From Enorma massiliensis phI (GTDB taxonomy: Bacteria; Actinomycetota; Coriobacteriia; Coriobacteriales; Coriobacteriaceae), in contig NZ_HE978574.1 in NCBI RefSeq assembly GCF_000311845.1, forward strand, positions 203,206 to 238,448: a stretch of DNA of 35,243 nucleotides, read 5' to 3'. This document shows positions 1 to 35,243 of the stretch, piece after piece. The notes beneath the pieces were generated by a model that was not told where the DNA came from, ran no database searches, and saw only the letters and a program-made list of their open reading frames with translations. Both the position numbers and the translations under genes were made by a program. Position 1 is the first letter of the stretch, and the number at the start of each line of letters is the position of its first letter.

Positions 1-3000
1 CGGCCGCTCCCGCGAGCGCGATGCCCGCGGCCATGGCGGCGGCCGGGTCGCCGGTCTGCGGCAGGCCGGACTTCCCGTTAGACCCGGCGGTCTCCATCGA
101 GGCCTGCTGCTTGGTGCCGTTGCCGTCGTTGTCGTTCACGACGCCGGTGCCCTGGTCGTCATCGGCAGCGGGCTTATCCCAGCCCATCTGCTTGGCCAGG
201 CGGTCGTAGGCGTCCTGCGCCATGGCGAGGTCGGCGAGCTTCTCGGCGAGCTCCTGCTCGGTCACGCCGGCGCGCTCGGAGGCCTCCTCGTAGGCGGCAC
301 GGGCGGCGTCGAGCTCGCCCGCGGCCTTGTCGAGGGCGTCCTTCTTCGCCTGATAGGCGTTGTGCGCCTCGGCTGCGGTCTTGGCGACCGCGGGGCTCGC
401 GGTCGCGACCTTGAGGCCGTTTACCACGATGTCCTCGGCCGTCTGCTGGGCGAGCACGGCCTTCCAGGCGGAAGCGAGCTCGGTCTGCTCAGCGATGGTC
501 GCCTCGAGCTCCTTGATGGACTGCTGGAGCGCGGCCTGCTCGTTCTCGATGCGCTCGACCTCGGCGTCGGCTGCGGCCTTGTCGGCCGCGGCCTTGTCGT
601 AGGCCTGCTGCATCTCGTCGCGGGCGTCGGTGAGGCGGTCGAGCTCCGCCTGCGCGTCGGCGAGCTTGGCCTCGGCCGCGGCGAGGGTCTCTGAGGTTGC
701 GGTCGCGTCGCCGTTGGCCGTGGCGAGCGCGGCCTGCGCGTCCGCGAGGTCGTCCTGCGCGCCCTTGAGCTCGCCCTCAAGCTCAGCGATGGCCTCGTCG
801 AGCTCGCCGATGGCGCCCTCGGCGTCGGCGAGGTTCTTCTCGGCCGTCGCGGCGTTCGCCTTCGCGGCCTCGTAGGCGTCGTGGGTCTCGGTGATCTGTG
901 CGTACTGGTCGCGCACCGCCTCCGCGTCGTCGCGGGCGGCGTCGACGGCGTCCTGGAGCGAGCCGAGGGCGGCCTGCTTCTTCTCAAGCTCGGCGTTGAG
1001 GTCGGCGATGTCGCCGTCGATGCGACCCTTGGCCTCATCGTAAGCGCTCTCAGCGTCGGTCACGGCCTGGTCGGCCGCGGCCTTGTCCGCCTCGGCCGCC
1101 TCTACCTTGGCCTGGGCGTCCTCAACGGCCTGCTGGAGGCTCTCGTCGGTCGGCTTCTCGTAAAGGTCGTCGAGCGCCTGCTGGGCGTCTGCGGTTGCCT
1201 GCTGAGCCTTGGTGTAGGCGTCCTGCTTGCCGTCGCGCACGCCTTCGGCGTCGACGATCTGACCGTTAAGCGCATTGAGCTGGGCGCGGAGCTTCGCGAG
1301 CTCGTCTGCGATGTCGGACGCGTCGCCCTCGCCGGGGAGACCCTCGCGCATGGCCTTCTCAATAAGGGCGCGATAGTCGTCGACGGAGTAGAGGGTCTGA
1401 TCCCAGGGGACCTTCGAGGAGGAGCCGGTGCCGTCGGTGATTGCGTTCTGGAAGCCGTAGACCTGACCCTTGGCGCCGTTGCGCAGTCCCCCGTCAACGC
1501 CGGTGTTTACGGCAGCACCGGTGACGGTGTAGGCGGACGACATCAGGTTGATGTAGTGGCCGACGCGACCGTAGATGGCCTGCATCTCAGGGTCGCTGCG
1601 GTGCTGGGAGTAGAACTGGTAGGTGTTGGCGGCAGCGGGCACGGTGCCGTAGGTCTCCTGGCAGAAGTTCTCCCAGAGGGTCTTCTCGGCGTACCATGCG
1701 TTGACTGCACCTTCGGTGGTGTAGCCGCCGCCGGCGAGGTTCTCGGCGACGTTCATGCCGTTTGGCATCTTGTGCTCGTACTTCGGGATCACGCTTTGGA
1801 CGTGGCCGAGCGAGGTCTGCGCGGCAGACCAGTTGGTCTGGAGGATCGAGACGACCATCATCAGGTTGGAGACCTTGAGCTCGGGGAGCCCGGCCTCGGC
1901 ACGCAGCTCGTTCGCCGCGTCGATGATGTCGAGCGAGGCGAGCACGTTGGCGAGCGAGGACGCATCGTTGGGGTTCGACGTGTCGGTGAAGTCCTGGATG
2001 ATGTGACCGTCGGCGTCGACGTTGATCTTGTAGTTCGCGCCGCCGTTGACACCGGTGAGGAGCTTCTCCTCGCACATGGTGCCGAGGAGGTCACCATAGG
2101 AGTAGAGCCGGTTCACGCGGATGTACTCGAGGAAGTCACCCATGTCGTTGACCATCTTGGTCGTGCCCTGGTCGATTTGATCCTCGAGCTCGGCGATGCG
2201 CTTTTCGAGCGCGGCCTTCTGCTCGTTGAGGTTGCTGACCTTCTTGGCAGCCTCGTCATAGGCCGTCTTGGCCTCGGACTCGGCGCTCTGGGCGGCAGTG
2301 AGCTCGCCGCTCAGGCGGTCGTGCTCCTTCTGCCATGCGGCCTGGGCGTCACCGAGGTCGGCGAGCGCGTCCTCGGCGGCCTTGAGCTCGTCGTTGGCGG
2401 TAGCAAGAGCCTTGTCTGCCTCGGTCTGGTTGGCCTTGGCCTCGGTCACGGCGTCCTCGTAGCCACTAAGCTCGTCCTCGAGCGCGTCGATCTCGCCGGG
2501 GATGGCCTCGATGCGGGCATTGGCGGCATCGAGCTTATCTTGGGCAGTCTTGACTGCGGTCTCGGCGTCGGCGATGGCTGCATCGGCCTCGGCCTTGGCC
2601 TCATCGCCCGCGTTCGCGACGGCGTCGTCGTAGGCGGCCTGCTCGGTCGCGAGCGCGGCCTCAGCGTCCGTCGCAGCCTGCTTACCTGCGGCGAGGTTGG
2701 CCTCGGCGGTTCCGACGGCGTTCTCAGCGTCGGCGAGCTTGCCTTGGGCGGCGCTGACGGCGCCCTTGGCGGAGCTGAGCGCGGCCTGCGCGGAGTTGTT
2801 CTGGTCCTGCGCGGTTGCGAGTGCGGACTCGGCGGCGGTAAGCGCGGAGCGGTCGACCGTGGAGGGGTCCTCGGCCTCGGCGCATGCGGCGTCGTAGGCG
2901 GCCTTAGCACTGTCGTAGGTGGCCTGCGCGGACGCGAGGTTCGCCGCGGCGTTGTCGGCCGCGGACTGCGCGCCCGGAAGGGCGGCGTTGGCAGCGTCGA

Positions 3001-4048
3001 GCTCGCCCTGGGCGGAAGTCACAAGGGCGTTGGCGTTAGCCACGGCCTGCTCGAGGCCGGCGATGGCGCCCTGCTTGGTCGCGAGGTCGGACTCAGCGGC
3101 GTTGAGCTTGTCCTTGGCAGTGGCGAGGATGTCGCCCTTGATGGCCTCGACGGCGGAGGTGTAGTTGGCGCGGGCGTCCTCGAGCTCGGCGTTAGCCGCG
3201 TCGACGGCGCTCTTGAGGCCGGGCAGGGACTCTTCGAGGCTCGTCTTCTCGCCAGTCTTGTCGGCGATCTCGCCGGAGATGCGGTCGACCTTATCCTGGG
3301 CGGCGTCCACGGCGTTCTCAGCGTCCTGCTGCGTCTTGAGTGCGTCGTCGTAGGCCTGCTTGGCCGTCTCGTAGTCACCCTGGAGCTCGTCGATGTTCGA
3401 GGAGTCCAGGAACTTGTCGAGGGCGGCCTGCGCCTCCTCGAGCTTCTCGTTGGCCTTATCAAGGGCGGTCTGCTTGTCGGCGGCGTCCTGCTCTGCGTCC
3501 TCGAGGTCGCCGGTGAGGCCGTCGAGCTCGTCCTGGGCGGCGTCGCGGTCGGCCTGCGCCTTCTCGGCAGCCTCTTGGGCGGCCGTGAGCTGGTCGACGA
3601 GGAGCTTTGCCTGGGTCTCGAGCGCGAAGATGGCGTCGGAGTCGGCGGTGTTATAGGTGTTCTCGGCGTTAGTAACGGCGTTGCCGGCGCTGGTCTTAGC
3701 GCCCTGCGCCTCGGTGTTGGTGGCGTCGGCGGCATTAGCTGCGGCCTGCACCTCGGCGAGGAGCGCCTTGGCCTCATCGAGGGTCATCTTGACCTCGCCG
3801 TTGGCGGCGGCGATGAGGCGTTGGGTAGCCTCGGAGTAGTTCGTCTCGGCGATGAGGCGGTGGATCTCGTCGGACGCGGCAGTGGTGCCGTCGGCGGCGC
3901 CTGCGGCGATGGCCGCAGCGGGCGCGAGCGCGCTCGGAGCGACCATGGCACCGACAAGGCCGGCAGTGATGACGGGCTTTGCAGAGAAAATAGGCAGCTT
4001 CATCTTCTCACGTTCTTTCATGTGCTTTGGTTGGTACTTGCGCTTCAT
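1..4048 (-). CDS. LPXTG-anchored coiled-coil surface protein with internal CAP domain (3' end cut by window)
   Basis: A single open frame of 1349 codons runs from ATG at 4048 to the window edge with no stop. The start has an AAGGAG site 5-10 bases upstream. Residues 1-50 form a long signal peptide: a Lys/Arg-rich start, then a hydrophobic stretch ending in Ala-rich sequence. Residues about 60-630 and 910-1290 are Ala/Asp/Glu/Lys/Gln-rich heptad-like coiled coil. Between them (about 640-900) is a CAP/SCP-like domain: an NELRAEAGLPEL motif, GH, an NVAENLAGG stretch followed by a Trp, and GHYINLM. Residues 1329-1333 are LPQTG followed by an Ala/Gly-rich start of a membrane segment; the remainder and the charged tail lie outside the window. 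The protein should be exported and joined to the cell wall by sortase, acting as an adhesin or stalk. The CAP domain's substrate is unknown. The domain assignment is by motif, not by search. Confidence 0.9.
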   Translation of the reverse strand, partial: MKRKYQPKHMKEREKMKLPIFSAKPVITAGLVGAMVAPSALAPAAAIAAGAADGTTAASDEIHRLIAETNYSEATQRLIAAANGEVKMTLDEAKALLAEVQAAANAADATNTEAQGAKTSAGNAVTNAENTYNTADSDAIFALETQAKLLVDQLTAAQEAAEKAQADRDAAQDELDGLTGDLEDAEQDAADKQTALDKANEKLEEAQAALDKFLDSSNIDELQGDYETAKQAYDDALKTQQDAENAVDAAQDKVDRISGEIADKTGEKTSLEESLPGLKSAVDAANAELEDARANYTSAVEAIKGDILATAKDKLNAAESDLATKQGAIAGLEQAVANANALVTSAQGELDAANAALPGAQSAADNAAANLASAQATYDSAKAAYDAACAEAEDPSTVDRSALTAAESALATAQDQNNSAQAALSSAKGAVSAAQGKLADAENAVGTAEANLAAGKQAATDAEAALATEQAAYDDAVANAGDEAKAEADAAIADAETAVKTAQDKLDAANARIEAIPGEIDALEDELSGYEDAVTEAKANQTEADKALATANDELKAAEDALADLGDAQAAWQKEHDRLSGELTAAQSAESEAKTAYDEAAKKVSNLNEQKAALEKRIAELEDQIDQGTTKMVNDMGDFLEYIRVNRLYSYGDLLGTMCEEKLLTGVNGGANYKINVDADGHIIQDFTDTSNPNDASSLANVLASLDIIDAANELRAEAGLPELKVSNLMMVVSILQTNWSAAQTSLGHVQSVIPKYEHKMPNGMNVAENLAGGGYTTEGAVNAWYAEKTLWENFCQETYGTVPAAANTYQFYSQHRSDPEMQAIYGRVGHYINLMSSAYTVTGAAVNTGVDGGLRNGAKGQVYGFQNAITDGTGSSSKVPWDQTLYSVDDYRALIEKAMREGLPGEGDASDIADELAKLRAQLNALNGQIVDAEGVRDGKQDAYTKAQQATADAQQALDDLYEKPTDESLQQAVEDAQAKVEAAEADKAAADQAVTDAESAYDEAKGRIDGDIADLNAELEKKQAALGSLQDAVDAARDDAEAVRDQYAQITETHDAYEAAKANAATAEKNLADAEGAIGELDEAIAELEGELKGAQDDLADAQAALATANGDATATSETLAAAEAKLADAQAELDRLTDARDEMQQAYDKAAADKAAADAEVERIENEQAALQQSIKELEATIAEQTELASAWKAVLAQQTAEDIVVNGLKVATASPAVAKTAAEAHNAYQAKKDALDKAAGELDAARAAYEEASERAGVTEQELAEKLADLAMAQDAYDRLAKQMGWDKPAADDDQGTGVVNDNDGNGTKQQASMETAGSNGKSGLPQTGDPAAAMAAGIALAGAA

Positions 4049-4100
4049 GGCACTCCTTCGACGTCGGGCTCCCCCGTATTGTGTTCAGGTGGTTAACGAT

Positions 4101-4120
4101 TAAGAACCATGGTTAATAAT
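4101..4120. promoter_or_regulatory. AT-rich divergent control region with palindrome
   Basis: The 112-bp gap between the surface-protein gene and the first XRE gene is AT-rich, unlike its surroundings. It holds the perfect 10-bp palindrome AACCATGGTT at 4105-4114. This is a plausible operator for one of the neighbouring XRE repressors and lies where the surface-protein promoter must be. Function is inferred from position only. Confidence 0.35.
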
Positions 4121-4160
4121 AACAAACCAAGGTCGCATTACAAGCAATTACGCTCGTGAA

Positions 4161-4376
4161 ATGGACAAGACGGAGCGCCGAGAGCGGCTAGGAAACAACA
4201 TCAAAAAGAGGCGAATCGCTGCGGGCCTCACCATGCGCCAGTTCGCGGACATGGCGGGGACCTCCCACACCTACCTTTGGCAGGTGGAGACGGGGCGCGT
4301 CGGCATCGGGTTCGACATGCTCTGCAAGTTCGCCGACGCCCTCGGCATCGAGGTTCGCGAGCTCATCGACTTTTAA
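4161..4376 (+). CDS. small XRE-family helix-turn-helix regulator (copy 1)
   Basis: This 71-aa protein is almost entirely one Cro/C1-type DNA-binding domain. The helix-turn-helix is at about residues 22-45 (LTMRQFADMAGTSHTYLW), and the last helices end in ELIDF. It is probably a dimeric repressor. It is a paralogue of the next gene: same length, the same MD...RR.R(L) start and the same terminal D-F. No Shine-Dalgarno sequence precedes the ATG. A -10-like TACGCT (4149-4154) lies only 6 bases before it, so the message may be leaderless. It is divergent from the surface-protein gene and may control it. Confidence 0.85.
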   Translation: MDKTERRERLGNNIKKRRIAAGLTMRQFADMAGTSHTYLWQVETGRVGIGFDMLCKFADALGIEVRELIDF

Positions 4377-4380
4377 TTGC

Positions 4381-4409
4381 TTGACCCTTCGCGTGGCGAG
4401 TCCTAACCT
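4381..4409 (+). promoter_or_regulatory. promoter of second XRE gene, leaderless geometry
   Basis: TTGACC (4381-4386) and TAACCT (4404-4409) are separated by 17 bp, a good housekeeping sigma-factor spacing. The ATG of the next gene is at 4417, seven bases after the -10 box. Transcription would therefore start at or next to the start codon. The promoter begins four bases after the stop codon of the first XRE gene. Confidence 0.6.
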
Positions 4410-4416
4410 CAACCGC

Positions 4417-4632
4417 ATGGACAACAGCACGAGAAGACGACTCCTCGGCCGGAGGATCAGGGCCCTGCGCGTGGAGGCCGGGCTCACCCAGCGCGAGCTC
4501 GCACTCATGGCCGGGACGAGCCAGTCGCACCTGTGGAACATCGAGAGGGGCTCGGTGAACATCAGCTTCGACCTCATCTGCCGCATCGCGGAGGCGCTGG
4601 ACGCCCCCGCGCGCGACCTCTTCGACTTCTAG
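4417..4632 (+). CDS. small XRE-family helix-turn-helix regulator (copy 2)
   Basis: This 71-aa Cro/C1-type domain protein has its helix-turn-helix at about residues 22-45 (LTQRELALMAGTSQSHLW). I chose ATG 4417 over an in-frame TTG at 4381. It gives the same 71-residue length and N-terminus as the upstream paralogue, and the TTG belongs to the promoter's -35 box. Both copies share the GTS..(Y/H)LW recognition region, so they may bind similar operators. The end overlaps the convergent minus-strand gene by four bases. Likely a repressor; the target is unknown. Confidence 0.82.
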   Translation: MDNSTRRRLLGRRIRALRVEAGLTQRELALMAGTSQSHLWNIERGSVNISFDLICRIAEALDAPARDLFDF

Positions 4633-4859
4633 GCCTCCTCCCCGGCATCGTCTCGAACGGCCTCATCGAGCTCCATGGCGATGCTCGCCGCGTTCGCTAT
4701 CCCCGCCACGTAGCCGCGCAGCCACGCGACGTCGCGGGTGCCGCCGTCGTCTGGCGACGAGACGGCGGCGAGCTCGTCGAGCAGGGCGGACACCAGCAAC
4801 CCGTATCCGATCGGCCTCCCCGGCTGAAGTTCCTGCGCGCTGATGCTTGAGTCGACCAT
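4629..4859 (-). CDS. hypothetical acidic protein, 76 aa, last gene of small-gene operon
   Basis: I do not recognise this family. Its ATG overlaps the stop of the upstream gene as TAATG, which implies translational coupling. The sequence is acidic, with an Ala/Leu-rich middle that could form two amphipathic helices, and it ends in an Asp/Glu-rich tail. No signal peptide or membrane segment is visible. It is the promoter-distal gene of a minus-strand cluster in the mobile-element-like region. Confidence 0.6.
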   Translation of the reverse strand: MVDSSISAQELQPGRPIGYGLLVSALLDELAAVSSPDDGGTRDVAWLRGYVAGIANAASIAMELDEAVRDDAGEEA

Positions 4860-5200
4860 TAGAGTAACCCCTCCTCATCTGCCTCGGTGTAGTATGCGTA
4901 CTCGGGATAGAAGCCCGGGTCGTCGTACGCCTCCTCGATTTCGCCGACCGTCATGCGCGCCACCTCGCCCCAGGCGTACTGGCCGTTGCCGGCGAGCATC
5001 CACGCCTTGGGCCACCATGCCGGGTACCTCGACCAGACCTCGTCCCAGTCGGACTCGCTCATATAATCGGCGCAGTCGTTCAGCCGGTAGACGCCCTCGT
5101 AGGGCTGGAAGCGCTCGCGTATCCTGCCGCGCAACTCCGAGCTCACCTCCTCGATCGCCTCGAGGGCGGCCTCGCCAATCGGCACCATGACTCCGTCCAT
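4859..5200 (-). CDS. acidic Trp/Tyr-rich protein, paralogue of 5801-6130
   Basis: The 113-aa product starts at ATG 5200, with GAAGGGAG about 7 bases upstream. Its last 90 residues are about half identical to the 109-aa protein at 5801-6130. Shared blocks include EGVYR.ND, DW...W..YP.WW..AW, LA.NG, DPGF.PEYA and a terminal DEEGL. By my count it has about 26 Asp/Glu against 8 Arg/Lys, so it is strongly negative and rich in Trp and Tyr. I recognise no known domain. The acidity, small size and position beside ssb in a mobile-element-like region resemble DNA-mimic anti-restriction proteins, but this is inference from composition only. Its stop overlaps the next start as TAATG. Confidence 0.7.
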   Translation of the reverse strand: MDGVMVPIGEAALEAIEEVSSELRGRIRERFQPYEGVYRLNDCADYMSESDWDEVWSRYPAWWPKAWMLAGNGQYAWGEVARMTVGEIEEAYDDPGFYPEYAYYTEADEEGLL

Positions 5201-5230
5201 CCGCTGCTCCCTTCTCTCGAATCCGCTCTT

Positions 5231-5258
5231 GCCGGATGCAAGCGCGCTTGCTTCCGGC
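5231..5258. repeat. 28-bp near-perfect palindrome between small genes
   Basis: The arms GCCGGA-T-GCAAGCG and CGCTTGC-T-TCCGGC pair with a single T/T mismatch and no loop. It lies in the 184-bp gap between the genes at 5385-5801 and 4859-5200, the only sizeable gap between genes downstream of the DUF4313-like gene. No T-run follows on the minus strand, so it is not a typical terminator. It could be an mRNA processing or stability hairpin, or an operator. A weaker dyad (GGGCAT...ATGCCC) lies nearby at about 5319-5341. Confidence 0.5.
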
Positions 5259-5384
5259 TTGATTGCCGGATCGCCGGAGGGCGCGGGGCGTCAACGGCCT
5301 TCGGGATGCTTTCGTGTGCCGGGCATGACATCGTTGATGCCCGCTGCAACGTCGACGGCACATGACGGGCGGTGGCTCCATCGC

Positions 5385-5801
5385 CTAGAGCGTGCATATC
5401 TCCCACGCCGCGGGCATCCGGTCGTGCACGCCGCACTCGGCGTTCTCGAGCGCCTGCACCATGCGCTCGACGCACTCGCAGAGCTCGTGCGCGACGTAGA
5501 GGGCGCGCAGGTCGACGCTCGCCTTCGTCCACGTCGGTAGGCTGACGCCGAGGTCGGGTTCGATGCACGTCGCGTTCCACGATGCGGCGTAGTCCTCGAT
5601 GTTGATGTACGCATCCGACCAATACCGCATGAGCAGGGCGAGCCGCAGGTCATCTCGGTCGCCGTGCCGGTCGTAGCGGCGCTTCGCGATGCGGTAGGCG
5701 CGGTTCATGATCTGCACGCCGTGCTCGGATGTGCGGGACGTGAAGTCAAAGCCGGAGAAGTCCAGCGTGCGAATCTCTGAGCTGGTGTTTTCAGTATCCA
5801 T
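5385..5801 (-). CDS. hypothetical protein, 138 aa, in small-gene operon
   Basis: I do not recognise this family. The ATG at 5801 overlaps the stop of the acidic upstream gene as TAATG, the same arrangement as the pair at 4859. The sequence looks like a soluble helical protein with two Cys near residues 110-125 (HELCECVERM and AECGVHD). No signal peptide is visible. The repeated order 'acidic paralogue, TAATG, unrelated small gene' suggests the acidic gene and its partner are made in fixed ratio. Confidence 0.65.
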   Translation of the reverse strand: MDTENTSSEIRTLDFSGFDFTSRTSEHGVQIMNRAYRIAKRRYDRHGDRDDLRLALLMRYWSDAYINIEDYAASWNATCIEPDLGVSLPTWTKASVDLRALYVAHELCECVERMVQALENAECGVHDRMPAAWEICTL

Positions 5802-6130
5802 TAGGGTAGTCCTTCCTCGTCAACTTCGATATAAAACGCGTACTCGGGCTCGAACCCCGGGTCGGCGTACGCGGCCTCGATCTGCTCGACGGACATGGCG
5901 CTCACCTGCGCGGATGTGTGCCGACCGTTGTCTGCGAGCAGCCACGCATGCATCCACCAGAGCGGATATGCCGCCCAGGTGTTGAGCCAGTCTTCCTCGG
6001 CGACGTACTCCCCGAAGTCGTTGATTCGGTACACCCCCTCGAACGGCTCGAACCGGTCGCGCACGCAGGCGCGCAGCTCGTCGGTCACGGCGAGGATCTG
6101 GTCCATGGTCGCGGTTCCGATGGCGTTCAT
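5801..6130 (-). CDS. acidic Trp/Tyr-rich protein, paralogue of 4859-5200
   Basis: The 109-aa product starts at ATG 6130 behind GAGAGGAGTG. It matches the 113-aa paralogue over its last 90 residues at roughly 55% identity by eye. The core EGVYRINDFGEYVAEEDW is followed by paired Trp (LWWMHAW), DPGFEPEYA and a C-terminal DEEGLP. About 21 acidic against 5 basic residues give a strong negative charge. Its start overlaps the stop of the upstream gene as ATGA, and its stop overlaps the downstream start as TAATG. Family and function are unknown; a DNA-mimic role is speculation from charge and context. Confidence 0.7.
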   Translation of the reverse strand: MNAIGTATMDQILAVTDELRACVRDRFEPFEGVYRINDFGEYVAEEDWLNTWAAYPLWWMHAWLLADNGRHTSAQVSAMSVEQIEAAYADPGFEPEYAFYIEVDEEGLP

Positions 6131-6504
6131 GAGGCACTCCTCTCATGCGTGCAGACGATGCGTTTGACGAGCTGAGCAGCTTGGAAGCACGCGCGCGCCT
6201 GCACGTCGAGCCATTCCTCCTGCGCGTTCGGGCGGCGCTGGCCGTTTCTCGTTTTCCGCAGCTCGGACGGCGTGCACAGGCGCTCGGCGATGTCGGCGTC
6301 GTAGATCAGGGCGCACCCGCCCCATGAGTAGTCGTGCCACGACGGCGCGCCATTGAGCAGCGTCTTCTCGATGGTCTTGGGGTAGAGCTCCTCTTCGGGT
6401 TCCAGCTCGTCGAGCATGCTCTCGGCGTAGGCGACCACACCTCGCTCCCACGCCGAGCGGGTACGCTGGTTGGCGAGGGCTTCGACGATGGTGCTGACCA
6501 GCAT
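6127..6504 (-). CDS. hypothetical protein, 125 aa, in small-gene operon
   Basis: ATG 6504 follows GAAGGAGG, which itself spans the stop of the upstream DUF4313-like gene two bases away, so translation is probably coupled. The protein is soluble and has a Trp/Tyr patch in the middle (WHDYSWGGCALIYD), with an Arg/Gln-rich second half. A similar central block occurs in small proteins of conjugative elements in gut Firmicutes and Actinobacteria, but I cannot name a family with confidence. It overlaps the next gene by four bases (ATGA). Confidence 0.65.
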   Translation of the reverse strand: MLVSTIVEALANQRTRSAWERGVVAYAESMLDELEPEEELYPKTIEKTLLNGAPSWHDYSWGGCALIYDADIAERLCTPSELRKTRNGQRRPNAQEEWLDVQARACFQAAQLVKRIVCTHERSAS

Positions 6505-6506
6505 CG

Positions 6507-6833
6507 TTAGGCCTCCTTCGCGATGAGCTTGGGGGCGAGCTGGACGATGTACGCGCGCTGACCGAAGTTGCCGTAGCTCGTGTCGCCGATGATGGTCGCG
6601 TAGCCCTGCTCGATGAGGGCGTCGAGGTAGACGCGCCGGTCATAGGGCACGAACGCGCAGCCCTCGGGCAGAGCGTCGTCGAGGTTGACCGTGAGGTCGT
6701 ACCACGGCTCCTCCTCGGCGAGGTCGTACAGCATCACCGCAGGTCGGTCGCCCATGACGTAGCGGTCGAGCACGGGCGTGAGGGTCGGCGCGTCGGGCAC
6801 GTTGATGCGGATAGAGGTCACGGTGAGGGACAT
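6507..6833 (-). CDS. DUF4313-like protein of mobile elements
   Basis: I place the start at ATG 6833, with AAAGGAG 7 bases upstream; a longer open frame to 7064 has no ribosome site and would run through the ssb terminator. The 108-aa product has a central YDLAEEEPWYDLTVNLDD segment, then GCAFVPYD and a C-terminal YGNFGQRAYIVQL. These resemble DUF4313 proteins (DxxDGxPYATLTVNLPD and a C-terminal F/Y-rich strand), common in integrative and conjugative elements. Molecular function is unknown. The match is from memory of the motif, not a search. Confidence 0.65.
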   Translation of the reverse strand: MSLTVTSIRINVPDAPTLTPVLDRYVMGDRPAVMLYDLAEEEPWYDLTVNLDDALPEGCAFVPYDRRVYLDALIEQGYATIIGDTSYGNFGQRAYIVQLAPKLIAKEA

Positions 6834-6856
6834 GGTTGGCTCCTTTCGGGCGGGGA

Positions 6857-6901
6857 CACGGGTCGTGGGTTCACCCGTGGCCCCGCGCGCACGTGCGGGG
6901 C
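6857..6901. repeat. two adjacent hairpins upstream of the DUF4313-like gene
   Basis: CACGGGT (6857-6863) pairs with ACCCGTG (6873-6879). Directly beside it GCCCCGC (6880-6886) pairs with GCGGGGC (6895-6901). Both lie between the ssb terminator and the DUF4313 ribosome site, so they would fold in the leader of any message for the small-gene cluster. They could be regulatory or simply GC-rich leader structure. Confidence 0.4.
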
Positions 6902-6918
6902 CTGCTAATGAGAGGTGC

Positions 6919-6955
6919 GGAAAAAGAAAGCCTGCGAGCCGGGTGCGGCTCGCGG
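6919..6955 (-). terminator. terminator-like hairpin after ssb
   Basis: On the minus strand the stem GCGAGCC/GGCTCGC (6953-6947 with 6940-6934, 6-nt loop) is followed by AGGCTTTCTTTTT. It would end or attenuate the ssb transcript before the DUF4313 gene. Confidence 0.6.
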
Positions 6956-6987
6956 GTACGATGGTCGGACGGGACGCTGAGCTGCGG

Positions 6988-7332
6988 TTACGCCGTCTGC
7001 TCGGCCGTGCGGGCGCGCCAGTCAATCTCCTCGACGACGACCTCGACCTTGGAGCGGCGGACACCGTTGCGACCCTCGTAGGAGGACTGACGGAGGCGTC
7101 CCTGCACCGAGACGTAGGTGCCCTTCACGAGGTGCTGGGCGAGGGCGTTCGCGCGGCGGCCGAAGAGCACGAGGTCGATGTAGTTCGGGCGGTCGGCGTA
7201 GGTGCCGTCTTCCTGACGGGCGCGCTCGTTGACGGCGACGGTGGCGCTGAGCACCGGGGTGCCCGACTTGGTGGCCCTGAGCTCGGCGTTTGCAGTGAGG
7301 TTGCCGGAGATGGCGGCGGTGTTAATCGACAT
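6988..7332 (-). CDS. ssb: short single-stranded DNA-binding protein
   Basis: ATG 7332 is preceded by AGGAAGG. The 114-aa product is one OB-fold SSB domain. ISGNLTANAELRATKSGTPVL is strand one and two, NERARQEDG..NYIDLVLFGRRANALAQHLVKGTYVSVQGRL follows, and VEVVVEEIDW ends it. It binds single-stranded DNA during replication, repair or conjugative transfer. Unlike chromosomal SSB (about 150-180 aa), it has no Gly/Pro-rich linker and no acidic DDDIPF-type tip, so it probably cannot recruit partner proteins in the usual way. Short SSBs like this are typical of plasmids and conjugative elements. A hairpin terminator follows the gene. Confidence 0.9.
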   Translation of the reverse strand: MSINTAAISGNLTANAELRATKSGTPVLSATVAVNERARQEDGTYADRPNYIDLVLFGRRANALAQHLVKGTYVSVQGRLRQSSYEGRNGVRRSKVEVVVEEIDWRARTAEQTA

Positions 7333-7441
7333 AGTGGTTCCTTCCTGCTGGGATTGAGGCCTGACGCAAAAGAAACCGTGGCTCGAGACGATAGTCGCGG
7401 GCCTTGAATGAGGGCGCGTTGAACAAGAACGATCAAACCAT

Positions 7442-7467
7442 GTACGTATAATGTCGCGATTATGTAC
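7442..7467. promoter_or_regulatory. imperfect dyad upstream of ssb
   Basis: GTACGTATAA (7442-7451) and TTATGTAC (7460-7467) form an inverted repeat around TCGCGA-like DNA. It lies in the 304-bp AT-rich divergent region between ssb (minus) and the ribbon-helix-helix gene (plus). It is a candidate operator for ssb; a -35/-10 pair for ssb is not clear. Confidence 0.35.
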
Positions 7468-7520
7468 CGTGTGCAAAACTCAAACAAACTATTTCTATAA
7501 CCTTTACGGTATTTGTACAC

Positions 7521-7596
7521 ACTATATAGTCGATGTTAAGTTAAACGATAGAAAACTATATAGTGACTGTATAGTAGACCGGCTTTTTGGTAAAAT
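7521..7596 (+). promoter_or_regulatory. three operator-like palindromes and promoter of RHH-like gene
   Basis: The 10-bp palindrome ACTATATAGT occurs exactly twice (7521-7530, 7555-7564). A third, one-mismatch copy, ACTGTATAGT, lies at 7566-7575, 11 bp from the second (one helical turn). A -10-like TAAAAT is at 7591-7596. Short palindromes one turn apart next to a promoter are the usual sites of ribbon-helix-helix dimers, and the next gene encodes such a protein, so autoregulation is likely. Confidence 0.55.
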
Positions 7597-7636
7597 GATA
7601 CACAACAGGGAGATCTCTCGTGGAAGGGGTCGCCGA

Positions 7637-7990
7637 ATGACCAAACACCCCAACAGCAAGCACGCGCCGACCGTGTCGGTCGTCAACCAGAAGGACAGCG
7701 TCGGCAAGTCGTTCATCGTCACGAACAGCCGCGCGGACGACCAGCAGAAGCTCGAGGGGTCGCAGAGCGAATATGTGCCGTTCATGTTGTCCATCACGCC
7801 CGAGGACAAGGCGCGCGTCAAGGCGTGGGCACGCGAGGATCGCGTGCGCATGGCGGCGGTCATCCGCAGGCTCATCGAGCAGGAGGCCGTCATGCGCGAC
7901 ATCGCGGAGCGCGACGGCATCACCTCGGCCGACGTGTTCAAGCGCATGGTTGAGCGCGACGAGCGGGCGTGGAAGCGCCGGAAGAAGTAA
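7637..7990 (+). CDS. probable ribbon-helix-helix DNA-binding protein
   Basis: ATG 7637 follows GGAAGGGG. The 117-aa product has a basic, flexible first 45 residues, then VPFMLSITPEDKARVKAWARED with a following helix MAAVIRRLIEQEAV. This strand-helix-helix order resembles Arc/CopG-type proteins, though here the fold is only inferred. The end is highly charged (ERDERAWKRRKK). Such proteins act as partition, copy-control or relaxosome factors on mobile elements. Three palindromes upstream suggest it binds its own promoter. The next gene follows after 58 bp with its own ribosome site, so the two are probably co-transcribed. Confidence 0.6.
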   Translation: MTKHPNSKHAPTVSVVNQKDSVGKSFIVTNSRADDQQKLEGSQSEYVPFMLSITPEDKARVKAWAREDRVRMAAVIRRLIEQEAVMRDIAERDGITSADVFKRMVERDERAWKRRKK

Positions 7991-8048
7991 GCAGCGTGCT
8001 GAGCAGCACAAACGAGCTATAACCGCGCCACATACGAGAGGAGCAACC

Positions 8049-8702
8049 ATGAAGGACTACGTGCCCATGCTCGCGAAGTCGAAGGTCAAGGAGCTCGGGT
8101 TCTCCGATAAGCTCATCGACGAGCTGCTGCCCGAGCCCGTGCTGAGGCCCAACCCGCATCACGTCAGCGGCCCTCCGATGAGCCTGTGGAAGGAGGCCGA
8201 CGTCGAGCAGGCTATGGAGACAGAGGTGTTCAAGGCGCACATCGCGAAGCGCAACGCGATGCGCGAGAAGCGCCAGGCCGCTGCGAAGAAGGCCGTCGAG
8301 ACGAAGCGGAAGAACCTGCTCGAACATGTGCGCTCCATCATCCCCGAGATCGAGGTTGACGATGACTGGACGGAGGAGGAGCTTCTCGAGGCGGGGCGTC
8401 AAAGCAAGCACGATTACGAGGTCTTCGTGCTCGGTCACTACGGTGATACGTCGTTCCTCTGCACCGACCCGCGCACGTTGCAGCGCTGGGCCGTGAACTT
8501 CGTGCGGCACAGGCTCACGCGCTACGAGGTCGAGTTGGACGACATGGCCGGCAAGACCGGGTGCTCCGAGGCGCACAACCTCTATCACGACGCGGTGAAC
8601 CAGAAGATCGCGGAGACCTACCCCTTCCTCAGGAAAGAGTGCCGCAGGCAGCGGTGCACCGTGTCAGATCCCGAGCTCATTCGGGAGTATTACATGAAGT
8701 AG
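8049..8702 (+). CDS. 217-aa mobile-element protein with N-terminal KxxVKELG-type domain
   Basis: ATG 8049 follows GAGGAG; longer open sequence upstream overlaps the previous gene and is rejected. The N-terminal 55 residues read AKSKVKELGFSDKLIDELLPEP...NPHH.SGPPMSLWKEADVEQAM. This is a winged-helix/MerR-like layout I have seen at the start of uncharacterised proteins of phages and conjugative elements. Residues 60-95 are a Lys/Arg/Ala-rich helix (coiled coil). The last third has HRLTRYEVELDDMAGKTG and a Tyr/Arg-rich tail. No catalytic motif is evident. It is followed by a strong terminator and then the composite repeats, which it may bind. Family name unknown. Confidence 0.65.
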   Translation: MKDYVPMLAKSKVKELGFSDKLIDELLPEPVLRPNPHHVSGPPMSLWKEADVEQAMETEVFKAHIAKRNAMREKRQAAAKKAVETKRKNLLEHVRSIIPEIEVDDDWTEEELLEAGRQSKHDYEVFVLGHYGDTSFLCTDPRTLQRWAVNFVRHRLTRYEVELDDMAGKTGCSEAHNLYHDAVNQKIAETYPFLRKECRRQRCTVSDPELIREYYMK

Positions 8703-8743
8703 GACGCGAAGAAGTAGCTTTAGCGACCACAGGCTGATGAAGA

Positions 8744-8782
8744 GCGCCCGCTTCCGGTACACGCCGGGGCGGGCGTTTTTTT
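8744..8782 (+). terminator. rho-independent terminator
   Basis: CGCCCGC (8746-8752) pairs with GCGGGCG (8769-8775) around an inner CCGG/CCGG stem, followed by seven T. It ends the RHH/217-aa transcript. Confidence 0.8.
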
Positions 8783-8882
8783 CGTCGCGACCCACACCCT
8801 TTCGGGCACACAGAAGAAAAAGCGAAGCCGCACCGCGCAGCCGGGGCCGCGCGCCCGGCCTGCTCTGCACACTTCAGTGTTC

Positions 8883-9264
8883 AAGGTGTGTAAAGTGTAC
8901 ACGGAAACGTTTTAGGCTATCTACCTGCGGAAACAGTGGTTTTAACATGGTTTATAAGCATGTCTCAAAAAATAGGGTGTACCTAAAGGTGTACAGCTAT
9001 TTCCGCAGGTAAAACTACATATAACAGCTCTCAAGTACACTTTACACACCTTGTGAGATATTAAAGGGAAGTTTTTGTTCCCGAGGCGGGGCATTCGCTT
9101 CTTCTTGGTGGTCTCTAGGGGTTGGCGGGGTGAAGCGCCTATATTAAAGAATCGCCCGAAGGGTGTGCAAGGTGTACACGACCGTTCTTTTCGGTGTTTT
9201 ACCTGCAAAAATACCCAACACACCCGGAGTGTACACGGCGCTCTCAGGGTGTGCAGGGTGTACC
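8883..9264. repeat. iteron-like composite repeats (three A-B modules), candidate origin
   Basis: This lies in an 883-bp stretch (8703-9585) with no convincing gene. Repeat A (AAGGTGTGTAAAGTGTAC) occurs at 8883-8900 and exactly inverted at 9035-9052. Variants AGGGTGTGCAAGGTGTAC (9160-9177) and AGGGTGTGCAGGGTGTAC (9246-9263) follow. Repeat B (TACCTGCGGAAA) is at 8922-8933, exactly inverted at 9000-9011, and as TTTTACCTGCAAAAATA from 9197. Three times A is followed by B with 40-42 bp between the start of A and the ACC of B. Extra GTGTAC half-sites lie at 8977, 8990, 9229 and 9270. The first two modules face each other across about 67 bp of AT-rich DNA. This layout suggests a replication or transfer origin, or a dense regulator-binding region. 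Confidence 0.6.
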
Positions 9265-9476
9265 GGAGGGTGTACACAGGTGTGCGAGCATACCCTCGCG
9301 TGCGCGTGTGTCAAGGTGCCCCGCTCCCGGTTACACACCTTGAATACCCACCTGCCGCGGAACGCGAAGACGGCGGCGGCTGCCCAGTCTGCGGACATGT
9401 CGCGCGCGACGCCGAAGCCGAGGCGTAGGGCCGCTCCCATGTGCGCCCGAACCGTTCAATCTGGATGTGCGAAAAA

Positions 9477-9508
9477 CAGGGGTACCGAACGTGCGTTTGG
9501 TACCCCTG
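9477..9508. terminator. hairpin with perfect 10-bp stem (terminator-like on minus strand)
   Basis: CAGGGGTACC (9477-9486) and GGTACCCCTG (9499-9508) pair perfectly around a 12-nt loop, and the minus strand continues with TTTTTC. Two GTACATACAA-like direct repeats (9511 and 9523) follow on the plus strand. No coding gene needs this terminator. It may be a second stop for the tRNA transcript or part of an element end. Confidence 0.5.
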
Positions 9509-9546
9509 ATGTACATACAAACGTACATACAACTTTGGTTTAAGAA

Positions 9547-9578
9547 GAAAAAAGCTCGGAGTTTTTAGGCTCCGAGCT
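9547..9578 (-). terminator. terminator of the tRNA-Met gene
   Basis: AGCTCGGAG (9578-9570 on the minus strand) pairs with CTCCGAGCT (9561-9553) around 8 nt, followed by six T. It lies eight bases past the CCA end of the tRNA. Confidence 0.85.
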
Positions 9579-9585
9579 GGACTTT

Positions 9586-9662
9586 TGGTCGCGGGGGCAG
9601 GATTTGAACCTACGACCTCCGGGTTATGAGCCCGGCGAGCTACCAGACTGCTCCACCCCGCA
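9586..9662 (-). tRNA. initiator tRNA-fMet (CAT)
   Basis: The 77-nt gene includes an encoded CCA. The anticodon loop reads CTCATAA within a stem made of GGG and CCC pairs, the signature of bacterial initiator tRNA. The acceptor ends are T1 and G72, so the first position lacks a Watson-Crick pair, another initiator hallmark. The T arm is GTAGG-TTCAAAT-CCTGC. Its 3' end faces the accessory region, so it is a plausible integration site, although I see no duplicated 3' end in the window. Confidence 0.95.
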
Positions 9663-9687
9663 ATGCCTGGTGCACCTCTGGTGCAAG

Positions 9688-9716
9688 AAGATATATTACG
9701 ATGTGAGGTCTTTCAA
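9688..9716 (-). promoter_or_regulatory. promoter of tRNA-fMet
   Basis: On the minus strand TTGAAA (9716-9711) and TATCTT (9693-9688) are 17 bp apart. The tRNA starts 25 bases after the -10 box. A small inverted repeat (TGCACC/GGTGCA, 9671-9685) lies in the short leader. Confidence 0.6.
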
Positions 9717-9981
9717 TTCAAGCAGAATCTTAATTGTGTATGCATTTCCACATTTCAGGGAGTTTCGGCATGCGACGACCAGGTCGGTAGAAGATTGGCC
9801 GGTCGGCGTCGCATATGAGTCGGCGTCGCTGGGTGTGTTCGCTGCTGCAAACATGGAGTTACACGGGGCCAAGATTTACCCAACGCCGCCGCGAGGCAGT
9901 TTATTCACCCCTCCACAGTTTAGGAGATTGTCTGGTATTGATGTTTACATACCACAGGGGCCAATCCGGGCACCGCTCGGC

Positions 9982-10164
9982 TGTTACAATGTGCCATCAG
10001 TGGGAAAAGGCTAGTCTTGCGGCGGTGCGCGCCTGGGCGGGCCGATGGCCATAGCTTTGCGGGTGAACGCGCCGCGTGCGTCTGGCCACGACCTGTGGTG
10101 CGCCGATTTCTGCGACGGCATCTTCCGCCTCATACGGTAATCATCGTTGCAAAGGAGCGCCCCC
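9982..10164 (+). promoter_or_regulatory. glmS promoter and about 170-nt leader
   Basis: The 502 bp between the tRNA and glmS hold no convincing gene. TG-T-TACAAT (9982-9990) is an extended -10 with only a weak -35. The leader to the ATG at 10165 is GC-rich and could fold, but I do not see the conserved core of the glmS ribozyme. AAAGGAG at 10151-10157 is the ribosome site. Confidence 0.45.
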
Positions 10165-12051
10165 ATGTGTGGAATCGTTGGCTACACCGGTTTCAGCCAA
10201 GCGAAAAACGTACTCATCGATGGCCTTAAACGGCTCGAATATCGCGGCTACGACTCGGCGGGCATCGCCCTCGAGCGGCAGTCTGCCTCCGCCACGGAGC
10301 TCGACGTGCACCGTCGCGTTGGGAAGGTGGCCGGGCTTGAGTCCGAGCTCGAGCATGTCGACACCGCGTCGACCTGCGGCATCGGTCATACTCGTTGGGC
10401 AACGCACGGTCGCCCGAGCGTTGCGAACGCGCACCCGCACACGAGCTGCGACGGTAGGATCGCTGTCGTGCACAACGGTATCATCGAGAACTTCGCAGAG
10501 CTGCGCGAGGAACTTGAACGTCGCGGTCATCGCTTCACGAGCGATACCGACACCGAGGTTTTCGCCCATCTTATCGAGGAGGCTTACGAGGGCCGTCCCG
10601 CAGACCCAGCAACGGGCGAGCCCGCCCAGCCTGGCTCGCACGACCTTATGGCTGCGGTGCGCGAGGCGACAACGCATGTGGTGGGCGCGTACGGCCTCGC
10701 CGCGCTGTGCGCCGACGAGCCCGGCGTCATCGCTGTGGCTCGCAAGGACAGCCCCATCATCATCGGGCGCGGCGAGGACGGCAGCTACGTTGCCTCGGAT
10801 GTCATCGCGGTCATCGACGCGACGCGCGATGTCGTGGTGCTCGAGGACGGCCAGTTCGCTCGCCTCACGCCGGAAGGAATCACCTACACCGATGCCGAGG
10901 GCACGGCGATCGAGCCGGCCATCACGCACATCGACTGGGATATCGACATGGCCGAAAAGGGCGGCTACCCCGATTTCATGCTCAAAGAGATTCACGAGCA
11001 GCCCCGCGTGGTGCGCGACACGCTGGTGGGCCGCATGATCGGCGGAGAGCTGGATATCGACGAGCTCGGCCTTACCTACGAAGAGCTCAACCTTGTCGAC
11101 CGCGTGTACGTGATCGCATGCGGCACGAGCTACCATGCGGGCCTCATCGCTAAAAACCTCATCGAGATGTGGGCGCGAATCCCGTGCGAAGTGGAGGCGG
11201 CGAGCGAGTTCCGCTACCGCAACCCCATCATCACGCCCTCGACGCTGGTCGTTGCGGTGAGCCAGTCTGGCGAGACGGCCGACACGCTGGCGGCCATCCG
11301 CGACGCCCGCATCAAGGGGGCCAAGGTGTTCGGCATCACCAATGTTGTGGGAAGCCCTGTGGCGCGCGAGAGCGACGGCGTCATCTACACCAAGGCCAAT
11401 AAAGAGATCGCGGTGGCGTCTACCAAGAGCTTCATTGGCCAAGTGGTTTCCCTCACGCTGCTTTCCCTGCTACTTGCGCAGGTAAAGGGCAAGCTCACGA
11501 CGGGCCAGGTCCGCATGCTCTTCCGCGAGCTGGGCGACACGGCCGAGCAGATCCAATGGATTTTCGATACGCAGGCCGAGGCGGTCCATGAGGCGGCGCT
11601 TGCCTGCAAGGACGCCCACTCCGCGCTGTTCGTGGGACGCGGCATGGGTGCGGCCATCGCGCACGAGGGCGCGCTCAAGCTCAAAGAGATCAGCTACCTG
11701 CACGCCGAGGCGTATGCTGCAGGGGAGATGAAGCACGGTCCCATCGCGCTTATCGACCCTGGTTTCCCCGTGATCGCGGTGACCACCAAGAGTCCCACCT
11801 ACGATAAAACCGTGTCGAACCTCAAGGAATGCGAGGCACGCGGGGCAAAGATTATCGTTGTGGCTACCGAGGGCGACGAGGACATCAAGCACATTGCCGA
11901 TCATGTGATCTACATTCCGCCGGTGCGCGATGCGTTTTGCCCCATTACGGCGACGGTGCCGCTCCAGCTCCTGGCGCGTGAGGTTGCCATCATGCGCGAC
12001 TGCGATGTTGACCAGCCTCGCAACCTTGCCAAGAGCGTGACAGTGGAGTAG
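10165..12051 (+). CDS. glmS: glutamine--fructose-6-phosphate aminotransferase (isomerizing)
   Basis: The 628-aa enzyme converts fructose-6-phosphate and glutamine to glucosamine-6-phosphate and glutamate, the first step towards UDP-GlcNAc for peptidoglycan. It acts in the cytoplasm. The protein starts MCGIVGYTG; after Met removal Cys is the N-terminal nucleophile of the glutaminase domain (about 1-240). This domain also carries RLEYRGYDSAG, GHTRWATHG and the HNGIIEN loop. Two SIS domains follow: CGTSYHAG and SQSGETADT in the first, GRG.G...A.EGALKLKEISY in the second. The C-terminus DQPRNLAKSVTVE is the family's catalytic tail. ATG 10165 is required by Cys2 and has AAAGGAG. It is monocistronic, with a terminator just after. 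Confidence 0.98.
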   Translation: MCGIVGYTGFSQAKNVLIDGLKRLEYRGYDSAGIALERQSASATELDVHRRVGKVAGLESELEHVDTASTCGIGHTRWATHGRPSVANAHPHTSCDGRIAVVHNGIIENFAELREELERRGHRFTSDTDTEVFAHLIEEAYEGRPADPATGEPAQPGSHDLMAAVREATTHVVGAYGLAALCADEPGVIAVARKDSPIIIGRGEDGSYVASDVIAVIDATRDVVVLEDGQFARLTPEGITYTDAEGTAIEPAITHIDWDIDMAEKGGYPDFMLKEIHEQPRVVRDTLVGRMIGGELDIDELGLTYEELNLVDRVYVIACGTSYHAGLIAKNLIEMWARIPCEVEAASEFRYRNPIITPSTLVVAVSQSGETADTLAAIRDARIKGAKVFGITNVVGSPVARESDGVIYTKANKEIAVASTKSFIGQVVSLTLLSLLLAQVKGKLTTGQVRMLFRELGDTAEQIQWIFDTQAEAVHEAALACKDAHSALFVGRGMGAAIAHEGALKLKEISYLHAEAYAAGEMKHGPIALIDPGFPVIAVTTKSPTYDKTVSNLKECEARGAKIIVVATEGDEDIKHIADHVIYIPPVRDAFCPITATVPLQLLAREVAIMRDCDVDQPRNLAKSVTVE

Positions 12052-12105
12052 GGCTCAATGCAAGCCTGGCGATTGCCTAGCTCCTGATGCAGCATGGCGT
12101 TTGCG

Positions 12106-12139
12106 CGGCCCCTGGATGGACTCATCCGGGGGCCGTTTT
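12106..12139 (+). terminator. glmS terminator
   Basis: A 13-bp stem (12106-12118 with 12123-12135, one G-U pair) has a 4-nt GACT loop and is followed by TTTT. Confidence 0.88.
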
Positions 12140-12168
12140 GGGCCTCGTGCCTAAAACGTTTTGATACA

Positions 12169-13053
12169 TCAGGGCAAATCGCTGCGCCATTCATCAAGCA
12201 GCGCACGGTAGGATTCGGCGTAGGTGCTGCCCTGTTGCCAGATAAGCGTGAAATCATGGTGCGCGGCGCAGTCGGCTGGCGTTAGGTCTACCAGCTCACC
12301 TCGGGAAAGCTCCTCGCTTACGGCTACGCGGTAAATGAACGTGATGCCCCGGCCCGCGCGAACGAACTCTTTGATAACGGGGATGCTTGCGACCTCGATA
12401 ACCGCAGCGAAGTCACCGAGCTCAAGCCCTTGCGCCGCTAGCATGCGTTCCAAGATTTCGCGTGTTCCCGAGCCTTTTTCGCGCACGATAATCGGGTGCG
12501 CGAGAAGGTCGGAGAGGGCGTGCGCGCTCTGGGCCTTGCGCGGAGAGGCTACCGCGACGTACGGTTCCGTGGAAAGCACGGAGCCGTCGAAGGAGCTGCG
12601 GTCGTACGGTCCCTCCACAAGCGCGAGGTCGAGCTCGCCCATTTCGAGCGAGGTGAGCAGATCGCGGGTATTTGCGCTCCTAAGATGCACGGTCTGCTCG
12701 GGATGGCGCTGCGCATGCTTGGCGAGCAGACGGGGCGCGACGTAGTCGGCGATGGTGCGGGTGCATCCTAGGCGAAGCGGAGCGGCCGTGGCGCTATCGA
12801 GCCGACGAAGCTCGTCGATGATACGCGCTTCGTCGTTTGCCATAACGGAAAGCCGCCGGTAGAGAAGGTCTCCTGCAGGCGTGGAATGAATGGCGCGCCC
12901 GCGCGTCTCGAAGAGGCTGCAGCCAACCCGGGCTTCCAGCTGCTTGATGTGCTGCGAGACCGCGGGCTGCGTGATATGGAGCTCCTCCGCGGCGCGCGTG
13001 AAGCTCCGCAGGCGGTAGGCAATGATGAAGGTGTGCGCGCGGTAATCGAGCAT
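12169..13053 (-). CDS. LysR-family transcriptional regulator
   Basis: The 294-aa protein has an N-terminal winged helix-turn-helix (residues 1-60, SFTRAAEELHITQPAVSQHIKQLE) and a periplasmic-binding-like effector domain from about 90 onward. An ERE-like segment (VREKGSGTREILERML) is typical of CysB/CbbR-like members. It is transcribed divergently from the YeiH-type transporter gene 116 bp away and most likely controls it, with autorepression. The divergent spacer holds an AT-rich dyad. The ligand is unknown; in related pairs it is a sulfur or nitrogen metabolite. Confidence 0.92.
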   Translation of the reverse strand: MLDYRAHTFIIAYRLRSFTRAAEELHITQPAVSQHIKQLEARVGCSLFETRGRAIHSTPAGDLLYRRLSVMANDEARIIDELRRLDSATAAPLRLGCTRTIADYVAPRLLAKHAQRHPEQTVHLRSANTRDLLTSLEMGELDLALVEGPYDRSSFDGSVLSTEPYVAVASPRKAQSAHALSDLLAHPIIVREKGSGTREILERMLAAQGLELGDFAAVIEVASIPVIKEFVRAGRGITFIYRVAVSEELSRGELVDLTPADCAAHHDFTLIWQQGSTYAESYRALLDEWRSDLP

Positions 13054-13078
13054 GGCCGGTCCTAAGCATAAAAAATTC

Positions 13079-13120
13079 TTATATATAAATAATTATAACG
13101 ATAGAAATAATTATATATAG
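13079..13120. promoter_or_regulatory. AT-rich dyad between LysR and YeiH genes (candidate LysR operator)
   Basis: AATAATTAT occurs at 13088-13096 and 13106-13114, 18 bp apart; its ATAATTAT core is itself palindromic. It is flanked outside by TTATATATAA (13079-13088) and TTATATATAG (13111-13120), giving an overall dyad centred near 13099. This is the only AT-rich DNA nearby, and it must contain both divergent promoters. Confidence 0.5.
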
Positions 13121-13169
13121 CTCATCTACCATGATGGCCGAACGTACATGCCAGATTGAAGGGGAGCGT

Positions 13170-14225
13170 ATGGATTTGGTCAAGGATGCGAGGCATATTT
13201 GGAAGGGCCTTCTGTTTTGCCTGGTTATTGCGGTGCCGGCATGGCTGCTGGGCAAGCAGTTCGAGGTGATTGGCGGGCCGGTGTTCGCAATCCTCATAGG
13301 CATGGTGCTGGCGCTCGTTGTGCCCGGTTCGTCGGCAGCCCCGCTCGAGGCGGGCGTGAAGTTTACCTCGAAGAAGATTCTCCAATATGCGGTGATCCTT
13401 TTGGGCTTTGGCCTTAACCTGGCCCAGATTGCACAGGTCGGCGCCACGTCGCTCCCCATCATCGTGAGCACTATTGCCACCTCGCTCATTATTTCCTTCG
13501 TGCTTTGCCGAGCGCTTCGCATCCCGAGCAAGATCTCGACGCTCGTGGGCGTAGGCTCCTCCATTTGCGGGGGCTCTGCTATCGCAGCCACCGCTCCGGT
13601 TATCGACGCGGACGACGAGGAGATTGCGCAGGCTATTAGCGTGATTTTCTTGTTCAACGTGATCGCGGCGCTCGTGTTCCCCACGCTCGGCGGCATGCTC
13701 GGCCTTTCGAACGAAGGGTTCGGCCTCTTCGCGGGCACGGCAGTAAACGACACTTCGTCGGTGACGGCTGCCGCGGCGGCATGGGATGGCATGCATCCCG
13801 GCGCCAACACGCTCGATTCCGCCACGATCGTCAAGCTTACGCGCACGCTCGCTATCATCCCCATCACGCTGGTGCTTGCGTTTTGGCAGGTGCGGAAGGC
13901 CAAGCGCGCTGCCGCCGAGGGCCGTACCGAGGACGCGCAGGCTGCGGGCAGCTTCGATCTTAAGAAGATCTTCCCGTTCTTCATCCTGTTCTTTGTGCTG
14001 GCAAGCATTATCACCACGGTGTTCGCGCTGCCCGCCGCGGTTACCGCGCCTATCAAGGAGCTGAGTAAGTTCTTTATCGTCATGGCCATGGCGGCGATCG
14101 GTTTCAACACGAACATCGTCAAGCTCGTTCGCACAGGCGGCAAACCCATCTTCATGGGGGCCTGCTGCTGGGTGGGCATCGCCGCGGTGAGCTTGGGCAT
14201 GCAGCATCTTCTTGGTATCTGGTAA
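13170..14225 (+). CDS. YeiH/UPF0324 family membrane transporter (putative sulfate/sulfite-type exporter)
   Basis: ATG 13170 follows AAGGGGAG; an earlier ATG at 13131 lacks a site. The 351-aa protein is an integral membrane protein with about ten hydrophobic segments. Family motifs include [43 protein letters not shown] and [14 protein letters not shown], all typical of YeiH-like proteins. The family is annotated as putative sulfate exporter; some members are linked to taurine/sulfite metabolism. The divergent LysR gene is the usual partner. There is no strong terminator after it. Confidence 0.88.
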
Positions 14226-14463
14226 GGGCGCGCATAGCCCGGCGAAGACAAACCGTCAGCCTTACAGCGAAATGCTGCCTGACCTGCGAAAAGCAACTGG
14301 AAGGCGCCTTGCGGTTGCCTAAAATTTCAAAAAATGCAGCCCTCTGGTTGGTAGAATAGGGGCCAACGCACCCGTACTCTGATGGTGCCGGCAACGTATC
14401 AGCCGCTCCGTCGCATCCGGTCGCCCCTGGCCTGCGCGCGGAGCCACAACGAGAGGCACCACC

Positions 14464-15513
14464 ATGGGTTTCCGCGAAAATCTTCAACACCTCCGCGCCA
14501 CGCGCAACATGACGCAAGAGCAGCTCGCCATGTTGCTGGGAGTTTCACGCCAAAGTGTGACCAAGTGGGAGGCCGCGAAAAGCTATCCAGAGATGGACAA
14601 GCTGCTTAAGATATGCCAGATCTTCGAATGCAGCTTGGATGATCTTGTAACGGGCGATGTGGCCGCTCTCGCGGGCAACGCGAGCTCGGTGAACGGGACG
14701 CAGGTGCCCGTTCCCGACGGGCCTCCGCAAGATATCTGCGGCTACGACGAGCACCAGCGCATGATGGCGTTCAAAGTTCCTACGGGCGTCGCCGCGATCC
14801 TTGTCATGTGCGGCATCGCGTTTCTCTTTGAGGGGAGCTTCTCCTTCATGGGCGGCGACGCCGACACGCTCATGATCGTGCTCATCTTGCTGGGCGTGCT
14901 CGTTGGCTTGGCGTTTGCCGTGCCCGCAGGCATGGAGCATGCGGCGTTCATGAAGGCGCATCCCTATATCGAGGATTTCTATACGGAGGACGACCGTGCC
15001 TCCGCTCGGCGCGACCTGTCACGCGCAATCGTCGCCGGGATTGCGGCCATCTTTGTGGGCGTGGCGTGCATCATGGTATTCGGCGAGCATCGCGATACCG
15101 AACGCCAGGGCCTCTGCCTGCTCATGTTGTTCGTCGCACTGGGTGTTTGGCTTATCGTGCGGTACGGCATGCTTCTCGGCCGTATGAACATCGCCGAATA
15201 CAACAAGAGCGCGGCGGAAGAGCTTGAGATGGAAGACATCGTGAACGCTCAGGTAGAAGACGAGATCCGCGATGCCATGATCGCTCATAAGCGGTCCAAC
15301 AAGAAGCTCGGCGCCATCTGCGGGGCCATCATGATTGCTGCGACGATTATTGGACTTGCCCTGCTCTTCATACCGGTGTTCTCCGCAGCCGATCCTTCAG
15401 ATTTCGACCCGGTTGGCACGTCCGCCATGTGGTTTTGGGTGGCGTGGCCTGTGGGCGGCATGATTTGCGGAATCGTTGCAGTGCTGATGGAGGGCTTCTC
15501 TCGCGAGAAGTAG
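14464..15513 (+). CDS. XRE regulator fused to a six-helix membrane domain
   Basis: The 349-aa protein starts with a Cro/C1 helix-turn-helix (residues 1-65: NMTQEQLAMLLGVSRQSVTKWEAAKSYPEMDKLLKICQIF), the 'sinR-like plus membrane' type common in Firmicutes and Coriobacteria. Six hydrophobic segments follow at about 104-125, 133-152, 187-207, 215-237, 283-306 and 322-343. A charged cytoplasmic stretch (235-280) separates the fourth and fifth. It is probably a membrane-tethered regulator that senses envelope state; the target is unknown. A -10-like TAGAAT lies at 14352-14357. The adjacent unknown gene at 15711 could be a target. Confidence 0.85.
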   Translation: MGFRENLQHLRATRNMTQEQLAMLLGVSRQSVTKWEAAKSYPEMDKLLKICQIFECSLDDLVTGDVAALAGNASSVNGTQVPVPDGPPQDICGYDEHQRMMAFKVPTGVAAILVMCGIAFLFEGSFSFMGGDADTLMIVLILLGVLVGLAFAVPAGMEHAAFMKAHPYIEDFYTEDDRASARRDLSRAIVAGIAAIFVGVACIMVFGEHRDTERQGLCLLMLFVALGVWLIVRYGMLLGRMNIAEYNKSAAEELEMEDIVNAQVEDEIRDAMIAHKRSNKKLGAICGAIMIAATIIGLALLFIPVFSAADPSDFDPVGTSAMWFWVAWPVGGMICGIVAVLMEGFSREK

Positions 15514-15675
15514 ACGGGCTAGCGCAGCGCGCGTGCCCTCTGGAGCGAATTGCCCCAACTTATGGAGATGATGCATAGAGCGCCCGTCCACCCCGTATGC
15601 CAGACCGCCCACCAGATTGTATGCATGAGAAGCCCTTACGACGGGTTTACTAAAAACAGACGGTTTTATCGGCCT

Positions 15676-15692
15676 GGCGCCCGGGAGGCGCC
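15676..15692 (+). repeat. small hairpin just upstream of ribosome site
   Basis: GGCGCC (15676-15681) and GGCGCC (15687-15692) are self-complementary and pair around CGGGA. The hairpin ends nine bases before the AGGAGG of the next gene, so it could affect translation initiation. Confidence 0.35.
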
Positions 15693-15710
15693 CGAAGCAA
15701 GGAGGATATC

Positions 15711-16016
15711 ATGGGGCTCAAAGCTGAGGAGGCGCTCGACTTCGACTTCGAAGGGTTCCTTGGATACCTGCGCTCGAAGACCCGCGTATTCATGGATGTT
15801 GATGGTGACCAGTACTACATCACCCACACCGACGGATACTGGCGTGTGCAGGATTGTTCCAAGTTGAACGATAAGGGCCGTTTTACCGATTGCTCCGAGC
15901 TCGTGGCTACCATGCCGGAGATTATCGAGCTCCCGTGGCGCGATGGGAAAAGCATCCACGATTTGTTCCCTGGCGCAACATTCTATGAGTCGATTCAAGA
16001 AGGTTGGGAGAAATAG
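15711..16016 (+). CDS. hypothetical protein, 101 aa
   Basis: ATG 15711 has an excellent AAGGAGGA site 5 bases away, so this is a real gene. The acidic soluble protein reads like a small alpha/beta fold: DFDFEGFLGYLRSK, then FMDVDGDQYYITHTDGYWRVQDCSKL (two hairpin strands) and a C-terminal helix. It resembles the size and composition of immunity or substrate-binding adaptor proteins, but I recognise no family. It is monocistronic, with a strong terminator downstream. Confidence 0.75.
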   Translation: MGLKAEEALDFDFEGFLGYLRSKTRVFMDVDGDQYYITHTDGYWRVQDCSKLNDKGRFTDCSELVATMPEIIELPWRDGKSIHDLFPGATFYESIQEGWEK

Positions 16017-16084
16017 TAGCTGGTAATGCTGACTATTCGGCTCGCGGCATCGCAGGAAGGCAGGCCGCAGAGCCACCCCGCTAT

Positions 16085-16123
16085 GAGCCGCCGACGCATA
16101 CCCCGAGCGTCGGCGGCTCTTTT
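16085..16123 (+). terminator. rho-independent terminator
   Basis: A perfect 13-bp stem GAGCCGCCGACGC/GCGTCGGCGGCTC (16085-16097, 16107-16119) with a 9-nt loop is followed by TTTT. Confidence 0.92.
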
Positions 16124-16204
16124 GGTTTGAGGGTTGGACATGGCGCAAATTTGGCTAAAGATTGCCAACCTGGGGAGTTATTAAAAACTCCAAGTCGTGT
16201 ATCG

Positions 16205-16233
16205 TTGACTTTAATCCGAAATCGGACTAAAAT
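16205..16233 (+). promoter_or_regulatory. promoter with embedded operator of the MarR-ABC operon
   Basis: TTGACT (16205-16210), a 17-bp spacer and TAAAAT (16228-16233) make the best promoter in the window. Inside the spacer, the dyad TCCGA-AA-TCGGA (16215-16226), extended by TTA on the left (16211-16213) and TAA on the right, would place a bound dimer between -35 and -10. That is the classic position for MarR autorepression. The leader to the marR start is about 320 nt, unusually long. Confidence 0.75.
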
Positions 16234-16285
16234 TCCGTGCATTGTGAACGATGGGCTTCACGTTGGGCGGCCGGGCCTGCGGGCT

Positions 16286-16500
16286 GCAGGCCGGCGGACG
16301 CACGGCTGCTTGGAGAGGAGCGAGCATGCCTGCCTACGGCTTTCGGGCATGAGGCCGCTTCCGATCTGCGGCGGGCTCCGGGAAGTTGCCGAGCTGCTGC
16401 TTCCGGGCCGGCGCGGCACCCCCGCGTGGAGCGGAACGAGCATGCCCGCCCACAGCTTTCGGGCTTGCGAGCGCATACTCGCGTGCGGAACGGAGCATGT
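16286..16500 (+). repeat. imperfect direct repeats in the leader of the MarR-ABC operon
   Basis: Two about 65-bp segments, with GAGCATGCC starting at 16322 and 16438, align with a 116-bp period; a shorter third copy starts at 16493. Each of the first two can form a CATGCC(C)...(G)GGCATG-type hairpin around CTTTCGGG. Together they fill most of the 320-nt leader. Similar TTCGGGCATG sequence occurs in the hairpin at 20943-21044. They may be intergenic repeats, or a leader structure that controls the exporter. An open frame (16004-16570) crosses them but lacks a ribosome site. Confidence 0.5.
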
Positions 16501-16559
16501 CCAGCCCGACGCCCGAAGGTTCGTAGACGTACGGAAAACAGCGAGAGGAGGCTTGTGCC

Positions 16560-17069
16560 ATGGGAGATAGCCAGCATGTTAGCAAGCAGAGCCTTGCCGC
16601 GAGCTTGTCCGGCGTGGAGACGACTCCGCTTGCGCTCGACCTGCTCTACAACGAAGTCGACAAGCTCTACCATGCATATGCGCGCGGTTGCGGGCTCTCG
16701 GATTGCGCCTATTGGATGCTCTACGATATCGAGCGCGCTGGCGGAGAGCTGCCGCTTGCCCGGCTCACAGAGTCGTGGTCGTATAGCAAGCAGACCATCA
16801 ATTCGGCCCTTAAGGTGCTGCAGGAGCGTGGCCTCATAGCGCTGACGTTCATGGAAGGCAGCCGCAAGAGTAAGCTGGCGGCCTTCACCGAAGAGGGGCG
16901 CGCGTTTTCTGCCGAGCGCATCGTTCCCGCCATTCGCGCGGAGGAGCGTGCGTTCTCGTCGCTGACCGAGCAGGAGCGTTCCTTGCTGGTGCAGTTGGTG
17001 CGTCGCTATATCGATGCGCTTGAGCAGCAGATCTTGGCGTGCACGCCAGAAGCCTGCGTTCCCACCTAG
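16560..17069 (+). CDS. MarR-family transcriptional regulator
   Basis: The 169-aa protein starts at ATG 16560 behind GAGAGGAGG. Residues 40-140 form a winged helix: DCAYWMLYDIERAGG.LPLARLTESWSYSKQTINSALKVLQERGLIAL, then the wing with basic SRKSKLAAFTEEG. The end is a dimerisation helix pair. It is probably a ligand-responsive repressor of its own operon, which encodes the ABC exporter 103 bp downstream; the operator is likely the dyad in the promoter at 16205. Regulation of a multidrug-type exporter by a cis MarR protein is common. Confidence 0.9.
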   Translation: MGDSQHVSKQSLAASLSGVETTPLALDLLYNEVDKLYHAYARGCGLSDCAYWMLYDIERAGGELPLARLTESWSYSKQTINSALKVLQERGLIALTFMEGSRKSKLAAFTEEGRAFSAERIVPAIRAEERAFSSLTEQERSLLVQLVRRYIDALEQQILACTPEACVPT

Positions 17070-17172
17070 CGCCATGCACTCCTAGGGCGCGCAGACGCCA
17101 CGATGCGGATGCATTTCAAGCGTCCGTTCCTTCTTTGACCTTATGCTATTCCAAGGAAAAGGAGCCTTGCGT

Positions 17173-19065
17173 ATGCGCACGTTGCTGCGTTTCCTCAAAC
17201 CATATCGTCTGCAAGTAGCGGGGGTGCTTGGAGCGCTCGCCCTTAACCTGCTGGGCGTGCTGCTGGTGCCCACGATCCTTGCCAACATGATCAACATCGG
17301 CGTCTCCTCGAGAGATTTCGATTACCTGGTTCAGCAAGGGCTTGTCATGCTCGTTGCGGCGCTCATCTCGGGCGGCGGAGCATTTGCAAACAACTACCTC
17401 TGCGCCGATCTTGCCACCAAGGTTGGCCGCGACATTCGCACTGCGGTCTATGACGCGTCGCTCGCGTTCTCGGGTGGCGACTTCGAGCAGTTTGGTACGG
17501 GCTCGATGATCACGCGCACGCTTGGCGACGTGAACGTCATTCAAACCGCGCTCAGCATGAGCATCCAGATGATCCTTCCCGTGCCGTTTGCAGCGGTAAT
17601 CGGCGTGGTGCTGGCATGCAGCATCGACATGCAGATGGGCCTGCTGCTTGCCGGGTTCATCGCGGTGGTCGCGGTGATCGCTGTCGTGAGCGTGAAAAAG
17701 GCCGCTCGCATCTTCCAGCGCCTCCAGCGCTTCATCGACCGCATGAACGTGCGCCTGCGCGAAAGCATCACGGGCGTGCGCGTGATTCGCGCCTTTGGCA
17801 AGGAGGCGGCTGAGCGGGAAAGCCTCGACGATGCTTTCGGCACCTATGCGAGCAGCGCCATCAAGGTCAACTGGATTTTTGCCACGCTCGATTGCTCGGC
17901 GTTCTTCGTGATGAATCTGGCTGAGGTCTCGATTTTGTGGCTCGGCGGCAATCGCGTGGGCGCGCATGCTATGCAGATCGCTTCGATTTCTGCGTGCATC
18001 GAGTATGCGATGCTCATCCTGTTCTTCATCATGATGGCGCAGATTTGCATGCTCACCTTGCCGCGCGCTCTCGTGTGCCTGGAGCGTTGCCGCGAGGTTA
18101 TCGAATGCGAACCGTCCATCAAGGACGCCGCGCCGCTGGAGGCCGCCGCGCATGACGGGGCCGCAGGGCCGGAGCGCTCCCTCGCTTCGTTCGAGGCACA
18201 CGAGGCGGGCGCAGGAGCCGAGGCCTTGCCAAGTGGCCATGCCCGCACCGACAGGCCGGACGTGGTGGCGCATTTCGGTAACGTGTCGTTCCGTTTTGCC
18301 GATGCGAGCGAAGATACGCTGCATCACCTCAACTTCTACCTGAGGCGCGGCACGACGACGGCGATCATCGGACAGACGGGCTCGGGCAAGTCGACCATCG
18401 CCAAGCTCATGCTGCGCTTCCATGATGTGACGGATGGCGAGCTGACCGTGTGCGGCAGCGACGTGCGCACCATCACCCAACAGGAGCTCCGCGACCACAT
18501 CTCGTATGTGCCGCAGAAAGCTTGGCTCTTCAGCGGAACCATCGCGGACAACCTACGCGACGGCAAGGCGGATGCTTCGGATGAAGAGCTGTGGCATGCG
18601 CTCGACGTGGCGCAGTCCGGCTTCGTGCGCGAGCTGCCCGACGGCCTCCAGAGCCGCGTGGCCCAGGGAGGAACCAATTTCTCGGGCGGTCAGCGCCAGC
18701 GCCTCTCCATCGCGCGTGCGCTCGTGCGCCCGGCCGACCTTTACATCTTCGACGATTCGTTCAGCGCGCTGGACTTCAAGACAGACGCGGCGCTGCGTCA
18801 CGCGCTCCAGACGGAGGTTGCCGACGCCGCGGTGCTCATTATCGCGCAGCGCATCAACACGATTCTTACCGCCGACCAGATCATCGTGCTCAAAGACGGC
18901 TGCATCCAGGGCTTGGGCACGCACGAGGAGCTTATGCGCAGCTGTACGGCCTATCAGGAGATTGCGCGCTCGCAGCTGCGCGAGGAGGAGCTTGCAGAGC
19001 TGACGGGAGAGGACCGCGAGCAGGTGCCCGCCGCAGATGGTGCAGCGATGAAGGGAGGTGAGTAG
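17173..19065 (+). CDS. ABC exporter subunit with degenerate ATP site (heterodimer half 1)
   Basis: ATG 17173 has AAAGGAG 8 bases upstream; an ATG at 17143 has none. The 630-aa protein has a six-helix type I exporter domain (about 1-310), an Ala/Glu-rich linker (about 320-360) and a nucleotide-binding domain. Walker A is GQTGSGKST (about 399) and the signature is the canonical FSGGQRQ (about 502). Walker B reads YIFDDS, with Asp in place of the catalytic Glu, and the H-loop reads IIAQR, with Gln in place of His. These changes mark the degenerate half of heterodimeric exporters such as TM287/288, BmrCD and LmrCD. The partner starts two bases after the stop. Likely substrate: drugs or lipids; not determinable. 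Confidence 0.93.
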   Translation: MRTLLRFLKPYRLQVAGVLGALALNLLGVLLVPTILANMINIGVSSRDFDYLVQQGLVMLVAALISGGGAFANNYLCADLATKVGRDIRTAVYDASLAFSGGDFEQFGTGSMITRTLGDVNVIQTALSMSIQMILPVPFAAVIGVVLACSIDMQMGLLLAGFIAVVAVIAVVSVKKAARIFQRLQRFIDRMNVRLRESITGVRVIRAFGKEAAERESLDDAFGTYASSAIKVNWIFATLDCSAFFVMNLAEVSILWLGGNRVGAHAMQIASISACIEYAMLILFFIMMAQICMLTLPRALVCLERCREVIECEPSIKDAAPLEAAAHDGAAGPERSLASFEAHEAGAGAEALPSGHARTDRPDVVAHFGNVSFRFADASEDTLHHLNFYLRRGTTTAIIGQTGSGKSTIAKLMLRFHDVTDGELTVCGSDVRTITQQELRDHISYVPQKAWLFSGTIADNLRDGKADASDEELWHALDVAQSGFVRELPDGLQSRVAQGGTNFSGGQRQRLSIARALVRPADLYIFDDSFSALDFKTDAALRHALQTEVADAAVLIIAQRINTILTADQIIVLKDGCIQGLGTHEELMRSCTAYQEIARSQLREEELAELTGEDREQVPAADGAAMKGGE

Positions 19066-19067
19066 CC

Positions 19068-20927
19068 ATGACAGAGGAGAAGAACCTGACCAACAGCCAG
19101 GCGGCGCAGGGGAGCGCGCCCGAGCCCACACGAGATGAGGAGCAAGAGCTTGAGGTGCCGCGCGATGCCTTTGGCGTGGTGCGCCGGCTTTGGAAGACGT
19201 CGCGCCGCGAGCACTGGCGCTTTGCCGTGGTGCTCGTCTGCGTTCTTTGCTACACCGTGGCGCAGATCGCCGCCCCCGCATACAGCGCGCATGTCATCGA
19301 CCTGCTTTGGACCGAGATCCAGGCCAGCTTCGCCGAGGGCCGCGGCTTCACGATCGGCTGGGACACCGGCGGCCGCGAGATCCTTGTTTACCTGGGTATC
19401 TGGACGGCAGCCTGGGGGTTCTACACCATTCAGAGCTTCACCATGGCGAGCTTTGCGGAGCGCCTTAACCTCACGTTACGCCAAGAGCTCGCCCAGAAGC
19501 TCAACGTGCTGCCCCTCAAGTTCTACGACGCCAACAAGCCCGGCGACATCATGAGCCGCGCGACGAACGACCTGGACAAGGTCTCCGAGGTCATGCAGCG
19601 CGGTTTGCTCTCGATGATGGTCTCGGTTGGCTCGGTTATCGGCGCAATCATCATGATGCTGCGCTACAATTGGGTGCTCACGGCGATCTTCGCAGCGTTT
19701 GCAGCCGCCTCCATCCTCATGACGCGTTCCGTATCCAAGCGCACGCTGGTGCTTGCTTCCGAGCAGCAGCGCGCGGTTGGCCTGCTTACCGGCCACGTTG
19801 AAGAGGCATACTCCGGGCGCATCGTCATCAAGGCGTTCAATCGCGAGCAGGCCAGCTCGGCGCGCATCCACGAGGCGGCGCAGGAACTCGCCAATGCCAT
19901 GCGCAAGACGGATTTCATGACCAACGTGGTGGCGCCCATGGTGCGGTTCTTGGTGCGGCTCTCGCAGGTCATCCTAGCGCTCGTTGGTTGCGGCTTCCTC
20001 ATGCGCGGCCAGCTCACCATCGGTCGCTTGCAGGCGTTCTTCCAGTACGTCAACACGGCGGCCGAGCCGCTCACCCAGTTCTCGCTCACGATGAACCAGC
20101 TGCAGAGCGCGCTGGCGGCGGTGGAGCGCGTCTACGATATTCTCGATGAGGAGGAGATTGAGCCCGACCCGAAGGTGCCCGCCGCCGTTCCGCAGCCCGT
20201 GCGCGGCCGTATCGCCTTCGAGCACGTTCGCTTTGGCTATAACCCGGAGCAGCCGCTCATGCACGACGTAAGCTTCGTAGCGGAGCCGGGCCAGAAGGTG
20301 GCCATCGTGGGTGCCACCGGCGCTGGAAAGACGACGCTCATCAACCTGCTTATGCGCTTCTACGAGATCGACGGCGGCCGCATCACGCTCGATGGGGTGG
20401 ACACGCATGCCATGACGCGCGCCGACCTGCGCCGAAACTTCGGCATGGTGCTGCAGGATGCGTGGCTGCGCGAGGGCACGATTGCCGAGAACATCGCGTA
20501 TGGCTGCCCCGGCGCCTCGCGCGAGGAGATTATCCAGGCGGCAAAGACCGCGCAGGTTGACTTCTTCGTGCGCACGATGCCGCATGGCTACGACACGCGG
20601 CTCGCTAACGACGCCGAGAGCATCAGCCAGGGCCAGCGCCAGCTGCTCACGATTGCACGTGTGCTGCTTGCCAATCCGGCGATTCTCATCTTGGACGAGG
20701 CGACCTCGAGTGTGGACACCCGCACGGAAAAAGCCATCGTGCAGGCCATGGAGGCGCTCACGCAGGGGCGCACGAGCTTCGTGATCGCGCACCGGCTTTC
20801 CACCATCGTGGATTCGGACCTCATCTTGGTGATGGATCACGGAACCATCATCGAGCAGGGCACGCACGAAGAGCTGCTCGCCGCCGGCGGCGCGTATGCG
20901 GAGCTCTACAACGCCCAGTTTGCGTAG
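19068..20927 (+). CDS. ABC exporter subunit with consensus Walker B (heterodimer half 2)
   Basis: ATG 19068 follows GGGAGGTGAG that lies inside the end of the previous gene, so translation is coupled. The 619-aa protein has a hydrophilic N-terminal 40 residues, six transmembrane helices (about 50-340) and a nucleotide-binding domain. Walker A is GATGAGKTT (about 412), Walker B is the canonical ILILDEATSSVD and the H-loop is VIAHRLSTI. Its signature is SISQGQRQ instead of LSGGQ. The degenerate signature faces the degenerate Walker B of the first subunit, so each composite site is consistent: one inactive and one active. A heterodimer in the membrane is expected. Confidence 0.94.
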   Translation: MTEEKNLTNSQAAQGSAPEPTRDEEQELEVPRDAFGVVRRLWKTSRREHWRFAVVLVCVLCYTVAQIAAPAYSAHVIDLLWTEIQASFAEGRGFTIGWDTGGREILVYLGIWTAAWGFYTIQSFTMASFAERLNLTLRQELAQKLNVLPLKFYDANKPGDIMSRATNDLDKVSEVMQRGLLSMMVSVGSVIGAIIMMLRYNWVLTAIFAAFAAASILMTRSVSKRTLVLASEQQRAVGLLTGHVEEAYSGRIVIKAFNREQASSARIHEAAQELANAMRKTDFMTNVVAPMVRFLVRLSQVILALVGCGFLMRGQLTIGRLQAFFQYVNTAAEPLTQFSLTMNQLQSALAAVERVYDILDEEEIEPDPKVPAAVPQPVRGRIAFEHVRFGYNPEQPLMHDVSFVAEPGQKVAIVGATGAGKTTLINLLMRFYEIDGGRITLDGVDTHAMTRADLRRNFGMVLQDAWLREGTIAENIAYGCPGASREEIIQAAKTAQVDFFVRTMPHGYDTRLANDAESISQGQRQLLTIARVLLANPAILILDEATSSVDTRTEKAIVQAMEALTQGRTSFVIAHRLSTIVDSDLILVMDHGTIIEQGTHEELLAAGGAYAELYNAQFA

Positions 20928-20942
20928 GTTTTTCGACCCGGC

Positions 20943-21044
20943 CGGCCCGCCGTAGCACCCAACCTCGCCCCTCAAGCCTTCGGGCATGGCCCTAAGGCCT
21001 ATGCCCTCGGCTTTCGGCGCGGCCTTGGGCACTACAGCGGGCCG
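20943..21044. terminator. about 100-bp imperfect hairpin between convergent genes
   Basis: CGGCCCGCCGTAG (20943-20955) pairs with CTACAGCGGGCCG (21032-21044), one mismatch. Inside it AAGCC..GGGCAT pairs with ATGCCC..GGCTT around CCCTAAGG. It lies in the 239-bp gap between the ABC operon (plus) and the esterase genes (minus). There is no T-run of note, so it may be a bidirectional stop or an intergenic repeat. It shares TTCGGGCATG with the MarR leader repeats. Confidence 0.5.
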
Positions 21045-21166
21045 TTGCCGTGATAGGAGGCAATCTTCGGGTGGTATTTACGCAGCTAGACAGTAAATTC
21101 TTCCTGCGAGTGCGAAAAACCGCCCGAAGATGGAAACCCTCAGCGGGACGCCGCCGCCCCGCCCCG

Positions 21167-22063
21167 CTACAGGTTGCTCGGATCTTCTCCGGTCATGGGG
21201 ATGGGCTTGCCGGGCGCGCGCAGGCTCGTCAGGGCGGTGTAATCGCCGCCGGCGGTGGTGGGGCGCATCTCGCCCGGGGCGAACCAATCGAGCGCGCAGT
21301 CGATCCATGCGTTCCAGAACGGCCACTCGTGCCCGCCGATGCCCGGCTCCCAGTACGTCACGTCGAAGCCGGTGTCGCGCAGGAGCTTGACCACCTCGCG
21401 GTTGTTCTCGCACAGGTTGTCATGCAGGCCGCACGCCACGTAGAAGTTGGGTTTGGGCAGCTCGGGCTCGCTCTCGAACCGCTCGGCCAGCGCTACGTAA
21501 TCCTTTTCCGTGCCAATGACCGTGTCAAGGTCGCCGAAGAACCGCTCGTAGTACTTGCGCTTGCGCGGCGAGTGCGAGTCGACGGCGTCGAGGATGCGGT
21601 CGCGCATGAAGGCGCCCGAAAGCATGATGATGCTGCCGAAGCGGTCGGGTCGAAGCATGCCGTTGATGAGCGCCGTATACGCGCCGATGGAGATACCGGC
21701 CAGCGCCGTGTCCTCGCGCTTGGAGGAGAGGGGGAAGAGCTGCCGCGTAATGGTGATGAGCTCTTCGCTGATGAACTTGCCGTGCCACTCGTTGATTTCG
21801 GGCTTATTGAGGTAGAGGCCGTCTTCGCCGGAAGGCATGATGAGCGCCACATCGCGAGCCTCGGCCGTCTCGACCACATGCGTCTTGTCGATCCAGTCGA
21901 CGTCTTGGCCGAAGAGCCCGTGAAGCAGATAGACGGTCCGATACGGGCCGCGGCGCTTCTTGGCGCGCTTGTCGCCGTCCATCTTGTCGACGGGGATCAC
22001 GGCGGTAAGCACAACGTTGCGCTTGAGGTACTCGGAGTAGAAATCGACGCGGAGCAGTGCCAT
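21167..22063 (-). CDS. esterase D/acetyl-esterase-like alpha/beta hydrolase (copy 1)
   Basis: ATG 22063 follows AAGGGAG. The 298-aa protein belongs to the putative esterase (S-formylglutathione hydrolase/antigen 85-like) group. It carries LLHGLFGQDVDW as the oxyanion loop, the nucleophile in GISIGAY (Ser near 122), an Asp in the GLHD segment and the catalytic His in GGHEW. There is no signal peptide, so it acts in the cytoplasm on small carboxyl esters; the substrate is unknown. It lies 29 bp after a paralogue, forming a two-gene operon. The C-terminal 25 residues after DWFAPGE are extra to the paralogue. Confidence 0.88.
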   Translation of the reverse strand: MALLRVDFYSEYLKRNVVLTAVIPVDKMDGDKRAKKRRGPYRTVYLLHGLFGQDVDWIDKTHVVETAEARDVALIMPSGEDGLYLNKPEINEWHGKFISEELITITRQLFPLSSKREDTALAGISIGAYTALINGMLRPDRFGSIIMLSGAFMRDRILDAVDSHSPRKRKYYERFFGDLDTVIGTEKDYVALAERFESEPELPKPNFYVACGLHDNLCENNREVVKLLRDTGFDVTYWEPGIGGHEWPFWNAWIDCALDWFAPGEMRPTTAGGDYTALTSLRAPGKPIPMTGEDPSNL

Positions 22064-22092
22064 CTCAATCTCCCTTCGTGCGGGCGTCGAGC

Positions 22093-22929
22093 CTAACGAG
22101 GCAGCCAGTCGAGCGCCTGGGGCAGCGCGGTGTTCCAGAAGGTCCAGTCGTGGCCGCCGGGCATCTCGCGCTGCTCAACTTCTATGCCGGTGCCTCGCAG
22201 GCGCTCGGCAAGTGCGCGATTGGGTTCGGCGAGCGGGTCATTCGACCCCCACGCCATGAAGACGCGCGGCCTGGGGCGGTCGCAATAGACCACGTCGGCG
22301 GCCAGACGGCGTGGGTCCTTGTCGCTATCGATGACCTGGGTTAGGTCGCCAAAGGTGGATTCCAGGAAGTTGCGGCTCAGGAAGAAGACGTCGTCGTTGA
22401 TGAGGCGGTCGAAGTCTCCCAAGATCATGGCGGAGGAAAGAGCGATGATGCCGCCGAAGTTCTCGGCATACTTGAAGCCGTTCCGGAGCGCACCGTACGC
22501 CCCCATGGAGATGCCGCCGATGAACGTGTCCTCGCGGCGCCGCGAGATGGGGAACATGCGGCGGGCGGCTTCGACGAGCTCGAGCCCCACATAGCGACCG
22601 TAATAATTGTGGGTCTCGGGATGGTCGAGGTAGAACGCGTTGTAGCCGGACGGCATGATGACCGCGAGGCCGCGTTCCTCGGCGAATGTGCGGATGCGCG
22701 TTTCGGACATGAAGTCCGTATGGTTGCCGGAGATGCCATGAAGCAGAAAGAGCGCTTTGAACGGCGGCTTCTCTGCGGGCATGGGCGTGCGGTCCCACGA
22801 TGCGGGGTCTTGACGGCGCATATAGTCGAACCCCATGGCGTCGCCGGGGCAATCGGTGGGGAGAATCACGTCAAGCGTGGTGGTGCGCATGAGCGAGGTG
22901 GAGTAGAAATCTACGCTAAGGCGAGCCAT
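22093..22929 (-). CDS. esterase D/acetyl-esterase-like alpha/beta hydrolase (copy 2)
   Basis: I place the start at ATG 22929, with AGAGGAGG upstream; an earlier in-frame ATG (22983) has no site. The 278-aa protein has the same plan as its neighbour: LLHGISGNHTDF, nucleophile GISMGAY (Ser near 138), an Asp in GSNDPLAEPN and His in GGHDW. It shares the ARLSVDFYS.SL.R start with MALLRVDFYSEYLKR of copy 1, so the pair arose by tandem duplication. It is the promoter-proximal gene. Substrate unknown. Confidence 0.88.
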   Translation of the reverse strand: MARLSVDFYSTSLMRTTTLDVILPTDCPGDAMGFDYMRRQDPASWDRTPMPAEKPPFKALFLLHGISGNHTDFMSETRIRTFAEERGLAVIMPSGYNAFYLDHPETHNYYGRYVGLELVEAARRMFPISRRREDTFIGGISMGAYGALRNGFKYAENFGGIIALSSAMILGDFDRLINDDVFFLSRNFLESTFGDLTQVIDSDKDPRRLAADVVYCDRPRPRVFMAWGSNDPLAEPNRALAERLRGTGIEVEQREMPGGHDWTFWNTALPQALDWLPR

Positions 22930-23068
22930 GCAGCCTCCTCTTACGTGCTGGCTGCCCCGGTTTGCGGGGCGTGCTGACAACAAACTCGATATCGTCAGTA
23001 TACTGCGCCCGGCCGCTTGCTTTTCGCGGATGTGCCATTTGGGCGAACGTTCCGGCCAGCGGCTGGGC

Positions 23069-23189
23069 GCCTTCGACCGGCGCGGGGGCCGGGGCCCTTG
23101 GCCGGCGCTGGGGCCGCTGCCCTCGATCGGCGCTGGGGCCGGGGCCCTTGGCCGGTGCGGCCGCTGCCCTCGATCGGCGCTGGGGCCGG
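23069..23189. repeat. GC-rich minisatellite, about 2.5 copies
   Basis: A 30-bp core starting GCCGCTGCCCTCGATCGGCG occurs at 23113-23142 and 23160-23189 (period 47). A related segment from 23069 is about 51 bp before the first. The units are almost only G and C, and include GGGGCCGGGGCCC-type self-complementary stretches. It fills the gap between the esterase promoter and the end of the membrane-protein gene. Confidence 0.65.
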
Positions 23190-23208
23190 TTCGCTTTGCC
23201 CGGCTTGT

Positions 23209-24420
23209 TCAGCCCCGCATGATTTCCACGGTTTTGTCGATACTTTCGATGAGCAGGTCCGCCGGCGACAGGTCTTTTCTCATAACGGACGTGTCGATAA
23301 AGGGGCGGCGCATGCAGAAGTCGATGGCCTGCCGGGCATGGGGCGAATCGAGAACCCTGGCGTATCCACTGCTCATGAGGCAATCGGCGACATCGCCGGC
23401 AAGGTCGTGGCGGCCCATGGCGAGAAGCGTCGCCAGAAGGCGCGTTGCCTCGTTGGGCGAGAGGCGGCCTGGAAGCGCGATGGCCCCACGGCTGAGGCAC
23501 TCCGCCCAGCGAACGTTGGCATGTCCTTGGGCGAGCACGCGAGCGCCTTCGGGCGTGAGCCGGGTTCCAAGGTCTACCAGCATCGCGCGCCCCAGCATGA
23601 CGGCGATCATCATGACGCACGCTACAGCCGAGCCCGCTGTTCCAGGCTCGAGGAGTGCGACCGCCGGTCCGAACAGGCACCAGAGGCAGGTGAACACCGT
23701 GACGGGCCAGCTAAAGACGATACGGTAGAGCGCCCCCGGCCGCCGCGTAAGCCCAAGCGCGACGAGGTCGTCTGCCATCAGAACGAGAAATGATCCAAGG
23801 GGGCGGTAGGCGTCGGAAGCGCGGCTATAGAGCTCCTCAAGGTTCGAGCGAGAGGCCTGGGGAGGCATGACGAGCCTGAGCGCGTCGGCATCGTATTGCT
23901 GCTCGCTACCGGAGCGCGCCCGCGCGCGGTTGTCGGAGGCACTCGCGCCGCGCGCCTCCTGGCTTGGGCACGTGAGCCAAAGGTGGGCGCCGAAGGCGTG
24001 AACGCGCTCGTCGCGCACGGCTTTTCGGCGTCGGCGGCGCCTGTGATTCTCGGTGACGACGGGTCCCTCTTCGCCGTCTTCCAACAAGGTCGATTCCGCA
24101 TCCGCAGTTCCGCGGGGCGCCTTGCCCTCGAATCTGACCTCCCCGCGCCCAATCATGGCCACGACGGCACCGAGCGCCGTTTCGTAGGCGTTGCTCTCAT
24201 TGCCCCTGCTTGTCTCGTCGTGGCATCGCAGCGCGCCAAGGAGTACGGGGTGCAGATTGGGGGCGGTTGGAGTCGCATCGATGTCGGCTGGAAGCGGGAC
24301 GGCGCGTGCCCGGGCGCGCCGGTCGGAAATGACGCAGAGGAGCAGGTAGGCCACGGGAACGCCCCACGCGATGGCAAGGCCGATAAGCATGGCGGCAAGT
24401 TGATCGATTGAAGGGATCAT
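23209..24420 (-). CDS. membrane protein, DUF2207-like
   Basis: The 403-aa protein has an N-terminal membrane helix (residues 8-32) and a cytoplasmic stretch whose segment PNLHPVLLGALR.....ETALGAVVAMIGRGEVRF resembles the 'no reducing gap' core of DUF2207 proteins. A basic Arg cluster (RRRRRR near 130) follows, then two further membrane helices at about 232-253 and 263-283, and a C-terminal cytoplasmic region (PEGARVLAQ.. onward). No catalytic motif is seen. It has no N-terminal extracytoplasmic domain, unlike full DUF2207 proteins. The assignment is tentative; it is certainly a real gene by its composition and frame. Confidence 0.65.
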   Translation of the reverse strand: MIPSIDQLAAMLIGLAIAWGVPVAYLLLCVISDRRARARAVPLPADIDATPTAPNLHPVLLGALRCHDETSRGNESNAYETALGAVVAMIGRGEVRFEGKAPRGTADAESTLLEDGEEGPVVTENHRRRRRRKAVRDERVHAFGAHLWLTCPSQEARGASASDNRARARSGSEQQYDADALRLVMPPQASRSNLEELYSRASDAYRPLGSFLVLMADDLVALGLTRRPGALYRIVFSWPVTVFTCLWCLFGPAVALLEPGTAGSAVACVMMIAVMLGRAMLVDLGTRLTPEGARVLAQGHANVRWAECLSRGAIALPGRLSPNEATRLLATLLAMGRHDLAGDVADCLMSSGYARVLDSPHARQAIDFCMRRPFIDTSVMRKDLSPADLLIESIDKTVEIMRG

Positions 24421-24535
24421 GAGCTGGGCTTCCTGTTTAGCTTCTCAGATATCCCCCAGTGTAGGCCACGCTTCGCAGCAAGCTGGGCCTTTGGCGAAGT
24501 CCTTACCAAGCGCTTACGGCGTGCGGCGGAGGAGC

Positions 24536-24570
24536 GTTATATGCGCGCGCCAATAACAGAAAATCTTATA
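24536..24570. promoter_or_regulatory. clpB upstream region: dyad and AT-rich promoter area
   Basis: The 363 bp between the membrane-protein gene and clpB hold a dyad GTTAT...ATAAC (24536-24557) around GCGCGC-like DNA, then AT-rich sequence with TATATATAG (24569-24577). No HAIR (HspR) or CIRCE (HrcA) site, the usual clpB operators in Actinobacteria and Firmicutes, is visible. Regulation is therefore unclear. Confidence 0.4.
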
Positions 24571-24783
24571 TATAGAGACTTAGATTTATGAATAGAGAAG
24601 CTTAAGAGCGGAAACAATAGCCACGATAGAACAGACGCCGCTCCGTAGGGCGGCATGGTTCGCCGGCCAACAACAAGGTCGGGACGACGACGGGGCTGGA
24701 TGGCTTGCCAGCCCGCTCCGAAGCCGACGCAACCCCGGCCCTGCGCCAAACCTGGCGAACCGCATGCAAGAGAGGTGATTCGC

Positions 24784-27408
<2,625 letters not shown>

Positions 27409-27555
27409 AGCTAACGCTGGAGCATGCTGGGCTGTGCAAGGCGGTGAGCGCGGTGCGCTTGGGCATCGCGCGCCGCTCCCGCCGTCGCCGGTCTGGCCGC
27501 GTCTTTGTCCAAGGCGCGCCGCTTGTGCCATTGAGTGCAGAGAACGGTGTTTGTT

Positions 27556-27595
27556 GTATCCGTGTCGCGTTGCATTGCGCGGCGCGGATACTTTT
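27556..27595 (+). terminator. terminator hairpin
   Basis: A 14-bp stem (27556-27569 with 27578-27591, including two G-U pairs) has an 8-nt loop and is followed by TTTT. It lies 150 bp past clpB and directly abuts the left terminal repeat of the 194-bp element. Confidence 0.75.
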
Positions 27596-27596
27596 C

Positions 27597-27790
27597 TGGC
27601 TAAAAATGTCGATTTATGGCGATGGTTCGGTGCTCTCGCGTCGGTTTCGACGCCGCCTGCATTGGGGGCGCGTGCGAAGCGCTAGAAAAACCTGCGGATA
27701 TGGTGGGTTACACGGATCAGCGCAGATTGTTTGTTGGCATTTGAGGAAAAGGCGCGGGCGGGGAGAGCAGAAAATCGACATTTTTAGCCA
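27597..27790. repeat. 194-bp element with 19-bp terminal inverted repeats (left copy)
   Basis: The element begins with TGGCTAAAAATGTCGATTT and ends with its exact reverse complement (27772-27790). The interior encodes nothing recognisable. A second element with the same ends and exactly the same length lies at 29063-29256. The interiors differ after about 30 bp. The left end continues with ATGGCGATGG, matching CTGGCGATGG in the other copy. No target-site duplication is visible. It ends 99 bp before the nuclease-like gene. Confidence 0.75.
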
Positions 27791-27889
27791 GAAACATGCG
27801 TTGCAGATAGCGATGGCCATGCGCGGGGGTTCGTCGTGGAGTGCATGATTCGTGCGAGAGCCCGACCGCGTTTGTGATAGCGTTGTTGC

Positions 27890-28960
27890 ATGGAGTGCAT
27901 CGTTGTTTCACATACTTCTGCCGTCCGCGGTGCGAGAGCTGAGCGCTGCTCATATGCTGCGGTTACCTGGCATCCCTTAGATAAAAGGGAGCAGCGCCGG
28001 GTCCTTGCCTCATGCGCCCCAAACAAGATTGCTATCGATTTTGAAGAGCTGGCCCGCAAGGGTTTCTGGCAGGGGGCCGAGGGCGAAGAGCTTCATATTT
28101 TGATGGGCGATCCGTCTCATGTAAGCAGGAAGAGCGGGTTGCGCTGCCACGTGATTTCAAGGCCCTTGCCTGCGGGCGCCATCATGCGTGTTGGCGCTGG
28201 TCTCTATTGTTGTTCTCCAGCGTTCGCCACGCTTCTGTACTCCGAGGGGCGGTCGCTGCCTGAAGTCTACGCGCTTGTTATGGAGCTGTTGGGAATCTAT
28301 TCGCTGCCTGCCGAGGCTACGCTGCCCATTGCATGGGGTGGCGTGTGGCCAGATTTTACCGATCGGCATAACGTGGAGCAGGAACATTGTCGCTGCGAAC
28401 CGGCCGTGACCATGCGCGAGCTGCGTGCCGTCGCTGCATGGGCAACCGGCAGACGGTACGCCACGTTTCGTCGGGCTGTTGAATATGCACTCTCAGGCTC
28501 GGCCTCTCCCATGGAGACCGTCATGGCTGGCATGTTCTCTATTCCCATGCGTTGGGGCGGCTTCAATTTGCGGGCGCTTCCTCAGGGAGGAATGCTTCTC
28601 AACCATCGAATCGACTTCTCTCCCCGGGCGGTTCGGATGGCATCGGGGATTCCGTACGCCGTGTGTGACTTGTACATTCCCGCCGCCGGGTCCGACCTTG
28701 AGTACAACGGCGGCTACCACGAGCAGGAATCGGTGCGCGTACGAGATGGCCAACGCAATAACGGCCTCAAGGGAATGGGGGTCAAGGTCCTCGTGATTAA
28801 TCGCGACCAGATGATAGATATCGTTGCGCTTGAAGCTATTGCACAGTCGATCTATGACGACGCCAACCAACGTTTTCGCTATCAAGCGGCGGGGTATCGC
28901 GTGCGACAACTGGCGCTGCTCAACGGGTTGCGCGCCGGTATTGGCTTGCCGCCTGTGTGA
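27890..28960 (+). CDS. AbiEi/Vsr-like protein with PD-(D/E)XK (DUF559-type) C-terminal domain
   Basis: The 356-aa protein starts ECIVVSHTSAV, the usual opening of a Coriobacteria family that I recall as AbiEi-like. Its middle (HVISRPLPAGAIMRVGAGLYCCSPAFATLLY) resembles the AbiEi substrate region. Residues about 255-340 form a Vsr/DUF559-like nuclease fold: D in CDLYIPAAG, then LEYNGGYHE, then D..R...L..MGVKVLVI. The E-x-N-G and H positions match, but the classic second Lys of D/E-x-K is not obvious, so activity is uncertain. No Shine-Dalgarno is visible; a -10-like TAGCGT is 6 bases before the ATG, so it may be leaderless. It sits centrally between two 194-bp repeat elements. Alternatives: type IV antitoxin-like regulator, or a transposition/repair nuclease. 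Confidence 0.7.
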   Translation: MECIVVSHTSAVRGARAERCSYAAVTWHPLDKREQRRVLASCAPNKIAIDFEELARKGFWQGAEGEELHILMGDPSHVSRKSGLRCHVISRPLPAGAIMRVGAGLYCCSPAFATLLYSEGRSLPEVYALVMELLGIYSLPAEATLPIAWGGVWPDFTDRHNVEQEHCRCEPAVTMRELRAVAAWATGRRYATFRRAVEYALSGSASPMETVMAGMFSIPMRWGGFNLRALPQGGMLLNHRIDFSPRAVRMASGIPYAVCDLYIPAAGSDLEYNGGYHEQESVRVRDGQRNNGLKGMGVKVLVINRDQMIDIVALEAIAQSIYDDANQRFRYQAAGYRVRQLALLNGLRAGIGLPPV

Positions 28961-29062
28961 CGCGCTGGAATTCCGGTGCGTTGTGCTCGGGGCTCCATTT
29001 GCGTGCTTCCTGCCCCTGTTTGCACCGACGAGCATCGGTTTGTATCTTGCGGTGCTCGATTT

Positions 29063-29256
29063 TGGCTAAAAATGTCGATTTCTGGCGATGGAAGATGGGA
29101 ACTTGGGCAGGATGGGAGTGACTCTCTCGCCATTCGCGTGACGATGGGACGGCTAACAGGCAGAATGCGAGCCTCCGGCCCGACAAAAGGGGCTAATGAG
29201 GCCGCGACGTTCTCTCGGTGCGGGTGCGGATTGCCATAAATCGACATTTTTAGCCA
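29063..29256. repeat. 194-bp element with 19-bp terminal inverted repeats (right copy)
   Basis: It starts with TGGCTAAAAATGTCGATTT and ends with the exact inverse (29238-29256). It has the same length as the left copy but a different interior. It begins 102 bp after the stop of the nuclease-like gene. The ends extend partly beyond the 19 bp: TTT precedes and (A/C)TGGC or similar follows in three of the four termini. No coding potential is evident inside. Confidence 0.75.
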
Positions 29257-29307
29257 AAAACGGCGGGCGGAGGTTAAAACGGACCGCGCGCGGCGGTGAG
29301 AAGCGAG

Positions 29308-29395
29308 GCGGGACGGGCGTGCGGGCGCCGGGCAAAGGGCGGGACGGGCGTGCGGGCGCCGGCAAAGGGCGGGACGGGCGTGCGGGCGCCGGTGG
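29308..29395. repeat. GC-rich tandem repeat, 30-31 bp unit, nearly three copies
   Basis: GGACGGGCGTGCGGGCGCCG starts at 29311, 29342 and 29372 (periods 31 and 30). A second pair, GCGGCAGCGAGG, lies about 58 bp apart near 29416 and 29474. The region 28961-29595 has no convincing gene; open frames across it are by-products of the repeats. Confidence 0.7.
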
Positions 29396-29595
29396 GGGCT
29401 GGACGGCGTCCGCGCGGCAGCGAGGGACAATGCGCTCGAACGCGCGGCGATGTCGGGGCGAAACGGCGTGTTCGCGGCAGCGAGGACAACAACGGGCAAG
29501 CGCGCGGAGCGCCACGTCTAGCACGCGTGACGAGCAACGCACGCAGGCGTCGAGGGGTAATCGGTCGTGTGGCCAGAAACGGTGTCGAAGCGGCT

Positions 29596-30081
29596 TTATG
29601 CCTCGTATGCCAAGTGGGCGTCATCGATATCCTCGAGCGTTTCGCGCAAGAACCGGTGTGCCCACCATTGCGCCGCAGGGAGGTTTTGGTCCAGATAGTT
29701 GCCGCAGGCTTCGGGCGCAGCTCCGGGAATCTCTCCCTCAAAGCCGGCGACGAAATCAAAAAGATTGCGAATGAGCGGCAGGATTTCGCGCGACGTGACC
29801 TCGCCGAAAACAACAAGGTAAAAGCCGGTGCGGCATCCCATGGGGCCAAAGTACACCACGTGCGAACTCCACACGGCGTCATTGCGCAGGAACGTCGCGC
29901 CGAGATGCTCGATAGTGTGCACCTCGGCGGTATTCATGACCGGCTCGCGGTTTGGCGCGGTCAGGCGAATGTCGAACGTGGTCACGACGGCGCCGGTCGC
30001 GGGATCGCGGTCAACGCGCGATACGTAGATCCCCGGCTCGAGCGTAAGGTGGTCAACGGTGAAGCTGGCAATAGTCTCCAT
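29596..30081 (-). CDS. luxS: S-ribosylhomocysteine lyase
   Basis: The 161-aa enzyme cleaves S-ribosylhomocysteine to homocysteine and DPD, the precursor of autoinducer-2, in the activated methyl cycle. All key residues are present: zinc ligands His55 and His59 in HTIEH, with Cys126 in EACGNY; catalytic Glu58; and the active-site Cys83 in GPMGCRTGFY. Length and residue numbers agree with Bacillus LuxS. It is divergent from a HAD phosphatase gene; a -10-like TACAAT lies at 30135-30130 on the minus strand. No pfs gene is nearby. Confidence 0.97.
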   Translation of the reverse strand: METIASFTVDHLTLEPGIYVSRVDRDPATGAVVTTFDIRLTAPNREPVMNTAEVHTIEHLGATFLRNDAVWSSHVVYFGPMGCRTGFYLVVFGEVTSREILPLIRNLFDFVAGFEGEIPGAAPEACGNYLDQNLPAAQWWAHRFLRETLEDIDDAHLAYEA

Positions 30082-30129
30082 GGTGCTCCCTGCGATTCCT
30101 GAGGGTTGGCGTCATCTCCTGTGGCCTGT

Positions 30130-30169
30130 ATTGTAGCGTTGCCACACCTCAAGCTGCGCCTGATAGAAT
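30130..30169. promoter_or_regulatory. divergent promoter region of luxS and the HAD gene
   Basis: On the plus strand TTGCCA (30139-30144) and an extended -10 TGATAGAAT (30161-30169) are 19 bp apart. On the minus strand TACAAT (30135-30130) is the luxS -10. The two promoters overlap, so expression of the genes may be linked. Confidence 0.4.
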
Positions 30170-30209
30170 AACCGGAGCCCAAACAGCGCAATCTCAGGAG
30201 GGGAACGGC

Positions 30210-30860
30210 ATGCTCTCACCGCAAGCAGTGGTTTTCGATATGGATGGCACCCTCGTGGACACGGAGCGGGTGAGTCAGGCATCGTGGCGAAGGGCCGCGG
30301 CGGATATGGGCATCGTTCTGCCCGATAGCATGCTCAACGATTTCGTTGGCTGCAGCATCCCCAATGCTCGCACCATGGTGATTGAGCTGGTTGGCGATGT
30401 GCAGCTTGTTGATCGGCTGTTCTCGCACCAGGCAGAGCTGTTTCTCACTATGCGCGACGAAGATCTTGAGATGCGCCCGGGGGCATTCGAGGCGGTGCGG
30501 GCGCTCCACGATGCCGGTCTTCCCGTGGCACTTGCGACTTCGACGGAGCGGGAGCACGCGATGCCGCTCATGGAGCGCTTCGGATTGGCTCAGTTCTTCT
30601 CGACGACAGTTTGCGGAGACGAGATTGAGCGCTCGAAGCCCGAGCCGGACATCTACCTCGAGGCAGCGCGCCGCTTGGGCACGAGGCCGGAAGCATGCGC
30701 GGCGGTGGAGGACTCCGTGAATGGCGCGCGGGCGGCGCTCGCGGCCGGCATGGTGACGTTCATGGTTCCCGAATGGGCCGAGCCGACTCCCGACGTGCGT
30801 TCAGCGTGTGCGGGCATCTTGCAGAGCCTGCACGAGCTGCCGGCGCTGCTTATCGGGTAG
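30210..30860 (+). CDS. HAD-superfamily hydrolase (beta-phosphoglucomutase/phosphatase type)
   Basis: ATG 30210 follows CAGGAGGGG. The 216-aa protein has all four HAD motifs. Motif I is FDMDGT, with nucleophile Asp10 and acid Asp12; motif II is ALATST; motif III is the Lys in ERSKPEPDIY; motif IV is AAVEDSVNG. An alpha-helical cap (about 17-90) lies between motifs I and II, as in subfamily I. It dephosphorylates or isomerises a small phosphorylated metabolite in the cytoplasm. The exact substrate cannot be read from the sequence. Confidence 0.92.
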   Translation: MLSPQAVVFDMDGTLVDTERVSQASWRRAAADMGIVLPDSMLNDFVGCSIPNARTMVIELVGDVQLVDRLFSHQAELFLTMRDEDLEMRPGAFEAVRALHDAGLPVALATSTEREHAMPLMERFGLAQFFSTTVCGDEIERSKPEPDIYLEAARRLGTRPEACAAVEDSVNGARAALAAGMVTFMVPEWAEPTPDVRSACAGILQSLHELPALLIG

Positions 30861-30962
30861 CCTTGTTCGGGGCACGAACCTGGGGGAGTTGCCGCAAGAA
30901 AAGGGATAGCGCGCAGATCGATGGCGTAGGGTGATCAAGGGCGCCGCCGCTGGTCGTGGCTG

Positions 30963-31352
30963 CTAAAGGCGCGCAGCAACGACGTGTCCCGCAAAGAAGA
31001 TGGCGCCCACAATAAAAAGGCCAAGGTGCGCGCGGCGCGATTCGCTCGCGTTGAGGTGCGCAAAGCGCGTCATGCTCACGGCACAGAGAACGAAGCAGGC
31101 AAGGGCTGCCCAGCCGCACGCGTACGCTCCAGCATGCGCGCCTGATGCATAGAACGTGGCGCTCGCCCCGTGTACCGCGGCTGCGGCAACGAGGCCGACT
31201 CCCCAGGCGGCATGTCGCCGGGCGCGCTCCCTTCCCGCACCGCTACCTTGCGTGCGGTTGAGCCGTATGCAGATGAAGCGAACGGTGAGCGCGCCCAGGC
31301 AAACCAGCCCCACAAGGGCGGAGATGATCTCGACGAGGAGTATCGGGGTCAT
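30963..31352 (-). CDS. small integral membrane protein, four helices
   Basis: ATG 31352 follows AGAAGGA. The 129-aa protein has hydrophobic segments at about 4-27, 47-70, 75-95 and 106-127, with an Arg/His-rich loop between the first two (RLNRTQGSGAGRERARRHA). No known domain or catalytic motif is recognised. It is transcribed towards the HAD gene, which is convergent with a 102-bp gap. Confidence 0.7.
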   Translation of the reverse strand: MTPILLVEIISALVGLVCLGALTVRFICIRLNRTQGSGAGRERARRHAAWGVGLVAAAAVHGASATFYASGAHAGAYACGWAALACFVLCAVSMTRFAHLNASESRRAHLGLFIVGAIFFAGHVVAARL

Positions 31353-31398
31353 GGCAGGTCCTTCTGTTGGTTGAACAATAAAAGATAGCCATAGCTAA

Positions 31399-31432
31399 CT
31401 AATTAGTGGAACGAGAGACCTTTGATTCAAAG
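31399..31432. promoter_or_regulatory. two small palindromes in the 309-bp gap upstream of the repeat protein
   Basis: ACTAATTAGT (31399-31408) is a perfect 10-bp palindrome and CTTTGA-T-TCAAAG (31420-31432) is a 6-bp-arm dyad. They lie just upstream of the membrane-protein gene (minus), in locally AT-rich DNA. They may be operators for it. The remaining 31433-31661 holds no convincing gene. Confidence 0.35.
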
Positions 31433-31661
31433 AACCTCTACAGGCGTTCGTTGCCGAGCTTTGCAGTGTACAGTTCCGTGTGCGCGGGGGCCGGCGGAGC
31501 AATGGCTGGTGCGGCGGGTGCGGCCGGCGGCAATGCGATCTCTCCTCGTAGATGCAGGAGCGGTGTTCCCCAAGGCACTGAGCCAAGATGCAGATATGGG
31601 CCCGCTCTCGTGAATGCAGGGGGTATGCTTACGGTGTGGAACGTGGCGGAAAGGATTTGGT

Positions 31662-31925
31662 ATGGCAGAAGCCTTGGACAAGCTGGCGCCGGTTGACGGC
31701 GGAAAGCAAGCGGTGCCGGTTGACGGCGGAAAGCAAGCGGTGCCGGTTGACGGCGGAAAGCAGACGGCGCCGGCTGGCGGCGGAAAGCAGGAAGGTCTCC
31801 GCAAGGCAGAGGTTCCAAGCGACCCGTTTATCCGAGCAGAGAATGAGGACGACGACGGCTACGATCCATATTCTGACCGCCTGCCCGAACCCGAGCCTCT
31901 GTTCGAGCGAGATCCGTGGGCCTAA
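31662..31925 (+). CDS. 87-aa protein with 9-residue tandem repeats
   Basis: ATG 31662 has GGAAAGGA upstream. After MAEALDKLA come four repeats of nine residues: PVDGGKQAV twice, PVDGGKQTA, then PAGGGKQEG. The DNA units of 27 bp are nearly identical (31689-31796), so copy number is likely variable between strains. The remaining half is acidic and disordered (DDDGYDPYSDRLPEPEPLF). No signal peptide or membrane segment is present. No family is recognised; it may be an intrinsically disordered regulatory or scaffold protein. Confidence 0.6.
   Translation: MAEALDKLAPVDGGKQAVPVDGGKQAVPVDGGKQTAPAGGGKQEGLRKAEVPSDPFIRAENEDDDGYDPYSDRLPEPEPLFERDPWA
31689..31796 (+). repeat. in-frame 27-bp tandem repeat, four units
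   Basis: The units 31689-31715, 31716-31742 and 31743-31769 are almost identical, and 31770-31796 is diverged. They encode the PVDGGKQAV repeats. Slippage in steps of 27 bp would keep the frame. Confidence 0.85.
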
Positions 31926-32033
31926 CGCCAGCTGCGCGTTAATGCGCCCCGCCAGCCGACGAACACCGCCTGTTCCCATGAACGCGAAGTAGAATCATGC
32001 GCAAGGGTCTGTTGGGAACGAAAGGGGATGTAT

Positions 32034-34088
32034 ATGGACGAACGGCTTCAACCGCTCTTCACGCCGTGGAAGATAGGAAACGTCGAGCTCAAAAACCGTA
32101 TCGTGCTCACATCGATGGGCGGTACGGACCTCTTCGGCTGGATGGAGAAGAACCATTTCGATGAGGCGGGCGCCCGCTTTATTCTTGAGGTTGCCAAGAA
32201 CAACGTCGGCCTCGTGTTGCCGGGCTGCCAGCCGGTGTATAACCCCATGTTCGGCCAGTGGCTCTACAAGAACAAGAAGATGTACCGCGATCTTGCGGCG
32301 TGGATGCCCAAGCTGCACGCCACAGGCGCCAAGCTCTTCGTCCAGCTCACCGCGGGCTTTGGCAGGTCGTTCACCGTGAGCAAGCTCATGGAGGACCTCT
32401 ACACCAACCCGGTGCTGCGGCGCGTGTCAAAACCGTTCATGGACCTTGACCGCATTTGCGCGACGGCAAGCCCTACGCCGAACCGATGGTCGGACAAGGT
32501 TCCCTCGCGCGAGATGACCGTCGAGGAGATTCACGAGATGGTCGACGCGTTCCGCCGCTGCGCGGTGCTGTTGCAGGAGGCGGGCGTCGACGGCGTCGAG
32601 ATCCACGCGGTGCACGAGGGGTATCTGCTCGATCAGTTCACGCTGCCCTACGTCAATCGTCGCAACGACGAATATGGCGGTTCGTTCGAGAACCGGTATC
32701 GCTTCGCCGTCGAGATCGTTCAAGCCATCAAGCAGGCCTGCGGCAAGGACTTCCCGGTATCGCTGCGCTACAGCGTCGTTTCCAAGACGAAAGGCTTCCG
32801 CGAGGGCGCTCTGCCGGGGGAGGAATACACCGAGGTCGGGCGCGATATGGCGGAATCCGAGCGGGCGGCAAAGTACCTGCAAGATGCCGGCTACGATATG
32901 CTCAACTGCGACAACGGGACCTACGACGCATGGTACTGGGCCCATCCGCCCATCTACATGCCCGAGAACTGCAATCTTGAGGATGTCGAGCACATCAAGC
33001 GGTTCGTGGACATCCCCGTGGTCGCGGCGGGGCGCTTGGACCCGCGTGTAGCCGCCGACGCCATCGCAGCGGGCAAGCTCGACGGCGCGGGCTTCGCGCG
33101 GCAGTTCCTGGCCGACCAGGCGTGGGTCACGAAGCTCGTCGAGGGCCGTCCGGAAGATATCCGCCCCTGCATCCTTTGTCACAACGGATGCTTCAACATG
33201 TGCCACTACAAGGGAGTACCGAACGACCAGGAGCTTACGGACAGCTTGGGGCTTTCGCGGTGCGCGGTGAATGCCGAGACGATGCAGTGGAAGAAGCACC
33301 GCATCGTGAAGACGTCGGCTCCTAAGACCGTGCATATCGTAGGTGGCGGCATCGGCGGCATGGAAACCGCCCGCGTGCTCAAGCTCCGCGGCCATGAGCC
33401 GTTGATCCACGAGCGCTCTGGCGAGCTCGGGGGAACGTTCATCGCAGCGAGCGCGGAATCGTACAAGGGGAAGCTGCGCGACCTCTTGGCTTGGTATCGG
33501 CGCCAGATGGATGAGCTGGGTATCGAGGTGCGTTTGAACGACGAGGTGCGTGACGTTGCCGCGTTGGGCGCAGGGCCGGTTGTCGTCGCAACAGGCGCGC
33601 GTCCGAAGATCATGCGAAGCGTTCCGGGCCATGAGCTCATGGTCGAGGCTTGCGACTATCTGACCGGCACGCCGGTGGGCGACCGCGTCGTGGTGGTCGG
33701 GGGCGGCCTCACGGGGTGCGAGATTGCCTATGAGCTGGCGCTTCAGGGCAAGCACCCCGTTATCGTTGAGATGAAGGACGACCTTATCGCGCAGACGGGC
33801 GTGTGCTTGGCTAACAGCTCCTACCTGCGCGAATGGTTCGCTCTGCACGAAGTGCCCGTGCACTTGGAGGCGACGCTTGCCGAGGTGCGCTCCGATGCCG
33901 TGGCGTGCCGCGCGAAGGACGGCTCGACGTTCGAGATTCCGTGCGATAGCGTGATCAGTTCGGTTGGATACAGTCCTGCGCCGATTGCGCCGAAAGGCAA
34001 GAACGTCTATCTGGTGGGCGATTGCAAGGAAGTGGGCAACCTGCGCAATGTGATCTGGGGTGCCTATGAGACGGCGATGAAGATTTAG
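32034..34088 (+). CDS. OYE-family NADH:flavin oxidoreductase with Fe-S and FAD/NAD domains
   Basis: I chose ATG 32034 (AAAGGGG 7 bases away) over 32028, whose site is too close. The 684-aa protein has a TIM barrel of the old yellow enzyme type (about 1-370). A cysteine cluster CILCHNGCFNMC follows (about 379-390). A pyridine-nucleotide oxidoreductase half then carries two Rossmann GxGxxG motifs, VGGGIGGMETA (about 437) and VVGGGLTGCEIA (about 560), and a last GDCKEVGNL motif. This matches 2,4-dienoyl-CoA reductase, enoate reductase and BaiCD/BaiH-type bile-acid enzymes, which reduce activated C=C bonds with NADH, FMN, FAD and a 4Fe-4S cluster. The substrate cannot be read. The fourth cluster Cys may be in SRCAVN, further away than usual. 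Confidence 0.92.
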   Translation: MDERLQPLFTPWKIGNVELKNRIVLTSMGGTDLFGWMEKNHFDEAGARFILEVAKNNVGLVLPGCQPVYNPMFGQWLYKNKKMYRDLAAWMPKLHATGAKLFVQLTAGFGRSFTVSKLMEDLYTNPVLRRVSKPFMDLDRICATASPTPNRWSDKVPSREMTVEEIHEMVDAFRRCAVLLQEAGVDGVEIHAVHEGYLLDQFTLPYVNRRNDEYGGSFENRYRFAVEIVQAIKQACGKDFPVSLRYSVVSKTKGFREGALPGEEYTEVGRDMAESERAAKYLQDAGYDMLNCDNGTYDAWYWAHPPIYMPENCNLEDVEHIKRFVDIPVVAAGRLDPRVAADAIAAGKLDGAGFARQFLADQAWVTKLVEGRPEDIRPCILCHNGCFNMCHYKGVPNDQELTDSLGLSRCAVNAETMQWKKHRIVKTSAPKTVHIVGGGIGGMETARVLKLRGHEPLIHERSGELGGTFIAASAESYKGKLRDLLAWYRRQMDELGIEVRLNDEVRDVAALGAGPVVVATGARPKIMRSVPGHELMVEACDYLTGTPVGDRVVVVGGGLTGCEIAYELALQGKHPVIVEMKDDLIAQTGVCLANSSYLREWFALHEVPVHLEATLAEVRSDAVACRAKDGSTFEIPCDSVISSVGYSPAPIAPKGKNVYLVGDCKEVGNLRNVIWGAYETAMKI

Positions 34089-34188
34089 CGGCGGAACGAT
34101 CTGGCTGCGGGTCGGCGCCTGCGGTGCGGAGCTGGCGGTGCGGCGCCGGCGGGTTCGCGCGGCGGTCGTGGCGTGGTTGCGCCGCAGC

Positions 34189-34458
34189 ATTGCCGGGCGA
34201 GATCTGGACGGTGTTCGCGTTGTCGGGCACGATTCGGACAACGCGGGGATTGTCGGGCGAGATTCGGACGGCGCAGGGATTGTCGGGCGCATTTCGGACA
34301 GTACGGGAGTCTTCGGGCGAGATTCGGACGCTCAGAGCCCTAAATATGGCGAAATGTCGCCCGGCGACGCCGTAGATGTCCAAAAGGCGCCCGACAACGC
34401 CTCGAGTGTCCGGATTCTGCCCGGCGACGCCCTGCATGTCCGGATCCCGCCCGCGAAT
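34189..34458. repeat. nine 30-bp repeats, five direct then four inverted, switching at 34338/34339
   Basis: Units of exactly 30 bp run from 34189 to 34338 in the plus direction (34189, 34219, 34249, 34279, 34309). From 34458 down to 34339 four units lie in the minus direction (34458, 34428, 34398, 34368). Units share an approximate (A/G)TTGTCGGGCGAGATTCGGA core followed by about 10 variable bases. The orientation changes exactly at one junction with no gap. The array can fold into an imperfect stem of over 100 bp. Open frames cross it on both strands because 30 is a multiple of 3; neither has a convincing start. It lies in the 487-bp gap before the aconitase X gene. Confidence 0.85.
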
Positions 34459-34575
34459 GCGCGGCTGCCATCGCGCGCCGCCCGCAACCTGCACCGCCCC
34501 ACACCACGGCGCTCCGCAGTTTCGTCCCGCTACCAGATCCCTGCGCTAGGATAGTCGTAACACGAAAGGAAGCAT

Positions 34576-35243
34576 ATGGACCACACCATGCAGCTAACCG
34601 AGGAGCAGCAAGCCATCCTCGACGGTGCACAGGGCGAGACCATGGCTCGCGTCATGGAAACGCTCGTGCGCTACGGAGAAATCTTCGGCGCCACCAAGAT
34701 GGTGCCGGTTACCAGCCAGTACAACCATCTGGTCACATCGTTCGGGCTGAAGGCGCTCACGCCGGTCTACGACCTCATGAACCAACTCATCGAGACGGGC
34801 GCCACCTCCAAGCGGCGCTTCTCCGCCGACCCGCGCCCGCTCGATCCCAACGTGCCCAGCAATTTCATCCAGAACATCATGTTCAAGAAGTTCATGTACT
34901 CCAAGCAGGACTTTTACGAGGGGCAGCTCCACAAGCTCGGCCTTATGGAGAAAGACGCTTTCACCTGCGCCTGCTATATGGATGAGGTGGGCAATACGCC
35001 AGCGGAGGGCGAGGTGCTCAGCTGGTCGGAGTCGAGTGCAGTGGTGTACGCCAACTCCGTTCTGGGCGCGCGCTGCAACCGCAATTCGGGCATCATCGAC
35101 CTCATGGGCTCCGTGGTGGGCTACGTGCCGTACTTCGGCCTGCTCACGGACGAAGGCCGTAAGGCGGACTGGATCGTCGAGGTACGCACCACAAAGCGCC
35201 CCGAGGCGCAGCTCCTGGGTTCGGCTATCGGTATGAAGGTGAT
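34576..35243 (+). CDS. aconitase X catalytic domain protein (3' end cut by window)
   Basis: ATG 34576 follows GAAAGGAAG; a -10-like TAGGAT is at 34547-34552. The 222 visible residues match the N-terminal part of the aconitase X large domain: MQLTEEQQAILDGAQGETMARVMETLVRYGEIFGATKMVPVTSQY, then SADPRPLDPNVP and GVL/LGARCNRNSGIIDL. Members dehydrate hydroxyacids with an Fe-S cluster: cis-3-hydroxy-L-proline dehydratase in bacteria, or mevalonate-5-phosphate dehydratase in archaea. Bacterial proteins often have a separate swivelling small subunit, which is not in view. Which reaction applies here is not known. Confidence 0.9.
   Translation, partial: MDHTMQLTEEQQAILDGAQGETMARVMETLVRYGEIFGATKMVPVTSQYNHLVTSFGLKALTPVYDLMNQLIETGATSKRRFSADPRPLDPNVPSNFIQNIMFKKFMYSKQDFYEGQLHKLGLMEKDAFTCACYMDEVGNTPAEGEVLSWSESSAVVYANSVLGARCNRNSGIIDLMGSVVGYVPYFGLLTDEGRKADWIVEVRTTKRPEAQLLGSAIGMKV

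Follow-up and report, generated by a model that had tools for sequence, protein, structure and literature searches.

Nuclease-like genes of Coriobacteriales, remotely similar to Vsr/DUF559, often adjoin private families of two-armed repeat elements: a probable counterpart of the REPIN/RAYT arrangement

In Coriobacteriales, genes of an unnamed nuclease-like family lie beside short inverted-repeat elements that are also dispersed elsewhere in the genome, an arrangement that looks like an undescribed counterpart of REPIN/RAYT, built on an unrelated homing-endonuclease-like enzyme. The reading that we favor, at a probability of roughly 0.6, is a REPIN/RAYT-like system of independent origin in which a Vsr/DUF559-type nuclease recognizes, and probably spreads or maintains, two-armed non-autonomous elements. 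It draws on the observed adjacency of genes and elements, the private dispersed element families, the conservation of arms, the co-divergence of arms and proteins, presence and absence at orthologous sites, and purifying selection. In REPIN-RAYT systems, doublets of REP sequences occur with REP-associated tyrosine transposases (PMC3116915); each repeat type has one gene, and the repeats, found both next to that gene and dispersed, form inverted doublets with a preferred spacing, a drifting spacer, and conserved ends (PMC3116915).

The window, a 35,243-nucleotide stretch of the Enorma massiliensis phI genome, contains four exact copies of the 19-mer TGGCTAAAAATGTCGATTT, at 27597-27615(+), 27772-27790(-), 29063-29081(+), and 29238-29256(-), where none is expected (100 shuffles); a chance origin of the repeat was thereby ruled out. 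The original prediction described these copies as two inverted pairs of exactly 194 bp each, the left ending 99 bp upstream of a gene and the right starting 102 bp downstream of it, and all of these positions, spans, and gaps proved exact; the interiors of the two elements differ, as was also claimed, to the point that they cannot be aligned. The left element (27593..27794, no strand assigned) has perfect full arms of 23 bp (27593-27615 and 27772-27794), and in the right one (29057..29262, likewise without strand) the arms extend to 33 bp at 91% identity (29057-29089 and 29230-29262). As single-stranded DNA both fold into hairpins, with z = -7.8 for the left and z = -5.9 for the right element relative to shuffles. 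The chance of two of seven randomly placed elements falling within 310 bp of the window gene is about 1.6e-6. Immediately 3′ of the right element, the window also carries three near-tandem, G+C-rich 30-bp repeats (GGCAAAGGGCGGGACGGGCGTGCGGGCGCC; 29300-29390).

The gene between the elements is an intact ORF on the + strand (27890..28960, with ATG at 27890 and stop at 28960), encoding a 356-aa protein, P0001, of this Coriobacteriales element-associated family, the proposed trans-acting nuclease. Its neighbors are genes for ClpB, a HAD hydrolase, and an FMN oxidoreductase. The C-terminal part (approximately residues 248-312; 28631..28825, + strand) is endonuclease-like and includes D260 (28667-28669), E271 (28700-28702), H277 (28718-28720), and D286 (28745-28747), all on the + strand; S206, P207, E209, G223, D260, E271, and H277 are invariant across 61 diverse family members. 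Over about 55 residues, profiles of this catalytic region match the endonuclease-like protein PDB 3hrl (E = 3e-5), which we take to be a DUF559 protein, and, weakly but significantly, the mobile intron protein PDB 3r3p (E of about 6e-4 to 9e-4), presumably the Vsr-like (EDxHD) homing endonuclease I-Bth0305I. Weak matches to MTES_1575 (PF18741) were found in 33 of the 61 members and to DUF559 (PF04480) in 22, and no other Pfam family recurs. Scanned singly, the six family members of the source genome fall below the curated DUF559 and MTES_1575 cut-offs (20.6 and 38.2 bits), and the window protein has zero Pfam hits; no NCBIfam model fits the family. The N-terminal 240 residues had no match in profile comparisons, and a structure prediction from six sequences (pLDDT 48) was too poor for fold comparison. 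To judge from sequence, the family would be remotely similar to DUF559/MTES_1575 and to a Vsr-like homing endonuclease. Of the earlier label "AbiEi/Vsr-like," the Vsr/DUF559-like C-terminal domain therefore stands as a remote similarity, and the AbiEi part does not (one paralogue only, E = 0.03). The suggestion of a defence module found no support: there is no AbiEii toxin of an AbiE toxin-antitoxin system beside the window gene, no relative of its protein was found in phage or viral contigs, and the single match in a plasmid collection lies in a 0.9-Mb record.

The family is widespread, being present in 64 of 65 Coriobacteriaceae genomes at 3-8 copies each, and members occur in two further families of the order. 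The source genome (G000, 2.28 Mb) has five paralogues besides the window gene. A scan of genome contigs with an alignment of clade A, to which the window gene belongs, gave six loci. The relatives of the window protein at prs-pth are intact, with 55-61% identity, and that locus of the gene is kept across genera; the window gene, at the clpB-HAD locus, is a second clade-A gene that was seen only in G000 among the genomes examined. The prs-pth copy is the long-standing clade-A gene and the window copy an extra one with its own diverged arms (TGGCTAAAAATGTCGATTT, compared with TGGCAGTTATTTCAACTATGAACGATT for the prs-pth paralogue). A search of other Enorma genomes for the empty window locus and the metG-ksgA site found no clpB-HAD junction, and the sequences are too diverged for an insertion junction to be read. 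Across 13 Collinsella orthologues the median dN/dS was 0.16, which shows purifying selection on this one orthologue group. Like RAYT genes, the gene is for the most part inherited at a fixed locus.

Adjacency of elements to family genes was found well beyond the window. Most of 23 family genes from five genomes of the genus have an inverted-repeat element typical of their clade up- or downstream, and at 59 further loci an element lay within 400 bp in 39, compared with 14 of 140 control genes (p = 2e-15); one repeat common to both sides of the gene was seen at 18 of these loci and at 4 of the 140 controls (p = 1e-7). In a comparison of 80 loci from three bacterial families, with equal mean gap length for family and control gaps, an element was present in 55 of 119 intergenic gaps adjoining family genes versus 13 of 156 control gaps (p = 5e-13). 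Outside Coriobacteriaceae, in two other families, about 12 of 20 loci have an adjoining element. Distances from the gene range from about 30 to 400 bp, and elements often occur on both sides, the side (up, down, or both) not being fixed. Approximately 40% of family members have no adjoining element detectable by the simple score used, which misses degenerate elements (L142, for example, was recognized by eye). The original idea, that of a RAYT/REP-like association of the gene with its flanking elements but around a nuclease of another family, thus extends far outside the window, as the gap enrichment indicates; the repeat is neither free of enrichment near these genes nor randomly spaced, since pairs elsewhere have a near-constant span.

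In the source genome, TGGCTAAAAATGTCGATTT occurs in 12 exact copies that make up about seven elements, with five sites besides the window pair; an element restricted to the window locus was ruled out by these copies. Other inverted pairs of the window arm lie at C1:297127, C1:662436, C1:698112, and C2:4755/4907 of G000, and at C2:496967 there is a hybrid of one TGGCTAAAAATGTCGATTT-type arm and one variant arm, TGGCTAACTTTGTCGATTT, as if two sub-families had recombined or one were diverging. The variant arm also forms an inverted pair of its own; these observations come from G000:C1:43936-44116, C1:327151, and C2:496967 (L014, L016, and L012). Window-family elements span about 171-196 bp in this genome and their interiors are mostly not alignable, although that of the right window element is related to those of the dispersed copies at C1:662436 and 698112. 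The caution that the equal lengths of the window pair might be coincidental was partly justified, as same-family elements vary within this range. Because elements occur at other sites with a near-constant span, dispersal is a property of the 194-bp element and not of the 1.66-kb unit alone. Among 67 genomes of the bacterial family, the window arm was found at 0-1 mismatches in G000 only, and in none of the other Enorma. In a Collinsella genome (G040; L306-L311), a variant with two mismatches, TGGATAAAAATGTCGATTATGCATTTT, occurs nine times, with some of the arms paired at about 226 bp; the cognate gene of these arms was not located there.

Most paralogues in the two genomes inspected have a dispersed element family of their own. 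Searches of the source genome with the elements of the five other paralogues returned a distinct family every time, with about 13 elements for the gene at C1:274415, 6 each for C2:125043 and C1:169005, 5 for C1:1105399, and only 1 for C1:309117, compared with about seven for the window gene. Elements of four of six paralogues are dispersed in another genome, G027, where five of six control intergenic segments are not. The sixth, at G027:C3:1485247-1485407, belongs to another hairpin repeat family, whose copies are about 60-70 bp long and lie at about 14 other sites too, with no family gene seen alongside. Apart from the single-copy G000 paralogue, element families number 3-13 copies per genome. 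All consist of inverted arms of 19-45 bp that enclose a freely drifting interior, and the span depends on the gene clade: 160-230 bp in the window clade, 62-68 bp in a second, whose hairpins lie at either side of the gene, and about 120-160 bp in a third, with 120-147 bp among the 23 genes from five genomes. The large elements have arms that are not palindromic in themselves. One element (L030, 119-280 bp downstream of its gene) is a nearly full palindrome of 162 bp, whereas its clade relatives pair at the ends only.

Arms and proteins diverge together. Mean arm similarity, computed over 67 non-redundant members that have an element, rose from 5.1 at <30% protein identity to 12.7 at 60-85%, and the correlation of arm similarity with protein identity (Mantel r = 0.35) was not reached in any of 2000 permutations, though part of it is automatic because a neighboring gene and element at an orthologous locus are co-inherited. 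Adjacency, private families, and co-divergence together ruled out that gene and repeat are unrelated, and recognition of the arms by the cognate protein is strongly implied by these sequence patterns. The same observations bear on whether the elements could be ordinary MITEs, derived from an unrelated DDE transposon and placed beside these genes by accident. As MITEs are, they are short, dispersed, and non-coding, with terminal inverted repeats. However, enrichment beside one gene family in gaps matched for length, a separate repeat for each paralogue, co-divergence with a nuclease-family protein as the cognate partner, and the lack of a clear target-site duplication are all unexpected of MITEs; no DDE transposase was met between or beside the same ends. 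We regard this as the least probable of the explanations considered.

Conservation within the elements is concentrated in the arms. At the prs-pth locus of four Enorma genomes, the TTCAGATATGYACGATTG-type arms align and the interiors do not, and at dispersed sites identity was 94-99% in arms, compared with 69-87% in interiors and 71-84% in flanks. At one of these, site 2 (L220, L221, L222, and L179), arms are about 95% and the interior about 69% identical in four genomes that do not have the cognate gene. Arm conservation without the gene sits awkwardly with the idea that the gene maintains them for purely selfish ends, and at site 2 it is not explained by a gene-dependent model. These data bring in the main rival, a host function, in which a domesticated nuclease would bind arms without mobilizing them, as a nucleoid, repair, or regulatory factor whose arms the host needs. 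Long vertical inheritance at prs-pth, purifying selection on the protein, low element copy numbers, and the conservation of arms around drifting interiors at fixed sites, also in genomes that lack the cognate gene, are all consistent with such a role. In contrast, different arms for each paralogue are unexpected of a shared housekeeping role, and close relatives differ in element presence, with a copy lying in-frame in hypF, so that the elements must move or once have moved. A host function is thus a possible but doubtful explanation of the whole.

Element presence was followed among Collinsella genomes. One arm was found in 13 of 13 genomes with its cognate gene versus 10 of 52 without (p = 7e-8), a test that is partly circular, as two elements always flank this gene (13 of 13 genomes) and were counted; it was therefore repeated on dispersed copies only, within the genus, which were present in 10 of 13 genomes with the gene versus 7 of 31 without (p = 0.0016). 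A comparison of orthologous sites across 23 genomes showed an element at site 1 in 11 of them and none in the other 12. A site within hypF is occupied in four genomes, all with the cognate gene, and empty in 19. Occupied hypF alleles (L223, L224, L225, and L232) are longer than empty ones by 213 or 225 bp, both divisible by three; the ORF of 891-902 codons remains open across the in-frame 205-bp element, which lengthens a variable loop by about 70 residues. Occupied and empty alleles thus show element gain, including this frame-preserving case, and from this gain and the nuclease domain we infer catalysis and movement. There is no clear target-site duplication in two occupied/empty comparisons. 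Empty alleles at two sites carry one TGGA(C)-like motif at the position of the element's outer end, which is only a lead as a clue to the target.

The hypF copy also bears on local control, by which the flanking hairpins would be operators, attenuators, or RNA-processing sites and the dispersed copies a regulon. The strength of the hairpins and their position about 30-400 bp from the gene, often on both sides, would suit this role; however, the variable side, the widely separated arms around a drifting interior, and an element within hypF are unlike an operator, and no Rfam match was found. We consider local control unlikely. At prs-pth, the gene and both elements were present together in 13 of the 23 genomes and absent together in 10, as would be expected if the whole element-gene-element unit were mobile or homing, either as a composite element or as a free-standing homing cassette; the remote similarity to a homing endonuclease and the status of the window copy as an extra one point the same way. 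However, the gene has stayed at prs-pth across genera, the gene-less alleles there represent entirely unlike intergenic haplotypes, and the dispersed copies are for the most part elements with no gene, which makes a mobile whole unit very improbable. Of the 1.66-kb cassette first proposed, the link between gene and elements is upheld, and the unit as the only carrier is not, given that 194-bp elements are dispersed without the gene.

Under the favored REPIN/RAYT-like reading, the source genome would contain about six parallel pairs, each matching a single nuclease gene with a private family of short non-autonomous elements. The protein may bind its cognate element at both arms and would probably do so as a dimer able to sense arm spacing; its Vsr/EDxHD-type domain would then nick or cut the outer end, TGGA-like in the window clade, and the element would be copied or moved in trans at a low rate. 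Whether this amounts to a new class of DNA-mobility enzyme, with Vsr/EDxHD-type nucleases mobilizing or maintaining two-armed elements in trans, a radiation across Coriobacteriales into several gene-specific repeat "languages" in each genome, and a second independent REPIN-RAYT-like origin, is in our estimate an even bet.

Resemblances to known systems are partial. As in REPIN-RAYT, a distinctive single-copy gene per repeat type is largely inherited in place, repeats adjoin the gene and are dispersed as inverted doublets of defined spacing with ends conserved more than the spacer, and protein and repeat co-evolve. Unlike in REPIN-RAYT, the protein is remotely Vsr/DUF559-like, with no Pfam match to a Y1 (HUH) or other transposase in 61 family members; in the large elements no arm is in itself a 20-40-bp palindrome of the REP kind, and elements of 62-230 bp occur in 3-13 copies, compared with hundreds of REPs. 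The weak catalytic-region match points to 3r3p, a DNA-mobility enzyme, although the window ORF is free-standing and intergenic, with no Rfam intron at the locus and no intein, an unmatched N-terminal part, and dispersed repeats as partners. With DUF559, REase_MTES_1575, and 3hrl the family shares a C-terminal D...E-x-(N/D)-G...H...D..R pattern, at scores below the curated cut-offs in the six G000 members scanned. Rickettsia palindromic elements are short palindromic elements that lie in-frame within protein-coding genes, as the hypF element does, but we know of no cognate nuclease gene for them, whereas the elements described here are mostly intergenic and have a proposed one. Searches for a RAYT, an AbiE partner, or an association with phages came up empty, and none of the open-access papers searched describes such a nuclease-repeat pairing.

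REPIN-RAYT serves as the textbook example of a long-retained association between a chromosomal gene and a population of tiny repeats. If the favored reading is true, a second such arrangement on an unrelated nuclease would suggest a general solution and would provide an independent test bed. The 3-8 diverged gene-arm pairs in most genomes would offer many natural protein-DNA specificity pairs for comparison, in a host family that includes common gut bacteria, and a nuclease family without a curated model would gain a testable hypothesis.
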